Assembly (NCBI GenBank): GCA_030605835.1
Contig: JAUWHO010000025.1
Span: 29,849 to 93,848, forward strand
Source: Candidatus Zixiibacteriota bacterium
GTDB lineage: Bacteria > Zixibacteria > MSB-5A5 > DG-27
Length of the DNA: 64,000 nucleotides
Reading direction: 5' to 3'
Of this stretch, positions 1 to 64,000 are shown piece after piece (the stretch's first letter is position 1; each line of letters opens with the position of its first letter). The notes under the pieces are model-generated. The model was not told where the DNA came from. It ran no database searches and worked only from the letters and a program-made list of their open reading frames with translations. The position numbers and the translations under genes were made by a program.

Positions 1-210
1 GTAGAATCTCCGATACCAGGGGAAATCTCTGACACGGTGAATGCGGAACTCAGCGCTGTAGGGGAACTGCCCGTAGCCGTAAGTTACCAGGTGAACCTCA
101 TGACCTTTTTCACTCAAGCTTTCACAGAACTGGCGTACCAGCACCTGCGAACCCTGAAGTGTGGGAAAGGGGAAAGCTGAGACTACCGCGATTTTGAGTT
201 TTGCTTCCAC
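1..210 (-). CDS. Glycosyltransferase family 4, N-terminal part (runs off window)
   Basis: Reverse-strand translation from a GTG at 210 gives IAVVSAFPFPTLQGSQVLV then FCESLSEKGHEVHLVTY. This is the first Rossmann strand, the glycine-containing loop and the second strand typical of GT-B fold, GT4 glycosyltransferases. About 70 residues are present; the rest lies beyond base 1. The start is unclear. A good Shine-Dalgarno (AAGGAGG, 234-240) sits ahead of an ATG at 230, but that ATG is in another frame and stops early, while the in-frame GTG lies about 24 nt from the SD. A sequence error or a small frameshift near 211-230 would reconcile them. The sugar substrate cannot be told. The family call is good; the start is weak. 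Confidence 0.72.
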   Translation of the reverse strand, partial: MEAKLKIAVVSAFPFPTLQGSQVLVRQFCESLSEKGHEVHLVTYGYGQFPYSAEFRIHRVRDFPWYRRFY

Positions 211-291
211 ATTCGGGTTCTGAGAACCATTGACCTCCTTTTCAATCTAAATTCGATAATTGTGAAACTCAACACAAAAGATGCTGGTTGG

Positions 292-327
292 TGGTAAAAA
301 TAGGGGCAGGAGTTCAACTCCTGCCCC
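292..327 (-). terminator. Rho-independent terminator after the PDZ gene
   Basis: A perfect 10-bp stem (303-312 with 318-327, loop of 5) is followed on the minus strand by TATTTTTACC. It lies 30 nt downstream of the stop of the PDZ gene, so it should end that transcript. Its GGGGC/GCCCC stem also resembles the dispersed hairpin family seen elsewhere in the window. Confidence 0.8.
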
Positions 328-357
328 GGCTGGAGAACGAGAATCTGACAGTGAACG

Positions 358-1314
358 TTAGATACCTTTCTCTTTCAATTCTTTGAGCTCCTCCTTTAAC
401 TCCTTGAGCTCCTCCTTCAGCTTTTCCATGTCCTCTTTGAACCTCTCCTTGTCGATTTCGATGCGGATGCCGGCGCTCGATCCTCGCCTGGGAGAATCGA
501 GGATCTTGAGATGTTTCAGCCCCTTGAGAGAACCGAAAGTCGACTCCCGTTCGGCAACTTCGAGGGTGAAGGTCTTTTTCTTCTTGTTGCGGAGCACGTC
601 GAGTTTGACCCTGTCTCCCTCCTCCTTGTCCGTTACTACTTTAACGACGTCTCCGGGGTCTTCGACCTCCTCGCCGTCAATCTTGACGATGACGTCGCCG
701 GCTTTCAACCCGGCCTTCTCGGCGGGGCTATCCTCCATGACCTCGGTAATCAGGGCTCCATCTCCATCCTTGGCTCCGAAGTAGTCGCCCAACTGTTCGG
801 TGAGTCCCTCCAGCACCACGCCGAGGTAGCCTCTTTTCCCCCCAAAGGAGAAGCTGTGATACCCGGGGGTGAAATCCCAGTCTTCACCGTAAAAGTAAGA
901 ATAACTCCTAGGCAGTTTCCCGATGATAACCTTCGGCTTCTTTTTCTTCCCATCCCTGATAATCTCAAGCCTTACCTCTTCTCCAGGTTTAGTTTCTCGC
1001 ACCCAGGTGGTCAGATCGCCAGTATCTTTAACCTTCTTTCCCTTGTACTTTATGATGACATCCTTCTTTTTGATGCCAGCTTCTTCGGCAGGGCTGTCCT
1101 CAACCACTTCGTTGACCAACACCCCCTCAGTGGACTTCAAATCCAGAGCCTCTTTCAAATCTTCATCCACGTCCTGTATAGAGACGCCCAGCCATCCCTT
1201 TTTAGCGGTGTCCTTCTTCGCCTCAGCTGGAAGGTTAAGAACTAACAGGGTCAAGAACACAACTACCCCCAGCAGAACCAGAGTCCGCCCTTTCTTAGGT
1301 AGCCAACTCATCAT
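358..1314 (-). CDS. Exported protein with two PDZ domains and a C-terminal coiled coil
   Basis: The 318-residue product starts with an N-terminal signal or anchor (residues about 10-32, Leu/Val-rich, ending PAEA). Two PDZ domains follow, at about 40-130 and 162-252; each opens with a G-x-LGV motif (WLGVSI, YLGVVL) and carries the D-SPAE-AG-k--DVI core. The last 30 residues are Lys/Glu/Leu heptads (ELKEELKELKE), a likely coiled coil. There is no serine protease domain, so this is not DegP/HtrA itself but resembles its substrate-binding half. A periplasmic scaffold or chaperone-type adaptor role is inference. A GGAGAGG ribosome site lies just before two consecutive ATGs, so the start may be 1314 or 1311. 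Confidence 0.85.
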   Translation of the reverse strand: MMSWLPKKGRTLVLLGVVVFLTLLVLNLPAEAKKDTAKKGWLGVSIQDVDEDLKEALDLKSTEGVLVNEVVEDSPAEEAGIKKKDVIIKYKGKKVKDTGDLTTWVRETKPGEEVRLEIIRDGKKKKPKVIIGKLPRSYSYFYGEDWDFTPGYHSFSFGGKRGYLGVVLEGLTEQLGDYFGAKDGDGALITEVMEDSPAEKAGLKAGDVIVKIDGEEVEDPGDVVKVVTDKEEGDRVKLDVLRNKKKKTFTLEVAERESTFGSLKGLKHLKILDSPRRGSSAGIRIEIDKERFKEDMEKLKEELKELKEELKELKEKGI

Positions 1315-1447
1315 CCTCTCCTCTTTTTGTAGTTCAATCTCTCTGTCTTCTCAATTCTTTTCTATGTGTATCGATTGGAAAAGTTCCACTTCGAGTAAGA
1401 GAATTCCCTTGAAGTCTGTCAACTGGTCAAATATCTTCCGGAGAGTG

Positions 1448-2002
1448 ATGGCTAAGAGGTCAATTGTCAACATTCTAATAACTGGCGTTCCCGGGGTGGG
1501 AAAAACAACCCTGTTGAAGAGGGTTGTTGAGAAGTTGAACTGTCCAGCATTCGGTTTCTACACCTCGGAGCTGAGAGAAGCCGGCAATCGGGTGGGCTTT
1601 TCTGTTGAAAGCCTCTCCGGAGAGAAGGGGATTTTATCTCACAAGGATATTAAGTCACCGTATCGAGTCGGCAAGTACGGGGTTGATCTGAGAAGTTTCG
1701 AGAGCATCGGAGTGAGCGAACTCGAGAAAGGGCTGGCGGCTGACAGCTTGATCGTCATCGATGAGATCGGCAAGATGGAGCTCTTCAGCGAGAAATTCAA
1801 AGAGGTTCTCTTGAAGGCGATGGAGGTCCCCAATCCGCTCTTGGCAACCATTCTCTATAAGAGCCATCCTTTCTGTGATAGATTGAAAAAGAGGACGGAC
1901 ACCGAATTGATCAAGATAGATCCAAGGAACCGGGAGGAGCTTGTCGATATTTTGGTTAAGAGGTTCGCTAGTCTGGTTGGCGCTGGGTTGAATGCCGGGT
2001 AA
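1448..2002 (+). CDS. THEP1-type nucleoside-triphosphatase
   Basis: A 184-residue P-loop NTPase. Walker A is G-V-P-G-V-G-K-T-T near residue 12-20, Walker B is L-I-V-I-D-E-I-G-K-M-E at about 100, and the C-terminal half fits the NTPase_1/THEP1 family, which hydrolyses NTPs in vitro and whose cellular role is poorly known. The start is the ATG after GGAGAG at 1440; the open frame runs far upstream to 923 but that part is antisense to the PDZ gene and low in coding character. An in-frame GTG directly precedes the ATG. The gene reads away from the PDZ gene; nadA follows 160 bp later behind its own promoter. Confidence 0.85.
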   Translation: MAKRSIVNILITGVPGVGKTTLLKRVVEKLNCPAFGFYTSELREAGNRVGFSVESLSGEKGILSHKDIKSPYRVGKYGVDLRSFESIGVSELEKGLAADSLIVIDEIGKMELFSEKFKEVLLKAMEVPNPLLATILYKSHPFCDRLKKRTDTELIKIDPRNREELVDILVKRFASLVGAGLNAG

Positions 2003-2045
2003 CGAAGAGCGAAGTCAGGAACTGTCTGCCAATTGCCGACTGTTA

Positions 2046-2073
2046 TTGACACCGTGAGAGAATTGGGTATATT
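2046..2073 (+). promoter_or_regulatory. Promoter for nadA-iscU
   Basis: TTGACA at 2046-2051 and TATATT at 2068-2073 are separated by 16 bp, about 90 bp before the nadA start. This is a near-consensus sigma-70-type promoter. No obvious NadR/NiaR-type operator was recognised around it. Confidence 0.6.
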
Positions 2074-2163
2074 TATTTGTGTGACGGAACTTGAAACCCA
2101 TTTTGCAGTTAGCGGATTAGAGAAGCGTTGACTTGTACATCGGTAGAAGAGACAACGTGACAC

Positions 2164-3111
2164 ATGAGTAGAGAGAGCAATCTGGTAAAGCAAGTAAAGG
2201 GCCTTAAGGAAGACAGGAAGGCAGTAATCCTGGCCCACAATTATCAGCTTCCTGAGGTCCAGGATATTGCGGATTTCGTGGGTGACTCTCTCGGTTTGGC
2301 ACGAAGAGCCGCGGAGCTGCAACCCGATGTCATACTCTTCTGCGGAGTCCATTTCATGGCTGAAACCGCCGCTATCCTCTGTCCTAATAGCACCGTGCTG
2401 ATGCCGGATTCGAACGCTGGTTGCCCCATGGCTAACATGATTAATGTTCGCCAACTGAAAAACCTGAAAGCGAAACATCATCAGGCGGTTGTGGTCTGCT
2501 ATGTGAATTCCTCGGCGGCAGTGAAAGCGGAATCCGATTACTGTTGCACCTCTTCAAACGCTTCCAGTGTCATGGAGGCGATTCCCGAAGATAGACAGAT
2601 AGTCTTTGTTCCGGATAAATACCTGGGGAGCTGGGCCGCCCGACAGACTTCCCGAAAGGTGATCCTCTGGGAAGGTTATTGCCCCACCCACGTACGTATA
2701 CTGCCGGAACACATTCTGGCTCAAAAGAAGAAGCATCCCAAGGCACTGGTTCTGGCCCACCCAGAGTGTCTGACCGAAGTCTCTGAAATGGCGGATGTAG
2801 TCACCTCCACCTCCGGGATGGTGAGATTCTGTCGGGAATCGCCGGCTGCGGAGTTCATCATCGCCACCGAGATCGGCATCTTGCATCAGTTGAAGACCAA
2901 CAGCCCGAAAAAACAGTTCTACCCCGCGACCGAGTTGGCAGATTGCCCCAATATGAAGCTCAACAATCTGGAAAAGATGTTGTGGGCGCTGGAGGATATG
3001 TCACCCCAGGTGACAGTTCCCGGAGAGATTGCAGAACGGGCAAAGCTGGCCATCGATCAGATGGTCTCCATTGGCTGGAAGCGTGAGCCCGCCATGAAGA
3101 ATTCGAGCTAA
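2164..3111 (+). CDS. nadA: Quinolinate synthase A
   Basis: NadA condenses iminoaspartate with dihydroxyacetone phosphate to quinolinate, the second step of de novo NAD synthesis. The 315-residue protein has the typical opening (I-L-A-H-N-Y-Q near residue 22-28) and the three Cys that hold the [4Fe-4S] cluster: C87 in N-A-G-C-P-M-A, C173 in E-G-Y-C-P-T-H and C261 in A-D-C-P-N-M-K. Length is normal for the short form of the family. nadB and nadC are not in the window; nadD is at 19.9 kb. The next gene, 17 bp downstream, is an Fe-S scaffold, which suits an enzyme that needs cluster delivery. Confidence 0.96.
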   Translation: MSRESNLVKQVKGLKEDRKAVILAHNYQLPEVQDIADFVGDSLGLARRAAELQPDVILFCGVHFMAETAAILCPNSTVLMPDSNAGCPMANMINVRQLKNLKAKHHQAVVVCYVNSSAAVKAESDYCCTSSNASSVMEAIPEDRQIVFVPDKYLGSWAARQTSRKVILWEGYCPTHVRILPEHILAQKKKHPKALVLAHPECLTEVSEMADVVTSTSGMVRFCRESPAAEFIIATEIGILHQLKTNSPKKQFYPATELADCPNMKLNNLEKMLWALEDMSPQVTVPGEIAERAKLAIDQMVSIGWKREPAMKNSS

Positions 3112-3128
3112 CTAAAAACCGAGGCGAT

Positions 3129-3551
3129 ATGGAAAAGACCCTACCATACAGCGAAAAGGTGATGGACCATTTCATGAATCCCCGCAACATGGGGGAGATC
3201 GAGAATGCCGACGGAGTGGGGACGGTGGGGAACCCGGTCTGCGGAGATGTCATGCGTCTTTATCTGAAGATAAAAGATAGTGTCATCGTTGACGCCAAAT
3301 TTAAGACCTTCGGGTGTGGGGCCGCTATCGCCTCCTCCTCCATATTGACGGAGATGCTCAAAGGCAAACCGATAGAGGAGGCCAAGAAGATCTCCAACGA
3401 AGCCGTTGTTGAAGCTCTGGACGGTCTTCCTGCAGTGAAGCGGCATTGCTCGGTTCTGGCAGAGGAGGCCCTGGAAGCCGCTCTGAAAGACTATTATCAA
3501 AAACAGCAGGAGAAGGCCAGCAGCGGTACTGCTTCTCAATCAACCGGGTAG
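3129..3551 (+). CDS. iscU: IscU/NifU-type Fe-S cluster scaffold
   Basis: A 140-residue protein of the IscU/NifU N-terminal family, on which [2Fe-2S] and [4Fe-4S] clusters are assembled. The three conserved ligand Cys are present: C38 (N-P-V-C-G-D), C63 (F-G-C-G-A-A-I) and C107 (K-R-H-C-S-V-L). The Asp after the first Cys is also present. The tail (Gln/Lys/Ser-rich, residues 124-140) is probably disordered. It lies 17 bp after nadA in the same orientation, so the two are probably co-transcribed. No cysteine desulfurase gene is adjacent, unlike typical isc or nif clusters. The true functional class (IscU versus NifU-like) is not settled by sequence alone. Confidence 0.92.
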   Translation: MEKTLPYSEKVMDHFMNPRNMGEIENADGVGTVGNPVCGDVMRLYLKIKDSVIVDAKFKTFGCGAAIASSSILTEMLKGKPIEEAKKISNEAVVEALDGLPAVKRHCSVLAEEALEAALKDYYQKQQEKASSGTASQSTG

Positions 3552-3672
3552 CCGAGGTGCTACTTTGTGGAGTTCCTCTCGAAATATGTTCACATAATAC
3601 ATAATTTTCGGGGTTGGTACCTGTAATTCAAAAGACTACGGGGAACTGCTCCATTTGTAAAAGGAGGTTCAA

Positions 3673-3927
3673 ATGAGACTAAACCTGAAGGCTTTGGCCC
3701 TGAGCTGCGGCATCCTCTGGGCTCTCTGTCTGTTCTTGGTGACCTTGATCTCTCTGGTGACAGGCTATGCCGATGCGCTCTTGGAGGTGGTGGCCTCCAT
3801 CTACCCCGGTTACTCGGTGAGCGCTCTCGGTCTAATCCTTGGTCTGATTTACGGGTTTGTGGATGGTGCCATCGCAGCTTTGATCTTCGGCTGGGTCTAC
3901 AATCTTTTCGTTGGCAGACAGGCTTGA
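3673..3927 (+). CDS. Small two-helix membrane protein, holin-like
   Basis: An 84-residue hydrophobic protein with two membrane spans (about 8-30 and 50-78) and a short Tyr/Pro/Gly-containing linker (Y-P-G-Y-S-V-S-A-L-G). It resembles a small conserved bacterial family that databases often label bacteriophage holin because of size and topology. No phage gene is nearby, so lysis function should not be assumed. An AAAGGAGG site at 3660-3667 supports the start. It stands alone between the nadA-iscU pair and a repeat-filled gap. Confidence 0.75.
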   Translation: MRLNLKALALSCGILWALCLFLVTLISLVTGYADALLEVVASIYPGYSVSALGLILGLIYGFVDGAIAALIFGWVYNLFVGRQA

Positions 3928-3990
3928 GTGGGTCGGTCTCCTGAGGCGACCCGCCTCTGGCGGGATAAATTCCGACCCCTACAGGTTGCT

Positions 3991-4036
3991 GTTCCGTCAG
4001 GACCGAACCCTACCTGAGGCGGGCGAGTCCTGACGG
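3991..4036 (-). repeat. Dispersed 46-bp inverted-repeat element, copy 1
   Basis: Arms CCGTCAGGAC (3994-4003) and GTCCTGACGG (4027-4036) are perfectly complementary over 10 bp. The reverse complement of 43761-43806 matches this element along its whole length (same 17-base left end, same GGCG-ACGAGTCCTGACG right end) with differences mainly in the centre. Confidence 0.75.
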
Positions 4037-4225
4037 TTAGTCCATTCCCAACATCACGTAAAAGCCAGTGGCAGAGGCCACTGGGCTGCCCACTTATCCA
4101 CTTGCTCTTTACGACCGGTAGCGCCCTGGCGGAGGCCAGGGGGATATTCAAAGTTCCGCCAGGACCGAAAGGTAAGCGAATGCTGACCGAAAAAACACCC
4201 AGAGGATGTCCCCACGGAGTGCGGT

Positions 4226-4273
4226 CAGGTGTTTCCACCTGAACGCAGGTGTCGGGAAGAAATTCCCGACACC
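4226..4273. repeat. Two adjacent perfect hairpins
   Basis: CAGGTG-TTTC-CACCTG (4226-4241) is followed by GGTGTCGGGAA-GAAA-TTCCCGACACC (4248-4273). The second belongs to the window-wide family of stem-loops with a purine-rich GA/AGAA loop. They lie just past the stop of the saccharopine dehydrogenase-like gene on the minus strand and could help end its transcript, although no strong T-run follows. Confidence 0.7.
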
Positions 4274-4324
4274 ACTTAAATGTTCCTGGGAAATTGGATT
4301 TATCCCCTCGTGGGATGAATTCAG

Positions 4325-5656
4325 CTATTTTATCCTCTCGCTCTTCTCCCTAAAGGCTATTCCCAGTCGTTCTAGCTCCTTCAAGATTGGTTCGTAGATA
4401 GTGGGGTTTACAGGGATATGGACTCCGGTGGCGTCTATCTTTCCCTCCAGGACTAACTTCGCCCCGATAGCAGCCGGTAAGCTCACTGTGCGGGACATGG
4501 AGGAGTCCCCGTGGGGTATCCCGAAACCTATGAGGGTTGAGAATATCTTCTCCTTTCGGTTCTCTTTTGGATATTCCGCCACGAACTCGTGATGCAGGAT
4601 GATCATGTCCCTCTCCCCCTCTTCATACGGCATCTTCTCCAGCATGAGCTCACCGAGAATGTCCATAGCCGAACCCTTCTCCAAGGGCAGAGGTTTATCG
4701 CTGAGAAGCCCCAGCCACTCGAATCTCTTCATGACCTCGGAGTCCTCATCGATTTTGAGGTAGCTGGCCAGCTCCTCTTTCAGATTTGCCCCGTTGGAGC
4801 TCTCAATCAGCTTGGCGATGAACTGAGCGTAGGTAAGACCCTTGAGGTCATCTCTCTCGGTCTCGTCCAGAAACCCCAGCTCCACCATCTTTTTCAAGGT
4901 CTGGCACCATCCCAGATTCCGCAAAGTGGCTCGGAACATGGTTTTTGTCTTCTGGATCCCGTAAGTGTCCATATAAGGGATGGAGTCTCGATTGGGATAA
5001 TATTCCAACTCTCCCAATGTCTCAATGTTGATGGTGGAATAGTGGTCGAAGAGCTCCTCTCCCGGTATGTTTATCTCCTCACCGTCCTTTAGATGGCGAC
5101 CCTTATTCTTCCCGGCCAAGAGAACTCCCCTCGGGCTCCAGGAAAACTTGTATCCGAAGGGATTGGTGTTGGCCTCCGGGGCCGGAAGTCCTCCACAGTA
5201 GGAGCAGAAGCTGGTAATTTCCCCACCACTATTCTGAACCGCATGGATGATTTTCATCGCAGACATGTGGTCGATGCCAGGGTCAAGACCGATTTCGTTG
5301 AGGATGAGAATGCCAGCCTCCTTGGCCCTAGGGCTGAGTTGTCTCATAGCCTCGCTGACATAGGAGGTAGTAACCATACTCTTCCGGTGCTTCAGGCAAA
5401 ACTCAGCAACTGTCACGTGATGGATATAAGGGAGAAGGCTGATTACAAGGTCCGCTTCGTGCACCAGTTTGCCCAGGGCGGCGGTGTCTTTGACGTTCAG
5501 GGACTGAGCTTCTCCGTCAGGGTGATTGTCGATCAGTTTCTCTGCCTTGCTCACGGTTCGGGAGGCGACCTTGACGTGAAAATCAGGTTGCTCCAGCAAA
5601 TATCTGACTAAAGGTTTAGATACCAGACCAGCGCCCAAGACCAATACCTTATGCAT
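4325..5656 (-). CDS. Saccharopine dehydrogenase-like reductase (SDH half of LKR/SDH)
   Basis: A 443-residue NAD(P)-binding protein. The Rossmann opening is V-L-V-L-G-A-G-L-V-S-K-P at residues 4-15, as in the SDH domain of the animal/plant bifunctional enzyme. The family segment G-L-D-P-G-I-D-H-M is at 123-131 and the Ser-rich C-terminal domain (G-D-S-S-M-S-R-T-V) near 390. It would cleave saccharopine to glutamate and aminoadipate semialdehyde, or run in reverse. The ATG at 5656 is chosen because AGAAGGAG lies 6 nt ahead; the frame stays open to 5695. The gene 97 bp upstream encodes the matching reductase half, so the pair looks like one pathway unit. Assignment to lysine catabolism rather than another amino-acid route is inference. 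Confidence 0.85.
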   Translation of the reverse strand: MHKVLVLGAGLVSKPLVRYLLEQPDFHVKVASRTVSKAEKLIDNHPDGEAQSLNVKDTAALGKLVHEADLVISLLPYIHHVTVAEFCLKHRKSMVTTSYVSEAMRQLSPRAKEAGILILNEIGLDPGIDHMSAMKIIHAVQNSGGEITSFCSYCGGLPAPEANTNPFGYKFSWSPRGVLLAGKNKGRHLKDGEEINIPGEELFDHYSTINIETLGELEYYPNRDSIPYMDTYGIQKTKTMFRATLRNLGWCQTLKKMVELGFLDETERDDLKGLTYAQFIAKLIESSNGANLKEELASYLKIDEDSEVMKRFEWLGLLSDKPLPLEKGSAMDILGELMLEKMPYEEGERDMIILHHEFVAEYPKENRKEKIFSTLIGFGIPHGDSSMSRTVSLPAAIGAKLVLEGKIDATGVHIPVNPTIYEPILKELERLGIAFREKSERIK

Positions 5657-5753
5657 TCTTGACTCCTTCTTTCTTTGCGATATGTGTCTCTGCAAACCGA
5701 ATTGAGTTCACTTTCTGCTCCAGACTATAGCTCATCGATCACCTCCAGTGGTG

Positions 5754-7091
5754 TCAAATGCTCACACCTGACATCTCCGGCGACAAGAATTTCTCGATAT
5801 AGCTATAATTCGGGGTGAGTTCCCCACGATATACAATAACTGCATTCTTAACGCTCTCCGGCAGCTTCAAGCTGTCGAATGGGACCGTATAATCCGCTCT
5901 TGCGATCTCGGAGACATATTTCTTTAGAACATTACTGAAATATGCAGAAGACTCCCGTGGCAATTCACAGGGGAGGTTATAAACCGCTAAGATAACCGGA
6001 CCTCGACCCCGGTAACCGTCAGCGATCTTCTCTTTCAGAGGGTCATAAACGTAGATCGGATTCCCAGAGTCGGTAGCCTTGAGGGTGCACTCAACTGCCC
6101 CCCCAATGTCGCAACTGATGTCACCGATCACCCGCAGGTTGGGCCTCGCTCCCGAACTGAATAGGCGCTTTAAGTATCTCTTGGTTATCAATCTGGGATA
6201 GCGTTCATCCCAATAGATACAGTTCATCAGCACCGTCAAATGCGGAACATAGGAAGAGAACTTGGAGCGATATTTTTCCGGATGATCGTAATAGTCTTGC
6301 AGTTCAAAGCAGTGCTTCGGAGAAACCGGCTCCACCATGTCCTCTTCCTTGAAGACCACCTTGTAGACCTGGTTCTTCGAGTACTTCGACTGTTTCCCAA
6401 TGGCCAGGAGCTCCTGAGGCGTTATCTCCCGGGTGGGCAGAAGATCAAATATCTGTTGAGCTCCCCGGGAGACGTGACCGTAACCCGCAAAGCCACAGAC
6501 AAAGGGAACCAACGAGTCAGGTAAACCCTCAGTCTTAATCTTGTTGCCGACCTCGTCGATCACCTCCGCGGCCTGATTGAGACTCTCGTACCGGTAGGCC
6601 TGACGAATCTTGCGGAAAGGATTTGGGATCTTCTCCCACTGTAACCTCTTCCCCAACGCCCACAAGGTGTCGATCATTCCCGCCAGCCCAGCATATTTGC
6701 CGAAGAAGATGAGCCTCCGCCCTCTTCTGTCTTCGATCTTTTCGTAGTCTATCAGATTCGATTTCATCTCCAGGATCTTTTTTAGCATAGCCATATTCTG
6801 AGCTTGACCCTTGATGACGTGGGCAAAGAAAACGTAGGTGGTCTCCTCCTTGAAGACATCGAGGGGCATCTCCTTGATGCCAAAGACCGTCGAGCAAGGG
6901 GAAAGGTCTTTTTGAATTTCGGCTCCTGCTTTTATGTAATCCTCATCGGAAAAGACCCGAATTCTGGAGGGCTCAAGCAGGGTCTCTACAGAATACTTTT
7001 TCTTAAGTTCTTTGACATGTTCTGGAATCAGGGGAACTCGTCTCTCCCAGCGGTTTATATCCTCTCTTCTTATTCCGATCAGTCTATTCAT
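5754..7091 (-). CDS. Lysine-ketoglutarate reductase-like protein (LKR half)
   Basis: A 445-residue protein starting I-G-I-R-R-E-D-I-N-R-W-E-R-R-V-P-L, the N-terminal alanine dehydrogenase/PNT-like signature in the form used by LKR domains of aminoadipate-semialdehyde synthase. Later landmarks are F-F-G-K-Y-A-G-L-A-G-M-I-D at about 130, G-F-A-G-Y-G-H-V-S-R-G-A-Q near 205 (the nucleotide fold) and I-G-D-I-S-C-D-I-G-G near 320. Predicted to join lysine and 2-oxoglutarate into saccharopine. It is first in a two-gene minus-strand unit with the SDH-like gene. In animals and plants these two halves are one polypeptide; here they are separate, in the same order. Confidence 0.82.
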   Translation of the reverse strand: MNRLIGIRREDINRWERRVPLIPEHVKELKKKYSVETLLEPSRIRVFSDEDYIKAGAEIQKDLSPCSTVFGIKEMPLDVFKEETTYVFFAHVIKGQAQNMAMLKKILEMKSNLIDYEKIEDRRGRRLIFFGKYAGLAGMIDTLWALGKRLQWEKIPNPFRKIRQAYRYESLNQAAEVIDEVGNKIKTEGLPDSLVPFVCGFAGYGHVSRGAQQIFDLLPTREITPQELLAIGKQSKYSKNQVYKVVFKEEDMVEPVSPKHCFELQDYYDHPEKYRSKFSSYVPHLTVLMNCIYWDERYPRLITKRYLKRLFSSGARPNLRVIGDISCDIGGAVECTLKATDSGNPIYVYDPLKEKIADGYRGRGPVILAVYNLPCELPRESSAYFSNVLKKYVSEIARADYTVPFDSLKLPESVKNAVIVYRGELTPNYSYIEKFLSPEMSGVSI

Positions 7092-7490
7092 CGAAGTCTA
7101 CCTCTCAGCATCAGGCAACGTTGAATGACATTATCCGAGAAGCTAGGTCCCGGTGTCCTCTGAAGTGTCTCTCCAGCTTTCAAAGGAACCACGGCGATTC
7201 CAGTGAGCCCAAATGTAGCATTTCCTTGTGAGATCGTCAATATGAAAACTCAAAGGCAAGACAACATGCGGAAAGCTCAGATGCAACGTACAAGTTGACT
7301 TCAGAAAGGAGGCGGGAGGTCAGAATCTGGCAACAGTCTGTAGAAGTATGAGGTCCTCCTCCCAGTCGGAGATATAGAGCTGATACTCACCGCGAAGTTA
7401 CAGCTTGGGCAATTCTCAGTTTGCTGTCTACATTTCTCCTCCGGATTTACAGTTTATTTGCAGGAATAGCCATTGAATACCAACTCAATG
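7092..7490. other. Gap of about 400 bp, one half of a flanking repeat
   Basis: No gene recognised. The right end (about 7410-7500) resembles 8530-8630 on the other side of the next gene: both carry a CTCCTCCxGATTTACAG core, preceded by a similar TTGCTG/CCTGCTG stretch and followed by ATGTTAGA. Read on the minus strand the core is a ribosome-binding-site-like GTAAATCxGGAGGAGAAA followed by an ATG and a very early stop. The rest shows nothing I can name. Confidence 0.5.
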
Positions 7491-7500
7491 TTAGAATTTT
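7410..7500. repeat. Imperfect direct repeat, left copy
   Basis: About 90 bp aligning with 8530-8632 at clearly more than chance identity, by eye. Shared landmarks are CTCCTCC, GATTTACAG and AATGTTAGA in the same order and spacing. The copy overlaps the last codons of the 7491-8459 gene. Confidence 0.5.
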
Positions 7501-8459
7501 ATCCTGCCACAAATAGCTGGCATAAAAGCAGGCGCAAAGGGTGCTTTATCAGCGTAAGGTATTCTTATACCCAGATCTATTGAGCCTGCATCTTCTTCAC
7601 CAAAGGGCTGCCAACGGAACTTTGCTGCCATCCCATGAGAATAGGCATTACTGTCCTCAACTTTGTTTCCGTCTTTGTCTGCGTTGCTTCCAGCAATCCA
7701 ACCCTGCAGACCTGCAATTACAACCAATTTGTGGTTGAGAAACTCGTATCCAAGAAAGGCACGATAAGCGAATCTATCACCTAAATCCCAGCTTGACTTA
7801 GAGAAACCTTCAATATCTTTAACCTCTCCCCGGTATTCATACCAAACATCGCTGCAGAGAAAGAAACTTTCGGTGAAGTGGGGATGAGAAAGAACCACCA
7901 ATTTCAAATCGTGTGTTCCGCTCCCTATACCATTCTTTATCTTTCCGTCAGAGTTAATCGATGGCTTATATCCAACAGCAAGGAAAACCCCATCTTCCCA
8001 TACAGGTGGTTTGGTGAATATCACATACTTTGCAGAGAGCCAGAGGTCATCAAGCCCGCTGTCGTCAATCTCCTTCCAAACCGTTTTATTACCTTTTTTC
8101 GACCAGACCTGTCTTTTCACATCCTTTATCACATACGGGAAAAAGACCCCGGCGCTCAGCCTATCTGTAATCCCATATTCTAGTCCCAGGGCAATTTTAG
8201 TCATCTTCTGATGCCAGCCATCGGGCAAATCCACCATTTCGTCATAATCTATCAGGTATGGTGATTGACCGCGGCGAGCTTTCCACACTTCATCAGAGTA
8301 GCATTTTTGCGCCTGGATATATGCAACTTTACCGCGGATCTTAAATTTGCCCTTGCCCACAGCGTGAGGACAGCCAACAGTCTCCTCTGCAGAAGCATTC
8401 CCGAAAACCAAGAAAAAGAGATACCCAATGATCGCAATCGCGAAAAAATACCTGTTCAT
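7491..8459 (-). CDS. Outer-membrane beta-barrel protein, transporter-like
   Basis: A 322-residue exported protein with a cleavable signal (residues 1-24, ending G-N-A-S-A). The mature part alternates polar and aromatic residues in strand-like runs (L-G-L-E-Y-G-I-T-D-R-L-S-A-G-V-F-F-P-Y) as in outer-membrane proteins of the phenol-degradation MetA-like group, and it ends in Phe (C-G-R-I-K-F), the usual last residue for BAM recognition. Two Cys near the mature start (C30 and C53) may pair. Substrate unknown. It stands alone; the gaps on both sides contain copies of one imperfect repeat. Confidence 0.65.
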   Translation of the reverse strand: MNRYFFAIAIIGYLFFLVFGNASAEETVGCPHAVGKGKFKIRGKVAYIQAQKCYSDEVWKARRGQSPYLIDYDEMVDLPDGWHQKMTKIALGLEYGITDRLSAGVFFPYVIKDVKRQVWSKKGNKTVWKEIDDSGLDDLWLSAKYVIFTKPPVWEDGVFLAVGYKPSINSDGKIKNGIGSGTHDLKLVVLSHPHFTESFFLCSDVWYEYRGEVKDIEGFSKSSWDLGDRFAYRAFLGYEFLNHKLVVIAGLQGWIAGSNADKDGNKVEDSNAYSHGMAAKFRWQPFGEEDAGSIDLGIRIPYADKAPFAPAFMPAICGRIKF

Positions 8460-8529
8460 CTTAACCTTTCTCCTCTTATCTGTAGTTTCAAATTAAAAGA
8501 ACAGTCTGGACGATTTGTTTCTGCAACTT

Positions 8530-8632
8530 CCAGCTGTGCATCTGTCAGCCTGCTGTTTCCATTTTCTCCTCCTGATTTACAGATTACTATGACAAATACT
8601 TGTTCTCTGTTAACTGAATGTTAGAGTGCTAT
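8530..8632. repeat. Imperfect direct repeat, right copy
   Basis: Counterpart of 7410-7500. On the minus strand it reads GTAAATCAGGAGGAGAAAATG followed by only four more codons before a stop. The pattern looks like the start region of a lost gene or a duplicated intergenic segment. Confidence 0.45.
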
Positions 8633-8713
8633 AACTATCTAAGAACACTCTTACTTTCGTTCTAAATTTTTTTGTATCCTTGATAGCAAATCTTCTTTGC
8701 TTTGAATACACGA

Positions 8714-10858
8714 TTATCCCAACCCAAGTAACATTCCGCCTTGATAGACTAAAAAAGCTACCATCCAGGCCAAGACTACCTGATACAAAACGTTGAAGAA
8801 CATCCATCTGGTTCCGATTTCCCGTCGAACCGCGATCACAGCAACAACACAGGGGGTATAGAGCAAAACGAAGAGCATAAACCCCAACGCGATAAGAGGT
8901 GTGATCCCGTGTCTGGGGTCTCCCAAAGCCTCTTTTAGACTCTCTGACTCCTCCGTTTCCTCTCCCACCTGGTAGAGAATTCCCATGGAGGATATCACCA
9001 CCTCCTTGGCGACAAATCCAGTGAGGAGGCTTACTCCCATCCGCCAGCCAAAACCCAAAGGACGTATGACCGGCTCCACGAGATGCCCCAGTCTTCCGAT
9101 GTAGGATTTCTCGATAGATTCGGCTGCTTTCGCGGCCTCCAGTTCGGCTATTTGAGTTTCAACCTCGGGAGTGCCCACGCTTTCAAGGGAGTTGATCTGA
9201 GCATCATAGTCGACTGAATAATCAACATTCCGGGGAAAGGCTCCCAGAAACCAGAGGACTACCGAGGCGACCAGAATAACGCCTCCCATCTTCTTCAGAT
9301 ATATCTTAGCCCGCTCCCACATATGAATGAAAAGACCCAGAAGGGTCGGCCAGCGGTATGGCGGCAGCTCCATCACAAAGGGAGCGACCTCGCCTCTGAA
9401 AAGGATCTTACAAAAGAACCTGCCGATCAAAAAAGCCACGACGATTCCAGTGAGATATATGAGGAAAATGACGTTTCCAGCACTATCCGGAAAGAAGACT
9501 CCGGCGAAGAGGATATAGACCGGCAGGCGCGCACTGCAGGACATAAGAGGAATGAGAAGTGTGGTGAGAACCCGGTCCTTTCTGGACTCCAGAGTCCGGG
9601 TGGTCATTATGGCCGGGACACTGCAACCGAAGCCCATCAGCATCGGGATAAAAGATTTACCGTGAAGCCCCATGAAGTGCATGATGCGATCGGTGATAAA
9701 GGCCGCCCTGGCCATATAGCCAGTGTCCTCCAGAAAAGCGACTCCCAGAAAGAGAATCATTATGTTGGGGAGGAAGACGATCACCGAACCAACTCCTCCT
9801 ATCACGCCATCGACAACCAGTTCGTGAACCAAACCAGGGGGTATGGCGGTGGTGCCCAGACCAGCTAACCATTCCACTCCAGTCTCAATCCAATTCATGG
9901 GGTAAGCACCCAAAGAGAAAGTCAACTGAAACAAAAGCCACATCAGAACCAAAAAGACTGGATATCCCAGGAGGCGATTGGTGAGGACTAAATCGATCTG
10001 ACGTGACAGCTCCATGCGGTCCCTAGGTTTCTCCCTGATCACCTCCCTCAGAGCCCCGTCGATGTATCCGTAACGATTCTCGGAGATGACTCTCTCTGGG
10101 TCTGACCCAGTAGTCTTGTGGATATGCTCGCAGGCAGCCTCCACCGCCCCCTTCAGCTCCGCATTTGCGGAATTGTCATCGGAAAAGATCTTCTCGATCT
10201 CCTCATCGCCCTCCAGCAACTTGACTGCAAGCCACCTGGGAGGATAACGATTGCTAACAGAGGAGCCCTTCTCAATCAAGGTGGCGAGACCCTTGACGAC
10301 GTGCTCGAGGTGAGAACCATAGGTTATGGGAACGTGACGATGTCTGTCACTCTGATTCTCCACTAACTCCACAACCATATTCAGTAGGGTGTCGACCCCC
10401 TCGCCTCGATGACCGACAGTGAGCGCCACCGGTGTGCCCAGAAGTTCCTCCAGTTTCTCAAGGTCCAAATCGGCTCCGGATTTGCAGACCTCGTCCCACA
10501 TGTTAAGGTCCAAAACGACGTCGGCCCCCATCTCCAGAAGCTGGGTAGTGAGATAAAGGTTGCGGGCGAGGTTCCCGGCATCGATCACGTTGATGACGAC
10601 GTCCGGCTTCTCTTCGATGATGTATCTTCTGGCAATTCTCTCCTCCAGAGAGTAAGCGGTCAGGCTATAGGTTCCCGGCAGGTCGACGACCTCCAAACGA
10701 TAGCCCTTAAAATCGGTGAATCCAGTCTTCTTTTCTACCGTCACTCCCGGCCAGTTTCCCACCTTTTGATGGGCACCAGTGATGCGGTTGAAAATGCTGG
10801 TCTTGCCGGAATTGGGATTTCCCGCTAAGGCGATTCTTATCGTCTTCCCCTTCTCCAT
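8714..10858 (-). CDS. feoB: Ferrous iron transporter B
   Basis: FeoB is the inner-membrane Fe(II) permease with an N-terminal GTPase domain. The 714-residue protein has G1 at 13-20 (G-N-P-N-S-G-K-T), G3 near 60 (D-L-P-G-T-Y-S-L) and G4 near 118 (N-M-W-D). A helical spacer follows, and then the multi-helix membrane core with two Gate-type repeats (G-V-G-S-V-I-V-F-L-P-N-I and the later C-S-A-R-L-P-V-Y). The Cys in G-F-G-C-S-V-P, often linked to metal handling, is kept. Its ATG lies inside the end of feoA (22-bp overlap), so translation is probably coupled. It is the last gene of the iron operon. Confidence 0.97.
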   Translation of the reverse strand: MEKGKTIRIALAGNPNSGKTSIFNRITGAHQKVGNWPGVTVEKKTGFTDFKGYRLEVVDLPGTYSLTAYSLEERIARRYIIEEKPDVVINVIDAGNLARNLYLTTQLLEMGADVVLDLNMWDEVCKSGADLDLEKLEELLGTPVALTVGHRGEGVDTLLNMVVELVENQSDRHRHVPITYGSHLEHVVKGLATLIEKGSSVSNRYPPRWLAVKLLEGDEEIEKIFSDDNSANAELKGAVEAACEHIHKTTGSDPERVISENRYGYIDGALREVIREKPRDRMELSRQIDLVLTNRLLGYPVFLVLMWLLFQLTFSLGAYPMNWIETGVEWLAGLGTTAIPPGLVHELVVDGVIGGVGSVIVFLPNIMILFLGVAFLEDTGYMARAAFITDRIMHFMGLHGKSFIPMLMGFGCSVPAIMTTRTLESRKDRVLTTLLIPLMSCSARLPVYILFAGVFFPDSAGNVIFLIYLTGIVVAFLIGRFFCKILFRGEVAPFVMELPPYRWPTLLGLFIHMWERAKIYLKKMGGVILVASVVLWFLGAFPRNVDYSVDYDAQINSLESVGTPEVETQIAELEAAKAAESIEKSYIGRLGHLVEPVIRPLGFGWRMGVSLLTGFVAKEVVISSMGILYQVGEETEESESLKEALGDPRHGITPLIALGFMLFVLLYTPCVVAVIAVRREIGTRWMFFNVLYQVVLAWMVAFLVYQGGMLLGLG

Positions 10859-11127
10859 CTGAACCTGAATCTGCCTCTATCCTTTTTCAACCTCTCCACC
10901 AGGATATCCTTCGCCTCCTCCCGACGCAGGCTGATGTGACAACCACCTAACAGATACTCAACCGGGTCAGCCAGTGGCGCTTGCTTTACCACCGTCAGGT
11001 GAACCCCGGCCCTGAAACCGATATCCAAGAGACGTCGCCTGAATGCACCTTTACCTTTTACCGCATGTATGACAGCAGTCTCTTCAGGCTCTAACTGGGA
11101 GAGAGGAACTACTTGGGTTTCGATCAT
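10837..11127 (-). CDS. feoA: FeoA domain protein
   Basis: A 96-residue SH3-like FeoA protein: V-P-L-S-Q-L-E-P-E-E-T-A-V-I at the start, then G-K-G-A-F-R-R-R-L-L-D-I-G-F-R-A-G and the final Y-L-L-G-G-C-H-I-S-L-R-R strand. FeoA is a small cytosolic partner needed for FeoB-driven iron uptake. The Arg/Lys-rich tail (last 18 residues) overlaps the feoB start and may be a by-product of that overlap. It follows the 275-residue membrane protein by about 100 bp. Confidence 0.93.
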   Translation of the reverse strand: MIETQVVPLSQLEPEETAVIHAVKGKGAFRRRLLDIGFRAGVHLTVVKQAPLADPVEYLLGGCHISLRREEAKDILVERLKKDRGRFRFRWRRGRR

Positions 11128-11230
11128 ATTTCCCGCCTCAACATCGGTCGCCCTCAGCCGTCGGAAGCAAACACGAACTCACTCACGGTTCTTGGACTTG
11201 CAGTCTTCCTCCAACTTTGGTGCCGAATCA

Positions 11231-12058
11231 CTATCCCGGGGCCGGTGACCGCAGATGATGGAGGATGAGATAAATCGACAGTCCAAACGCGCCCAGAATG
11301 GCGCCCATAACGGGTATGTTCAAACTCACCCAGGGCTCCCGGAAGATTCCCCACTTGGCCAATATCTCAACCCCGTTCCAGAACACAACCACCGTGGGAA
11401 TAGCATATCTGATGGCGTAGCCAAGCTCTTTTATCCGAAACAGTCGAAAGAACAAGTACATCCCGCACCCCAAGGAGAGCACGAACACGCCGTAGGTTAC
11501 CGGGTGGTGCGGTCCAAAAATCGAGCGGTCATAGCACAGAAGCAGGAGGACATAAAAGACCCACATCACCACGATTATCTCGAATGCCACCCGAGGACCG
11601 TAGTTCACGACCCTCCCGGTGGCTACATCGCCAGACATAAGTCTCAGTTTGCGCCGCAGCCAGAGGAACATATTGCAGCGAACATCCTCGTGATAGAGGA
11701 GATAAAGTATGACTATCAGCACGAGGCCCCAAGTGTGCTCCATAATACGGTATTCCCCCAAGGTGTATATCTCCCCGCTAACGATTAGGTCTTCTACGCC
11801 CAAGGCCTGCTTAGCAAATAGGAAACCATATTCCACCGCCCCGGTCCACAGGAGAATCCCCCCGATGACTCCCACAGCTGACTGTGATACTTCCGACTTC
11901 AAACCGCGCGTCCATGCGATCAGGATGATGCCCGCGAGCGTGAGCGCTATTGCGGCAATTACCTGGGCTGATGCTCCTCCCTTATTGATCAGGATCATCA
12001 TAGCGTGCCCCACCGGCATCATAAAAAAGACGAACAGAAAGGCCTTTACCCCGGTCAT
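11231..12058 (-). CDS. Multi-pass membrane protein in the iron operon, function unknown
   Basis: A 275-residue protein with about seven to eight hydrophobic spans and few charged loops. I do not recognise the family. Visible features are His in or near spans (M-P-V-G-H-A-M-M at about 15-22, M-E-H-T-W-G, Y-H-E-D-V-R-C, F-G-P-H-H-P-V-T-Y), which could bind metal or haem, although that is only a suggestion. It is the first gene after the operator-like site at 12193-12212 and precedes feoA-feoB on the same strand. By position it should be made when the DtxR-type repressor releases, and it may take part in iron uptake or in reducing Fe(III). Confidence 0.6.
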   Translation of the reverse strand: MTGVKAFLFVFFMMPVGHAMMILINKGGASAQVIAAIALTLAGIILIAWTRGLKSEVSQSAVGVIGGILLWTGAVEYGFLFAKQALGVEDLIVSGEIYTLGEYRIMEHTWGLVLIVILYLLYHEDVRCNMFLWLRRKLRLMSGDVATGRVVNYGPRVAFEIIVVMWVFYVLLLLCYDRSIFGPHHPVTYGVFVLSLGCGMYLFFRLFRIKELGYAIRYAIPTVVVFWNGVEILAKWGIFREPWVSLNIPVMGAILGAFGLSIYLILHHLRSPAPG

Positions 12059-12192
12059 GGGTCTTTGCTCTTTTCCGACGAGACCGTCCGTAGCGAGATG
12101 ACCTTTGACGCTGTAGTCTCCACCTCGCCCCCGATAACTCTTGAGCTTTTCAAAATTGGCAAATTCATCACGAGTGTTACAACGCTCTTAGA

Positions 12193-12212
12193 AAGTAAGA
12201 ACTATCTCACTT
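12193..12212. promoter_or_regulatory. Operator-like palindrome before the iron-uptake operon
   Basis: AAGTAAG-N6-CTCACTT, 7-6-7 with one mismatch. The same AAGTAAG-N6 pattern is found at 12669-12688 ahead of the DtxR-family gene. This copy lies 135 bp before the membrane protein-feoA-feoB genes. Likely binding site of that repressor, by position and repetition. Confidence 0.6.
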
Positions 12213-12226
12213 CCCTTTAAAAAAAA

Positions 12227-12652
12227 TCATTTCAGTACCAGATCTCTGTACTTGCTCAGACAGCCCAACTCACTATCGACACAATTGTTTATGGTTTTCA
12301 GAAAGGCGGTCAAACGGTTCAGAGTCCCCCGACTCAGATCGTGCTCCAATCTGCAGGCCTCAGTTTCGGCTCTCTTGGGATCGATGAGAAGTATCTCCGC
12401 CAGGAAATGATATAATATCTTGTGAACTCCATAGATAGAGGCTCCGGTTTCTTTCCCTTTGGGAGTTAAGATGATCTTGCCATAGTGCTGCTGTCTTACC
12501 ATCCCTGCTTCCTGTAGCTTGACAATTGCGCTTCGGACGGTGGGAACGGCGACACCCCTCTCCCTTGCGACCTCGGTCACACCCACGGTGTCCTCTCTCT
12601 TGGACAAAAGATATATTGTCTCTAAGTAGTCTTCTAACCTCGAACTCAGCAT
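12227..12652 (-). CDS. DtxR/MntR-family metal-dependent repressor
   Basis: A 141-residue protein. It opens with the winged-helix signature S-S-R-L-E-D-Y-L-E-T-I-Y-L-L, then a recognition helix near 32-50 (G-V-A-V-P-T-V-R-S-A-I-V-K-L). The dimer/metal domain contains G-V-H-K-I-L-Y-H-F-L and C-R-L-E-H-D-L-S. The length fits the two-domain MntR-like form without the SH3 domain. Such proteins bind DNA when loaded with Fe(II) or Mn(II) and shut off uptake. Its own promoter carries the operator-like palindrome, suggesting autoregulation. Fe rather than Mn is inferred from the feo neighbours. Confidence 0.9.
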   Translation of the reverse strand: MLSSRLEDYLETIYLLSKREDTVGVTEVARERGVAVPTVRSAIVKLQEAGMVRQQHYGKIILTPKGKETGASIYGVHKILYHFLAEILLIDPKRAETEACRLEHDLSRGTLNRLTAFLKTINNCVDSELGCLSKYRDLVLK

Positions 12653-12668
12653 CGCATCTCACACGAAT

Positions 12669-12712
12669 AAGTAAGAGTGACCTTACATTACAATAATTTC
12701 GGCAAAAGTCAA
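12669..12712 (-). promoter_or_regulatory. Promoter with overlapping operator for the DtxR-family gene
   Basis: On the minus strand, TTGACT (12707-12712) and TAATGT (12685-12690) are 16 bp apart. The palindrome AAGTAAG-N6-CTTACAT (12669-12688) overlaps the -10 box, so a bound repressor would block polymerase. It matches the site at 12193-12212. Confidence 0.6.
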
Positions 12713-13083
12713 GACTTTTTTAACACCTTTGTGAGTTCTACTCGATAGTGAAGTCGCTGAGTTCTGTCCTCCGGCGATCAAATACTGCTCACGTTCTCAG
12801 ACGAGGAGCTTCTGATCACAGAAGGTGCTCGACTTGCGCTTTCGGACTCTGCAGGGAGCAACCAGTCTTATTCGACAGGAACGGTTGACTTTTGGGGATT
12901 TTCTGTTAAATTGGGAGAGCCTCGCTGCTCTACAGACTTCCTGAGCGGTATGCGATTTTGGCGACGTGGAACATTTTGGAAAGAAAACGGTTAACTGTTT
13001 TGTCCCTGAACCTCTCTCAAAGATTAGTGAAAGAAAAGCAAGTAAGCGAAAACCCTCAACCAAGATCTGCTTGCGGAGGTAGT
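12713..13083. other. Upstream gap of the sialidase-like gene
   Basis: No gene or RNA recognised. The frame of the following gene is open back to 12958, but codons before 13084 read as a basic, non-signal sequence. A GGAGG at 13077-13081 fixes the start downstream. Confidence 0.5.
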
Positions 13084-15177
13084 ATGCAGCGGAAAAGAGC
13101 TTCTAAGCTCAAAACTGGCAAATGGGTGGGCTTAATGATGTCTCTCGCTGTTGTTGCGGTCCTCTTAGGGAGCTCTTCCCTGCTCTCGGTGGAGCGTGAA
13201 TGGGAGATACCGCTTTCCGGGGTGGTGGAGTTCGAACCACCTCCAGTGGGCGAAAGAATTGAAGAAGGGCTTTTGAAGCCCAAAGAGGTAGGACCCAACA
13301 TCCGGGTGAACAGCGACAACGCCGGAGCTCACCAGAACGAGACCACTATCGCCACCAACCCGGTCAATCCCCTGAACATGATCGGTGGTGCCAACGACTA
13401 TCGTAACGGAGAGGTGGATGCCGGGTGGTATGCCACTCTCGATGGCGGCCAGACCTGGTTTGACGGCACTCTGGGAGATTTCGGGGTGAATGATGCTCAG
13501 GGAGACCCGGCCATAGCCGCCGATGCCGATGGCAACTTCCATTTCTGCTACATCGACTTTGACCGCGGCTCTGCAGACAACGGGATATTCGTCTGCAAGA
13601 CCACCGATGGGGGTCTGAACTGGACTGGGCCGTATGAGGTGATATCGCACCAGGGCAATCCCAACGCCCCCTTCGAGGATAAATGCTACATCGCCGCCGA
13701 CCGGACCAGCTCTCCTCACAGCAACAATGTCTATGTGACCTGGACGCACTTTTACACCGGCGGTTATCCGATCCAGTTGTCAAGATCGACGGACGGCGGC
13801 GTCACCTTCTCCACACCCATCGACATCAGCGATGGCTCGCAATACAACCAGGGCTCCTGTCCGGCCGTCGGGCCTAATGGGGAGGTTTACGTTGCCTGGT
13901 ACAACTACTCGGACATAATCGAGATAACCAAATCGATCGACGGCGGGGTGACCTTCAGCCCGGATGTGACCGTCGCTCACATGGTCCGTCTTCCCTCCCC
14001 CTTGCCCCCCACCCAGTTCCGGGTCAATAGTTTTCCCTCCCTGGATGTCGACCAGAGCGGTGGCCCCTACAACGGTTATCTCTACATAGTCTGGGGCGAT
14101 TATGCCACCGGGGATGCTGACATCCTCTTCTGTCGCTCCACCGATGGTGGCGCTACCTGGAGCAGCCCCACGAGAATCAACGATGATGATCTGTACAACG
14201 GCAAAGACCAGTTTTTCCCCTGGCTGTCGGTCGACAATGAGGGAAACCTCGATGTGATGTTTTACGATCGCAAAAACTCCCCCGGCAACCATGACATTGA
14301 CGTTTACTGGACTCGGTCCACCGATGGAGGCGTGACCTTCTCTCCTAACGAGAGGGTGACCACCCAGATGTTCGACCCCGACATCGGATTCAGCGGCACT
14401 TTCATCGGCGATTACAACGGCATCACCAACTGGAGCGGTTCGGCCTTCCCGCTGTGGACCGATACCCGTTTAGGAGACCAAGATCCGTTTGTTGCTCGTT
14501 GCTACACCGGTGGATTGATGATGACTTGCACCAGCTTGACGCCAGTCTTCTGTAGAGGTCAACAGTTCTACTTCCAGGTCACAACCAGTAATAGCACCGG
14601 CAGTCCCATCAGCACCACCTTGACTTTCACCGGCTATGCGGATCTCGATTGTGACCCCGCGAATATCTTGATCGCCATTCCTAAAACCAAGATCATTCCC
14701 ACCGGCACCAATACCACCAACTATTTCTTCAAGGTTCCGAACACAGTTGGACCCGGTGATTACAGTGCTTCCGTCAGCTTCGACTACGGCGACGACACCT
14801 ACTTCTGCTGTATGGATGCCGCCATCGTCCAGTGTGGACCCTGGATGATCGGCACCAACACGGAATGGGATGTTGTGGAAGCTGATCGTCCAGATATGGA
14901 GGTGATGCTGCCGGAGATGACCTCCCTGGCTCAAAACTATCCGAATCCCTTCAATGCTACTACCAGCATCAGCTACACTCTGGCAACCCCCGGAAATGTC
15001 AGCCTGAGGATTCACGACATCACCGGTCGGTTGGTGACAACCTTAATCGATCGGCATCAGGATGCAGGTGAATATGTAATAAGCTGGGAAGCCTCCGACA
15101 TCTCCAGCGGGGTCTATTTCTACAAGCTGGAAACCCCAGACTTCACCTCCACCAAGAAGATGAACCTGCTGAGGTAA
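13084..15177 (+). CDS. BNR/sialidase-like surface protein with C-terminal sorting tail
   Basis: A 697-residue exported protein. A signal segment (about 13-36) is followed by a six-bladed-propeller-like region (about 75-475) with at least five Asp-box motifs of the S-x-D-G-G-x-T-W/F type (T-D-G-G-L-N-W, S-T-D-G-G-V-T-F, S-I-D-G-G-V-T-F, S-T-D-G-G-A-T-W). At 480-600 comes a Cys-rich domain (M-T-C-T-S-L-T-P... F-C-C-M-D... I-V-Q-C-G-P-W) shared with the beta-helix protein at 58974-61670. The end is a sorting/FlgD-like domain (A-Q-N-Y-P-N-P-F-N-A-T-T from about 615 to the final K-M-N-L-L-R). Catalytic sialidase residues are not evident, so enzymatic activity is unproven. GGAGG at 13077-13081 supports the ATG. 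Confidence 0.85.
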   Translation: MQRKRASKLKTGKWVGLMMSLAVVAVLLGSSSLLSVEREWEIPLSGVVEFEPPPVGERIEEGLLKPKEVGPNIRVNSDNAGAHQNETTIATNPVNPLNMIGGANDYRNGEVDAGWYATLDGGQTWFDGTLGDFGVNDAQGDPAIAADADGNFHFCYIDFDRGSADNGIFVCKTTDGGLNWTGPYEVISHQGNPNAPFEDKCYIAADRTSSPHSNNVYVTWTHFYTGGYPIQLSRSTDGGVTFSTPIDISDGSQYNQGSCPAVGPNGEVYVAWYNYSDIIEITKSIDGGVTFSPDVTVAHMVRLPSPLPPTQFRVNSFPSLDVDQSGGPYNGYLYIVWGDYATGDADILFCRSTDGGATWSSPTRINDDDLYNGKDQFFPWLSVDNEGNLDVMFYDRKNSPGNHDIDVYWTRSTDGGVTFSPNERVTTQMFDPDIGFSGTFIGDYNGITNWSGSAFPLWTDTRLGDQDPFVARCYTGGLMMTCTSLTPVFCRGQQFYFQVTTSNSTGSPISTTLTFTGYADLDCDPANILIAIPKTKIIPTGTNTTNYFFKVPNTVGPGDYSASVSFDYGDDTYFCCMDAAIVQCGPWMIGTNTEWDVVEADRPDMEVMLPEMTSLAQNYPNPFNATTSISYTLATPGNVSLRIHDITGRLVTTLIDRHQDAGEYVISWEASDISSGVYFYKLETPDFTSTKKMNLLR

Positions 15178-15231
15178 GAGACCCAGGTCACCTGATCATG
15201 GGATTGGAAGCTGAACTCCCACCCCAACAAG

Positions 15232-15263
15232 AAAACGCCAGGTTCAAGGACCTGGCGTTTTTT
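15232..15263 (+). terminator. Strong rho-independent terminator
   Basis: AACGCCAGGT (15234-15243), loop of six, ACCTGGCGTT (15250-15259), then a run of T to 15263. It lies 55 nt after the stop of the sialidase-like gene. The A-rich left flank gives a shorter T-run on the other strand, so it may also serve the convergent lipoprotein gene ending at 15347. Confidence 0.92.
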
Positions 15264-15346
15264 ATGCTCTGGCGAGAAAGACTATGTTTAAAGCAGCGGT
15301 TGAAGCAATGCTTCCAACGCCCTTTCTCCCAACAGGTTGGCTCCGA

Positions 15347-16870
15347 CTATCTCTCGAATAGACGTATCAGCTTCCGCTTGTCGATGGAGCTCGGCTCCGC
15401 TTCCTCCGAGGGAAGGAAATAGACCGCATCGGGATACAGCTCTCTCTCCCGGCCTGCACCCGATACAGTCGAACCTCCGACAACGTACGCCCTTATCGCG
15501 AAATTGGCGTCGTTGAGGTAATACCACTGGCTGGGATCTCCGAAGTAGCTTCTCAGAGCAGGCGTGCCATCAAGATCTGCGGATAGGTAAGGTCCAAGCG
15601 TGCCAAGCTGATAATATCCCACAAAGAAGGACCCGCTGAAGTCCCAGTTGGAGACCTCGAAGTAGTTCTCTCCAAGGCTAGTGCTATGCTGAGTGGTGGG
15701 GTCATAAAGCAGGCTGTCAGGAACATAACCACCGGAGTAAATCGAGGACCAGCCACAGATCGTGATGGGCTGCGGCTGACCCGCGACATCGATCATGAAC
15801 CTCTTCACGGTCGCTGGGCCGTCGCCAGAATCGTTGAATCTCACCAGAAGATACCCGGGGCTTACGAGCTTGAGTCCATCTTCGTATGTGCCATCATCGT
15901 AATAGAGCCACTCCCCCAAGGACATTTCCACCCTGACACTGTCTTGGCCGTTCTCGGTATCGTCGATCACAATCCAGCCGGTGTAATTATCGGGGTCCAA
16001 TCCAGTTCCGTCGACAATCACGGTGAGGGTGTCTGTGGTGGTGTGAGTACACTGCCCTGCCAGGGGAGAGACCTCCAGCCAGGAACCGCCGTCGTCGGTA
16101 CGATAACTCGCGGTCCAATCCAAAGTCCCATAACCGTCATTACCTACGAAAACGAACCCCGTGTCCGGGGAACTCATGGCCAACGAGGCCGGGCTCAGTG
16201 AAAGTTCAGGAGTTACTTCTACCGTGGCTGGCACAATAAGTGACTCCGATCCGGCGTAGAAGTAGAAGTTGCCGGTGTGGATGCCATCGACCAGGAGGAT
16301 CCGGTCAGCACTGACTGTCAAGTTGACTGAGCCGGAGGCGTACAGCGTGCCTGTGTTAGGCGTGACGCCGAGGTAGCTCTCGTCAGCCGAACCCTGCCAG
16401 TTGAGAGTGTCATTGCTTTCATTCTGGAGCACAAGCTGTCGGCTAGCATAAGTGGATCCAAAGTCGACTTGGGCCGGTGTGGCTGCCAGAATCGATTTGT
16501 GCATCGTTACCGCCACGGTGGCACTGCCGCCGTTGGAGGTGAAGCTGATATTGTCGGAGTAGTCACCGCCCTGAGGAACGACATCACGGTCAATGGTGAC
16601 TGTTACGGTGATGCTGGCGCCTGCCGATAGACTTCCCTGGTTTGGATTGACTGTGATCCAGATCTGCCCCGGACTGGCCGACCAATTGAGAGTGCCGCCT
16701 CCGGTGTTGCTCACCGTCAAGCTGTCCACGCTTCTGACCGATCCAAAAGCTAAAGTGCTCACGCTAACACTGAAGACTGGCTGCTTACTGCTGGTTGATT
16801 CTTTGCCACAAGAAACCATGAGCAACATAATCGCGGGTAGTAACAGAATGAACGGTAGAATCTTTCGCAT
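15347..16870 (-). CDS. Lipoprotein with repeated Ig-like (BACON-type) domains
   Basis: A 507-residue protein with a lipoprotein signal whose Cys is residue 21 (L-L-M-V-S-C). Three to four beta-sandwich repeats of about 90 residues follow; the first two show the BACON-like pattern with a T-L-N-W strand (G-G-G-T-L-N-W near 60, N-D-T-L-N-W near 155, Y-G-T-L-D-W near 250). The C-terminal 190 residues form a different domain rich in Tyr, Trp and Gly (W-L-Y-Y-D-D-G-T-Y-E-D-G...). The ATG at 16870 has GGAGG five nt ahead. It is convergent with the sialidase-like gene and driven by a near-perfect promoter. A carbohydrate- or protein-binding surface role is inference. Confidence 0.75.
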   Translation of the reverse strand: MRKILPFILLLPAIMLLMVSCGKESTSSKQPVFSVSVSTLAFGSVRSVDSLTVSNTGGGTLNWSASPGQIWITVNPNQGSLSAGASITVTVTIDRDVVPQGGDYSDNISFTSNGGSATVAVTMHKSILAATPAQVDFGSTYASRQLVLQNESNDTLNWQGSADESYLGVTPNTGTLYASGSVNLTVSADRILLVDGIHTGNFYFYAGSESLIVPATVEVTPELSLSPASLAMSSPDTGFVFVGNDGYGTLDWTASYRTDDGGSWLEVSPLAGQCTHTTTDTLTVIVDGTGLDPDNYTGWIVIDDTENGQDSVRVEMSLGEWLYYDDGTYEDGLKLVSPGYLLVRFNDSGDGPATVKRFMIDVAGQPQPITICGWSSIYSGGYVPDSLLYDPTTQHSTSLGENYFEVSNWDFSGSFFVGYYQLGTLGPYLSADLDGTPALRSYFGDPSQWYYLNDANFAIRAYVVGGSTVSGAGRERELYPDAVYFLPSEEAEPSSIDKRKLIRLFER

Positions 16871-16968
16871 CTCATCCTCCAAGTGTTAGTCCTTCGGTTT
16901 TCAGTTCAGGGTATCGCAAGTGCAGACTCCGCACCTATTCGACTACCACAGACAACAATTTGAAGGGC

Positions 16969-16998
16969 ATTATAGTCAATCCCAATCTTTATTGTCAA
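16969..16998 (-). promoter_or_regulatory. Consensus promoter for the repeat lipoprotein
   Basis: Minus strand TTGACA (16993-16998), 18-bp spacer, TATAAT (16969-16974). Both boxes are perfect sigma-70 consensus. It is the best-matching promoter in the window and lies about 100 bp before the lipoprotein start. Confidence 0.8.
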
Positions 16999-17051
16999 GG
17001 AAAATCCTGTCAGCACACTGCATAGTTAGCTAATGAGCGATTCCCTCTTCC

Positions 17052-17079
17052 CTGTCTACTGTCTACTGTCTACTGTTTG
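17052..17079. repeat. 7-bp tandem repeat
   Basis: CTGTCTA three times in a row at 17052-17072, followed by a degenerate copy CTGTTTG (17073-17079). It sits just past the polA stop on the minus strand. Possible slippage site; no function seen. Confidence 0.85.
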
Positions 17080-17082
17080 CTG

Positions 17083-19803
17083 TTAATGTGCCTCCAGCCA
17101 ATTGCCTGCCGCTCCGATATCGACCTTCACCGGCACTGAGAGTTTGAGTGCCGTCTCCATCTTCTTCTCGACTAGCTCTTTGACAGTCTCCAGTTCCTTT
17201 TGGGGAACCTCGAAGACCAGTTCGTCGTGAACTTGCAGAATCATCTTAGTCTCGAGTTTCCTTCTTTTCAGTTCTCGCCAGATGTTGACCATGGCGACCT
17301 TTATCATATCAGCGGCGGTCCCTTGAATCGGAGTGTTTATGGCGGTGCGCTCCGCAAATTCACGCACCTGGCGGTTTTTGGAGCTTATCTCCGGCAGGTA
17401 GCGACGGCGTCCCAGAAGAGTGGTGACATATCCCTGGCTGCGAGCAGCATTGATAGTTCTCTCGATGTACTTTTCCACCCCGGGATAACGCCCAAAATAG
17501 ATGTCCATGAATTGTTTCGCCTCTGAAGTGGACAAGTCGGTCTGCTGAGAGAGCCCGTAAGCGGTCACCCCGTACATGATCGCAAAGTTGACGGTCTTGG
17601 CCTGTCTGCGCATCTCCGGTATAACCTTATCTATCCTCACCCCGTAGATTTCAGAGGCGGTGCGGGCATGAATGTCCTCCCCTCCCCTGAAGGATTCCGT
17701 CAAAGTCTTGTCCCTGGAGAAATGTGCCAGAACTCGTAGCTCGATTTGAGAATAATCTGCGGAGAGGATGAGGTTGTCTTCAGTAGCCGGCACGAAAGCC
17801 TTCCTCAATTCGCGACCCATTTCGGTTCTTATGGGGATGTTCTGCAGATTAGGATCTGAAGAGGACAGACGCCCGGTGGCGGTCACGGTCTGATTGAAGG
17901 AAGTGTGAACCCGATTGGTTTTGGGGTTTATCAAGTCGAAAAGGGCATCGGCATAGGTCGATTTCAGCTTGCTGAGCTGACGGTATTCTAAGATCTTCCG
18001 GGGCAGTGGATGTAACTTCGAGAGCTGCTCCAAAACCTCCACGTCGGTCGATCTCCCGGTCCCCTTCTCTGTTTTCCTCCCCGGTGGCAGTTTTAGATCT
18101 TCGAAGAGAATTTTGCGCAGTTGTATCGGCGAATTTATATTGAACTCGCATCCCGCCAAGCTGTAAATCTCGGAGGTGAGCCTCTCCATCTGTTTTTCCA
18201 GGGAAGCAGACATCTTCCTGAGGATCTTGGCGTCCAGGGAGACCCCGGCATATTCCATGTCGCAGAGCACCGGCACCAGGGGCATTTCAACCTTGTGAAA
18301 GAGCTCCTCGAGTTGGTTTTTCTTGAGAAGTGGCTCTAAAACCCCTCTTAGGCGAAGAGCGATGTCGGCATCCTCGGCGGAGTACTTCAACGCCAAATCG
18401 ATGGGAACCTCCGCGAAGCTCTTCTGCTTTTTTCCGGTTCCGATGAGCTCACCGATTTCAATCATCTTATAGTCGAGATATTTTTCGGCCAGATTGGAAA
18501 GATTGTGCTGGCGAGCGGAGGGATTCAAAAGATAGGAGGCAACCATAGTGTCGAAGGCAATGCCGCGGAGCTCAATCCCGTACTTTAGAAACACCCCTCG
18601 GTCATATTTTAGATTCTGCCCCATCTTGGAGGTTTTCTCATCCTCAAGTATAGGTTTGAGAAGGGACAGAGATTCCTGAAGGCCTAAGTTCTTCTCCCTC
18701 CCCCGGGAGAGATGTCCCAGCGGCAGATAATACCCCTCCTTTGGCACCAGAGAGAAGGAGATCCCCACCAGTTCAGCGGTGATGGGGTCTAAGCTGGTGG
18801 TCTCGGTATCGAAGGAGAAAGAGCATCTCTTTTTGATTTCCGCTGTCAACTTCTTGAGCTTGGGGATCGAATCGATGAGCCTGTATCTCCCCTTCTCTTT
18901 TTCTTCAAGCTTAACGCTCTCAGCCTTCGGGATCTCGATCCACTTCACCAGGCGGGAGAACTCCAGCTCCTCGAACAGCTTTTTCAAGGCTTTGGTGTTG
19001 AAGGAAGGCTGTCTGAACTTCTCCAGGTTCAGTTCAACCGGGACCTCGGTATCGATGGTCACCAGTTTTTTGGAAAACAGCGCCGCTTCCCTGTTGTTCT
19101 TGATCTTGTCTCTCAGCCCCTTTTGCTCGATCTTCTCGACTTCGTCCAGGATCTCTTCTAAGCTGTCAAATTTCTGCAGCAGGGGGATGGCAGTTTTCTC
19201 ACCGATGCCGGGGACTCCCGGAATGTTGTCAGATTTGTCACCCATCAAAGCCAGAGCGTCAACGATCTTCTCCGGGGGCAGTCCGAATTTCCTCTCCACG
19301 CCCTGCGGGTCGAGCCACTCCATCTCTGCTCCGCTGGTTCGGGGGTTCAAGATCTCGATGTTCTTGCCTACCAGCTGGAAGAAATCCTTGTCTCCGGTGA
19401 CCATCACCACCTTTACCCCCTTCTTTGCGGCGGCTTTGGCCAGGGTGCCGATGATGTCATCAGCCTCGTAACCATCCATCTCGATCACCGGCATATTCAT
19501 CGCCTCCAGGACTTGAAATACCCGAGGCAGAGAATCACTCATCTCCTCCGGCATCTTGGCGCGGGTCGATTTGTACTCCGGGTAAATCTTATGCCTGAAG
19601 GTCGGTGCCTTGGTGTCGAACACCACTGCGATATACTCGGGGTTTTCATCTCTGAGGATTTTCAGTATGGAATTGGTGAATCCATACGGAGCGGAGGTAT
19701 TCTCCCCTTTAGAGTTTATCAGCGGTCTGCGTATGAACGCAAAATAGCTTCGATACGCCAGAGCAGAACCGTCGATCAAAAACAGTCTTGCAGTCTCCGC
19801 CAT
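17083..19803 (-). CDS. polA: DNA polymerase I
   Basis: A 906-residue full-length Pol I. The 5'-nuclease domain covers about 1-290 (L-F-L-I-D-G-S-A-L-A-Y-R, then V-V-F-D-T-K-A). The 3'-5' exonuclease covers about 320-510 with an intact D-T-E-T first motif near 332, so proofreading is probably active, unlike in Taq or Bacillus. The polymerase domain covers about 525-906 with motif A S-A-D-Y-S-Q-I-E-L-R near 682, motif B R-R-Q-A-K-T-V-N-F-A-I-M-Y-G near 735 and motif C Q-V-H-D-E-L-V-F-E near 856. It is the last gene of the long minus-strand housekeeping run, 91 bp after nadD. The upstream SD is weak. Confidence 0.97.
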   Translation of the reverse strand: MAETARLFLIDGSALAYRSYFAFIRRPLINSKGENTSAPYGFTNSILKILRDENPEYIAVVFDTKAPTFRHKIYPEYKSTRAKMPEEMSDSLPRVFQVLEAMNMPVIEMDGYEADDIIGTLAKAAAKKGVKVVMVTGDKDFFQLVGKNIEILNPRTSGAEMEWLDPQGVERKFGLPPEKIVDALALMGDKSDNIPGVPGIGEKTAIPLLQKFDSLEEILDEVEKIEQKGLRDKIKNNREAALFSKKLVTIDTEVPVELNLEKFRQPSFNTKALKKLFEELEFSRLVKWIEIPKAESVKLEEKEKGRYRLIDSIPKLKKLTAEIKKRCSFSFDTETTSLDPITAELVGISFSLVPKEGYYLPLGHLSRGREKNLGLQESLSLLKPILEDEKTSKMGQNLKYDRGVFLKYGIELRGIAFDTMVASYLLNPSARQHNLSNLAEKYLDYKMIEIGELIGTGKKQKSFAEVPIDLALKYSAEDADIALRLRGVLEPLLKKNQLEELFHKVEMPLVPVLCDMEYAGVSLDAKILRKMSASLEKQMERLTSEIYSLAGCEFNINSPIQLRKILFEDLKLPPGRKTEKGTGRSTDVEVLEQLSKLHPLPRKILEYRQLSKLKSTYADALFDLINPKTNRVHTSFNQTVTATGRLSSSDPNLQNIPIRTEMGRELRKAFVPATEDNLILSADYSQIELRVLAHFSRDKTLTESFRGGEDIHARTASEIYGVRIDKVIPEMRRQAKTVNFAIMYGVTAYGLSQQTDLSTSEAKQFMDIYFGRYPGVEKYIERTINAARSQGYVTTLLGRRRYLPEISSKNRQVREFAERTAINTPIQGTAADMIKVAMVNIWRELKRRKLETKMILQVHDELVFEVPQKELETVKELVEKKMETALKLSVPVKVDIGAAGNWLEAH

Positions 19804-19894
19804 ATTGTTACACCCAACGAATTACCAAGCTGGTTTGCAGGTTCCCACCTGACTTAGAGCTTCCAGGAGATGTTGCTCCCGGAGGGCACCGATC

Positions 19895-20500
19895 TTACGT
19901 GACCGAATAAAGTCCATTTTCAACGATGTATTTTGCCACCCTTTCGGGAACCAGATACTGAAACGTTTTTCCCGACTTAATTCTCTTTCTTATCTCTGTG
20001 GAGGAGATGTCGATCTCCGGTCCCGGGAAAAAAATCAAGTGCGAGGGATAGCGATCCTCACCTGGAGGTAGAACATAATTGGGGCGACGGACAGCTACTA
20101 CTTTCGCCAACTTGAAAATCCGCTCCGGCTGGTGCCAATCTTTGATTTCAACGATGTTATCTGCTCCAATGATGAGATACATCTTCGCCCCCGGGTGAGT
20201 TTTCTTAAAATACTCCAGGGTGTCGGCAGTGTATGAGAACTCCTTTTTCTGTTCAACCTCGGAGACCGCGAAATGGGGATTCGATTTCACCGCCAGTTTC
20301 ACCATCTTCAGTCTATCCTGGGGAGAGGCAAAGAGGCGGCACCTTTTGTGAGGAGGTCGCGCCGTGGGAACGAAAATCACTTTCTCTAAGCTGTATCTCT
20401 CCCTGACCTCGGAGGCGACTATCAAATGCCCCATATGGATGGGGTCGAAAGTGCCGCCGAAAATGCCGATTCTCTTGGAGGGTTCTCTCTTAGGCTTCAC
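19895..20500 (-). CDS. nadD: Nicotinate-nucleotide adenylyltransferase
   Basis: A 201-residue NadD that turns nicotinate mononucleotide and ATP into deamido-NAD. The nucleotidyltransferase signature G-G-T-F-D-P-I-H-M-G-H is at 15-25 and the C-terminal I-S-S-T-E-I-R-K-R-I near 170. The start is the GTG at 20500; no ATG lies nearby and a better SD was not found, so the first few residues are uncertain. It is placed between the bamD-like gene and polA. With nadA at 2.2 kb and pncA at 43.2 kb, both the de novo and the salvage routes to NAD touch this window. Confidence 0.94.
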   Translation of the reverse strand: MKPKREPSKRIGIFGGTFDPIHMGHLIVASEVRERYSLEKVIFVPTARPPHKRCRLFASPQDRLKMVKLAVKSNPHFAVSEVEQKKEFSYTADTLEYFKKTHPGAKMYLIIGADNIVEIKDWHQPERIFKLAKVVAVRRPNYVLPPGEDRYPSHLIFFPGPEIDISSTEIRKRIKSGKTFQYLVPERVAKYIVENGLYSVT

Positions 20501-20559
20501 TCTGAAAGAAAATCAAAAGACCAATCGAGGTATTAAGGCCGACTACAAGACCGTATGAA

Positions 20560-21342
20560 TCACCCCTCACTGGTGAAAATCTCGGGGTGTTCCTGCTTGA
20601 GCTCCGAAAGCTTCTCTTCCGCCTTCCTTGTGTGTTCACTTCGGGAATAGCCGTCGATGGCTTCCATATAGGCGGATTTGGCCCGTTCCCAGCTCTTCTG
20701 CTTGCGGTAACACTCCCCCTTCTGATATTGGGCCGACTGCGCCCAGTCAGTACCGGGAAACTCCTGCAGGAGATAGTCGAAATAGACGATGGCGGCCACG
20801 TAATCGCCCACCTTCATATAGATGATGCCATTCCTGTAAGCCTTCCGGGCCAGCTTGTTGCGCAGCTCCCCAAGCTTGACCCGGGAGCTGTCGGCAAATT
20901 CACCCTCCCCAAATGCATCCAGATAAAGCGCGAACTGCTCAACGGCCTCATAGGTGCTGCTCTGATCCAAGGAATACTTCGGCGATCTTTTGTAGTGAGT
21001 CATGGCCAAATGATAGTGCCCGGCTTCGGTGAACTCACTCGCCGGAAAAGCCGAGAGCAACCGCTGAAATTCCCCAGCCGCCAGAGCATACTCTTTGTCT
21101 TTATAGTAGGACATCGCGAGGTAATATTGGGCGGTGTCGGCCAGGCTTTCTCCCGGATAATTGAAAATCAGTCGCTGGAATTCCTCCTGAGCATCCAGGT
21201 ATTTGCCTCGGTTATATTTCTCCATCGCAATCTTAAACTGGGTGCGAACGTCAGGGACCTCCTTCTCCGGTTTGCCCCCGCAGCCCAACAGTAAAAAAAA
21301 GGGCAGAAGCAGGATTAGCCAATTTCTGATAGCGGGGAACAT
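20560..21342 (-). CDS. bamD: BamD-like outer-membrane assembly lipoprotein
   Basis: A 260-residue lipoprotein with lipobox Cys at 21 (F-L-L-L-G-C). Five TPR-like units follow (Y-N-R-G-K-Y-L-D-A-Q-E-E-F near 40, Y-K-D-K-E-Y-A-L-A-A-G-E-F near 78, V-G-D-Y-V-A-A-I-V-Y-F near 180, K-S-W-E-R-A-K-S-A near 220), the fold of BamD/ComL/YfgL-type accessory proteins. BamD is the essential lipoprotein of the BAM complex that inserts beta-barrels. The ATG at 21342 follows the lytic transglycosylase stop by 4 nt and has GAGGTT before it, so coupling is likely. It could instead be a YbgF/CpoB-like TPR protein, but size and lipobox favour BamD. Confidence 0.82.
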   Translation of the reverse strand: MFPAIRNWLILLLPFFLLLGCGGKPEKEVPDVRTQFKIAMEKYNRGKYLDAQEEFQRLIFNYPGESLADTAQYYLAMSYYKDKEYALAAGEFQRLLSAFPASEFTEAGHYHLAMTHYKRSPKYSLDQSSTYEAVEQFALYLDAFGEGEFADSSRVKLGELRNKLARKAYRNGIIYMKVGDYVAAIVYFDYLLQEFPGTDWAQSAQYQKGECYRKQKSWERAKSAYMEAIDGYSRSEHTRKAEEKLSELKQEHPEIFTSEG

Positions 21343-21346
21343 AACC

Positions 21347-22072
21347 TCATCCGTTGACAGCACCTGAGACTGGAGCCAGATTCGAGCTGTCGGAGCTGTC
21401 CTCATATTTCTCTTTGAGCATAAGATAATTATCCTTTATCCTGCTGACGAACAGCTTCGGCAACCCCATCCCCAGCGAGATTCGCTCTCGCAGCGCTCCC
21501 TCACCTATGTTATATGCGATCAGAGCCTTTTTTACATCTTTGAACTTCAGGATCAGCTCAAAAAGATAGAGGCTCCCAATTCGGATGTTGAAGCTGGGCC
21601 TGAAGAGTGGGTATTCGCCCTCCCAACCTAAGTCATAGCGCTCGGCGACATCTTTCCCGACGAAAGGGCGAATCTGCATCAACCCCTGCGCCCCAACGTT
21701 GGAGATCTGCCCCTTCTTAAAGGAGCTCTCTGTCATTATCATCGCCAGAAGTAAGAAGGGGTCATAATCGTATTTTCTGCTCTCGGTGTAGATCACCATC
21801 CCGATCTGGGCAATCTCCTCATCGGTGAAGCCGATCTGGAAATCCTTTATCACCTCGAAAATCTGCAGCTTCTCCTTCAAGGTGTCGATCTCCCGCTGCA
21901 AGGAGGCGATTTCAGCTTCCTGTCGATGCACCACCCTGTCCTTCTCTGCACGATCGAAAAACAAGAAAACCGTGGCGGTGGTCTGGATCACATATATGAA
22001 GATCAGGATCAGAGTCACCGGCTTGGAGATCATTATCCCCGCCTGCCTGATGAACTTAACACCTAGTGCCAT
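21347..22072 (-). CDS. Membrane-anchored lytic transglycosylase (SLT family)
   Basis: A 241-residue protein. One membrane anchor (about 16-38) is followed by a short coiled coil (45-75) and an SLT domain with catalytic Glu at E115 in T-E-S-S-F. The family motif G-A-Q-G-L-M-Q-I-R-P follows at 127-136 and A-Y-N-I-G-E-G near 190. It would cleave peptidoglycan glycan strands to 1,6-anhydro ends in the periplasm. AGGTGAACGAAA precedes the ATG. It is the first of a close pair with the bamD-like gene, which ties wall cleavage and envelope assembly together in the operon. Confidence 0.9.
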   Translation of the reverse strand: MALGVKFIRQAGIMISKPVTLILIFIYVIQTTATVFLFFDRAEKDRVVHRQEAEIASLQREIDTLKEKLQIFEVIKDFQIGFTDEEIAQIGMVIYTESRKYDYDPFLLLAMIMTESSFKKGQISNVGAQGLMQIRPFVGKDVAERYDLGWEGEYPLFRPSFNIRIGSLYLFELILKFKDVKKALIAYNIGEGALRERISLGMGLPKLFVSRIKDNYLMLKEKYEDSSDSSNLAPVSGAVNG

Positions 22073-22090
22073 TTTCGTTCACCTCGCCTT

Positions 22091-22128
22091 GGGAAGAAGC
22101 TTCCCCGGCGGCAGATGCCGCCGGGCTA
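22091..22128. repeat. Double hairpin abutting the rimO stop
   Basis: GGGAAG-AAG-CTTCCC (22091-22105) overlaps CCCGGCGGCA-GA-TGCCGCCGGG (22104-22125), followed by CTA at 22126-22128. On the minus strand that CTA is the TAG stop codon of rimO. It belongs to the dispersed hairpin-plus-CTA family. Confidence 0.8.
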
Positions 22129-23508
22129 ACCTGATGTCCTCAGAGCCCTGGACGTCAAGTTGCCAGATCGCCTGGGCTCCTTCAGCTCTGCAACTAAATC
22201 GTAAACCTCCTGCCCGACTACCTTTACTCTTACGAAATCACCGGCTTTGAGGTTCAGGCCGGTTGTCAGAAAACAGTTGTCTATCTCCGGCGCTTGATGC
22301 TCACTTCGACAAACCCAGCGGCTGTCTGGCGCCGCCTCCCGACCTTCGACCAGCACCTCGAATTCCTCTCCGACTCTCTTCTCGTTCGCCTGGAAAATTA
22401 TATCACTTTGCAGGCTCATAAGCAAATCTAATCTTTCCTGCTTGATTTTCGCTGGAACCTGATTCGACAAACCATACGCCTTGGTCCCCTCCTCACGAGA
22501 ATAGGCAAAAGCACCCAACTGATCGAAGCGAACCTCCTGGGCGAAATCCAGAAGCTCCTGAAAATCGGCTTCGGTCTCACCGGGAAAGCCCACGATGAGA
22601 GTTGTCCTCAGGGCAACTCCAGGAACGGTAATTCTGACTCGTTCGATTAGATCGCAAATCTGCCTTTTCGTGACTTTACGGTTCATCCTCTTCAAAATCG
22701 CATCAGAGATATGCTGCAAAGGGAGATCGATATACTTGCAGATCTTTTCATTTTCGGAGATCTCTCGAATCAATTTTTCGTCCACACCTCTCGGTTGAGC
22801 ATACAAGATCCGTATCCACTTCAAATCTTCGATTCTGGAGATTTCTCGCAGTAGTCTGACGAGTTCGGGACTGCCATTAAGGTCGACCCCATAGGAAGTG
22901 GTGTCCTGAGCGATCAAGATTATCTCCTTGACTCCGGAATCGACGAGGGTTTGAGCCTCTTTGATGACGTTCTCGATGAGACGGCTTCTGAGTGGTCCCC
23001 TTATGCCGGGGATGGCACAGTAGCTGCAATGATTGTCACACCCCTCGGAGATCTTCAGGTAGGCATGAGGACGGTCGGTTGCTATCTTTCTTTGCGAATA
23101 TTCCACATAACGGGGAGCGAAGCTTCTGTCCCCTTCTGGTTCAATGGTTTTCTCATTGCGGCAGTAATTGACGAGGGAGTCTATCTCCTCCACGCCGAAG
23201 ATGGCGTCCACTTCCGGAAGAAGTTTTTTGAGCTCCCTCCGGTATCTCTGCCCAAGACAGCCGTAAAGAATGAGCTTTCTGCTTTTGTTTCCATTCTTCA
23301 TAGCGGCCAACGACAGAGTAGTCTGAATCGACTCCTCCTTGGCCTCCTGTATAAAGCCACAGCTGTTGACAATAACAATGTCTGCCTCTTCGGGATCCGA
23401 ACAGATACGAAAACCTTCACTTTCGAGAGAGCCCCTGATTATTTCGCTATCGACTTCGTTTTTAGGGCAGCCTAAGGTCTGTAGGTAGACTGTTGCATTC
23501 TTAAACAT
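22126..23508 (-). CDS. rimO: Ribosomal protein S12 methylthiotransferase
   Basis: A 460-residue RimO, which adds a methylthio group to Asp of ribosomal protein S12. The N-terminal MTTase domain has its cluster Cys at 14, 50 and 84 (L-G-C-P-K-N-E-V-D-S-E). The radical SAM triad is C157, C161 and C164 (E-G-C-D-N-H-C-S-Y-C), followed by I-R-G-P-L-R-S-R, and a TRAM-like domain comes last. P-K-N-E-V-D after the first Cys separates RimO from MiaB. The ATG at 23508 is preferred over an upstream TTG (23532), although no clear SD is present. The stop codon is contributed by a hairpin repeat, so the last residues may not be ancestral. Confidence 0.94.
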   Translation of the reverse strand: MFKNATVYLQTLGCPKNEVDSEIIRGSLESEGFRICSDPEEADIVIVNSCGFIQEAKEESIQTTLSLAAMKNGNKSRKLILYGCLGQRYRRELKKLLPEVDAIFGVEEIDSLVNYCRNEKTIEPEGDRSFAPRYVEYSQRKIATDRPHAYLKISEGCDNHCSYCAIPGIRGPLRSRLIENVIKEAQTLVDSGVKEIILIAQDTTSYGVDLNGSPELVRLLREISRIEDLKWIRILYAQPRGVDEKLIREISENEKICKYIDLPLQHISDAILKRMNRKVTKRQICDLIERVRITVPGVALRTTLIVGFPGETEADFQELLDFAQEVRFDQLGAFAYSREEGTKAYGLSNQVPAKIKQERLDLLMSLQSDIIFQANEKRVGEEFEVLVEGREAAPDSRWVCRSEHQAPEIDNCFLTTGLNLKAGDFVRVKVVGQEVYDLVAELKEPRRSGNLTSRALRTSG

Positions 23509-23558
23509 GATTTCTGGAGAAAGGTCAGGCAATCTGTGAATGGGTGAAATTTCATTTT

Positions 23559-23580
23559 GGAAGCCTGAAGGCTTCCGCTA
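23559..23580. repeat. Hairpin repeat with trailing GCTA
   Basis: GGAAGCCT-GA-AGGCTTCC (23559-23576), perfect over 8 bp, followed by GCTA. It lies between lolA and rimO and belongs to the same family as those at 22104, 33667, 58812, 58846 and 61765. Confidence 0.75.
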
Positions 23581-23602
23581 CAATTATCTTGCAAAGGATT
23601 CG

Positions 23603-24232
23603 TTACCAATCGATGATTTCTACTTCTGGAGGAACAGTGAATTCGAACTGCTCATCTTTCAGGCCAACGTTGAACTCGATAGAATCGAAAAGAAACTCCA
23701 CCTGGTTATCAACCCCGTCCCGATAGGTAAGTTTCCTCACGTACTGATTCTCCTTGTCCACCCATAACATAATGCTCGATATCCCCATTTCGGGTAAGCT
23801 GTCAACCGAAATCATATAGCAGTCCTGTTCACCGACCTCCTCGCTTCCCACAAGTTTGTAATCATCGCACAGCTTTCTCAAGAACTCCCCGGGATCAAAG
23901 GGACGACCCGAATAGCCTCCACTCTTGATCACCTGATTATTTCTCTTATCGTAAATCCAGAGAGTCTCACCGTCATAGATAATCTCCTGTCTTTCCTCCC
24001 TTAAAACGAATCTGTCCGGCTTCTTTACGAGAATCTCCCCCCGGGTGGAATCGGTCTTGGAGAAGAAATCGGAGCTTCTCCTTTCCCGAAAGTGCATCCG
24101 CCAATCGCTTGAATTCTCATAAAGCTGTTTGGTCTTCTCGACAATTCTCTCGATTTCGGAACCGGAAATATCCTGATGGAGGAATATTGTAGATAGACTC
24201 AGAAAAAGGGCTGTAAGTCGGAGAGATCGCAT
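23603..24232 (-). CDS. lolA: LolA-like outer-membrane lipoprotein carrier
   Basis: A 209-residue periplasmic protein with a signal (1-24). The LolA fold shows as an F-x-E--S--F shape near 47-60, then G-E-I-L-V-K-K-P-D-R-F, I-I-Y-D-G-E-T-L-W-I-Y-D and Q-V-I-K-S near 105, and a late M-L-W-V-D-K-E-N-Q-Y strand. LolA shuttles lipoproteins from LolCDE to the outer membrane. It starts 3 bp after the ftsK stop; the ftsK-lolA neighbourhood is common in bacteria and supports the call. Confidence 0.88.
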   Translation of the reverse strand: MRSLRLTALFLSLSTIFLHQDISGSEIERIVEKTKQLYENSSDWRMHFRERRSSDFFSKTDSTRGEILVKKPDRFVLREERQEIIYDGETLWIYDKRNNQVIKSGGYSGRPFDPGEFLRKLCDDYKLVGSEEVGEQDCYMISVDSLPEMGISSIMLWVDKENQYVRKLTYRDGVDNQVEFLFDSIEFNVGLKDEQFEFTVPPEVEIIDW

Positions 24233-24235
24233 ATT

Positions 24236-26401
24236 TCATGCCCAGCCCTTCTCTTTGAGGTAGCTCTGGTCGACTAAGACCTCTCGGGCCCTGCTGCCGT
24301 CGTAAGGACCGACAATTCCAGCGGCTTCTAACTGATCTATGAGCCGCGCGGCTCGCTGATAGCCGACCGCCAGCCGTCTCTGCAACAGAGAGACCGAACC
24401 TTGCTTGTGGCGAACGACTAACTCTGCGGCCTGCCTGAACAGATCTTCTGCTTCCTGCTCCTGCTGAGCATGCTCCTCGATTCTCTCCGGCTCCAAATGC
24501 TCTAAGGGCTTTACCTCCACCTCTTGAGACTTCACAAAGCTCGCCACCTGCTCAATTTCCCTGGTGGACACGTAAGCGCCGTGGAGCCTAATCGGTTCCG
24601 CCTTGCCGGTCATGAGAAATAGCATATCTCCGGCGCCCACGAGCTTCTCAGCTCCGTTGCAGTCCAGGATAGTTCGAGAATCGACCTTGCTTGCGACTTG
24701 AAAGGCAATTCGTGAGGAGAAGTTCGCCTTGATCAGCCCGGTGATGACGTCCACCGATGGTCTCTGAGTGGCTAAGATCAAGTGAATACCGACCGCTCTG
24801 GCCATCTGGGCCAAACGCGTGATTAGAATCTCGATTCGATTGGAGGTTCCCATCATCAGGTCCGCCAGCTCGTCAACGATTATGACCACATACGGCAATC
24901 TCTCCTGCTGGGTCACTTTAGCGTTATAATCCTCGATGCTCCTGCATCCTCTGGAGGCCAGCTTTCTATAACGCTCCTCCATCTCCACCACCACACCGGC
25001 AAAGACTTTCTCCGCCTGTTTGTAATCGGTAACAACCGCCTTCTCTAAGTGAGGCACCCCGGAGTAAACCGACAACTCCAGCATTTTGGGGTCGAAAAAG
25101 ATGAAACGCAGATCCCGAGGCGGCTTCCGATAGAACAATCCGGTGATGATCCCGTTGAGGCAGACACTCTTTCCCGAGCCGGTAGCCCCCGCAATCAGAA
25201 GGTGAGGCATCTGGGTCAAGTCGGTGACATAAGGCTGTCCATTTATGCCCTTGCCCAACGGGATGGTGAGCCTTCCCGTCGAGGTCTGGAATTCTTCCGA
25301 GCCCAGAATCTCTCGGAGATAGACGGTCTGAGGTTTGCGATTGGGTACCTCCACGCCGACGGCGGCTTTGCCGGGTATGGGGGCGACAATTCTGACCCGC
25401 TTGGCCTTCAGAGCCAAAGCCAGATCGTCGGAAAGATTAACGATCTGGCTGACCTTGACTCCAGCGGCGGGCTTGAACTCAAAACGGGTGATCACCGGGC
25501 CCGGGAATTTCTCGATTTCACCGTCAACCTCCACTCCAAATATCGCCAGAGTCCGGCGCAGTATTTCCGTGTTCGCCTCCAGCTCAGCGTCGTCCGCCCC
25601 TCCGACATCTTCGGGAGGTGCATCTAAGAGGTCAAGTGGCGGAAATCTGTAACCGCCGGGGAGCGAGACCGCCACCGGCGCTGCTCTGCGGGGAAGGTCT
25701 CTCTCAACCATAACATCAGAGTCTCTTGCCACATCAGTTGCTCCCCTCTCCGGTACCTTGACGGACTTCTCTTCTTTGAGCCTCTTCTCTCTTTTGATTT
25801 TCTGTCTTTTCTTGGACTTCAAAGGGATTCTCTTGACAGAGCTTAGAATCCGCAGGAGAAAACCTCCAGCTTCGACCGGCAGAGCTACCAGAGCGAAAAT
25901 CAAAAGCAGAGTGACGAGCACAACGTAAGACCCAATTCCCCCGAAGATTCCCGCGACCACACCGGCTGACAGATAGCTTACCTCACCACCAAAAGTAACC
26001 ACCTCCCGGTTGAAGGCACCTTTGGCGACCGATTGAAGAGAAAAAAGGGTGCCCAGGGCTAAGAGGAATAACCCAACGAAGATGAGACGTCGGCTCAAGG
26101 TCCAGAGGCCTTTGCCCAAAAGCCGATTTATTCCATAGAGGATCAAGACGAGCGGGAGAACCGAACCGAGGTAACCGAAAAACCTGAAAAGCCCGAAGGA
26201 GATCACTGCCCCGATGAAGCCACCTTGATTCTGGAAATCGAATTCAAAGGGGTTTACCAGCTTGCGACCCTGTTGCATTGCCCGCAGCTGAGCGCGGTCG
26301 AACTCATGATCGTAAGTGACAACGCTAATGAAGCAGAGAATCCCAAGCGCCAGGAGCAGAAGCCCAGCCACTCGTTGCTTTCTTTCGCGACCAACTTTCA
26401 C
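24236..26401 (-). CDS. ftsK: DNA translocase FtsK/SpoIIIE
   Basis: A 721-residue protein with four membrane spans in the first 190 residues, a basic linker (190-260), then the motor: alpha domain, Walker A G-A-T-G-S-G-K-S at 405-412 and Walker B V-I-I-V-D-E-L-A-D-L near 500. The C-terminal winged-helix gamma domain (about 655-715, Q-G-S-V-S-L-L-Q-R-R-L-A-V-G-Y) reads KOPS-type signals. It pumps chromosome ends through the septum and aligns dif sites. Length is at the short end, with little linker, like SpoIIIE. Confidence 0.96.
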   Translation of the reverse strand: MKVGRERKQRVAGLLLLALGILCFISVVTYDHEFDRAQLRAMQQGRKLVNPFEFDFQNQGGFIGAVISFGLFRFFGYLGSVLPLVLILYGINRLLGKGLWTLSRRLIFVGLFLLALGTLFSLQSVAKGAFNREVVTFGGEVSYLSAGVVAGIFGGIGSYVVLVTLLLIFALVALPVEAGGFLLRILSSVKRIPLKSKKRQKIKREKRLKEEKSVKVPERGATDVARDSDVMVERDLPRRAAPVAVSLPGGYRFPPLDLLDAPPEDVGGADDAELEANTEILRRTLAIFGVEVDGEIEKFPGPVITRFEFKPAAGVKVSQIVNLSDDLALALKAKRVRIVAPIPGKAAVGVEVPNRKPQTVYLREILGSEEFQTSTGRLTIPLGKGINGQPYVTDLTQMPHLLIAGATGSGKSVCLNGIITGLFYRKPPRDLRFIFFDPKMLELSVYSGVPHLEKAVVTDYKQAEKVFAGVVVEMEERYRKLASRGCRSIEDYNAKVTQQERLPYVVIIVDELADLMMGTSNRIEILITRLAQMARAVGIHLILATQRPSVDVITGLIKANFSSRIAFQVASKVDSRTILDCNGAEKLVGAGDMLFLMTGKAEPIRLHGAYVSTREIEQVASFVKSQEVEVKPLEHLEPERIEEHAQQEQEAEDLFRQAAELVVRHKQGSVSLLQRRLAVGYQRAARLIDQLEAAGIVGPYDGSRAREVLVDQSYLKEKGWA

Positions 26402-26700
26402 GATAACACCAATCTGACAAACTAAGTTCAGATCTGGTGCAAGTCAACCGTAATATTCATCGTCTCTATTACTTCAACTTGATGCCCACCGGAGACCACT
26501 GCTCATCTTCCCACTGGTCGTTTCTCAAAGTTCGATGATTGTTGAAACACTCGCCCGTGACTAACAAATGATTGGCGGTAGAAGCTTTCTGTGCTGGTGA
26601 AGTTGTTCCACAACGTCAGTGGGAGATTCATAAGCAAGGTAGTTATATGAACCTCTGCCGGCGGGTCAGCCCGCAGCAACCGACTGCGCGAAAGGGTATC
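26402..26700. other. Gap between the wzi-like gene and ftsK
   Basis: A weak ftsK promoter candidate on the minus strand (TTGACT at 26442-26447, 17-bp spacer, TAGTTT at 26419-26424). A short GCGGG-TCAG-CCCGC hairpin near 26662-26675 lies just past the wzi-like stop. Otherwise nothing recognised. Confidence 0.4.
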
Positions 26701-28275
26701 TCAGTTGATGAAGCTGTAAATTCCTGTGAGGCTGAGGTTCAACCATCTCTCGTTGTCTCCACGCTGATTGTTGTAGTTATCGATTTGATGGAGATTAAAG
26801 CCAAGCTTGAATTGAAGTCTGGAATCGGCGTAGTAGTGAGCTGCAAAAGAGAAGTTGTTGGTTTTCTCAACCACGCCGCTGGGAAAATCCTCTGAGTATT
26901 CCCCCGTTGAGGTGAGCCACGGCTCCTCCCAAAGGGAATTAATCCTACCCTCCCCAGAACGGAGGTGAGTGTAAACCGTGGTCATCTCCAGCCGCGGGTG
27001 AACCCAGAATTCTATGCCAACCTCCCAACGATCACCGTCGGGCCCCAAAGAATTGCCGATAGGTCTGCCCCGGTTCTGGTAGCGATTCCAGCTGCAGCTC
27101 TGATTATACGTCCAGTTAGTTATCCGCAGATACTCCCCGAACATCTCCCAGCCGTTCAGTCCCAAAGGGTCCGCAAAAGCGAAACCGAGAAGATAAGCAT
27201 AATGATTCGGCTCCTTGTCCTCCGGAAGCCTATCCTCAACCTGATAGTCATCTATTAGCAGCTCGGCATATGCCTCTGTCCCCCTTAAGGGTCGGACCAG
27301 CAAATCAAACGCGAAAAAGGTATTGTCGTCCCGGTTCTCATTGAGCTGGGCAACGTGATACCAGACCAGAGGATTGAGGTAGTAGAACTCCAGACTCCTG
27401 CCGGGGCCACCGTAGATCACGGTCTCAGAGAGACCTACATGAAGGGCGTTTCCAATATCGAGATCAACGCGATGACCGGAGAAATATCTGTTCACATACT
27501 GCGTTGCTCCCTCATTTGCGGGGACAATCCTCTCGGTACTCAAGGAGGCGGCAAAGGAAGAAAACCGTAAGGGTCCCAGGGTCAAATCCAGATGCCCCTG
27601 GTCGATGGGGAAAGCCTCGGATGAGAAAACTAAAGACTCAATCCGGCTCACGCCCCACACGTATCTCTCGCGCCCCATCTGAAGCCTGAGTTTCCCATAC
27701 GCCAGACAGAAACCCGCCCGGTCGGTAAGCGCCGTCAGGCCTCGCCAGACCTTTCCGGTGTACGTTGTATCCTGAGCCAACCTGCGATCGAAGACAAAGC
27801 GTCCATACAGGTAGAGATGTCGCCCAAACTTGGCTCCAGCGTTAAGCCATAGGGTCTCCCACAGTTCCGCCCTCTCCCCTTCAGAGAACTCCAGCAGGCC
27901 TTGAAAATCAGCCCCGTAGAAATGAGACCACCCCTGCTCTCTCCCTCCTTCAAGCCATCTCATCTCGGACGCAAATTCACGGCTTAGACGCTCGAGGAGC
28001 CTCAGCTCGACCTGTGTTAGCTCAGAACCGGAAAGGTCTCTCTGCCTCTCCAATTCTGCCAGGCTTCGCGCAATCTCCCTGCGAAGGTAGGGTCTTGCCC
28101 CTGGATTCAGATCCAGAAGATACCCTCGAAGCTGCAGCGAACGAATGTGATCGTAAACCCACTCGTAGGAGTCATCGCCAACCGGGACCAAGGGATCCCC
28201 GGCGGCCTGGATCTCTGAGCCACCCAAGAGGATCAGGGATGGCAAAACGAGGATCTGCAGCAGTCTCCGAAACAT
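26701..28275 (-). CDS. Wzi-like outer-membrane capsule assembly barrel
   Basis: A 524-residue exported protein. The signal (1-24) is followed by an N-terminal helical segment (Y-D-H-I-R-S-L-Q-L-R-G-Y and R-R-E-I-A-R-S-L-A-E-L), as in the Wzi/capsule-assembly family. A long barrel follows with many Tyr/Trp/Arg strands (G-A-D-F-Q-G-L-L-E-F, L-Q-M-G-R-E-R-Y-V-W-G). It ends I-Y-S-F-I-N. Wzi anchors capsule at the cell surface. The ATG at 28275 starts 4 nt after the glycosylphosphotransferase stop, so it belongs to the exopolysaccharide operon. This link supports the family call, which rests on overall pattern. Confidence 0.75.
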   Translation of the reverse strand: MFRRLLQILVLPSLILLGGSEIQAAGDPLVPVGDDSYEWVYDHIRSLQLRGYLLDLNPGARPYLRREIARSLAELERQRDLSGSELTQVELRLLERLSREFASEMRWLEGGREQGWSHFYGADFQGLLEFSEGERAELWETLWLNAGAKFGRHLYLYGRFVFDRRLAQDTTYTGKVWRGLTALTDRAGFCLAYGKLRLQMGRERYVWGVSRIESLVFSSEAFPIDQGHLDLTLGPLRFSSFAASLSTERIVPANEGATQYVNRYFSGHRVDLDIGNALHVGLSETVIYGGPGRSLEFYYLNPLVWYHVAQLNENRDDNTFFAFDLLVRPLRGTEAYAELLIDDYQVEDRLPEDKEPNHYAYLLGFAFADPLGLNGWEMFGEYLRITNWTYNQSCSWNRYQNRGRPIGNSLGPDGDRWEVGIEFWVHPRLEMTTVYTHLRSGEGRINSLWEEPWLTSTGEYSEDFPSGVVEKTNNFSFAAHYYADSRLQFKLGFNLHQIDNYNNQRGDNERWLNLSLTGIYSFIN

Positions 28276-28279
28276 CAAG

Positions 28280-29683
28280 CTAGTGTGCCCCCTTTCTTGA
28301 GAGAACAACTGGGAAAGTTTTCAACAGGATTTTCGTGTCCTGCCACAGAGACCAGTTGTCGATGTATTCTAAATCCAACCGCATCCAATCCTCAAAACCG
28401 ATGTTGTTCCTCCCTGAGATTTGCCACAGGCATGTGATACCAGGTTTCATCGAAAGCTTGCGCCGCTGCCAACGGTCATACTGCACCACCTCGCTCCGGA
28501 GTGGAGGCCGTGGCCCCACCAGAGACATCTGCCCGGCGATGATGTTCATCAGTTGCGGTAGTTCGTCGAAGCTGGTCTTGCGCAGGAATCTCCCGAGAGG
28601 GGTGACTCTGGGGTCATCCTTTATCTTGAAGACCGGCCCGTCCATCTCATTTTTCTCGAGGAGCGATTCCTTCATGGATTCAGCATTTCGCACCATGGTG
28701 CGGAATTTCAGAAGTGTGAACTCTCGACCGTTGAGTCCGCACCTTCTCTGCTTGAAGAAAACCGGGCCTTTGGAGGTCAACTTGATCAGAGCCGAGATTA
28801 TCAAGACTAAGGGGGAAACCAGCATGAAACCCAGAAGTGCGATTATCCGGTCTAAGAGGTCCTTCGCCCACAGACCCCAATGACGAGTGCTGGTGGTAGT
28901 CAAAGAGAGAACCGGCTTGCCAAACAGGCTTTCCACCTTCCAGCGACCAACTCTGGGGCTGAAGAAATCCGCCAGTACGTGCACACAAGCTCCCATCTCC
29001 TCGCAAATGCGGATGGTGGGGTCAATGAAGTCCAGGAAGCGCCGTGGAAGGGCGAAGACCACATAATCGATGTGCCCCCTCTGAATGATTTCCGGAAGCC
29101 TCTCCAAATCCCCAACCACCGGAATGTCATAAAAGCGCTTCAGACCTCTCTGTTCTTCCGGCTCTACGATGCCGATTATCTTTAACCCCCAGCCTCGCTT
29201 TTCCTGAGCGTACTGGATGAACTCCCTGGCTTTTCTTCCAGTGCCGACCAAGAGGACCGTTTTGAAGTTATATCCTTTTCTGCGACAGAAAACCAAAAGA
29301 GCCGCCACCGAACTGCGAAATCCAAAAAGCAGCAAGAAATCGATCGCCCCAAAGGCGGCCATCACCCCTCTGCTCTGGTGTCCCCACCCGGAGAAGTAAG
29401 CAAACGCCAGCAAGACCAGCATCCCCTGAATCACGACCAAAGAAGTATTCTTCAAGACGCGCCAGTAGTCTTGCATCCGGAACTTATAAGAGTTCCTGTT
29501 TGCTGAAAGGAGCACCCCCCAGGCTACTATGATAAAGAGCGTCAGATCCCAGTAGCTTGAGTACCCCTCTTGTGGGTTGGAGTTTCCCGCGAATTTACCA
29601 GCCAGTTCAAAGGCCAGGACCGTCAACGCTAAGTCGGCTAGAAGGTGCAGCCTTCTGAAAATGTGAAGATTCTCCGTGAGCAT
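28280..29683 (-). CDS. Polyprenyl-phosphate sugar-1-phosphate transferase (WcaJ/WbaP type)
   Basis: A 467-residue enzyme that starts exopolysaccharide repeat units by moving a sugar-1-phosphate onto undecaprenyl phosphate. Four N-terminal spans (about 10-120) lead to a CoA/NAD-binding-like domain (V-L-L-V-G-T-G-R-K-A near 145). A fifth span near 280 precedes the bacterial sugar transferase core: F-F-K-Q-R-R-C-G, L-L-K-F-R-T-M, D-E-L-P-Q-L-M-N and S-L-V-G-P-R-P-P. The first sugar (glucose versus galactose) is not predictable. Upstream neighbour: carbamoyltransferase, 41 bp. Downstream: Wzi-like gene. Confidence 0.93.
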   Translation of the reverse strand: MLTENLHIFRRLHLLADLALTVLAFELAGKFAGNSNPQEGYSSYWDLTLFIIVAWGVLLSANRNSYKFRMQDYWRVLKNTSLVVIQGMLVLLAFAYFSGWGHQSRGVMAAFGAIDFLLLFGFRSSVAALLVFCRRKGYNFKTVLLVGTGRKAREFIQYAQEKRGWGLKIIGIVEPEEQRGLKRFYDIPVVGDLERLPEIIQRGHIDYVVFALPRRFLDFIDPTIRICEEMGACVHVLADFFSPRVGRWKVESLFGKPVLSLTTTSTRHWGLWAKDLLDRIIALLGFMLVSPLVLIISALIKLTSKGPVFFKQRRCGLNGREFTLLKFRTMVRNAESMKESLLEKNEMDGPVFKIKDDPRVTPLGRFLRKTSFDELPQLMNIIAGQMSLVGPRPPLRSEVVQYDRWQRRKLSMKPGITCLWQISGRNNIGFEDWMRLDLEYIDNWSLWQDTKILLKTFPVVLSRKGAH

Positions 29684-29724
29684 AGCCCCCCTATTCTTGG
29701 GATAGTCTTCTCGCGGATATTAGC

Positions 29725-31641
29725 TCAAGACCTCTTCATTGTCGTTGTGGCAGTCGTGCTGGACTTTGAAGAGCTGGTCGACTTCGCGATCGAGTCCAAA
29801 GCCTCCGGCACATCCAGGTTCTCGTCTCCCACCCCCAAGGTGTGAACTGGATCTCTGCTCTCCTCAATCAGAGATCGGATCCTGTCCCGATGTTCGAGAA
29901 CCTCCTCCCCCGCTCGCCTCAACTCAATGGGTTTCTTTGAGATCAGGAAATTCCCCAGGGCCAAGTATTCAAGTCCCGATCTCTCGAAGACATCTAGGGC
30001 GTCCTCGGGGCTTGCGACTATGGGGTGACCGTGGAGATTGAAGGAGGTATTGACAATCCCGCCTCTGCCGGTCAGATTTTCGAATCTCTTCATCAGGTCA
30101 TAATAATCCGGGTTCCACTCTCTCTCGACAATCTGAGGTGTGACGGTCAGATCGTAGGGATGAACCCCGGCGACTATGTCCCCAACCTTTTCGGTGGAGT
30201 CATAAGAGATGGTCGTGTAAGGAGAGAGAATACCTTTCGGGTTGACGATGTAATCCTGCTCCCGCTCCTTTAGAATTGCACAGGCAAACGGCATCCAGAA
30301 ATCGGGATTCTTGATCATCTGGTTGATAACCCTGATCACCTGCGGCCGGGAGGCGTCTGCCAGAATGGAACGGTTCCCCAAAGCTCTGGCACCGAACTCC
30401 ATTCTCCCTTTGAAACGGGCGACCACCTCACCCCTCGCCAGAAGCTCAGCGACCTCGTCTTCGATGTTCTCACAGGCGATGCAGAGGTAACCTTTATGAC
30501 GCTGGCTCAAAAGCGATCTTTCCACCTCGTAGTCGCTGTATTCCCTCCCCCAGTATATCGGGCCCGGAGGCGGGATATCCATTGGAGAGACGTTGTTCAG
30601 ACAGTTTTGCGCATATACCCAGAATGCGGCGCCGATGGCGTTGGTCTCGTCCCCGCAGGAGGGAAATATGAAGAGCTCTTCCACCTCCGGTAGCTCAGAG
30701 ATGGCCTTGTTGGCCTTCACGTTCGTGAAGATTCCGCCGCTCAAGGCGAGCTTCCTCACCCCGGTGGCCTCGATACAGTTTCCGACCCAGTCGACCAGAA
30801 TCTCCTCCGTCCACCTCTGCAGACCGGAAGCAACCTCATCGAAACGGTGGAATTGCACCGCATTCTTTATACGAGAGAAAGTGAAATGAGCGTATGGGAG
30901 ACCTCCGGAACGCTCGAAGATCATAGCATTCCTTCTGTTGAAGCGGAGAAGAGACCTAAAAGCCTGATAGCTTTTCTCAGCAGCCTCCCTGGAGGCGTAA
31001 GGCGCCAATTCCATGATTTTATGTTCGTGCTCGTTGGGCATCATCTCCATAAGAAAGGTAACTGTGGCGTATATAAGGCCAAGAGAGTTAGCTTCGTGGA
31101 TCTCCACTAATCTCTTGATTCTGCCGTTGCAGCCAATGGAGACCGTGGCACACAAATCATCCCCGGCACCGTCGTTGGTCAAAACTAAAACCTTCTCGTC
31201 ACCAAAGCAGGAGCCGTAGTAGGCGGCGGCTGCATGAGCGGTGTGATGTTCCACAAAGACGATCTTATCTTCGGGAAAGCCTAAGGCTTTTACCTCTCTG
31301 ATCCTCGCTTTCTTGCGCTTGAACCTGTAAATGGTGTTGGCTGGGCTTTTCTTCGCCAGCCTTCTGATTGCGGTCCCCAGTGAGTTTGCTTGCCGGAGAT
31401 GCCTCGATAGATCTTCCCGGGTGCGCTGATAAGCTAAGTGGTAACTGCTTAAGGCTATGTAATCGATGTCGCCGACTTCCAACCCGGTCTGATCGAGAAT
31501 CTCTTTTATGGCCGCAACCGGGAAGTGGTCATCATTCTTGATTCGACTTAACCTCTCCTCCTGGACTGCGTGCGCGATCTTCCCGTCTAACAGGAGACAG
31601 GCGGAGGCGTTGTGTCCATCGTGGACACCTATGATTTTCAT
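29725..31641 (-). CDS. Carbamoyltransferase, NodU/CmcH family
   Basis: A 638-residue enzyme. It starts K-I-I-G-V-H-D-G-H-N-A-S-A, the Kae1-like fold that makes carbamoyl-adenylate, with E-E-R-L-S-R-I-K near 30 and H-H-T-A-H-A-A-A-A-Y near 128. The C-terminal YrdC-like half has G-R-M-E-F-G-A-R-A-L-G-N-R-S-I-L-A-D and N-T-S-F-N-L-H-G. It would carbamoylate a sugar hydroxyl of the exopolysaccharide. The ATG at 31641 has GGAAGGA before it and overlaps the stop of the decayed glycosyltransferase by 4 nt (ATGA). The last 25 residues are unusual, nearly all Ser/Thr/Lys, and look like a recent read-through tail. Confidence 0.9.
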   Translation of the reverse strand: MKIIGVHDGHNASACLLLDGKIAHAVQEERLSRIKNDDHFPVAAIKEILDQTGLEVGDIDYIALSSYHLAYQRTREDLSRHLRQANSLGTAIRRLAKKSPANTIYRFKRKKARIREVKALGFPEDKIVFVEHHTAHAAAAYYGSCFGDEKVLVLTNDGAGDDLCATVSIGCNGRIKRLVEIHEANSLGLIYATVTFLMEMMPNEHEHKIMELAPYASREAAEKSYQAFRSLLRFNRRNAMIFERSGGLPYAHFTFSRIKNAVQFHRFDEVASGLQRWTEEILVDWVGNCIEATGVRKLALSGGIFTNVKANKAISELPEVEELFIFPSCGDETNAIGAAFWVYAQNCLNNVSPMDIPPPGPIYWGREYSDYEVERSLLSQRHKGYLCIACENIEDEVAELLARGEVVARFKGRMEFGARALGNRSILADASRPQVIRVINQMIKNPDFWMPFACAILKEREQDYIVNPKGILSPYTTISYDSTEKVGDIVAGVHPYDLTVTPQIVEREWNPDYYDLMKRFENLTGRGGIVNTSFNLHGHPIVASPEDALDVFERSGLEYLALGNFLISKKPIELRRAGEEVLEHRDRIRSLIEESRDPVHTLGVGDENLDVPEALDSIAKSTSSSKSSTTATTTMKRS

Positions 31642-32520
31642 GAAGTCCTTCCTTCGCAAGATTCGTGAACACTCATAATCTCTTCGCCAACAGCCTCCTC
31701 TTCCAAACCGGAGTTCTCCGGGTGTGCCCGGCCCTCAATACAACCCAATCCACAAGCGCGAGCGAGGGCGGAGGCTATCTCCTTTGGCTCCGGCTGACAA
31801 ATGAAACAGCCTCTCAAATTCCCAAAGAGATGTCTAACATCTCCGATTTCGGTGGAGACAACCGGAACGTCACAGCACAGGGCCTCTTTGACAATCATCG
31901 GGGAGCTTTCGAACTCCGAGGTCAAGAGAACCACGTCGCAGGCGTTGATGTAGAAGTGCATGAGATCGTGATCGATTTGGCCCCCCACCAGCATCACCGC
32001 TCCGGGGGAAGACTCTGCGAAAAGCCTGAAGGCCTCCTTCGCCAATCTAAAACTTTTCTCCTCCTGACTCGATGCCGCCGGAAATAGAACCAACTTACCA
32101 TCCCGAGACAACCCCAGCTTACCCCGACTCTTACTTCTGCTCAATGGACAGAAACGCAACATATCTACTCCGGGCGAGGAAATCGAGTAGCCCCTTCTAT
32201 GTTGATGAATGCGCAACAGATTGTTACAGATGAAGAAGACACTCTCAACAGACCTCAGAAACTTTCTCAGAGAATGGTATCTAAGCCCCCCTTTCCTTCT
32301 CGGCAGGCTCCCCTCATGGCAGCTGTAAACCTTCGGTCGTGCCAGGCCAATAGCGCCAATGGGAAACGGAAGCTGTGTTGTACATTGATAGTATCGTAAC
32401 GATTAAGAAGCACCTTTAATGAGAATCTCGGGAGATCCTGATGATGTCAAGAACTCAGGTTCAGTTGAAAACTTGTCGTGACCGAAGAGCTCCAGATACA
32501 TCGGGCTAAGCCTGGGAATC
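31638..32520 (-). pseudogene. Decayed GT4 glycosyltransferase
   Basis: The C-terminal half is open on the minus strand from about 32404 to 31638 and contains S-S-P-G-V-D-M-L-R-F, a core with V-M-L-V-G-G and the donor-site stretch F-E-S-S-P-M-I-V-K-E-A-L with nearby D-V-P-V-V-S-T-E-I-G-D. Further upstream the family pattern jumps frame: one frame gives L-L-N-R-Y-D-T-I-N-V-Q-H-S-F at about 32390-32350, another gives A-R-P-K-V-Y-S-C-H-E-G after about 32345, and N-terminal-like sequence continues to about 32520 interrupted by TAA at 32405-32407. At least two frame changes are needed. The stop overlaps the carbamoyltransferase ATG, so it was once a coupled operon member. Sequence error cannot be excluded. 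Confidence 0.7.
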
Positions 32521-33207
32521 TCCTCTCCCGACTGCTGATCTCCGCCTTGCCACCCCCTCCCTCAGAGGCCTCCGGCGGGGCACCGGCAGTTGACGAGGGC
32601 CGCAAACCAGCCTCATCCACGCCGCACTACTCCGGGCCCTCACGGTATTTATCTGTTCAGTGAAGGCTGCTTACTTTTGATCTCTTACTGATAGGTTTAC
32701 CTTCGTTCCTCAGATAACGCCCGCGCACCCGCGGAATCGCGTAGGACAATCGTGAGAACAGGGAAGATAACTATCAGATGACCTCTCACCTTCGAATCAG
32801 TCCTTGTGATGCTCTCGAGCCGAAGAGAATACGGTGCGGTTTCAGTCAAGGTTGTCTAAAACTTGAGCATCGAGGTTGAAACTGAAGCTGCAAAATGTGC
32901 AGAGAGATTCAGACCTCACACCTGTCGGTTGTCAGACGCAGCGCGGAATTCTGTTTGATTATTCTCAGGTCTGCACCGGGAAAGTGGCTACAGTCCTTAA
33001 AGTAGAGCTTTTGGAGCCGTCATGAGCGAATCGGTCGAGTGAACCTTCACACATTTGGCATATCTTTTTAGCGTAATCCTACATAAACGCGGTTGTAATC
33101 GGCAATGAAGTAAAGCCGCCAGAGGCTTCATCCCTGAGTAGATCTTCGTTAGGCAACGCTTCGTTGTAATCAACCCAAATCGACAAATTTGTAACCGGTG
33201 TCACAGA
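32521..33207. other. Long gap without a convincing gene
   Basis: Nearly 690 bp. The first 130 bp are GC-rich and may be the remains of the glycosyltransferase N-terminus. The rest shows no ORF with family character, no tRNA and no strong repeat. The promoter of the exopolysaccharide operon should be here but no clear -35/-10 pair stood out. Confidence 0.5.
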
Positions 33208-33639
33208 ATGATCGTTCGGATTTTTCTGGCGCTCTCGCTTCTGATCTTCCTTTTTCCAGGTGTAGCTCAGCCCTGGACATACCCTTATGACGGTGAGTTC
33301 AAGCAGTTGACCGCAGAAAGGGATCCCTGGTTCTTTGTCGATCACGAGCACTGGTATATCAAGAATCCCGACAAGTGGCAGCACTTCATGGGATCTTATG
33401 TGGCTCACCAACTGCTGTCAAAACGCATGGACAAATACTTAAGCGGAGGAATCGTGATCACCCTCGGGGTTGCAAAGGAGATTGCGGATGCCTACCGGGA
33501 GGGTTACAGCGCAAGAGATGGGTTCGCCGACCTCCTCGGCGTCAGTGCCTCCTTGTTCAACAACGGATCCTACAAACTACTCTGTACTTACGACAACGAA
33601 ACGGTGCTATTGCGCTTATATTTGAAGACTCCTCTGTAA
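33208..33639 (+). CDS. YfiM-like exported protein (DUF2279-type)
   Basis: A 143-residue protein with a signal peptide (1-20, ending G-V-A-Q-P). The core has the features of the YfiM/DUF2279 group: D-K-W-Q-H-F-M-G-S-Y near 52-61 (conserved His), then G-V-A-K-E-I-A-D-A-Y-R-E-G-Y-S-A-R-D and F-A-D-L-L-G-V near 105. Role unknown; usually a small envelope protein. It stands alone on the plus strand, followed by a hairpin with a T-run. Confidence 0.7.
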   Translation: MIVRIFLALSLLIFLFPGVAQPWTYPYDGEFKQLTAERDPWFFVDHEHWYIKNPDKWQHFMGSYVAHQLLSKRMDKYLSGGIVITLGVAKEIADAYREGYSARDGFADLLGVSASLFNNGSYKLLCTYDNETVLLRLYLKTPL

Positions 33640-33666
33640 ATCATACTCACTAGTCGAAAAGATTTA

Positions 33667-33693
33667 TCGGGCAAGAATGCCCGACCTATTTTT
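33667..33693 (+). terminator. Hairpin terminator of the YfiM-like gene, member of the repeat family
   Basis: TCGGGCA-AGAA-TGCCCGA (33667-33684), then CCTATTTTT. The stem and T-run fit a rho-independent terminator 27 nt past the stop. Loop and trailing CTA match the dispersed hairpins. Confidence 0.75.
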
Positions 33694-33813
33694 CTTGCTC
33701 GAACGGTCCCTCTCGCAGATGCCTGGGGTCTACACCGCTGAAACCCTTTTCCAAGACACTCTCCCCCCTCCAGATGCAGTTATATGTTAAATACTATTTG
33801 GAGAATAGTATCA

Positions 33814-36093
33814 TTACTTGCGACTAACCACTAACCAAGCCAGTAGAGAAATGCAGAGCAGGGCAAAGACCAAGAGCAGCCCCAGGGTTTCCCTCAACCC
33901 TAAGAGGGGAATGAAAAAGGCACTGCAGAAGGCGGCACCGACCCCGGAACCGAGAAGGTCCAAGCCGTAGGCGGTGCCACAGGATCTGGTGACCTCCCGG
34001 GACTGCATTCGCATTATGATATTGTTTGCGAAGACGAACTGCACCCCCCCCAACAGACCCGCAACCAGCATATAGATGTACGTTATCGTCTCAACGACCA
34101 AAGAGGGGATGGTTCCGGAGGAGATGATGCCCAGAGAAATTATGAAGACCAAGATGTAGATAACGAAGGCCACCTGGGAGAGAAGGAGGGCTTTAGGCAA
34201 TCCCTTAATCTGTAAGCGATATCTCCTTCCAATGAGCGCCCCCAGGGCGAGCCCCGCCATGAACAGTGCCAGCAAAAGTCCGATTCGAGAGTAAAGGTAA
34301 CCCCGAAAGGTCTGATAGGAGAGCAGGATTACCACCTCCCCCACCATGCTGGCAAAGCCGACCGTGAATATGAGTAGCTTCGAGGTGGCGATGAGGTGAT
34401 TGGCTCTTATTCTCGACAGAAGATAAATCATTACCCCCAGTGCCAGAACGAAAAACCACGGCCAGCCTCCGGGGAGTTCGTAAAAGAACTGTAAGATTTT
34501 CCCGCCCCCAAGTCTGAACTGGCTGGCCCATAATAGCCCTCCGTAGTAGTAGCAGATGGGGTTGAGATCCGTGTTCAGCTTCGGTATGGTGGCGGCCAGG
34601 TTGTCCTCCAGCATCTTCATTCTGAAAAAGGAGAGGCGGTCGAAGAGGAAGTTCTGATTTACGAACTTGGTCTCAATCTGTGTTGCGTGCAATCTCTCAA
34701 GGAGAAGATCGGGATCGAACAGCAATTCTCCGCTCCGGTCTGTTCCCAGGAATATGTTGCTGGTGCCGGGCAGAATCAGAACCTGCTCGAAAACCAGCTC
34801 CATGGTTTTTTTCAGGGATCCTAAAAGTTGAGCCCTCTGGGGGCTGATGTAGTTCTCCGAGGAGGGGAGCTTGAAGGAGAAAACCCCTCCAGGTTTGAGA
34901 ATCCCTTTCACCTCTTCGAAGAACTCCCGGGAATAAAAGCGGTTGACCTGGGCGCTTAAGGGTTCCGGGAGATCCAAGATGACGGCATCATAGTTCCTTT
35001 CCGCGTCTTTGACGTAAAAACGACCGTCCAGAAAATGAAATCTGACCCTCTCTTTCACCTCTGGTGAAAAGGTGAGGTGTTTCTCCGCCACCCTCACCAA
35101 CTCCGGGTCTAACTCCACATAGTCAACCTTCAAGTCCTGGTATTTGACAGCCTCGTTGAGATTGTCGCCGGGACCACCTCCGATCAGAAGCAGACTCCGT
35201 GGTTCCCAAAGCTGCAAAAGAGCTAAATGAATGCTCTCTTCGGCGTGAGATTCATTGGGGACATAAAAACCCAGGGAGCTGTTCTCGTAGAAACCGAAGA
35301 GGTCTCTATCCTGGGTGACGATGATTTTGCCGTATTTGCTGTCGATATTCTCCCGAACCGAGAAGCCACGCCAGACGCTTCTCAAACTGAATCTGTCGAT
35401 TGCAGTGGTAAAACCAGAAACGAGCAGAAGGAGACTCCCAATAGCAATGAGCGAAACCACGGCGATACTGATTCTCTTCGCTTGAGAAGAGAAGAGATAC
35501 AAGCCGGCAATGAGGCTGGTCAAGAGGATCAGAAAAGCGATGTTGATATTGGAAACGTAAGGGATTAACACGAAGGTTACGACCACCCCTCCAACGGTGG
35601 CACCGATGGCCTCCAACAGGTAGACCTTATTCGTCAGGTTTCGGCCAAGCCTCTCTGAGAAAAGCGAGGCGTTCAACACAAAGAGGAAACCTAAAAGGAA
35701 ACACAAGGGGGCTGGAGAGACCGTTGCGGTAATTATGGTTTGAAGCAACGGAATTGTCTCTCCCGGGAGATATCCCCACAGGGCGCGGCAATGCCGAACC
35801 AGAAAGAGGGCAACAAACAGCGAAAATGCCGCGACTGGATAGCTCCAGCCGAGACTTGTGAGTGATCTCGAAAATCTTTTCAAAAACCAGTTCCCGAAGA
35901 GGCTACCCAGGCCAACCCACAAAAGCCAGAAAGCCAGTATCGCCCCGAGGACAATCTCGTTGCCGGAAAAGACCGCCAGCATCTCCCGCAAAAGGATGGT
36001 CTGGGCGACTAAAGAGAGAAACCCGAGGTAGAATGCGGAGACAAAAAAACGAGGCTTGGTGCCATCGTTTGTGAGCTGAGAGCGTTTGCCCAA
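33814..36093 (-). CDS. Membrane-fused spermidine synthase-like protein
   Basis: A 759-residue protein. The first 235 residues hold about seven membrane spans, the middle (about 240-500) is a polyamine aminopropyltransferase/methyltransferase fold, and the last 230 residues hold a second set of spans. The fold shows L-L-I-G-G-G-P-G-D-N at 302-311, Y-V-E-L-D-P-E-L near 325 and A-V-I-L-D-L-P-E-P near 378 where true spermidine synthases have the catalytic Asp. Whether it makes polyamines or modifies another substrate is unclear; G-G-G-P-G-D is typical of the family. It follows the radical SAM gene by 21 bp and is the third gene of that operon. Confidence 0.83.
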   Translation of the reverse strand: MGKRSQLTNDGTKPRFFVSAFYLGFLSLVAQTILLREMLAVFSGNEIVLGAILAFWLLWVGLGSLFGNWFLKRFSRSLTSLGWSYPVAAFSLFVALFLVRHCRALWGYLPGETIPLLQTIITATVSPAPLCFLLGFLFVLNASLFSERLGRNLTNKVYLLEAIGATVGGVVVTFVLIPYVSNINIAFLILLTSLIAGLYLFSSQAKRISIAVVSLIAIGSLLLLVSGFTTAIDRFSLRSVWRGFSVRENIDSKYGKIIVTQDRDLFGFYENSSLGFYVPNESHAEESIHLALLQLWEPRSLLLIGGGPGDNLNEAVKYQDLKVDYVELDPELVRVAEKHLTFSPEVKERVRFHFLDGRFYVKDAERNYDAVILDLPEPLSAQVNRFYSREFFEEVKGILKPGGVFSFKLPSSENYISPQRAQLLGSLKKTMELVFEQVLILPGTSNIFLGTDRSGELLFDPDLLLERLHATQIETKFVNQNFLFDRLSFFRMKMLEDNLAATIPKLNTDLNPICYYYGGLLWASQFRLGGGKILQFFYELPGGWPWFFVLALGVMIYLLSRIRANHLIATSKLLIFTVGFASMVGEVVILLSYQTFRGYLYSRIGLLLALFMAGLALGALIGRRYRLQIKGLPKALLLSQVAFVIYILVFIISLGIISSGTIPSLVVETITYIYMLVAGLLGGVQFVFANNIIMRMQSREVTRSCGTAYGLDLLGSGVGAAFCSAFFIPLLGLRETLGLLLVFALLCISLLAWLVVSRK

Positions 36094-36114
36094 GTTAACA
36101 AGCTTTATCGGTCT

Positions 36115-37266
36115 TCAGGACCAGACTCCGGGAATCATCTTCCCGCAATGTTTACACTTCCCCGAGACAACATCGTTTGAGAGAATCGAAAAACCGGTTC
36201 TTTTGATTAGGACTTTCCCGCACTTGGGACAATAGGTGTTCTCCCCTTCGTGGCCGGGGACGTTTCCGATATAGACGAAGTTGAGGCCCTTCTTCAGAGC
36301 GGTGCGGCGCGCCATCTCAAGCGTCTTGACCGGGGTAGAAGGCAGATTCTTCAGAAGATACATCGGATGAAAGCGGGTGAAGTGAACCGGGACATCAGGA
36401 CCGAGATTATCGAGAATCCAGGCGCACATATCATCGATCTCTCTTCTGTCGTCATTTAAGGTTGGCACCACCAGATAGACGATCTCGGTCCAGATCCCCT
36501 CCCTCTTGAGGGTGACCAGGCAGTCCAGTATCGGCTTCAGCTCCCCGTGGCAGACCTCCTTGTAGTATTTCTCGGTGAAGGCTTTGAGGTCGATCTTCAC
36601 TGCATCAAGATGCTTCAGCAAATCCACGAGCGGTTTCTCCTTGATGTAACCACCGCTTATCATCACGCTGCGGATTCCTTTAGTATGTCCCAGTTTGGCG
36701 GTGTCATACATGTATTCGTAGAAGATGATCGGCTCGGAATAAGTATAGGCGATGGTCGGGGCCTTATAGCGGACCGCCAAATCGACCAGCTCCTCCGGGG
36801 GGAGAAAGTAGTTCCGGGTCTGCTCCGGACGCACCTGGGATATATCCCAGTTCTGACAAAACTTACAGTTAACATTGCAACCGGCGGTCGCCATCGAAAA
36901 GGCAGTGGTTCCAGGGAGGAAATGAAAGAGCGGTTTCTTCTCTATGGGATCGACGTTGAGACTGCAGGGGCGGGAGTACACCAGAGTGAAATACTTACCC
37001 TCCCGGTTCTCTCTAACTCCACAGTAGCCTCTTTCCCGATCGGCAACTTTGCAGCTTCGAGGACAGAGCTCACACTCGACGACCCAGTCCTTAAGTTTCT
37101 TGTAGTAACGCGCCTCCTCAGTCGACAAGTCACTCGCCAATTCCAGGGCATAGGCTCGAGGACAGAAATTGAGGATCTTGCCTCCAAACGGGAAAGAGCT
37201 CAGGGCCAATGAGGAGGCTCCCAGGGCACCATATCTCAAGAATTCTCGGCGATCGATTCTACTCAT
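36115..37266 (-). CDS. AmrS-like radical SAM protein with a Tat-type signal
   Basis: A 383-residue protein of the AmmeMemoRadiSam/PflA-like radical SAM branch. The SAM-cluster Cys are 130, 134 and 137 (A-G-C-N-V-N-C-K-F-C-Q-N-W). An N-terminal Cys group (C65, C68, C72, C82) comes first, and a C-terminal zinc ribbon has C346, C349, C371 and C374. The first 25 residues read D-R-R-E-F-L-R-Y-G-A-L-G-A-S-S-L-A-L-S, a twin-arginine signal pattern, which is odd because radical SAM chemistry needs cytoplasmic reductant. Co-operon with DUF362 (1-bp gap) and the membrane spermidine-synthase-like gene. Reaction unknown. Confidence 0.88.
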   Translation of the reverse strand: MSRIDRREFLRYGALGASSLALSSFPFGGKILNFCPRAYALELASDLSTEEARYYKKLKDWVVECELCPRSCKVADRERGYCGVRENREGKYFTLVYSRPCSLNVDPIEKKPLFHFLPGTTAFSMATAGCNVNCKFCQNWDISQVRPEQTRNYFLPPEELVDLAVRYKAPTIAYTYSEPIIFYEYMYDTAKLGHTKGIRSVMISGGYIKEKPLVDLLKHLDAVKIDLKAFTEKYYKEVCHGELKPILDCLVTLKREGIWTEIVYLVVPTLNDDRREIDDMCAWILDNLGPDVPVHFTRFHPMYLLKNLPSTPVKTLEMARRTALKKGLNFVYIGNVPGHEGENTYCPKCGKVLIKRTGFSILSNDVVSGKCKHCGKMIPGVWS

Positions 37267-37267
37267 G

Positions 37268-38170
37268 CTAAGACAGACCTACCTCAACGAAGTCTATGTC
37301 CTCAATCGAACAACTACCCAGTTTGTGCTCCTCATCACCGGCAGTGAAAATATACTTCGGTTCTCGTCCCTCTTCCTTGAGGGTCTTAAGGCCATGTTTT
37401 TCCCTCAGCTCCTCCAATATGTTATACGCAATTCGGTCTAAAGCGACGGGGTCTTTGGAGAGTAAAATCCCGCCAAACTTCTCGCACCATTGAGGCTTGT
37501 ATCCTGGCCCACCGTGGTATTGAACCCTGGTGCAATCGCAAATGGTCAACCTGTTCTTGTTCTTGATGTCGGGAAGGGCATTCACATCGGCAACATAGGG
37601 ATCACAGTTGTTATCGTGGAACTTGTTGGGATTGTGAATAGCCCCGTAATAATTCTTCATGCCGCCGGAGAGGCCCGCCAGATTATGGTCTTTAAGGATG
37701 GGCATGTTGATAGCGAAATCCGCAATACCGGTCATGATCCTGCTTAGAAGACTTCCCACTTTCCCGGAGACGAACAGAGAACGGGAATAGCCCACTCCCC
37801 TGCTGTCGGTTGCGAGGACCCGGAAATCACCTTCCTTTGTGTTCAGGCTATATCCGGCAGAAGCCAGTTCCCTGCCGGTACGCTCCCAGATTATGACATC
37901 GCTCTTTTTGACGCCGAGGGAGTGGAGCCCTTCTGCCAGGGAGAAGGTGAGCTCCGGCGCGGTGGAGAGCATCCTGCCTGCCAGACAGTTCAACTTCAGG
38001 GCAACACTGCCAGAGGCATCAAAGAGCTTGCGCAGGCTGTCCCTCGAGTCCCCATCCCCCGTCAAGGCTTTCAAGCCGGCGTCTAACGCTTCGGTGACCT
38101 TTGGTCTTTTCAACCTTCCCCGATTATCGAAGATATCCTTATGTCTGACCAGGACAACTCTCGATCTCAC
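37268..38170 (-). CDS. DUF362 protein
   Basis: A 300-residue DUF362-family protein: V-V-L-V-R-H near the start, V-A-L-K-L-N-C-L-A-G near 55, I-N-M-P-I-L-K-D-H-N-L-A-G-L-S-G-G-M-K-N-Y-Y-G near 155-177 (the family hallmark) and D-P-V-A-L-D-R-I-A near 245. DUF362 domains often occur with Fe-S proteins; their activity is not established. No ferredoxin domain is fused here, although Cys is present in T-I-C-D-C-T. The start is a GTG with GAGGGAAA upstream. First gene of the operon with the Tat-signal radical SAM protein. Confidence 0.85.
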   Translation of the reverse strand: MRSRVVLVRHKDIFDNRGRLKRPKVTEALDAGLKALTGDGDSRDSLRKLFDASGSVALKLNCLAGRMLSTAPELTFSLAEGLHSLGVKKSDVIIWERTGRELASAGYSLNTKEGDFRVLATDSRGVGYSRSLFVSGKVGSLLSRIMTGIADFAINMPILKDHNLAGLSGGMKNYYGAIHNPNKFHDNNCDPYVADVNALPDIKNKNRLTICDCTRVQYHGGPGYKPQWCEKFGGILLSKDPVALDRIAYNILEELREKHGLKTLKEEGREPKYIFTAGDEEHKLGSCSIEDIDFVEVGLS

Positions 38171-38446
38171 CGCTCTTTTCCCTCGCCGCTAGGAGAAACT
38201 AGGCCAAATGCCATCATAAGCAGCTTTAAGGAAACTGTCAAGGGCTGTGCGGGAAAAATGACTTCCAGACGGGGTCGAGGCCCAGCAGTAAAAGGGACAG
38301 AGTCATCGCAGAAGCGAAATATCTTGTCTGGTTGCAGCAAGCGCCAGGGATCGTCCGACACCGCCGGGGTTGGTAGGAAAATGAATCTTGCAGCAGCCAA
38401 CCGTGAAGTGCGAACCATGAACTGTGAATCATAATACCAATTAGTG
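38171..38446. other. Divergent gap between DUF362 and the stress genes
   Basis: With the promoter at 38447-38475 this makes about 340 bp between genes. A minus-strand frame (38167-38418) stops on the DUF362 GTG, but it has no recognisable features and is not annotated. Confidence 0.45.
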
Positions 38447-38475
38447 TTGCGCGCCTATCCCCAGCAGTGTATATT
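38447..38475 (+). promoter_or_regulatory. Promoter for the small protein-hsp20-lon genes
   Basis: TTGCGC (38447-38452), 17-bp spacer, TATATT (38470-38475), 35 bp before the first ATG. No CIRCE inverted repeat was seen, so HrcA control is not indicated. Confidence 0.5.
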
Positions 38476-38509
38476 TTTTGAGGAAGGAAAAACTAGCGGG
38501 AACTGAAAA

Positions 38510-38809
38510 ATGGCGGAAAAGAGAACCATTGAGTTCAAGGATTTCAAGCTCACGGTCGAAAGAATAGGCGAGGGAAGGTATTCTGTCCTCTTCCGGGGAG
38601 CGTTATCGTACGATTACGACGGCGCTCCGGTTCTCGAAGGGGAAAGGAAGACCATCGAGGCGGATTTCAAATTCATCTTCTGCCCCCGGAGCTCCTTGAA
38701 GGAGAAAAACAATCTCTTCGAGCTGGCCTTCCCCACCAGTGAGAAGGAGGAGAAATTCCTAAGCTGGCTGGAGAATGTGAAGAAACAATGCGGAGGAATC
38801 GAAAATTAA
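38510..38809 (+). CDS. Small acidic/basic mixed protein, unknown
   Basis: A 99-residue cytosolic protein I do not recognise. It opens with alternating strand-like sequence (T-I-E-F-K-D-F-K-L-T-V-E-R-I), has a central R-S-S-L-K-E-K-N-N-L-F-E-L-A-F and ends with an amphipathic helix (K-E-E-K-F-L-S-W-L-E-N-V-K). There is no signal peptide or membrane span. It is the first of three plus-strand genes, 43 bp ahead of hsp20, and the gaps are even (43 and 44 bp), so it may be part of a stress operon. Confidence 0.7.
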   Translation: MAEKRTIEFKDFKLTVERIGEGRYSVLFRGALSYDYDGAPVLEGERKTIEADFKFIFCPRSSLKEKNNLFELAFPTSEKEEKFLSWLENVKKQCGGIEN

Positions 38810-38852
38810 GAGAATGAACAGTCCCTGATTCCGGAGTAGCGTGGAGGCGAAA

Positions 38853-39299
38853 ATGGCGGATGTAGGAAAGCATTTCCTTAAGGATGTGAGAACGATGCAG
38901 GAGGAGATGGACCTTCTGTTCGACCATTTCTATCGGATGAAACAGTTTCCGATTCTGGCTTCCCGGAGGCTGTGGCGTCCCCCGACTGATGTTTTGGAGA
39001 CCGAAAACGAGGTCGTTATCACAATGGAGGTGGCGGGCATGAGCCAGGAAGACTTCAGCATCGCCCTGAATGAGAGCCTCCTGACCATCAGCGGCAACCG
39101 CAAGTTTCACCCGGGAAACGACAAGGCTTTTTTTCGCAATATGGAGATAAACTCCGGCGAGTTTGAGCGCAACTTCCAGCTACCGGAGTCGATCGACCCC
39201 GAGGGAGTGTCCGCCACTTATCGCCAGGGGTTCTTGGTCATAAGAATCGGCAAGAGAGTCGATAAGAAATCGAAGCCGAAGGAGATAAAGGTCGAGTGA
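38853..39299 (+). CDS. Small heat-shock protein, Hsp20/alpha-crystallin
   Basis: A 148-residue sHSP. The alpha-crystallin domain (about 40-140) starts P-P-T-D-V-L-E-T-E-N-E-V-V-I, has G-M-S-Q-E-D-F-S-I in the middle and ends with the A-x-Y-x-x-G-F-L-V-I-R-I strand (A-T-Y-R-Q-G-F-L-V-I-R-I). It prevents aggregation of unfolded protein without ATP. The ATG at 38853 is chosen because GGAGG lies at 38843-38847; the frame extends to a GTG at 38841. Next gene: lon, 44 bp. Confidence 0.93.
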   Translation: MADVGKHFLKDVRTMQEEMDLLFDHFYRMKQFPILASRRLWRPPTDVLETENEVVITMEVAGMSQEDFSIALNESLLTISGNRKFHPGNDKAFFRNMEINSGEFERNFQLPESIDPEGVSATYRQGFLVIRIGKRVDKKSKPKEIKVE

Positions 39300-39343
39300 A
39301 TTGCGCTCGCCGCTTTTTGAACCCTGTTCCTTGAGACCTGAAA

Positions 39344-41770
39344 ATGGATTATGACCCCTTGACCAAATCGAGAGGAGCTGCCACCAGTTTGGAAGCTGAG
39401 AGCCTGACGGAAGAGACCCCGCGGTTTGCAAAGGAGTTGGCCATACTCCCCACCAAGGGGACCGTGGTTTTCCCCTATCTGATAATGCCTCTGATGATCT
39501 CCGACCCCCGCTATGCGCGGCTCATAGACGAGGCCCTGATGCAAAGCAAGCCGATCGGGCTTTTCGCCCAGAAAAACCAGGAGGTCGAGACACCCACCTC
39601 AGAGGACATCTATCAACTTGGGACCGCCGGCACCATAATGAAGATGCTGCGATTTCCGGACGGCTCGGTGCGCTTCTTAGTCCAGGGGCTCTCCCGGGTG
39701 CGCATAAAGAGGATCTTGAGCACCGACCCATATATGACCGCCGAAGTCGACATCGTCGAGCCCGGGAGTGAAAAGAGCGTCGAGCTGGAGGCTTTAGTGA
39801 GGTCGGTTCTGGATTCGCTGAAAAAGATCATTCAGCTAGCTCCATATCTCCCGGAGGATCTGCAGGTCTCAGCTTTGAACACCGACGATCCTTCCAAGCT
39901 TGCAGACCTCATCGCCTCCAACCTGAGCATCTCCCTTGCCCAGAAACAGGAAATCCTCGAAACCGTGGAGGTCAAAGAGAGGCTCCGCAAGTTGATTCAG
40001 TTCATCGGCAAGGAGATTGAGGTCCTGGAGATATCTAAAAAGATTCAGTCACAGGCGGCCTCGGAGATGGGCAAATCCCAGAGAGAGTACATCCTTCGGG
40101 AGCAGCTCAAAGCCATCCAGCGGGAGCTTGGTGAGGGGGATGACCGCACCATGGAGCTGGATGAGTTCAGAAAGAAAATCGAAGCCGCGGGGATGCCCGA
40201 AGAGGCCTTGGAGGCCGCCGGAAAGGAACTGGATAGGCTCTCGAAGATGAATCCCTCGGCAGCGGAATATATCGTCTCTCGGACCTACCTGGACTGGCTG
40301 GTGAGCCTTCCCTGGAGCAAATCCTCCGAGGACAAATTGGACATAAAGGAAGCCCAGAGGATACTGGATGAGGACCATTACAATTTGGAGCGAGTCAAAG
40401 AGAGGGTTTTGGAATTCCTGGCGGTGAGGAAGCTGAAATCGGATCTGAAAAGCCCCATCCTCTGTTTCGTCGGACCTCCAGGAGTGGGGAAAACCTCTTT
40501 GGGGCGTTCCATCGCCCGAGCCATGGGGAGACAGTTTCACCGCATCTCTCTGGGGGGGGTGAGAGACGAAGCCGAAATCAGAGGTCACCGCCGCACCTAC
40601 ATCGGTTCCCTTCCGGGCAGAATAATACAAGGTTTAAGGAGAGTGGGAACCAACAATCCCGTCTTCATGCTGGACGAGATGGACAAGATCGGGGCCGATT
40701 TTCGAGGAGACCCTTCCTCGGCACTTTTAGAGGTCTTGGATCCGGAACAGAATCACACCTTCTCCGACCATTACTTGGATCTCGACTTCGACCTTTCGAA
40801 AGTGCTATTCGTCGGCACCGCCAATATTCTGGAGACCATCCCCCCGGTCCTGCGAGACAGAATGGAGATGATCGAGCTTCCGGGATACACCGATATGGAA
40901 AAGTCAGCCATTGCCAAAAAATTCCTCGTCCCCAGGGAGTTGGAAAACCACGGTCTGAAAAACTCCCAGCTCAGCTTCAGTGCAGCCTCTGTCAGAAAGA
41001 TCATCCACGATTATACCAGGGAGTCTGGGCTGCGGAATCTGGACCGGGAGATCGCTACCATCTGCCGTAAGGTGGCCAAGAAGGTGGCCATGGAGGAGAA
41101 GGGAAAAGTCACCATCACTCCTGCGAATTTGTCGAAATACCTGGGGCCGGAGAAGTTCATTCAGGAGGTCGCCAGCAAAACACCACTGGTGGGAGTTGTT
41201 CCGGGTCTGGCCTGGACTTCCGTCGGTGGCGAGATTCTCTTCGTCGAGGCCACCAAGATGCCGGGCAAAAAGACTCTGACCCTGACCGGACACATGGGTG
41301 AGGTGATGAAGGAATCAGTCCAGGCGGCCATGAGTTACATCCGGTCCACGGCCCCGAGATGGGGAATCTCGGACGATGCCTTTGAGCACTACGACATCCA
41401 CGTTCACGTTCCCGCGGGAGCAACGCCCAAGGATGGTCCCTCCGCGGGCATCACTATGGCCACTGCCATCACCTCCATTCTCACCGAGCGACCGGTAAGA
41501 AGAGCCTTGGCGATGACGGGAGAAATTACTCTCAGAGGTGAAGTTCTGCCGATCGGCGGAATAAAGGAGAAGGCCTTAGCCGCTTATCGCGCCGGCATCA
41601 AGACGGTGTTGATTCCCAAGCACAATGTTAAGGATTTGGAGGAGGTTCCAGAGGAGATAAAGAAGAAGGTAAAATTCGTCTCCGTGGAGACCATGGAGGA
41701 GGTGTTAAGGCTCGGCTTGGATAAGACCAAGACCAAAAAGACCAGGAAACCTGCCACTCGAAAAGCCTGA
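39344..41770 (+). CDS. lon: ATP-dependent Lon protease
   Basis: An 808-residue LonA. The N-terminal substrate domain covers about 30-220 ([13 protein letters not shown]). The AAA+ domain has Walker A G-P-P-G-V-G-K-T at 377-384. The C-terminal peptidase carries the Ser-Lys dyad at S700 (D-G-P-S-A-G) and K743 (I-K-E-K-A-L-A-A). A Lys/Thr-rich tail ends the protein. It degrades misfolded and regulatory proteins. Its position after hsp20 fits a protein-quality-control unit. Confidence 0.97.
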
Positions 41771-42006
41771 TACCCGTCTGTTGAAACAAGAAAAACCCCT
41801 CCAGGATTGCAGTCAAGGAGCTTGAACCCAGACGACGAGAAAGAAGTCCTATGACCCTTTGAGGACCTTCCCCTGCCTGTCAATTGGCACCAGTGAAGCG
41901 AAAAGAGCAGACCACTCACGATCTGATGCTTCAAACCCATTCTCCTCCACAGATTGCTCATTGTTGCTCACACTTCAAAAACTCCTCACGAAATTCCGCA
42001 AGATGA

Positions 42007-42035
42007 TTGACACCTTGGGCTAACAACTCTATTTT
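42007..42035 (+). promoter_or_regulatory. Promoter for gcvT-pncA
   Basis: TTGACA (42007-42012), 17-bp spacer, TATTTT (42030-42035), 23 bp before the gcvT ATG. The same TATTTT -10 variant is seen ahead of the thioredoxin operon at 56933. No glycine riboswitch is visible in the 287-bp gap. Confidence 0.6.
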
Positions 42036-42057
42036 GGCAAACTAAACTGGAGCGGAA

Positions 42058-43167
42058 ATGTCCATCGAAGCCGGTTTGAGGAAAACTCCTTTCTACGATA
42101 TCCATATCAAGCTCGGCGCCAAAATGGTTCCCTTTGCGGGATTCATTATGCCGTTGCAGTATAGAAGCATCATCGAGGAGCACCGCCGAGTGAGAACTAG
42201 CGTGGGAATCTTCGATTTGACTCACATGGGGGAATTCGAGATCTCGGGACCTGAAAGTCTCGATTTCGTTCAGAAGATGACCACCAACGATGTTAAGCGT
42301 CTGGAGGTCATGCAGATTCAATACACAACCATGTGTTACGAGGATGGCGGCATCGTCGATGATTTTTTAGTCTATCGACTTCAGGATAAATACGTGCTGG
42401 TAGTCAACGCCGCCAATATTGAAAAGGATTTCTCCCATCTTCAAGATCACCTGCCCCGCCGAGGAGTTGAGTTGAAAGACTCTTCTTATGAGACTGCCCT
42501 TCTTGCGATTCAAGGTCCTCGGGCGGAAGAGGTTTTCGCCAGGATGACGGAATACGATTTGAGCACGCTCCCGTTCTACTGGTCGGCGTATGCAGAGCTG
42601 TGTGGGGAGAGAATACTCTTTTCGAGGACTGGATACACCGGGGAGGATGGGTTCGAGCTCTATCTCCCCAACGGCTTGGCCCCGAAATTCTGGGAAAAGG
42701 CGATGGAAGCCGGCAGGGAGTTCGGGGTCGAGCCGATCGGCCTGGGAGCCAGAGACTCCCTGAGGTTGGAGATGAAATATGCGCTTTACGGAAACGACAT
42801 CGACAGAACCACCACCCCCCTGGAAGCCGGGCTGGGCTGGATTGTCAAATTAGACACTGCCGATTTCTTCGGTAAAGAAGCACTCCTGAAGCAAAAACGG
42901 GAGGGAATTAGCAGAAAGCTGGTTGCTTTCCAGCTGAAAGAGAGAGGCATCCCCAGACAGCACTGCAGGATTCTTAGAGACGGCAAGCAAATCGGCGAGG
43001 TCACCAGCGGGATGTTTTCACCCTCCCTCGAAATCGGGATCGGCCTGGGGTATGTACCAGCTGAGTTCTCCAAAATTGGAGAGAGCCTGGAGATTGACAT
43101 CCGCGGCAAGAAAGTCCCGGCAGAAATAGTCAAGCCACCATTCTGGAAGAAAGGATCTCACAAGTAG
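42058..43167 (+). CDS. gcvT: Aminomethyltransferase, glycine cleavage T protein
   Basis: A 369-residue GcvT, which moves the methylene group from the H-protein-bound intermediate to tetrahydrofolate. The family opening K-T-P-F-Y-D-I-H, M-V-P-F-A-G-F-I-M-P-L-Q-Y, G-I-F-D-L-T-H-M-G-E (conserved Asp and His) and N-D-V-K are all present. So are G-Y-T-G-E-D-G-F-E near 200 and G-L-G-A-R-D-S-L-R-L-E near 232. gcvH and gcvP are not in the window. pncA starts 13 bp later. Confidence 0.95.
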   Translation: MSIEAGLRKTPFYDIHIKLGAKMVPFAGFIMPLQYRSIIEEHRRVRTSVGIFDLTHMGEFEISGPESLDFVQKMTTNDVKRLEVMQIQYTTMCYEDGGIVDDFLVYRLQDKYVLVVNAANIEKDFSHLQDHLPRRGVELKDSSYETALLAIQGPRAEEVFARMTEYDLSTLPFYWSAYAELCGERILFSRTGYTGEDGFELYLPNGLAPKFWEKAMEAGREFGVEPIGLGARDSLRLEMKYALYGNDIDRTTTPLEAGLGWIVKLDTADFFGKEALLKQKREGISRKLVAFQLKERGIPRQHCRILRDGKQIGEVTSGMFSPSLEIGIGLGYVPAEFSKIGESLEIDIRGKKVPAEIVKPPFWKKGSHK

Positions 43168-43180
43168 GAACTCACGCCTC

Positions 43181-43744
43181 GTGAAAATAGTCAAGCAAAA
43201 TGACGCCCTCATAATCGTCGACGTGCAGAATGATTTCTGTCCTGGAGGGGCGCTCCCGGTGAAGGAAGGGGACAAGGTCATCCCTCCTCTGAATCACACA
43301 AAGAGGTTCTTCGAACATATTTTTGCCACTCGTGATTGGCATCCAGAAAATCATTGCTCTTTCGAGAAAAACGGCGGCGGCTGGCCGGTGCACTGCGTCG
43401 CCGGCTCCCAGGGCGCCGATTTCCATCCTGACTTGGATATTGAGCAGGTCAAGATCATCCAGAAAGCGACTCTTTCAGACCGGGATGCCTATTCCGGTTT
43501 CGACGGCACCGACTTGGCCACCCAGTTGAGCAACAAGAATATCAAAAGAGTCTTTGTCGGTGGGCTGGCGACAGATTATTGTGTCAAAGCTACAGTTCTG
43601 GATGCCCTGAAAAGCGGCTTTGAGGCTTGGGTTCTGGAGGATGCAATCCGCGGAGTCGACCTTGAACCCGGCGACAGCGCAAAAGCTATAACGGAAATGA
43701 AGGAGAAGGGGGCAAGATTTCTCAATTCATCTGACCTAGAGTAA
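43181..43744 (+). CDS. pncA: Nicotinamidase
   Basis: A 187-residue isochorismatase-fold nicotinamidase that converts nicotinamide to nicotinate for NAD salvage. The catalytic triad is visible: D14 (V-D-V-Q-N-D-F-C), K95 (Q-K-A-T) and C134 (A-T-D-Y-C-V-K-A-T). The metal-binding D-W-H-P-E-N-H at 52-58 is intact. The start is a GTG 13 bp after gcvT, with only a weak upstream purine stretch. It feeds nicotinate toward NadD (19.9 kb) once phosphoribosylated by PncB, which is not here. Confidence 0.94.
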   Translation: MKIVKQNDALIIVDVQNDFCPGGALPVKEGDKVIPPLNHTKRFFEHIFATRDWHPENHCSFEKNGGGWPVHCVAGSQGADFHPDLDIEQVKIIQKATLSDRDAYSGFDGTDLATQLSNKNIKRVFVGGLATDYCVKATVLDALKSGFEAWVLEDAIRGVDLEPGDSAKAITEMKEKGARFLNSSDLE

Positions 43745-43760
43745 GTCTTCGATTATTTGG

Positions 43761-43806
43761 CGTCAGGACTCGTCCGCCGTTGGCTGACTTCGGTCCTGAC
43801 GGAACT
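43761..43806 (+). repeat. Dispersed 46-bp inverted-repeat element, copy 2
   Basis: CGTCAGGAC (43761-43769) and GTCCTGACG (43793-43801) form a 9-bp stem. The element matches the reverse complement of 3991-4036. It sits right after pncA; copy 1 also lies just after a short plus-strand gene. Confidence 0.75.
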
Positions 43807-43838
43807 ATTTATAGTTGTTGTTGAAAAAAAGTGTGATC

Positions 43839-44021
43839 ATGCCTCAACATAAACGAAAATTAAAGAAATCTGAGAAACAGATAAGCAAACTGGGAGATCA
43901 AAGTGATATTGAGAAAACCGTGTCATCAGTGAGACAAGTCGTGAACATCAGAAAAAGAATGGATAGAATTTTTGTCCCTCCTCAGACGAAAATCGAGATT
44001 CCAAAATTTCCAAATATTTGA
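43839..44021 (+). CDS. Small basic protein, unknown
   Basis: A possible 60-residue, Lys/Arg/Gln-rich peptide beginning M-P-Q-H-K-R-K-L-K-K-S-E-K. It has a helical middle and a Pro/Ile-rich end (P-P-Q-T-K-I-E-I-P-K-F-P-N-I). There is no clear ribosome site and no family known to me. It could be a real small gene or a chance frame; composition is more protein-like than random. Confidence 0.35.
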   Translation: MPQHKRKLKKSEKQISKLGDQSDIEKTVSSVRQVVNIRKRMDRIFVPPQTKIEIPKFPNI

Positions 44022-44071
44022 TGGGCTGTGTTTTCAAGCACAGCAAAAAGATAAATTTCTGTTTCCTTAAT

Positions 44072-44097
44072 GAAAACGCCGGACGATAGCATCCGGC
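44072..44097 (-). terminator. Terminator of the EF-G-like/gatC operon
   Basis: On the minus strand GCCGGA, 8-nt loop, TCCGGC, then GTTTTC. It lies 32 nt after the gatC stop. Confidence 0.65.
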
Positions 44098-44128
44098 ATT
44101 TGTCCCTTATTCTTATCAACGAGAGAAT

Positions 44129-44464
44129 CTAACCGATAACCTCTGGCACTCGCAAATAGCTCTCCTTCTTGTCGGGGGCGTTCATCAGAGCCTCCTCCTG
44201 ACTCAAGGATGACCTTACCTTCTCGTCTCTGAAAGGCGTTGCATGATGTATTGGATGAGAAGTCTCCAGGACTCCCTCTACATCCACCTCCCCCAACTGC
44301 TCGACATGCTCGAGAATCTGATTTAGGCCCCGGAGGAGCTTCTCCGTTTCCATCTCGCTGACCTGCAATCGCGCAAGCTGGGCTATATCTTTTGCGTCTT
44401 GGGTATAAGTGCTACAAATGGCCCTATTTACTGGTAGCTTCCTTGGCGGCTTTGGCTTCGGCAA
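44129..44464 (-). CDS. gatC: Aspartyl/glutamyl-tRNA amidotransferase subunit C
   Basis: GatC is the small subunit that holds GatA and GatB together for making Gln-tRNA or Asn-tRNA. The family body starts D-A-K-D-I-A-Q-L-A-R-L-Q-V-S-E near residue 23 of this frame. The N-Q-I-L-E-H-V-E-Q-L segment, the H-P-I-H-H-A-T-P-F-R-D-E and the final Y-L-R-V-P-E-V-I-G are all typical. The start is unsettled: the nearest in-frame conventional start is a TTG at 44464, overlapping the EF-G-like gene by 41 bp, and the only candidate between the genes is ATT at 44417-44419. gatA and gatB are elsewhere. Confidence 0.85.
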   Translation of the reverse strand: MPKPKPPRKLPVNRAICSTYTQDAKDIAQLARLQVSEMETEKLLRGLNQILEHVEQLGEVDVEGVLETSHPIHHATPFRDEKVRSSLSQEEALMNAPDKKESYLRVPEVIG

Positions 44465-46508
44465 TGACTTTGTCAGCTATCTCCTTGGGGATCTCTTCGT
44501 AATGAGAAAACTCTCTGGTGTGGGCCCCCCGCCCCTGGGTCAGGGAACGCAGCGAGGTGGAATACTTGTAGAGCTCCGCCAGTGGAATTTGGGCGCGGAT
44601 GACCTGGAGACCTCCTCGAGGATCCATCCCCAGTATCTTGCCCCGGCGACTGGAAAGATCACCGACAACATCGCCGGTGAAATCATCCGGAACTGTCACC
44701 ACCACATTGTAGATTGGCTCCAAAAGCACCGGTTTGGACTTAACGAAACCACTCTTGAACCCCATCGAGCCGGCAATTTTGAAAGCCAGATCGGAGGAGT
44801 CCACGGAGTGATGAGAGCCGTCATAGCAGGTCACCTTGAGATCCACAACCCTGTAACCGGCAAGTTCGCCGTTCTGCATAGTCTCAACAATCCCCTTCTC
44901 GACCGCGGGGACAAACTTGGAGGGGATCACTCCCCCGGCGATGGCATTGACGAACTCAAATCCGGAGCCTTTGGCGAGGGGTTCGAGCCTCAACCAGCAG
45001 TCACCATACTGACCTCGACCACCGGACTGTCGTTTATATTTCCCCTGGGTTTCGGCGCTCGTGGTGATGGTCTCACGATAGGGAATCCTGGGTTTCTCCA
45101 ACTCCACCTCCGCGCCGAACTTCCTCTTCAACCTGTCGATAATTACCTCCAGGTGCAGTTCTCCCTGACCGTAAATGATCGTCTGTTTGAGCTCGTCGTT
45201 CACCTCCATCGAGAAGGTGGGGTCCTCGTCGTGCAATTTCGCAAACCCGCTGGAGATCTTATCCTCGTCCCCTTTCGCCTTGGGTCTGATGGCTAAGTTT
45301 ATCACCGGTTTTGGGAATTCAATCGGGGGCAGAACAACAGGGTTAGACTTATGACACAGGGTATCCCCGGTGTGAGTAGCTTTTAGCTTCACGGCAGCAG
45401 CAATATCCCCGCAACTGACGGTACCTATCTCGTGCCTCTCCCTGCCGTTTAAAGTATAGATTTGCCCGATTCTCTCGGAGCTACCCGAGCTAGAATTCAA
45501 CAGCTCCTGACCGGTCTGGACTTTTCCGGAATAGACCCGGAATAAAGAGAGCTCTCCTACGTGCGGTTCGGAGACGGTCTTGAAAACAAAGGCACAAGTT
45601 GAAGAGTTGGGATCCACCTTCAGCTCGACGGTCTCCTCGGAGTCGGGCACCTTGCCCTCCCAGCCCTTTACGTCCACGGGGGAGGGAAAATAGTCGACGA
45701 TGGCATCCAGCAGTAAAGAGACTCCCGCGTTCTCGGTGGCGGAGCCACAGAAAACCGGAAAGATCTGATTTTGGGCAATCCCCTTTTTCAACCCCTCCTT
45801 CATCTCTTTTTCGGATAAGCTTCCGGCGTCGAAGAATTTCTCCAAGAGGTTATCATCCGATTCCGCCACTACCTCCACCAACTTTTCCTTGAGCTCTTTG
45901 GCCCCTTCTTTCAACTCTCCCGGAATCTCTACCTCTTTAGCTTTACCGGCCTCGAACTGGTAGGCCTTCATTCTGATTAAGTCTATTATCCCTTTGAAAT
46001 TGAGAGCTTCCCCGAGGGGGATTTGCAGTGCCACCACCTTCGAGCCGAATCGCTCCTGAAGAGCTTTGAAAACTGACTCGAAGGAGGCGTGTTCCTTCTC
46101 GATCTTATTGATGAAAAACACCCGGGCGCTACCATACTTCTCTGCCCACTCCCAGGCAGTCTCGGTTCCCACCTCCAGGCCAGCAACGGCGTTGATCGAA
46201 ATAAGAGCACTCTCGCAGACGCGCAGTCCTCCAATCACCTCCCCGACGAAATCGGCATAGCCGGGCATATCCACTACGTTGATCTTGTGCCCATTCCACT
46301 CGAAGTTCAAAAGCGATGCGGAGATTGAGATTTTCCTTTCGACCTCGTCCTGGCTGTAATCGGAAACGGTTGTGCCTTGATCCACACTCCCCAACCGATT
46401 AGTCGCGCCAGCGTTGTAAAGCATGGCCTCAGCCAGGGAGGTCTTACCCGCACCTCCATGAGCGACCAACCCGATATTCCTCAATTGGTTCACACTATAT
46501 TCTTTCAC
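44424..46508 (-). CDS. Elongation factor G-like GTPase
   Basis: A 694-residue translational GTPase of the EF-G-like (fusA2-type) branch, which differs from canonical EF-G in having A-H-G-G-A-G-K-T-S at 16-24 as P-loop. G3 is D-M-P-G-Y-A-D-F near 80-87. G4 reads F-I-N-K-I-E at 132-137: the position that is normally Asp in N-K-x-D is Glu (GAG in the DNA). Domains II to V are complete and end in a helical tail K-A-A-K-E-A-T-S-K. Function of this branch is uncertain; members have been linked to recycling, stress or fine-tuning of translocation. It overlaps gatC downstream. Confidence 0.9.
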   Translation of the reverse strand: MKEYSVNQLRNIGLVAHGGAGKTSLAEAMLYNAGATNRLGSVDQGTTVSDYSQDEVERKISISASLLNFEWNGHKINVVDMPGYADFVGEVIGGLRVCESALISINAVAGLEVGTETAWEWAEKYGSARVFFINKIEKEHASFESVFKALQERFGSKVVALQIPLGEALNFKGIIDLIRMKAYQFEAGKAKEVEIPGELKEGAKELKEKLVEVVAESDDNLLEKFFDAGSLSEKEMKEGLKKGIAQNQIFPVFCGSATENAGVSLLLDAIVDYFPSPVDVKGWEGKVPDSEETVELKVDPNSSTCAFVFKTVSEPHVGELSLFRVYSGKVQTGQELLNSSSGSSERIGQIYTLNGRERHEIGTVSCGDIAAAVKLKATHTGDTLCHKSNPVVLPPIEFPKPVINLAIRPKAKGDEDKISSGFAKLHDEDPTFSMEVNDELKQTIIYGQGELHLEVIIDRLKRKFGAEVELEKPRIPYRETITTSAETQGKYKRQSGGRGQYGDCWLRLEPLAKGSGFEFVNAIAGGVIPSKFVPAVEKGIVETMQNGELAGYRVVDLKVTCYDGSHHSVDSSDLAFKIAGSMGFKSGFVKSKPVLLEPIYNVVVTVPDDFTGDVVGDLSSRRGKILGMDPRGGLQVIRAQIPLAELYKYSTSLRSLTQGRGAHTREFSHYEEIPKEIADKVIAEAKAAKEATSK

Positions 46509-46628
46509 CGATACCTCCGAGAATCAGCATTTTCTCTTGCCAAAACAGAGCTTAGAATATAGTATCCCTCGATGATTGTCAACTCAAAACCGCCCGGCGT
46601 CATCTGGCCAAAGATGGAGGAAAAGAAG

Positions 46629-47354
46629 ATGCGAAAGCTCTACCTATTGCCCCTCACCTGTCTTCTGATGCTTCTCCTCTTCTGCCCGGAGGAGGGGACA
46701 TCTCAAAGATTGGCGGCGATCTGCCTGGGCGGCAATTCTTTTGATCTCGAAGACTTAAACCGCTCACTTTCAAATGAGAACTTAGGTCAACTGGATAATA
46801 GCAACATCTATCTGGGGGGCTTTGGCACCGGACTTTTGGGTGAGCATCTCCTCTTCGGCTTCGAAGCAGGAGGCTTTTGGCAGAATAGCAGATCGGATTC
46901 GGTGCTGGTGAAACTCAGCGGTGTCGATGCCTATCTGGACGCAGGATATCTTTTTCATCTGAGCGAGCAGATAGAGACCTATCCCTTCGTCGGAGTTGGT
47001 CTCGGCTGGATGGTCCTCAAGCTGATTCCGGATCAAGCCGGTCTGACCTTCTGCGAGGTTTTGTCCAGCCCCCGCAGGATCTCTAAGCTCACAAGCTCCG
47101 GCCTGGTTTTGAAGTTCGGAGTGGGCCTGCACTGGCTCGTCTATCAAAGGATGAGCGAATACACGACTGAGAATTGGTATGTCGGCCTTCGCGCTGGCTA
47201 TAAGTATATGCCCAACCCCTCCCATTGGAGTATGGAGGATCTGGAGATCTCGGGCGGGCCGGAGGTCAGCTTCACTGGCCCTTATATGTATTTCTACGTC
47301 GGTTGGGGTCCGGAAAGCGAAGCGGAATACCAGCCGGTCTTTCCGGGCCGCTGA
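46629..47354 (+). CDS. Exported outer-membrane-like protein, unknown
   Basis: A 241-residue protein with a signal peptide (1-22). The mature part has glycine/aromatic strand patterns (N-I-Y-L-G-G-F-G-T-G, L-F-G-F-E-A-G-G-F-W, V-G-V-G-L-G-W-M-V-L-K, W-Y-V-G-L-R-A-G-Y-K-Y) and fits a small beta-barrel of the OmpA/porin-like type. The ATG at 46629 has GGAGGAAAAG before it. No specific family recognised. Divergent from the EF-G-like gene. Confidence 0.65.
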   Translation: MRKLYLLPLTCLLMLLLFCPEEGTSQRLAAICLGGNSFDLEDLNRSLSNENLGQLDNSNIYLGGFGTGLLGEHLLFGFEAGGFWQNSRSDSVLVKLSGVDAYLDAGYLFHLSEQIETYPFVGVGLGWMVLKLIPDQAGLTFCEVLSSPRRISKLTSSGLVLKFGVGLHWLVYQRMSEYTTENWYVGLRAGYKYMPNPSHWSMEDLEISGGPEVSFTGPYMYFYVGWGPESEAEYQPVFPGR

Positions 47355-47487
47355 TGGCTCGAATGGCTTGATCTTCAACCTGCTGGAGACAGTGAAGTGG
47401 AAGAGAATCCTTTAGAGCAACCGTATTTGTCTCGATGTCTTGCCGAGTAACTTCAGTAGGAAACCTCTCAAAGACCTCACGATTCTG

Positions 47488-49149
47488 ATGAAAAGGCAGT
47501 TTCAAAGATACCGTCAGGGGATTTTGAAATCTGAAAGAGGCACGATCTTCTCAGCCCCAGGTCGACCGGTCTCCGGTGGGAGGCAAAGACCTCGGTTGAG
47601 GATCGCCCTCGGTTATCCCAATAGCTACGAGGTGGGCATATCCAATCTCGGTTTCCAGACAGTCTATCGTCTCTTCAACCAGGAGGAGAGTGTCAGTTGC
47701 GAACGCTTCTTCTTCGAGAAGAGACTAAAAGAAGGAGGCTGCTACACACTTGAGACTGGAAGTTCCCTCACTTCCTTTGACGTTATCGCCTTCTCCATTT
47801 CCTACGAGCTCGATTTGATCCATGCCCTGCGCCTTCTAAAAGAGGTAAACTTGCCGCTTCTCGCAAGGGACAGAGAGAATGAGAATTTTCCCCTCCTCAT
47901 GGCCGGTGGAATCGCTCCCACACTGAATCCTGAACCGTTCGCTCCCCTCTTTGACCTCCTCTTCATCGGAGAGGCAGAAAGCTTCATCCATGATTTCGTC
48001 AGAGTCTTCCTGGGGAAAGGCAAGAAGGACAAAGAGGAACTCCTGACTGAACTTTCACAACTTGAGGGAGTCTACGTACCAAAATTCTATTCAGTCGAAT
48101 ATGACCACCGGGGAGGACAGAGATCTTTTGTGGCAAAAGGCAAGGCTCCAGAGAGAGTGAAGAGGGTTATAGATTTCGACCTGGGAAAACACCCCGCTTA
48201 CTCTCCGGTGATCTCTGACTTGAGTCACTTTAAGAACACATTTTTGATAGAGGTCGGGCGAGGCTGTCCCCACCGCTGCCGTTTCTGCGCTGCCCGGGCT
48301 GTCTATTCTCCGGTCAGGTTCGGCTCTCCGGAAACGTTACTGGAAACCATCGAGCGCCACCAGTGTGGCGCCCGCAAGGTTGGCCTGGTGGGGACTCTGC
48401 TCTCCGATTACCCCGGGCTCGAGATTCTCTGCAGCGATATTGTCAAAAGGGGATTCGGCCTGGGATTATCCTCCTTCAGGGCAGACAAGATTAGTCTCGA
48501 GATTCTCGAGTATCTGACGGAATCCGGTGAGCGGACTTTGACCCTGGCTCCCGAGGTCGGAGAGGAGAAACTCCGCCTCGCTATCGGAAAGAAGATCAGA
48601 GACGAAGAGATCTTCAAAGGAGCCCAGCTTGCAAATCGGGCCGGGATCAGAAGGTTGAGGCTCTACTTCATGGTCGGCCTGCCCGGCGAAACCGCCGACG
48701 ATATGAAGGCCATCGTTGAACTGGTGGAGAAAATCAAGAGAGACTACTTTCGAGGAAATGTAAGAATCTCTCTTGGTCCCTTCATACCCAAACCCTGGAC
48801 ACCATTCATGTATGCACCCTATTCCCCAAGAGGGGATCTAAAGCGAAAGATAAGGCTCCTCAAAAGCAGATTCGGGAGATTGTCGGGGGTGAGCTTTCAG
48901 GCTCAGGGCCTGCGAAGTTCCGAGGTTTCCGCAATGATTTCGGTCGGCACCAGACTCGTTGGGGAGGCCCTGGCGGATTTTGTTTCCACCGGCAAATCCC
49001 TCAAGAGCTTGCTTAAGTCAAAGGGAGTGGAAATGGAAGCTCTGCTCTACACCGAGAGATCTCCGCAGGACCTCTTTCCCTGGGATTTCATCGACTTAGG
49101 TGGAGATAAAAAGAGGCTCTACGGAATTTACAAGAAAAAAGCCGATTGA
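47488..49149 (+). CDS. B12-binding-type radical SAM protein
   Basis: A 553-residue protein. The N-terminal Rossmann-like cobalamin-type domain (about 35-175) has G-Y-P-N-S-Y-E-V-G-I-S-N-L-G and G-G-I-A-P-T-L-N-P-E-P. The radical SAM core has cluster Cys at 260, 264 and 267 (G-R-G-C-P-H-R-C-R-F-C), with F-M-V-G-L-P-G-E-T near 395. The C-terminal 90 residues resemble the end of TIGR03960/YgiQ-like proteins. No His of the D-x-H-x-x-G B12 motif was found, so cobalamin may be absent. Substrate unknown. The ATG at 47488 lacks a clear SD; the frame is open to a TTG at 47440. Confidence 0.83.
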   Translation: MKRQFQRYRQGILKSERGTIFSAPGRPVSGGRQRPRLRIALGYPNSYEVGISNLGFQTVYRLFNQEESVSCERFFFEKRLKEGGCYTLETGSSLTSFDVIAFSISYELDLIHALRLLKEVNLPLLARDRENENFPLLMAGGIAPTLNPEPFAPLFDLLFIGEAESFIHDFVRVFLGKGKKDKEELLTELSQLEGVYVPKFYSVEYDHRGGQRSFVAKGKAPERVKRVIDFDLGKHPAYSPVISDLSHFKNTFLIEVGRGCPHRCRFCAARAVYSPVRFGSPETLLETIERHQCGARKVGLVGTLLSDYPGLEILCSDIVKRGFGLGLSSFRADKISLEILEYLTESGERTLTLAPEVGEEKLRLAIGKKIRDEEIFKGAQLANRAGIRRLRLYFMVGLPGETADDMKAIVELVEKIKRDYFRGNVRISLGPFIPKPWTPFMYAPYSPRGDLKRKIRLLKSRFGRLSGVSFQAQGLRSSEVSAMISVGTRLVGEALADFVSTGKSLKSLLKSKGVEMEALLYTERSPQDLFPWDFIDLGGDKKRLYGIYKKKAD

Positions 49150-49183
49150 CTCGGCTTCAAAGACCACTGCGAATTCCGAAAGC

Positions 49184-49375
49184 TCACACCGCCTTCGTTA
49201 CCTTGCCGGCCTTGAGACAGCGGGTGCAGACTTTGATCCGCTTCACACGACCGTCGATGCGCGCTCTCACTCGTTGAAGGTTGGGATTCCACCTCCTCAG
49301 AGTCTTATTGTTGGCGTGGCTGACATTATGGCCGAAGCCGGGCTTTTTTCCGCAAATTTCACAAACCTTTGACAA
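49184..49375 (-). CDS. rpmB: 50S ribosomal protein L28
   Basis: A 63-residue L28: [27 protein letters not shown] and the closing I-K-V-C-T-R-C-L. Both C-x-x-C pairs are kept, so this is the zinc-binding form. I choose the TTG at 49375 because GAGG lies five nt ahead and the resulting M-S-K-V-C-E matches family starts; a GTG at 49381 would add two residues but leaves no room for a ribosome site. Solo gene with a strong promoter. Confidence 0.93.
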
Positions 49376-49405
49376 TTTCACCTCACATCTTAAGATTTCG
49401 CGCTA

Positions 49406-49434
49406 AATATATGCACCTCGAGTCAGATATGCAA
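49406..49434 (-). promoter_or_regulatory. Promoter of rpmB
   Basis: Minus strand TTGCAT (49429-49434), 17-bp spacer, TATATT (49406-49411), about 30 bp before the start. An A-rich UP-like stretch lies just upstream. Confidence 0.6.
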
Positions 49435-49462
49435 GTTTTTTTACTGACCTGTTAACGTTCCC

Positions 49463-49475
49463 GGGGGGGGGGGGG
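49463..49475. repeat. Run of 13 G
   Basis: Thirteen consecutive G in the gap between the L28 promoter and the membrane-protein gene. Such runs slip easily; the true length may vary. Confidence 0.9.
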
Positions 49476-49561
49476 AACCAGATAGGACCAAAATCCCCTC
49501 AGGCGCACGGGAACCCTGTCTGCCCAGCCAAGATCGACTTCTCGGTGATAGTGGCAGCTCT

Positions 49562-51358
49562 TCATAGTCCCGTTATATCAATCTGCAGTGGAGGGAATTT
49601 CCGCGAGACTTTGAGAGGAGAACTTAACTCATACACATAGGCGGAATCCACCCCGCGCCCCACTCTGAAAACGGATTGAGCTTCAATTGATCTCTCACCT
49701 AAAAGGTGCTTAAGAAAGCTATTCTCTCTGACGTTGGCCGGAAGAACGTATGAATCGCTCTCGAAGTCCGGGCTTACCTCTCCCAGCGGGCGAACTCTTA
49801 TGTCTGGACGACCGCAGAGATCCAAGAGCGGCTCCATATAATCGATTCTCATAGTTTTATGATAACGAGCTTTCTCCAGAAGATTTCCCCCCATAACCTT
49901 CCTGCGATACTCACTTCCTAAGGAGCCGTAATCAACGAGAAAAAGCTCTGAGTTTGCCGGGAGCTTCTCCACTATGAATTCGGTAACATCTTTGAAGTTC
50001 TGTCGCGTGTTTTTCAGGGCCTTCAAAGCCTTATATTGATAAGCAATCTGATTGCCCGCCAAGATCGCCACCACAACCGCCGTCACCACCAGTCCACCAA
50101 TCAAAGCTTTTCGCGACTTCAGCAATTCCGGGAGGTATCTCTTCAACTCTCGATGGGCTCTTTCAGCAGATATGCCTAAAAGCACCGCGAGACCGTAAGT
50201 GCTATTGAAGAGATTGGTTGCGATATGGTTCTTCAGACCCAGCAACAGGAAGAAAACCACCGCAAACCATAAGACAAAAGGCAGATGAGATCTCTCCCAG
50301 CGGAAAGCCAACCACAGAGCGGCAAACAGAGCCATAAGAAATGGGAGATGAAAAAGAATCGGGTCGCTGAGACTCAGAAAGATCGACAACAGGAGAAAAA
50401 AGATCGGCGTTTGCCAAAAAGTCAATCGAGTCGTAGTTCTGGCGCTCGAGAGACGAGCGCACAGGCTCGATATCAGCAAATAGAAAAACAGAATCAACAG
50501 CGTAAATCCCAAGAAGCCGCCGGCCAGACTATCGCTGTAAAAGAGATAATTCTCGATGAGTTTTCCAACGGTGGCCTGACCATAGGAGGCGAATCGGATC
50601 GACCAGGCGGGAGTGATCAGGAACTCATAGACTACGACCAGAAGAATTGGTACCAAGAAAAGATACTTCTTCCAATTGGGGAAGCGGGGCCGGGAACTCA
50701 CCAGCAAACCGACGATGAAAGCGGAAATGATTCCCATGCTCGGCTCCTTGGTGAAGATCGCCCCGGTGGAGAAAAGGATTGCCAGGAGCTTAGAGAGCAG
50801 GCCTTTGGTGTGAAAGGCCCTGGCGATGAAATAGCACCCCATCACCGCAAGACATGGCTCCATCAGGTTGTTGATATTGGAATACCAGAACAGGACGTTG
50901 AAATATCGATTGAAGATCAGAAGGAAAACCGCTACCGTGAAAAGCCCCACCCTTGGCCCAAGGAGTAGCTTGGCCAGTTTGTGCAGAAAGATTATCGATA
51001 ATATCAAGAGAGTGGGCATGACGATTTGATAGACGGTCTGCTCCATCCCGAAAAGGTTGAAAACTATCCACCAGTAGAGCATCGTCACCGGTCGATGCCC
51101 GGCGAAAAGATAGTTTTGGCCGGGGATAAAGCAGTCTATCAAGTTGGGATGGGACCTCACCCAAGTGAAATACCCGATGTCGTCGGATCTGAAGTAGACC
51201 GGATATCCTAGAATCGCAAGAACCACAATCGAGGCTGAGATGAAAGAGTAAATGTAGAGGTCCTTGACCGGAAAGGGCTCCCCCGTATCGGAAACCACCT
51301 TACTCTCTTGATCTATCAGCTGAGGCCTCCGCATCACTTGCACTGGAAGTTCTCGCAC
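49562..51358 (-). CDS. Multi-spanning membrane protein, GT-C-like
   Basis: A 598-residue protein with about 11-13 membrane spans and a soluble C-terminal domain (from about 455). The first loop after span one has F-R-S-D-D-I-G-Y-F-T-W and later F-A-G-H-R-P-V-T-M-L-Y. This arrangement of acidic pair and arginine is like membrane glycosyltransferases of the GT-C fold (PMT/ArnT and relatives), which use polyprenyl-phosphate sugars. The call is by topology and motif, not close family. The start could be GTG 51358, or ATG 51334 downstream. Solo gene. Confidence 0.6.
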   Translation of the reverse strand: MRELPVQVMRRPQLIDQESKVVSDTGEPFPVKDLYIYSFISASIVVLAILGYPVYFRSDDIGYFTWVRSHPNLIDCFIPGQNYLFAGHRPVTMLYWWIVFNLFGMEQTVYQIVMPTLLILSIIFLHKLAKLLLGPRVGLFTVAVFLLIFNRYFNVLFWYSNINNLMEPCLAVMGCYFIARAFHTKGLLSKLLAILFSTGAIFTKEPSMGIISAFIVGLLVSSRPRFPNWKKYLFLVPILLVVVYEFLITPAWSIRFASYGQATVGKLIENYLFYSDSLAGGFLGFTLLILFFYLLISSLCARLSSARTTTRLTFWQTPIFFLLLSIFLSLSDPILFHLPFLMALFAALWLAFRWERSHLPFVLWFAVVFFLLLGLKNHIATNLFNSTYGLAVLLGISAERAHRELKRYLPELLKSRKALIGGLVVTAVVVAILAGNQIAYQYKALKALKNTRQNFKDVTEFIVEKLPANSELFLVDYGSLGSEYRRKVMGGNLLEKARYHKTMRIDYMEPLLDLCGRPDIRVRPLGEVSPDFESDSYVLPANVRENSFLKHLLGERSIEAQSVFRVGRGVDSAYVYELSSPLKVSRKFPPLQIDITGL

Positions 51359-51519
51359 ACTCTTCTTATCGGCTTAAAGATAAAAAATGATTTGTTTCGG
51401 CAACAGTTTTTTCGTATTTAATGCCCCAACGTTATCTGAGTTGACACTCTCTTGGAAAATCAAAAACTCAAGCCCTCCCAGTGAGGTGCGCCTGAGAGAA
51501 TTGTCGGAGAACTCATCGA

Positions 51520-52449
51520 ATGCTCTCTTTATCAACCAGCTGGGGAATAGGATCTCAGAGGTCCGGTCGGGAAATAATCGATGCCGCCAGAGGTCTTGGC
51601 TTTGAGGCCTTGGAACTCAACTACCAGTTCCCCAAGGGATTCTTGAAGGAGATTTTCAACGACCGTGAGAGAGGCGAGCTGAAGATAACCAGCCTCCACA
51701 ACATTTGCCCCTTCACCAAAAAACTGGCTTCCTATGCCGATTTCTTCAAGCGCTTCAATTTCTCCTCACCGAGAAAGGAGATAGCCAAAAAGGCAATCAA
51801 ATACACGAAAGGTACCATAGACCTGGCGGTGAAATTGGGGGCCTCCGCAGTGGTCCTGCATGTGGGGGAGGTGGAACTGGAGAACAACTCCCAAAGGGAG
51901 ATGGAGAGGGAGTTCCGTCGTTCTCTGAAGATGAACTTCGGCCCGGAGGAACGTATCCGCAAAACCAGGGAGAAGTTCATTGAGCTACGCCGACAGAATG
52001 CACCTCCATTCTTAGAGAGGACAATTAAGAATCTCGGCGAGGTGCTGAAATATGCCGAAGACAAGGGAGTGAAATTGGGCGTTGAAAACCGCTACTTCTT
52101 CTTCGAGATCCCGAGCTTCGAGGAGATTCCCATCATACTGAAGGAGATGCCTTCTCCCTATTTGGGTTACTGGCATGACTGCGGGCATGCCGCCCACTTG
52201 CAGAACGTCGGTTATTTCCCCGGTAGGAATCCCCTAAGCCAAAACCGCCAACGGCTCATTGGAATACATCTTCACGACTGTGTCGGCGTGAGCGACCACT
52301 CAGCCCCGGGATACGGCGAGGTCGATTTTCTGGAGGTGAAGAAATATCTTAACGAAAAGATCGTCAAGGTTGTGGAGTTGGGACCTTGGGTCACTCACCA
52401 GGAGGTCAAAAGGGGCGTTGAGTTTCTAAGCCGAATTGGGATAGACTGA
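51520..52449 (+). CDS. Sugar phosphate isomerase/epimerase-like TIM barrel
   Basis: A 309-residue xylose-isomerase-like barrel (AP endonuclease 2 superfamily). Metal-site landmarks: L-E-L-N-Y near 31, V-V-L-H-V-G-E near 113 (His, Glu), G-V-E-N-R-Y near 189, Y-W-H-D-C-G-H-A near 219 and G-I-H-L-H-D near 249. Many members isomerise sugars or inositols; this one cannot be placed further. GGAGAACTC lies 10 nt before the ATG. It is convergent with the sorted selenoprotein gene on the other side of a terminator. Confidence 0.8.
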   Translation: MLSLSTSWGIGSQRSGREIIDAARGLGFEALELNYQFPKGFLKEIFNDRERGELKITSLHNICPFTKKLASYADFFKRFNFSSPRKEIAKKAIKYTKGTIDLAVKLGASAVVLHVGEVELENNSQREMEREFRRSLKMNFGPEERIRKTREKFIELRRQNAPPFLERTIKNLGEVLKYAEDKGVKLGVENRYFFFEIPSFEEIPIILKEMPSPYLGYWHDCGHAAHLQNVGYFPGRNPLSQNRQRLIGIHLHDCVGVSDHSAPGYGEVDFLEVKKYLNEKIVKVVELGPWVTHQEVKRGVEFLSRIGID

Positions 52450-52450
52450 C

Positions 52451-52489
52451 AAAAAGAAAAGCCCCGCATTCCAAAGAGAAAGTGGGGCT
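52451..52489 (-). terminator. Terminator of the redox operon
   Basis: A 12-position stem with one mismatch and one wobble (52460-52471 with 52478-52489). The minus-strand tail is TTTTCTTTTT. It ends the transcript reading out of the gene at 52514-53578. Confidence 0.8.
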
Positions 52490-52513
52490 CAGAAGAAAAC
52501 CACGAGAAAACAG

Positions 52514-53578
52514 TTATCTCAACAAGGACATCTTCTGGGTCTGACTCACTTCTCCGCTGGTGATGCGATAGAAATAAAGCCCACTGGATACCTCTCGTCC
52601 TTCGGAGTCAGTTCCATCCCAGTTAACCTGGTAGCTTCCGGGAGACTGAACTTCGTTTACCAGTGAGCGGACCAACTCTCCTCGGAGGTTGAAGATCTCC
52701 AGACTGGTGGCAGCAGCCTCGGTGAGACGGTAGCTGATTTTGGTTGAGGCGTTGAAGGGGTTCGGATAATTCTGCAACAGCTTGGACTGGGTTGGGACAG
52801 CAGCCTCAAGGTCATCCTCCACGCCCAAGGGAGTGAGTCCGTAAAGACCTGATTTTGCCGCCTGCAACACCAACTTGTAGCTGCCGTAGTTCTGAACGAA
52901 GACCACCAACTCACAGTTTGTGTCTTCAAGCTGGTTGTCTACGTCGAAGACGTAATTCCGCTCCTTGGTCTGCCCCTCGTCGATAGTAAGGGTGTCACCG
53001 AAGTAGTACGGGATAATGTCCCGCATCACCTGATCGTAGTACTTCCCTCCGTAATAGATGTTTGATTCTATAAGCACTACGAAAAGCCTGAGATCCCAAC
53101 TTTGGGGAATGTATCCCGGAGCCGCTATCCTGACCGTCAGGTCGACTTGCCTGGTCTGAGAATCGTAGTTCCCGAATAGCTCAATGTCCAGGTAGGGGTC
53201 ATAATTCCAACGGTCTCGGATGATGCTTTCCCAGGTGCCGTAACTATCCCTACCATCGACGGTGCCATCGATCATCAAATGGGGAACGTATTTTGAACCA
53301 GGAAAGTAGAAGTTCGTCCGGGCGGTGTTCTCCTGAATGTTATGCTGGTAGAAAGGATCCCCGGAGGAGGGCCACCAGACGTGGTATCTTATCACCGCTA
53401 AAGAATCTTCGTATAACTCAGCTAACCTGCCGAGTTCCGCGTCCGCGGGCGGGCAGGAGCCTCACCCGGTATTGGTGAACATCTCCGCCACGACCATCCT
53501 GGTGGTGGCAGAGGCAGAAGCAGCTAGCAGAAAGACTATCGCCAGCGACCAGACAGCAACTAACAATCTCTTTTTCAT
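52514..53578 (-). CDS. Thioredoxin-like surface protein with in-frame TGA (predicted Sec, U-G-S-C)
   Basis: If TGA at 53462-53464 is read as selenocysteine (codon 39), the gene is one 354-residue protein. GGAGG lies six nt before the ATG. A signal peptide (1-24, L-A-A-S-A-S-A) leads to V-V-A-E-M-F-T-N-T-G-[TGA]-G-S-C-P-P-A-D-A-E-L, where Omp28/thioredoxin-like relatives have C-x-x-C-P. The fold continues with A-V-I-R-Y-H-V-W-W and the cis-Pro-type loop Y-V-P-H-L-M-I-D-G. A sorting domain (L-L-Q-N-Y-P-N-P-F-N-A-S-T to Q-K-M-S-L-L-R) ends the protein. The paralog at 53768-54802 has TGA at the same position. It has its own consensus promoter and also follows that paralog. It would be an exported oxidoreductase on the cell surface or outside. 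Confidence 0.85.
53426..53464 (-). promoter_or_regulatory. TGA codon and candidate SECIS hairpin of the U-G-S-C gene
   Basis: TGA is 53464-53462. Four nt later, CCTGCC pairs with GGCAGG (53452-53457 with 53426-53431). Inside, CCGC pairs with GCGG around a GGAC tetraloop that sits 18-21 nt past the TGA. Bacterial SECIS elements lie directly after the UGA inside the coding region, with the loop typically within about 16-37 nt, so position and shape fit. The match is structural only; SelB binding is not shown. Confidence 0.55.
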
Positions 53579-53614
53579 CGTTACCTCCAGATTCAAAGAA
53601 TAGTGGACCTATTC

Positions 53615-53643
53615 AGTATAGTATCGGAGAAGTCAAATGTCAA
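53615..53643 (-). promoter_or_regulatory. Promoter of the U-G-S-C gene
   Basis: Minus strand TTGACA (53638-53643), 17-bp spacer, TATACT (53615-53620), 37 bp before the ATG. Near consensus, so this gene can be expressed apart from the operon upstream. Confidence 0.75.
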
Positions 53644-53687
53644 GCATTAAGTCTAAATGATATCGCCCATACTGCCCCGGAGGCTGT

Positions 53688-53735
53688 TCATCTTATGAGC
53701 GACATTCTTTTAGTCTGAGAGAGTTCTCCGGTTAT
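53688..53735 (-). pseudogene. Remnant of a third sorting-domain tail
   Basis: Sixteen codons on the minus strand read I-T-G-E-L-S-Q-T-K-R-M-S-L-I-R-stop. This nearly repeats the end of the gene just upstream (A-G-E-W-S-Q-T-K-R-L-S-L-L-R). It has no gene body attached and seems to be a leftover of a duplicated or deleted paralog between the two selenoprotein-like genes. Confidence 0.6.
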
Positions 53736-53767
53736 ACGAAGGGCCGCTCGGACACACCAGAGACTCA

Positions 53768-54802
53768 TCATCTCAGAAGAGACAGTCTCTTCGTCTGCGA
53801 CCACTCTCCGGCTCGAAGTCGATAGAAGTAGATTCCGCTTGAAACTTCGCTTCCGCCTTGATCCAACCCATTCCACACGATCTGGTTTCGACCTGCCCTT
53901 CCAGGTCCCCCGATTACGGTTCGCACCAACTGACCGGGAAGATTGTAGATCTCCAGTACAACTGGAGCCGGTCTTGGGAGATTGAAAGCAATAACCGTAG
54001 AAGCGTTGAACGGGTTGGGGTAGTTCTGGGACAAGAAAAAGCTCCCTGGTAGCGCCTCAATATCCTCCTCCACCCCGCTGGGCTCCAGAGTTGTCAGACC
54101 CTCTTTGGCGGACTGCAGCACCTCCCTGGAGGAATAAGACTGAACGAAGACCGCTATTTCACAGTTTTCGTCCTCCAACTGGTTGTCCAATGTAAAGTTG
54201 CGAGTAAAATGCAAAGTCTGACCGTTGGAGATGGTAAAACTCTCTCCCTCGGCATCGGGAATCATATCGCGCATCACCTGGTTGTTGAGGTGACCTCCAT
54301 AATCAAGCTCGGATTCGGTAAGGGCAACCTGCAGCCTCAGATTTGGCTGGGTGACCTCGCCGGTGGCGGTGACCGTCAACTCAAGGGTCGTCTCTCCGGT
54401 CACGTGGTTGTAAGCCCCGTTGATTCGGATTTCCAGGTTGCTCTCCACTCCCATGCGTGCCAGTATGGAAAAGTGCCACGCTGCGTGGTTGGTACCTGCA
54501 CTGGATCCGTCGGAGAAAAGGTGTGGACGCTCCGGCTGACCGTAATAGCCATTCCGTATTGAGTTTTCGGAAGGGTTATACTGGTAGTAAGGGTCGGCCT
54601 GATACTGATGGTAGCGTATGACTGCAAGTCTGTCGGGATAGGTCTCGACCAACTGGTCGAGTGCCGCTTCGGCATAAGGGCAGATGGGTCACTCAGTGCT
54701 GGTGAACATCTCTCCCAACACCACCCTCTGGGTGGCAAAGGAGGGAACTGTCCCCAGCAGCAAAAGCGACAGACCCAGAAGAACGAACAGCGACTTTCTC
54801 AT
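53768..54802 (-). CDS. Thioredoxin-like surface protein with in-frame TGA (predicted Sec, U-P-I-C)
   Basis: With TGA at 54689-54691 read as selenocysteine (codon 38) the protein has 344 residues. GGAGG precedes the ATG, the signal peptide covers 1-23, and the active site is L-G-E-M-F-T-S-T-E-[TGA]-P-I-C-P-Y-A-E-A-A-L-D. The thioredoxin-like body shares A-V-I-R-Y-H and R-P-H-L-F-S-D-G with the paralog, and a sorting domain (S-Q-N-Y-P-N-P-F-N-A-S-T to S-Q-T-K-R-L-S-L-L-R) follows. The gene ends in TGA TGA, so TGA is both recoded (codon 38) and terminating (end) in one frame, as expected for SECIS-dependent insertion. It starts 28 bp after the outer-membrane protein gene and is probably co-transcribed. 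Confidence 0.85.
54644..54691 (-). promoter_or_regulatory. TGA codon and candidate SECIS hairpins of the U-P-I-C gene
   Basis: TGA is 54691-54689. Two perfect stem-loops follow in series: TGCCG-AAG-CGGCA (54662-54674; loop 20-22 nt past TGA) and CTCGACC-AGTT-GGTCGAG (54644-54661; loop 35-38 nt past). The second has a G-U pair of bases in its apical loop, a feature of known bacterial SECIS loops. Which of them acts, if either, is open. Confidence 0.5.
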
Positions 54803-54830
54803 TTTTCCTCCAAACCTCTTTTGTAAAATG

Positions 54831-56273
54831 TCAGAATCTGCTCAAAAGCAGCACTTTCGTGCCTCTGAAAGCTGGCTGGTCGACGCAGACGCCGCTGGTG
54901 CAAACCAGCCCGCCTCTCTGGTCGCCGTGGAAGACGGTGAGGTCGTTGTTGCGAAATTTTACGGTCACCTCCACGGAGGCGGTCTTTTCCGGCAGATCTC
55001 GGGACTGAGCCAGCTCGCTGCTTCTCCCGCCGGTCAGGCTTATGGAGAAGAGACTGGCGTGTGAAAAACCAAGGGTTAAATCCTTCTCGTGATAGTCCTT
55101 CAGAAACTTATCCTCGTATTTTTTGTGCAGCCCGCTGATGGAGACGGTGGTTCTTCTGGTGAGGTAGTAATACACGGAGAAATCAGACCAATGCTCTAAG
55201 TGATCGTGTTCCTTATGGCGATCGTAGCTGGCACGAACAACGTTGTCTCGATAATAGCTCCCCCTCACTCCCACAAACTGTTCATCGAAGATGTTTCCCG
55301 TCCCTCTTGTCCAGGAATTGGCCCAATCCACCTCCAGGCTCCAGTCACTGTATGGGGTTAGAGTGGCCGCCAGCCGCCAGCCGATCTCGTTCCAACCGCC
55401 ATTGAGCGACTTCTCGAAGTGGTTCACCGCGGGCGGCGAGTTCACTCCCGGAATCTGCATATGGATATAGTTCTTGTATTCGGCGGTTACCCCAAAAAAG
55501 GGGCCGTACAAGGAGCCAGACAGATAGGTGCCGTCTCCCTCAACGGGAAGCAGTGCGCTCAGATATCCTCCTTGCTGGGCGTACTCCCCGTATAGATCAA
55601 CCGGACCGAACCAGAGGCCTAAGTTGCCCTGTTTGACGTTGGTGCTTTTCATCTCTCCCAGGAAGTTTCTCTCCCAGAGCCGCAGGTAGGCACCCCCAAC
55701 AGAGAAAAGCCCAAAAGGAGTGAGAGCCGCACGCCCCCCCCTTATGCTGAGAGAATCCCTGCTGAATTCGTCGAAGATCTCTCCTCCAACCACCTCACTG
55801 TTAAACAAATCCGAGGTGTAATGAACTCTGATGCCGTCGATATTCCGACTGATGTTGGCGAAATCGTCAAAGAAGGCGTTCAACACCAAGCCTCGATCGA
55901 AGGTGGCGTTAAAGTGCCCGCCACGTATCTCCAGCCCGTTCTGGTGCCAGCCGAAATATCTCTGCCTCAGCTTGGCCTCCTCCTTGAAAGAGGAGGAGCT
56001 AAAAATCCCGGTCGGAGCGAGCTCATACCAGACCCCAGCGTAGAAATCCCCGAAGAGAAAATCGACAATCAGGCGGTTTCTGATGGAGTCCTCCTTGGCC
56101 TCCTGAGGCAAAAATCGGAAGGCAATGTTCTCCTTGAGATGATAATACTCGAAGCTGTTGGTGGCCTGAACTGACCAGTCGCCCTCGAATCCGAAAGCTC
56201 TGGGACCAGCTGCAAACAGGAGCACCAGCAAAAATAGAAGCGAAGTCAGTTTTAAAAGGAAAAGCAGTTTCAA
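54831..56273 (-). CDS. Outer-membrane beta-barrel (DUF6029-like) of the redox operon
   Basis: A 480-residue protein with a signal peptide (1-29) and about 16-18 strand-like segments rich in Tyr, Phe and Gly (E-I-R-G-G-H-F-N-A-T-F-D-R-G-L, Y-G-E-Y-A-Q-Q-G-G-Y). It ends L-L-L-S-R-F with terminal Phe. Shape and operon partners resemble the DUF6029-type barrels found beside thioredoxin-like proteins in Bacteroidota-like genomes. A late loop has G-G-L-V-C-T-S-G-V-C-V-D, two Cys four residues apart, a possible target of the neighbouring thiol proteins. It starts 15 bp after the TlpA-type gene. Confidence 0.65.
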   Translation of the reverse strand: MKLLFLLKLTSLLFLLVLLFAAGPRAFGFEGDWSVQATNSFEYYHLKENIAFRFLPQEAKEDSIRNRLIVDFLFGDFYAGVWYELAPTGIFSSSSFKEEAKLRQRYFGWHQNGLEIRGGHFNATFDRGLVLNAFFDDFANISRNIDGIRVHYTSDLFNSEVVGGEIFDEFSRDSLSIRGGRAALTPFGLFSVGGAYLRLWERNFLGEMKSTNVKQGNLGLWFGPVDLYGEYAQQGGYLSALLPVEGDGTYLSGSLYGPFFGVTAEYKNYIHMQIPGVNSPPAVNHFEKSLNGGWNEIGWRLAATLTPYSDWSLEVDWANSWTRGTGNIFDEQFVGVRGSYYRDNVVRASYDRHKEHDHLEHWSDFSVYYYLTRRTTVSISGLHKKYEDKFLKDYHEKDLTLGFSHASLFSISLTGGRSSELAQSRDLPEKTASVEVTVKFRNNDLTVFHGDQRGGLVCTSGVCVDQPAFRGTKVLLLSRF

Positions 56274-56288
56274 TCTTCTCTCCTAACC

Positions 56289-56810
56289 TTAGTCTTCCTT
56301 CTCGCTCTCGGTTTCCTTAATCAGCAGATCTTCGATCTTCTCTTCAATGGCGGCTTCATCTCCGGGTTTGAAGCCGTAACCGGTGTATACTACCTCCCCG
56401 CCAGAGTTGAGTAATACCGAGTAAGGTAGAGCGAAAACTCGGTATTTTCGGGAAATGTCACCGTCGGGATCAAGGAGGACTGGAAAGGTAAACTTCTTAC
56501 CCTTCACGAAGGATTTCACCTTAGAAAGACCCTTGGCTTTGTCCTCATTGATGGCCAAGAGCAGAAAACCCTTGTCCTGGTGTCGCTCATAGAGCTTCTG
56601 CATTATTAGAAGCTCCTCCACGCACGGCTTGCACCAGGTAGCCCAGAAGCTGATATAAATGGGACCAATTCCGTAAAGCTTCTCCAGTTCTACCTGCTGT
56701 CCATTGAGGTTTTTGAGAATGAAGTTGTGAGCGGTTTTCTTCTCCCGGGCGGAAGCTGAGGAGACTAACAGAAAAATAGCCAGGACCGATACCAACACTG
56801 AGTTTCTCAT
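56289..56810 (-). CDS. TlpA/ResA-type thioredoxin
   Basis: A 173-residue exported thioredoxin with a signal peptide (1-22). The active site is F-W-A-T-W-C-K-P-C-V-E-E at 55-66 (C60, C63), with F-P-V-L-L-D-P-D-G-D near 105, the cis-Pro loop A-L-P-Y-S-V-L-L near 125 and G-G-E-V-V-Y-T-G-Y-G. It probably passes electrons to or from thiols in the periplasm. It is the first gene of the four-gene redox operon and carries ordinary Cys codons, unlike the two paralogs further down. A Glu-rich tail ends the protein. Confidence 0.92.
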   Translation of the reverse strand: MRNSVLVSVLAIFLLVSSASAREKKTAHNFILKNLNGQQVELEKLYGIGPIYISFWATWCKPCVEELLIMQKLYERHQDKGFLLLAINEDKAKGLSKVKSFVKGKKFTFPVLLDPDGDISRKYRVFALPYSVLLNSGGEVVYTGYGFKPGDEAAIEEKIEDLLIKETESEKED

Positions 56811-56932
56811 AACACCTTCAAACTTATGGAAGTTAACTCTGAATTACCTCCGACCTAAAAAAAGCTCCTCCCTCGAGAAGCGAACAGACATCCGCCGCCA
56901 ACACCAAAAGTCTACAAGCACACTCAACTTTA

Positions 56933-56960
56933 AAAATAACAACAAATCCAATTATGTCAA
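56933..56960 (-). promoter_or_regulatory. Promoter of the redox operon
   Basis: Minus strand TTGACA (56955-56960), 16-bp spacer, TATTTT (56933-56938), about 120 bp before the thioredoxin start, leaving a fairly long leader. The whole 311-bp gap 56811-57121 holds only this and the divergent promoter at 57043. Confidence 0.6.
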
Positions 56961-57042
56961 GGTCTTTTACCTCGTAAGTGAAGGCCTCATGCTGTACATA
57001 TTTTGGCCGTTTAGCAAAGAAAGCGCAAAACGATTTAAGATG

Positions 57043-57070
57043 TTGACAGAACTGCCTTTTTGTCTAAATT
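57043..57070 (+). promoter_or_regulatory. Promoter of the S41 protease gene
   Basis: TTGACA (57043-57048), 16-bp spacer, TAAATT (57065-57070), 50 bp before the ATG. Confidence 0.55.
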
Positions 57071-57121
57071 ACCGATTGTACAGAAGATGTTTCTTAGATT
57101 GCTGAAATCTGGAGGTTGAAA

Positions 57122-58792
57122 ATGAGTTCCACGAAAATAAGGAGTGTGGCTTTCTCTCTCGCGACAGTCATACTACTTCTACTTGTCTGGCAGGTGGTTT
57201 CCGGAAAACCCTCTCGCGACGATCTTTACACCTACACCAAGCTATACAGCAATATCGCTTTCAGGATCGAAGCCCGTTATGTGGAAGAGATTGACACCAA
57301 AGACCTGATTTACGCCGGCATAAAGGGGATGATGAAGACCCTGGATCCCTTTTCAGAATTCCTCGAGAGCAAAGCATACGACCGCATCATGGAGACCACT
57401 TCGGGGAGATACAGCGGTCTGGGGATGACCATCTTTATGAAGGATAATGTGGTGACGGTGGTCAGCCCCATGGAGGGCACCCCCGCCTACCGCATGGGAT
57501 TGAAAGCCGGAGACAAAATCGTCAAAATCGACGGTAAGTCCAGCGAGGGAATGACCACCGAGGAGGCCTCCCGGCTGATGCGCGGACTGGAGGGGACCCA
57601 GGTGACCCTGACAATCGAGAGGGAGGGGGTGGAAGAACCCTTAGAATACACCATCACCAGAGCCGTCATCGAAATAAAGACCGTCCCCTACTATGGAATT
57701 GTGGAGGAGAAGTATGGATACATCCGCCTGGCCAGTTTTGGACAGCAGGCCGACGCCGAGCTCTATGAAGCCATAGAGGACCTGAAATCCAGAAACATCG
57801 AGGGACTGATTTTGGATTTGCGCAGTAACGGAGGCGGGCTTCTGACGGAGGCGGTGAGAACCACCAATCTCTTTCTGGAGAAAGGGAACCTGATAGTCTA
57901 CACCCGGGGGCGGGTGCAGGGACAGAACAAGGAATACAACTCCCTCTCCCAGCCGGTGCTCTCCGAAATCCCACTTGTGGTCCTGGTGGATCAAAACAGC
58001 GCCTCGGCCTCAGAGATTCTATCGGGTGCCATCCAGGACTGGGATCGCGGCATTATCGTCGGGAATCCCACCTTCGGCAAGGGATTGGTTCAACAGATAT
58101 ACGATATGGGGGACGGAACCGCCTTAAAGTTGACGACCGCCAAATGGTATATCCCCTCCGGACGGTGCATCCAGAAGGAGAGTCACTCGCGCCCTCATCC
58201 CGAGCAATTCACCGAAACGGAACCTGACAGCAGCGAGGCGGAGAAAAAGAGAGAGGAGTTTCGGACCAAAGGAGGCAGAATCGTTTACGGCGGCGGCGGA
58301 GTCGTCCCCGACATCGAATTAGAAAAACGCTCCTACACCCCCCTACAGCTCAATCTGGAGAGGCTCTCGATATTCTTCGATTTCTCGGTTCACTACACCG
58401 CCCAGCACCCCGATCTTCCCGAGGACTTTGAAGTCACCGATGAAATGATCCAGGAGTTTAAAGAGTTCCTGAAAGAGAAAGACTTCTCTTACAAGAACAG
58501 TCTGGAGCTCGACTTCGAGAAGCTTGAAAAAACTGCCGAGAGGGAAGGGTCCCTCGAGAGAATGGGGGAGCAGATTGAGAGCCTGCGGTGGGCGATCGAG
58601 GTCGAAAAGGAGAGGGAATTCGAAGAGATTCTCGATCGTATCAAGAAGTCGATGAAGAGAGATATGCTCACTCGACTGTACGGTCAGAAGGCGGTTTACG
58701 AGCAGGTGGTGTTGAAGACCGACCGCCACATCCAGAAGGCTCTGGAGCTGTTGAAGAATAAAGACGAGTATAAGAAGATTCTGAAAGGCTGA
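57122..58792 (+). CDS. S41-family C-terminal processing peptidase
   Basis: A 556-residue CtpA/Prc-like protease with an N-terminal membrane anchor or signal (10-28). The PDZ domain covers about 100-185 (Y-S-G-L-G-M-T-I, G-L-K-A-G-D-K-I-V-K-I-D-G). In the S41 core, the Ser is in Q-N-S-A-S-A-S-E near 298 and the Lys in T-F-G-K-G-L-V-Q near 323. The C-terminal 190 residues are helical and charged, unlike the shortest CtpA. GGAGG at 57111-57115 fixes the ATG; an upstream TTG at 57116 is less likely. It trims or degrades exported proteins. Divergent from the redox operon. Confidence 0.93.
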   Translation: MSSTKIRSVAFSLATVILLLLVWQVVSGKPSRDDLYTYTKLYSNIAFRIEARYVEEIDTKDLIYAGIKGMMKTLDPFSEFLESKAYDRIMETTSGRYSGLGMTIFMKDNVVTVVSPMEGTPAYRMGLKAGDKIVKIDGKSSEGMTTEEASRLMRGLEGTQVTLTIEREGVEEPLEYTITRAVIEIKTVPYYGIVEEKYGYIRLASFGQQADAELYEAIEDLKSRNIEGLILDLRSNGGGLLTEAVRTTNLFLEKGNLIVYTRGRVQGQNKEYNSLSQPVLSEIPLVVLVDQNSASASEILSGAIQDWDRGIIVGNPTFGKGLVQQIYDMGDGTALKLTTAKWYIPSGRCIQKESHSRPHPEQFTETEPDSSEAEKKREEFRTKGGRIVYGGGGVVPDIELEKRSYTPLQLNLERLSIFFDFSVHYTAQHPDLPEDFEVTDEMIQEFKEFLKEKDFSYKNSLELDFEKLEKTAEREGSLERMGEQIESLRWAIEVEKEREFEEILDRIKKSMKRDMLTRLYGQKAVYEQVVLKTDRHIQKALELLKNKDEYKKILKG

Positions 58793-58811
58793 GAAGCAAG
58801 CTCACAGGAAT

Positions 58812-58868
58812 GGCGGTGATGAATTCACCGCCCTACAGTTCAGGTCCGGGGCAAGAATGCCCCGGCTA
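58812..58868. repeat. Two hairpin repeats with trailing CTA
   Basis: GGCGGTGA-TGAAT-TCACCGCC (58812-58832) followed by CTA, and CCGGGGCA-AGAA-TGCCCCGG (58846-58865) followed by CTA. The second is nearly the same design as 33667-33684. Further degenerate inverted repeats (CCTGAGG, TCAGCC-TCT-GGCTGA) run on to about 58960. Confidence 0.8.
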
Positions 58869-58973
58869 TGCAGAGGTATCGATCCTATTTGAATAGGCTG
58901 GGCTTTTCCACCGAAGGCCTGCCTGAGGCAGTCAAGCGGATCAGCCTCTGGCTGACCAGCCCAGCACAACAAC

Positions 58974-61670
58974 TCACTTCACCAGCATCATCCTCTTGGT
59001 CTCGGTGAAATCTCCGGCGGTCAACTTGTAGAAATAGAGACCGGAAGAGTGCTCTGAGGCATCCCAGATAACAGACCTATATCCCGCCTCCTGTTTTTCC
59101 TCAACTAATGTTGCCACCTTCTCCCCGAGAACGTTGTAAACCTCCAAGTTGACCCAACTGTCCACCGGCAATTGGTAATTGATGTTAGTTGTGGCATTGA
59201 AGGGATTGGGGTAGTTCTGTTCCAGTGAAACAACCGTGGGAAGGAAAACCTCCTCACAACCCACCTCCACAAGCTGCCATCCAATACTACTGCTTATCCT
59301 CCACGGCTCACACTGAATGATGGTAGAGTTCATGCAGCAGAAGAGGTCGGAATCTCTCAGCCTCCCCTCTACTGATATACTGTATTCATCAGGAGGGACT
59401 AACCCCGGGACCTTGAAGAAGTAATGCGCTATGTTCTCACCGGGATCGTAAGTTCTAAAGCGAGGGATGGTGATCAGGATGTTCTGGGGGTCACAATCGA
59501 AGTCAGCATACGCTCTAAATGTGAGTGTTCCTGATATCGTGTTCACAGTGCAGTTCGTCACAACTACTTTGAAGTAGAGATTCTTGCCACGGCATACGGT
59601 AGGCGTCAGGCACTCACAGGTCATCCTTGCTGCATATTGGTGGAAGTACAGAGCACCGATGTCGGCTGTGGTGCTGTCTGGGTCTAAGGTGGAGTTGGGG
59701 TCACCAGAATCGATGCAGCCAGATCTTGTGCTGTCATGCGTGGGGTAGTTTTCCCACGTTATCTGAAAATCCCCGCTTTCAGGATCTCTGAACAGTGGAT
59801 CGCAATCGATGTTTTCTATTCCGGGCCAGCCCCCCTCCACGTCACAGTACCTCACGTAAGGTTCGCTGTTCTCCTCTGCGCAAATCTCAGGGCCTGATGG
59901 AGCCTCGTCCTCCCACAATATGGTGTTTGTGACTGTGGGGTTGCATTCGTTGAGACAGTAAAGGCCACCGCCCTTCTCGGAGGCAATGTTACGACTTATT
60001 GTGGCGTTCGTGACCGTTGGGCTCGAATGATCGAGGCAGAAGACACCACCACCCAGCTGGGCCGAATTGAGGCTGATGGTGTTGCCGGTCATCGTGCCGC
60101 CTGACCAATTGGTGTAGGCAATCCCACCACCCTGATGACCCCCACTGTTTTGCCTGATCGTATTGTCCATTATTGTTGGGCTAGACTGACCACAATAGAC
60201 CCCACCACCGGCGTCAATAGCGCCATTCCCCGTGATTTGATTGCCTTCTATCATCGGGCTGGAATTGCGCGAACACCAGATACCACCTCCCAGGGGAGCT
60301 AGATTAAGAAGTATGGCATTGCCACGTATGACACCGTTCGATTCAAGCCTGCTGGCAATCCCACCACCAGCATATGTAGCCACGTTGGCGATAACGATGT
60401 TATTCTCTATTGTAGGGCTCGACTCACGGCTGTAGATCCCCCCTCCCCACCAGGTGCGTGCCAGATTCTCAATGATATTGTTGTTGGCTATGGTCGGACT
60501 TGAACTCCTGTGGCACTTAATCCCTCCCCCTTCGCCGTCAGAGTTCTGGCGGATGATATTCTCTGTTATCGTGGGGCTTGAGCTTTCGCAGCAAATGCCG
60601 TTACCGGAATTGCCACTTATGGTATTGCCGGTTATCACTGGAGACGAGCCAACGCACAAGATTCCCCCGCCTTGCCAGTTGCCTCTGTTCTCCGTTATGG
60701 CGTTGTCCACTATCTCTGGATTACTGTTACCGTAACAGGATATCCCACCACCACCAGCTGAGTCGGCTGAATTGCCGCTGATGATGTTGTCACTTATGTA
60801 CGGACCAGAAGAATCTTCGCACGCGATACCCCCCCCAGACCCACCTCCGCACACGCCGAGAGCGGCAACCCGGTTGTCGGTAATGAAGTTACACACTATT
60901 CTTGGATCAGAGCTTATGCAGTAGATACCCCCACCATCGGCGTCAGTGACACCGTCTGCTGTATTGCCACATATGGTGTTACCCTCTATGATAGGAGTGG
61001 ATTCACGACACGAGATGCCCCCGCCTCTCGCATATGAGGTCCTTGCCGTATTCCTTTCTATCGTATTATTCCTAATAATTGGGCTAGACCAGTAGCAGCA
61101 AATTCCACCTCCCCAAGTCCAGAAAACTGAAGTCGAGCGATTGCGCGTGATCAGATTGCCCTCTATCACGGGACTGGACAGTGTGTCGCAGTAGATAGCT
61201 CCGCCTTGAGTCGCTGAGTTCTCCTGCAGAGTGTTGTTGCTTATAGTGGGACTGCAACGGAAGCAGTAGATTGCACCCCCCAGGTTGTCCACATACGGGT
61301 CAAGAGCTTTTCCGTATTCCAAGATAGAGTAGCTTATCCTTGAATTCGCACTGCCGTGAATGAATCTGATGCCATGCCAGCCGGTTGAAGGGTCATCTGC
61401 AGTGAAATGGATGGAGTCGTTCTCAGTCCCAACTGCCAGGAGAGTAGCCAAGCTGTCCACGATGAACTTGTAGTGGCCCTGGAAATTGACGAGGACTCCG
61501 GGCTCGATCACCAGAGTTGATCCCGGTGGCACTCTAACTTCGCCGATGACATTATACGGGCTGTTTTCCCTTGTCCAGGTGCCCCAGACGTCGCCTTCGA
61601 CATCGGTTGCTGACGCCACAGCGGGGAACAATACAGCCACGATTAACAACAATAGAATTAGGTTTCTCAT
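58974..61670 (-). CDS. Right-handed beta-helix surface protein with sorting tail
   Basis: An 898-residue exported protein. A signal peptide (1-21) and a cap (residues 30-100) precede about 17 parallel beta-helix coils of 22-26 residues (about 110-610), each with G-G-G-I-x-C, S-S-P-x-I and x-N-x-I-x-x-N. Many coils place a Cys at the same spot, giving a cysteine ladder. A Cys-rich domain at about 683-800 (M-T-C-E-C-L-T-P ... F-C-C-M-N ... I-I-Q-C-E-P-W) matches that of the BNR protein at 13084. The end is the sorting domain (E-Q-N-Y-P-N-P-F-N-A-T-T to R-M-M-L-V-K). GGAGGTTCTC precedes the ATG. Such helices often bind or cut polysaccharide; no catalytic set was identified. Confidence 0.85.
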   Translation of the reverse strand: MRNLILLLLIVAVLFPAVASATDVEGDVWGTWTRENSPYNVIGEVRVPPGSTLVIEPGVLVNFQGHYKFIVDSLATLLAVGTENDSIHFTADDPSTGWHGIRFIHGSANSRISYSILEYGKALDPYVDNLGGAIYCFRCSPTISNNTLQENSATQGGAIYCDTLSSPVIEGNLITRNRSTSVFWTWGGGICCYWSSPIIRNNTIERNTARTSYARGGGISCRESTPIIEGNTICGNTADGVTDADGGGIYCISSDPRIVCNFITDNRVAALGVCGGGSGGGIACEDSSGPYISDNIISGNSADSAGGGGISCYGNSNPEIVDNAITENRGNWQGGGILCVGSSPVITGNTISGNSGNGICCESSSPTITENIIRQNSDGEGGGIKCHRSSSPTIANNNIIENLARTWWGGGIYSRESSPTIENNIVIANVATYAGGGIASRLESNGVIRGNAILLNLAPLGGGIWCSRNSSPMIEGNQITGNGAIDAGGGVYCGQSSPTIMDNTIRQNSGGHQGGGIAYTNWSGGTMTGNTISLNSAQLGGGVFCLDHSSPTVTNATISRNIASEKGGGLYCLNECNPTVTNTILWEDEAPSGPEICAEENSEPYVRYCDVEGGWPGIENIDCDPLFRDPESGDFQITWENYPTHDSTRSGCIDSGDPNSTLDPDSTTADIGALYFHQYAARMTCECLTPTVCRGKNLYFKVVVTNCTVNTISGTLTFRAYADFDCDPQNILITIPRFRTYDPGENIAHYFFKVPGLVPPDEYSISVEGRLRDSDLFCCMNSTIIQCEPWRISSSIGWQLVEVGCEEVFLPTVVSLEQNYPNPFNATTNINYQLPVDSWVNLEVYNVLGEKVATLVEEKQEAGYRSVIWDASEHSSGLYFYKLTAGDFTETKRMMLVK

Positions 61671-61717
61671 GAGAACCTCCCCTGAGTTCCGCGGGTAAGA
61701 AATGCCCTCTCTTAGAT

Positions 61718-61745
61718 AGGATAATCCATATTCATAGAAAGTCAA
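61718..61745 (-). promoter_or_regulatory. Promoter of the beta-helix gene
   Basis: Minus strand TTGACT (61740-61745), 16-bp spacer, TATCCT (61718-61723), about 50 bp before the ATG. Confidence 0.45.
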
Positions 61746-61764
61746 GGATTTTTCGGGGAAACAA

Positions 61765-61789
61765 AGCCCAGGTTGAGACAACCTGGGCT
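61765..61789. repeat. Hairpin repeat next to a tandem array
   Basis: AGCCCAGGTT-GAGAC-AACCTGGGCT, perfect over 10 bp, followed by ACG. It could serve as a terminator for pdxJ, but no T-run follows; its right arm runs straight into the 10-bp tandem repeats. Confidence 0.75.
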
Positions 61790-61874
61790 ACGACGGGATA
61801 CGGTGGGCTACGGTGTACTATGCTGGGCTACGATGGGGTACAGAGGGATACGGTGTGTTGCGGTGTGCGGTGCT
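61785..61874. repeat. Degenerate 10-bp tandem repeat, nine units
   Basis: Units on a strict 10-bp step from 61785: GGGCTACGAC, GGGATACGGT, GGGCTACGGT, GTACTATGCT, GGGCTACGAT, GGGGTACAGA, GGGATACGGT, GTGTTGCGGT and GTGCGGTGCT. The consensus is GGGCTACGGT. The first unit overlaps the right arm of the hairpin at 61765-61789. Confidence 0.8.
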
Positions 61875-61898
61875 AATGCGCTGACGTTATTTGTTGCG

Positions 61899-62612
61899 TT
61901 ACCTCACCAACTCGACCATCTCCTCCACCGCCCCATAGAATCCAACCAACACTGCTCTGGCGACGAGAGCATGTCCGATGGAGACCTCCTCAATCTGCTC
62001 GATCTCCAGCAAGCGCTGTATGTTCTTGTAATTGAGACCGTGACCGGCGTTCAGCCCCAGACCGAGTTTCTCCGCCAACTCCGCCATCTGACCTAATCTC
62101 TCAAGCTCCTCCGACTCCTTAGAGGCAGTCTTGGCCTCGGTGTAAGCGGTGGTGTTGAGCTCAACATAATCAGATCGGAGTTTGGCGCTGGATTTAACCG
62201 AATCTATATCCGGATTGATGAAAAGGCTCACCAAAATCTCTTTGGTCTGAAGCTCCCCAATTGTCTCCGAGATGAGATCATAATTCGCCTCCACATCCAA
62301 TCCCCCTTCGGTGGTCTTCTCTCCGGGACGCTCCGGGACCAGCGTGACCATATCGGGGACAACCTCCAGGGCCTTCTCTAACACCTGGGGGGTCGCCGCC
62401 ATCTCAAGATTCAGATGGGTGTGAACCACATTTCTCAAAATGTAAAGGTCTCTGTCTTTTATGTGTCTGCGGTCGCCCCTCAGATGGATAGTGATTCCAT
62501 CAGCGCCGGCCATCTCGGCTAAGATGGCGGCGGCAACCGGGTCGGGGAGCTTGCCACCCCTCGCCTCCCGAAGGGTTGCAACGTGGTCTACATTAACGCT
62601 CAAACGAGCCAT
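61899..62612 (-). CDS. pdxJ: Pyridoxine 5'-phosphate synthase
   Basis: A 237-residue PdxJ, the TIM-barrel enzyme joining 1-deoxyxylulose 5-phosphate and aminoacetone 3-phosphate to PNP in vitamin B6 synthesis. Marks: L-S-V-N-V-D-H-V-A-T-L-R-E-A-R at the start, H-L-R-G-D-R-R-H-I near 43-51, N-L-E-M-A-A-T near 68, V-P-E-R-P-G-E-K-T-T-E-G-G near 92, A-G-H-G-L-N-Y near 194 and I-G-H-A-L-V-A-R-A. GGAGGTATCT precedes the ATG. It follows the deacetylase-like gene by 49 bp. Other pdx genes are not in the window. Confidence 0.96.
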   Translation of the reverse strand: MARLSVNVDHVATLREARGGKLPDPVAAAILAEMAGADGITIHLRGDRRHIKDRDLYILRNVVHTHLNLEMAATPQVLEKALEVVPDMVTLVPERPGEKTTEGGLDVEANYDLISETIGELQTKEILVSLFINPDIDSVKSSAKLRSDYVELNTTAYTEAKTASKESEELERLGQMAELAEKLGLGLNAGHGLNYKNIQRLLEIEQIEEVSIGHALVARAVLVGFYGAVEEMVELVR

Positions 62613-62661
62613 AGATACCTCCAGTTATCTCCAGGAGAAGAATTATCATCCTACTGTCACC

Positions 62662-63837
62662 TCAAGCCAATTGTGAGATGAAAACCAAATTCAAGTTCCT
62701 CTTGCGATAATCAGAGACTATCGCTTTCAACGCCGAAAGCGTTTCGGAGCTGGCTTCTAAAGCGACAATTCCACTGCGACGGTGGACCACTATGTCGCCC
62801 AGAACCAAGAGCCGGTGTCTCAAGCTCCCCGATACCTTCAGATGTCTCTCTAGCAACGTTTCCCCACCATACACAGTGACCTGTCCGCCGAGATCCAACT
62901 CACTTATCTGCTGATAGAGTCTCGGCGAGAGAGCGAAGAGATAGCCGCCCCGGTGGGAAGCCTCCTGAACGGCCTTCCTTAAATTAGTACCCTCCCCGGC
63001 AGTCAGGCTGTCCTCCGCGAAGCTTATCCCCCTGACGAAAGAGAAACGCTCCAGCATGCGAGCAACCATATCTTCGAACTTCTGATCCCGCCTCCCGAAG
63101 TCATACCACTTCGCGGCGGCGCTGAATCTCCCCTCCTGCAAAGCTAAAGAGAGGATTACCTCCTTGTGGCTCTCCTTGACCAGAGATAAAAGCCCCAAAG
63201 TCTCCCGGCTCTGGAAATCAAAGAGGAGGGTCAGGGGAAGATCAAGGTTCAAAAAATCCCTCCTCAACCTATCGGAGGCCGACTCCAGACCGGTAATGAC
63301 CACCGCTAAATTCGAGGGGAGCGGGGATAACAGCGGAGAAGAGATGACTGTCAAGCCCAACAGTGGCTGCAGCTGAGCTGACTGCACCTGGATCTCCAGC
63401 CTCCTTCTATCGCCCGACATAACCGCCTCCCCGATAGAGAATCCGTCAATGGCCAAAGCCGAATCTAAGCCTCTTTGAACCAGAAGAAGGGAATAGGCCA
63501 GGGGGAGCTGCGCCGTTGCTCTCGGTAAACTCTTCTTCGCGAAACTGAGCTGTTCCCCGGCAGGACCAAACTCCATTCTTTCGGGTTTCGCACCATAGTT
63601 TGCCAAAAGCTCACCGATGCGGAAACTCGCCCCTTCTATGAGGTAGTCTTCCGCTTCTTTCTGGAAAAATCTGTCGGTGATGTCACCGAGGTCGAGATAG
63701 CTCACCGCCAACACCACCAGCACAATAATCACCAGCAAGACCGCGGTTGTCTTGAAAGGGAAGGTGCTCTTCTTCTTCGAAGGCTTTCGCTCGCGGTAAG
63801 AAGTCCTACGGGAGGTCGTTTTTCTTTTCGCGGTCAA
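62662..63837 (-). CDS. Degenerate divergent-polysaccharide-deacetylase-like protein
   Basis: A 391-residue protein. A very basic N-terminus (R-K-x-S-R-R-x-S-Y-R-E-R-K-P-S-K-K-K) leads to one membrane span (about 31-50). The C-terminal half (about 175-391) resembles the YibQ/divergent polysaccharide deacetylase fold (L-A-V-V-I-T-G-L-E-S-A-S, L-D-L-P-L-T-L-L-F-D-F), but the usual acidic pair of that motif is replaced by T-G-L-E, so activity is doubtful. The TTG at 63837 overlaps the upstream stop as TTGA with GGGGA ahead; another TTG at 63855 is possible. It is coupled to the membrane protein before it. Confidence 0.6.
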   Translation of the reverse strand: MTAKRKTTSRRTSYRERKPSKKKSTFPFKTTAVLLVIIVLVVLAVSYLDLGDITDRFFQKEAEDYLIEGASFRIGELLANYGAKPERMEFGPAGEQLSFAKKSLPRATAQLPLAYSLLLVQRGLDSALAIDGFSIGEAVMSGDRRRLEIQVQSAQLQPLLGLTVISSPLLSPLPSNLAVVITGLESASDRLRRDFLNLDLPLTLLFDFQSRETLGLLSLVKESHKEVILSLALQEGRFSAAAKWYDFGRRDQKFEDMVARMLERFSFVRGISFAEDSLTAGEGTNLRKAVQEASHRGGYLFALSPRLYQQISELDLGGQVTVYGGETLLERHLKVSGSLRHRLLVLGDIVVHRRSGIVALEASSETLSALKAIVSDYRKRNLNLVFISQLA

Positions 63838-64000
63838 CTGATAATCCCCAGCCAATCACCCAACATAAACTGCATCCTGCCAATCAGAAGAGAGATACGG
63901 GACATCACCGTGTATCCGAAAGTGGCGCCGAAAAAAATCATGAGAAAGTAGATTCCCAGTTTGGCGACGATGCCATAGGCTCCCCTCTGCTCCTTCGAGA
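63834..64000 (-). CDS. C-terminal end of a membrane protein (runs off window)
   Basis: About 54 residues in frame to a TGA at 63834: a hydrophobic span G-I-Y-F-L-M-I-F-F-G-A-T-F-G-Y, then M-S-R-I-S-L-L-I-G-R-M-Q-F-M-L-G-D-W. The pattern of a last span followed by R-I-S-L-L-I-G-R is found in conserved small membrane proteins of related phyla, but I cannot name the family. The stop overlaps the next gene's start, so the two are translationally coupled. Confidence 0.6.
   Translation of the reverse strand, partial: SKEQRGAYGIVAKLGIYFLMIFFGATFGYTVMSRISLLIGRMQFMLGDWLGIIS

Follow-up and report, generated by a model that had tools for sequence, protein, structure and literature searches.

Two adjacent genes of a Zixibacteria genome each contain an in-frame TGA in place of the first Cys codon of a C-x-x-C motif, which raises the question of whether these codons terminate translation or are read as selenocysteine (Sec). 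Both genes lie on the minus strand of the window, by which we mean the whole 64,000-nucleotide stretch of DNA that was analyzed. From the letters of this stretch alone, an initial annotation had predicted two exported selenoproteins.

Two tandem genes with one TGA each

Gene 1 (52514..53578) and gene 2 (53768..54802) code for predicted Omp28-related selenoproteins of 354 and 344 residues, respectively. Re-reading of both frames placed the single in-frame TGA where the initial annotation had put it, at the start of the C-x-x-C. By alignment with homologs, the predicted Sec codon is codon 39 in gene 1 (53462..53464, MFTNTG-U-GSCPP, giving U-G-S-C) and codon 38 in gene 2 (54689..54691, MFTSTE-U-PICPY, giving U-P-I-C). 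The two products share about 45% identity, and in their alignment the TGA codons coincide, as do the partner cysteines, confirming that the TGA occupies the same homologous site in both. The remaining architecture was also as annotated: each gene starts with an ATG preceded by a GGAGG-type ribosome site, codes for an N-terminus that by eye resembles a signal peptide (the AlphaFold2 model of gene 1 has a helix there), and continues after the TGA for 315 (gene 1) or 306 (gene 2) sense codons up to a type IX sorting tail.

Pfam analysis revealed an Omp28 domain (PF11551, gathering cut-off 34.9) in residues 95-243 of gene 1 (52850..53296, 60.6 bits) and residues 104-233 of gene 2 (54104..54493, 51.9 bits). 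The type IX sorting tail spans residues 271-350 of gene 1 (52529..52768), where both Pfam and NCBIfam models detect it, and residues 261-340 of gene 2 (53783..54022), where the Pfam tail model remains below its cut-off; the NCBIfam model TIGR04183 (cut-off 23) scores 39.4 and 36.9 bits, respectively. FlgD_ig is over the Pfam cut-off in both proteins, while Por_Secre_tail, CHU_C and DUF1223 are over it in gene 1 and below it in gene 2. The structures of Omp28 (PF11551, PDB 2R2C) and DUF1223 (PF06764, PDB 2AXO) both match by profile and by fold, but in sequence each matches only one part of the window proteins. In the thioredoxin fold predicted by AlphaFold2, U-x-x-C opens the first helix, which is the position of the thioredoxin active site and agrees with the redox site proposed initially.

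A tail-free profile search recovered genes 1 and 2 as the only Omp28 genes of the window's genome. When gene 1 was compared with its own genome, 137 of 139 matches among the best 150 candidates started at residue 190 or later, at or near the tail. Between the two genes, positions 53688-53736 (minus strand) code for ITGELSQTKRMSLIR, a sorting-tail-like end with no gene ahead of it, probably left behind by a third copy of the tandem.

Selenocysteine machinery and the residue at the site

The window's assembly (2.68 Mb, 53 contigs, 96.4% complete) contains the full set of genes that the initial annotation had proposed to look for: tRNA-Sec, the product of selC (69.8 bits, gathering cut-off 47, called tRNA-SeC by ARAGORN), selB (368 bits, cut-off 242), selA (574 bits, cut-off 268) and, adjoining selA, selD (370 bits, cut-off 125). 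Among 14 control genomes, the respective cut-offs were exceeded by tRNA-Sec in five, by selB in two, by selA in one and by selD in two. Across the phylum, 105 of 132 genomes have a tRNA-Sec match at an E-value of 1e-9.

We examined the site in these 132 Zixibacteria genomes and in one locus from outside the phylum (Stahlbacteria). A two-domain profile gave 70 matches in 17 of the 132 genomes, and a scan of open reading frames yielded 71 distinct pieces, 69 from the same 17 genomes and two from the Stahlbacteria locus. The site is covered by 68 pieces; the other three come from G115, G120 and Stahlbacteria. A further short match of G120, which fell under the length limit of the scan and was left out of the counts, carries TGA at this site, too, with a TAG farther downstream. 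The residue at the site is TGA-encoded in 41 pieces, Cys in 26 and Asn in one, a homolog in G113, so the expectation that the TGA column would be Cys elsewhere was borne out.

These counts bear directly on the possibility that genes 1 and 2 are pseudogenes, inactivated by nonsense mutations that struck the same codon in both. A reading with the standard code does halt at codon 38 or 39, and the sorting-tail remnant between the genes indicates that decay does happen here. Yet the 41 TGA genes are spread over 14 genomes, with up to six per genome (G111 and G122), and none of them has a second in-frame TGA within the matched domain. Since the list of pieces ends at TAA or TAG, those stops were checked separately in the 70 profile matches with stops read through; only two matches contain one, in both cases away from the site. 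The argument made initially, that two independent nonsense mutations at one codon are improbable, thus gains considerably from the wider family, and pseudogenes are a very improbable explanation, to which the hairpins described below are also opposed.

Thirteen of the 14 genomes with TGA copies have tRNA-Sec. The exception, G107, has two TGA copies, a selB over its cut-off and a best tRNA-Sec match of 45.1 against the gathering cut-off of 47; it is a draft of about 360 contigs with 7% contamination. Homologs without any TGA copy occur in three genomes, G110, G112 and G113, the last two of which have tRNA-Sec. G110, which carries a Cys copy only, was considered as a genome lacking the Sec trait and dropped from that role, as its selB is over the cut-off and it has a 49-bit match to the tRNA-Sec model despite none at 1e-9.

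TGA genes occur in tandem, in runs of as many as four (G114 and G106). Four arrays (G119, G120, G121 and G122) open with a Cys form, followed by TGA forms or, in G120, by a broken piece. Interrupted or fragmentary Omp28 pieces lie behind two arrays (L109 in G115 and L092 in G120), and such broken pieces seem to reflect either frequent gain and loss of copies or assembly errors at these places. In five Cys-type paralogs (L093, L095, L097, L100 and L084) the second Cys is replaced by Ser or Ala, and these CxxS and CxxA forms could hardly carry out the same disulfide chemistry.

The closest relative of either window gene in the 132 genomes is 46% identical, and a profile search found no homolog in the sole genome of the same genus, which is 52% complete. 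At the site, 65 of 118 database homologs have Cys and one has Ser, and the other 52 begin downstream of it; the 118 include gene 2 of the window in the form shortened by gene calling. In all 52, the alignment begins within the first 10 residues of the entry; the family is thus shortened in databases.

To follow TGA and Cys through the family, we built a quick tree from 80 rows; 67 of these are taken from the 68 pieces, whose site was masked, and 13 from the 118 database proteins. The tree requires 14 label changes, eight of them forced by starred branches, compared to 26.8 in shuffles. Gene 2 groups with family f17 genes, most of which have TGA, and gene 1 joins at the wider fork enclosing this group; support is weak for both placements. 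Because most relatives have either TGA or a redox-type Cys where the window genes have TGA, and because the genome contains the Sec gene set, both genes are predicted selenoproteins.

SECIS-like hairpins behind the TGA codons

The available text of a 2026 review (PMC13188914) gives a rule for bacterial hairpins: a loop of 3-9 nt with G among its first two nucleotides, located 16-37 nt downstream of the UGA, on a stem of at least 4 and with an energy of -7.5 kcal/mol or better. We computed the energy from one uninterrupted stem, allowing any place. Candidate hairpins had been expected within 53400-53470 and 54630-54700, and one was found in each interval, on the minus strand. That of gene 1 (53415..53436) has an 8-bp stem and the loop AGGUUA, which lies 33 nt after the TGA, with an energy of -10.1 kcal/mol; that of gene 2 (54644..54661) has a 7-bp stem and the loop AGUU, 34 nt after the TGA, with -10.7 kcal/mol. 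The selD gene of the same genome (L036) has a TGA of its own in the motif SGAG-U-AAK, followed by a hairpin of -8.5 kcal/mol whose loop lies 33 nt downstream, as it does in gene 1.

The rule is passed by genes 1 and 2, by 28 of the 41 TGA genes and by none of the 26 Cys genes, compared to 43 of 3000 other codon positions in TGA genes; 13 TGA genes miss the threshold of -7.5 kcal/mol. At a relaxed threshold of -5 kcal/mol, 35 of 41 TGA genes pass, as do a single Cys gene of 26 and, in the background, 168 of 3000 codons. An earlier scan (window start at most 15 nt from the TGA, length at least 22 nt), since replaced, overlooked gene 2 and detected hairpins in 22 of 41 TGA genes and 4 of 26 Cys genes. 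The presence of hairpins after TGA sites and not after Cys sites is a further argument against nonsense mutations. Measured over the whole region, fold energy relative to shuffles is unremarkable for gene 1 (z = -1.02, 29 of 200 shuffles as good) and moderate for gene 2 (z = -2.46, 6 of 200).

Three hairpin registers recur, with the loop at about 34 nt (14 genes, mostly f17 and the window), 24 nt (19 genes, mostly f15 and f16) or 20 nt (8 genes, mostly f13). When partners were re-dealt, pairing as high as that observed was obtained in 0, 0 and 10 of 2000 trials for the 34-, 24- and 20-nt registers, respectively, and the register of the window includes two-sided stem changes such as C-G/U-A and G-C/A-U/U-G. 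The fraction of paired cells is 0.87-0.95 in TGA genes and 0.39-0.48 in Cys genes, a comparison that favours the TGA genes in that each TGA gene was placed in its best register while Cys genes were tried in all three. The registers themselves were picked by eye after viewing the sequences. For the 24-nt register, furthermore, 12 of the 41 TGA genes and none of the 26 Cys genes share the identical 20-mer CTGATCTGGTCTTAGATCAG after the site. The 12 genes are divergent paralogs from six genomes (loci L048, L049, L050, L052, L063, L064, L074, L087 and L094), and this 20-mer is a highly conserved SECIS-like element inside coding DNA.

Reading of UGA as another amino acid, or a general recoding of UGA in this organism, has the open frame alone in its favour and is as improbable as decay, since the site alternates with Cys apart from the one Asn piece, the genome has the Sec genes, and TGA also serves as an ordinary stop in this cluster, where gene 2 ends in TGATGA and the best hairpin behind that stop reaches only -0.9 kcal/mol under the rule used at the Sec sites. 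Judged from sequence, it is very likely that the selenoprotein reading of genes 1 and 2 is right. SelB and Sec-tRNA would read the UGA by means of the hairpin, and we consider it highly probable that the products are exported Omp28-related selenoproteins, with Sec making the attack in their U-x-x-C redox site.

Gene cluster, proposed surface location and known relatives

The Omp28 genes belong to a cluster with the order tlpA - DUF6029 - omp28, the last in one to four copies. Directly upstream of the window's Omp28 genes lies a gene for a DUF6029 protein (54831..56273, minus strand, 66.1 bits, cut-off 27), a predicted outer-membrane beta-barrel, and upstream of that a gene for a TlpA-like exported thioredoxin with the motif W-C-K-P-C (56289..56810, minus strand, AhpC-TSA 80.1 bits, cut-off 26). 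In the fetched loci, DUF6029 directly precedes the first Omp28 gene in 12 of 17 genomes, and in seven of these 12, the window included, a TlpA-like gene directly precedes DUF6029; the other five stretches end too early. No DUF6029 gene is present in the stretches examined from G103, G106, G107, G112 and G113, and G106 has a TlpA-like gene behind its Omp28 array. PADLOC had no hits with either the gene 1 protein or the DUF6029 protein.

We aligned 40 DUF6029 sequences, 11 from the window and the loci (the partial L067 copy and duplicates excluded) and 29 found at an E-value of 1e-10 among the best 7996 candidates. Cys 458 and Cys 463, which form a C-x(4)-C, are invariant in all 40. The structural model is a beta-barrel (pLDDT 81, pTM 0.75) whose closest Foldseek matches are outer-membrane barrels including PapC, FimD and AlgE (TM 0.35-0.61). 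Counting strands with the last one ending in the periplasm puts the short turns mostly inside and the long loops outside. By this topology, the C-x(4)-C hairpin (residues 453-468), with C-T-S-G-V-C (residues 458-463; 54885..54902, minus strand) in the last loop, would face the outside.

Two features point to the cell surface as the destination of the selenoproteins. The signal peptide and type IX tail would carry them through the outer membrane, and the genome has a gene for the SprA translocon (598 bits, cut-off 200). Nearby, positions 58974-61781 (minus strand) code for a 935-residue protein with right-handed beta-helix repeats and a type IX tail; more than 130 matches to such tails occur in the genome. 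The structural neighbour HBP35 of Porphyromonas gingivalis (PDB 5Y1A) has thioredoxin and Omp28-like domains in the same arrangement as the window proteins, from which it differs in having an active-site Cys instead of the predicted Sec, at 16% identity; the accessible part of its description states that it binds hemin, and its abstract reports a surface form as well as cytoplasmic forms. The Sec proteins might instead work in the periplasm as Dsb-type folding factors, for which the TlpA-like exported thioredoxin in the same cluster and the existence of HBP35 forms in the cytoplasm could be adduced. Against the sorting tails, the SprA gene and the surface form of HBP35, we regard this as improbable, though clearly less so than decay or recoding.

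At the surface, the selenoproteins would probably reduce or exchange disulfides, or act on peroxides. More speculatively, DUF6029 could be a docking or redox partner for them through its outward C-x(4)-C loop, and the TlpA-like protein could serve the same system from the periplasm. The surface location and the link to DUF6029 are suggested by the tail, the modelled topology and the gene order. A role in polysaccharide export has been suggested for DUF6029-like barrels in the accessible text of PMC9603273; together with the likeness to the alginate porin AlgE, this makes a non-redox role of the barrel possible.

The initial annotation had regarded Sec forms of the Omp28-like domain as unfamiliar, a view that does not hold. 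According to the available text of the 2008 ocean survey (PMC2398784), 74 sequences of the family GOS_C have TGA and 312 have Cys, and the family shows U-x-x-C in a thioredoxin-like fold; Table 1 of the 2026 review (PMC13188914) files GOS_C under NF045500, a model that NCBI names 'Omp28-related selenoprotein'. The window proteins might accordingly be plain members of NF045500: they share U-x-x-C in a thioredoxin-like, Omp28-related protein, and the model matches both over the domain (45.5 and 68.7 bits) and itself also matches type IX tails. Its cut-off, however, is 200 bits, which none of the 132 Zixibacteria genomes reaches, and a plain Omp28 lipoprotein model scores the window proteins similarly (50.8 and 62.4 bits). 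Being below the cut-off throughout the phylum, the proteins are GOS_C-like yet not members by NCBI's test, and plain membership is improbable, if slightly less so than a periplasmic role. Instead, the Zixibacteria proteins are a divergent branch of Omp28-related Sec proteins, whose Sec forms as such were already known.

Our literature search found no account of Omp28 Sec proteins under that name, nor of type IX-secreted or Zixibacteria Omp28 selenoproteins, and, within its Omp28-selenoprotein and -selenocysteine wording, no description of a Sec form of the PF11551 or PF06764 families; the accessible text of the deep-Sep paper (PMC12013277) has no mention of Omp, DUF1223 or Zixi. The tandem arrays, the tlpA-DUF6029 cluster and the barrel C-x(4)-C are absent from the available descriptions of GOS_C and NF045500.

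With its alternation of TGA and Cys and its hairpins in three positions, the family is well suited to studying Sec gain and loss and SECIS movement. If the predicted location is true, an easily oxidised residue would be put to unusual use, in selenium proteins displayed on the outside of a bacterium. More tentatively, the cluster might form a selenium thiol relay at the outer surface, in which the C-x(4)-C of DUF6029 would exchange electrons with an anchored array of U-x-x-C proteins and the TlpA-like reductase would feed it from the periplasm; we consider such a relay possible but rather unlikely. Were it true, the cell would carry out selenium thiol-disulfide chemistry outside its outer membrane.
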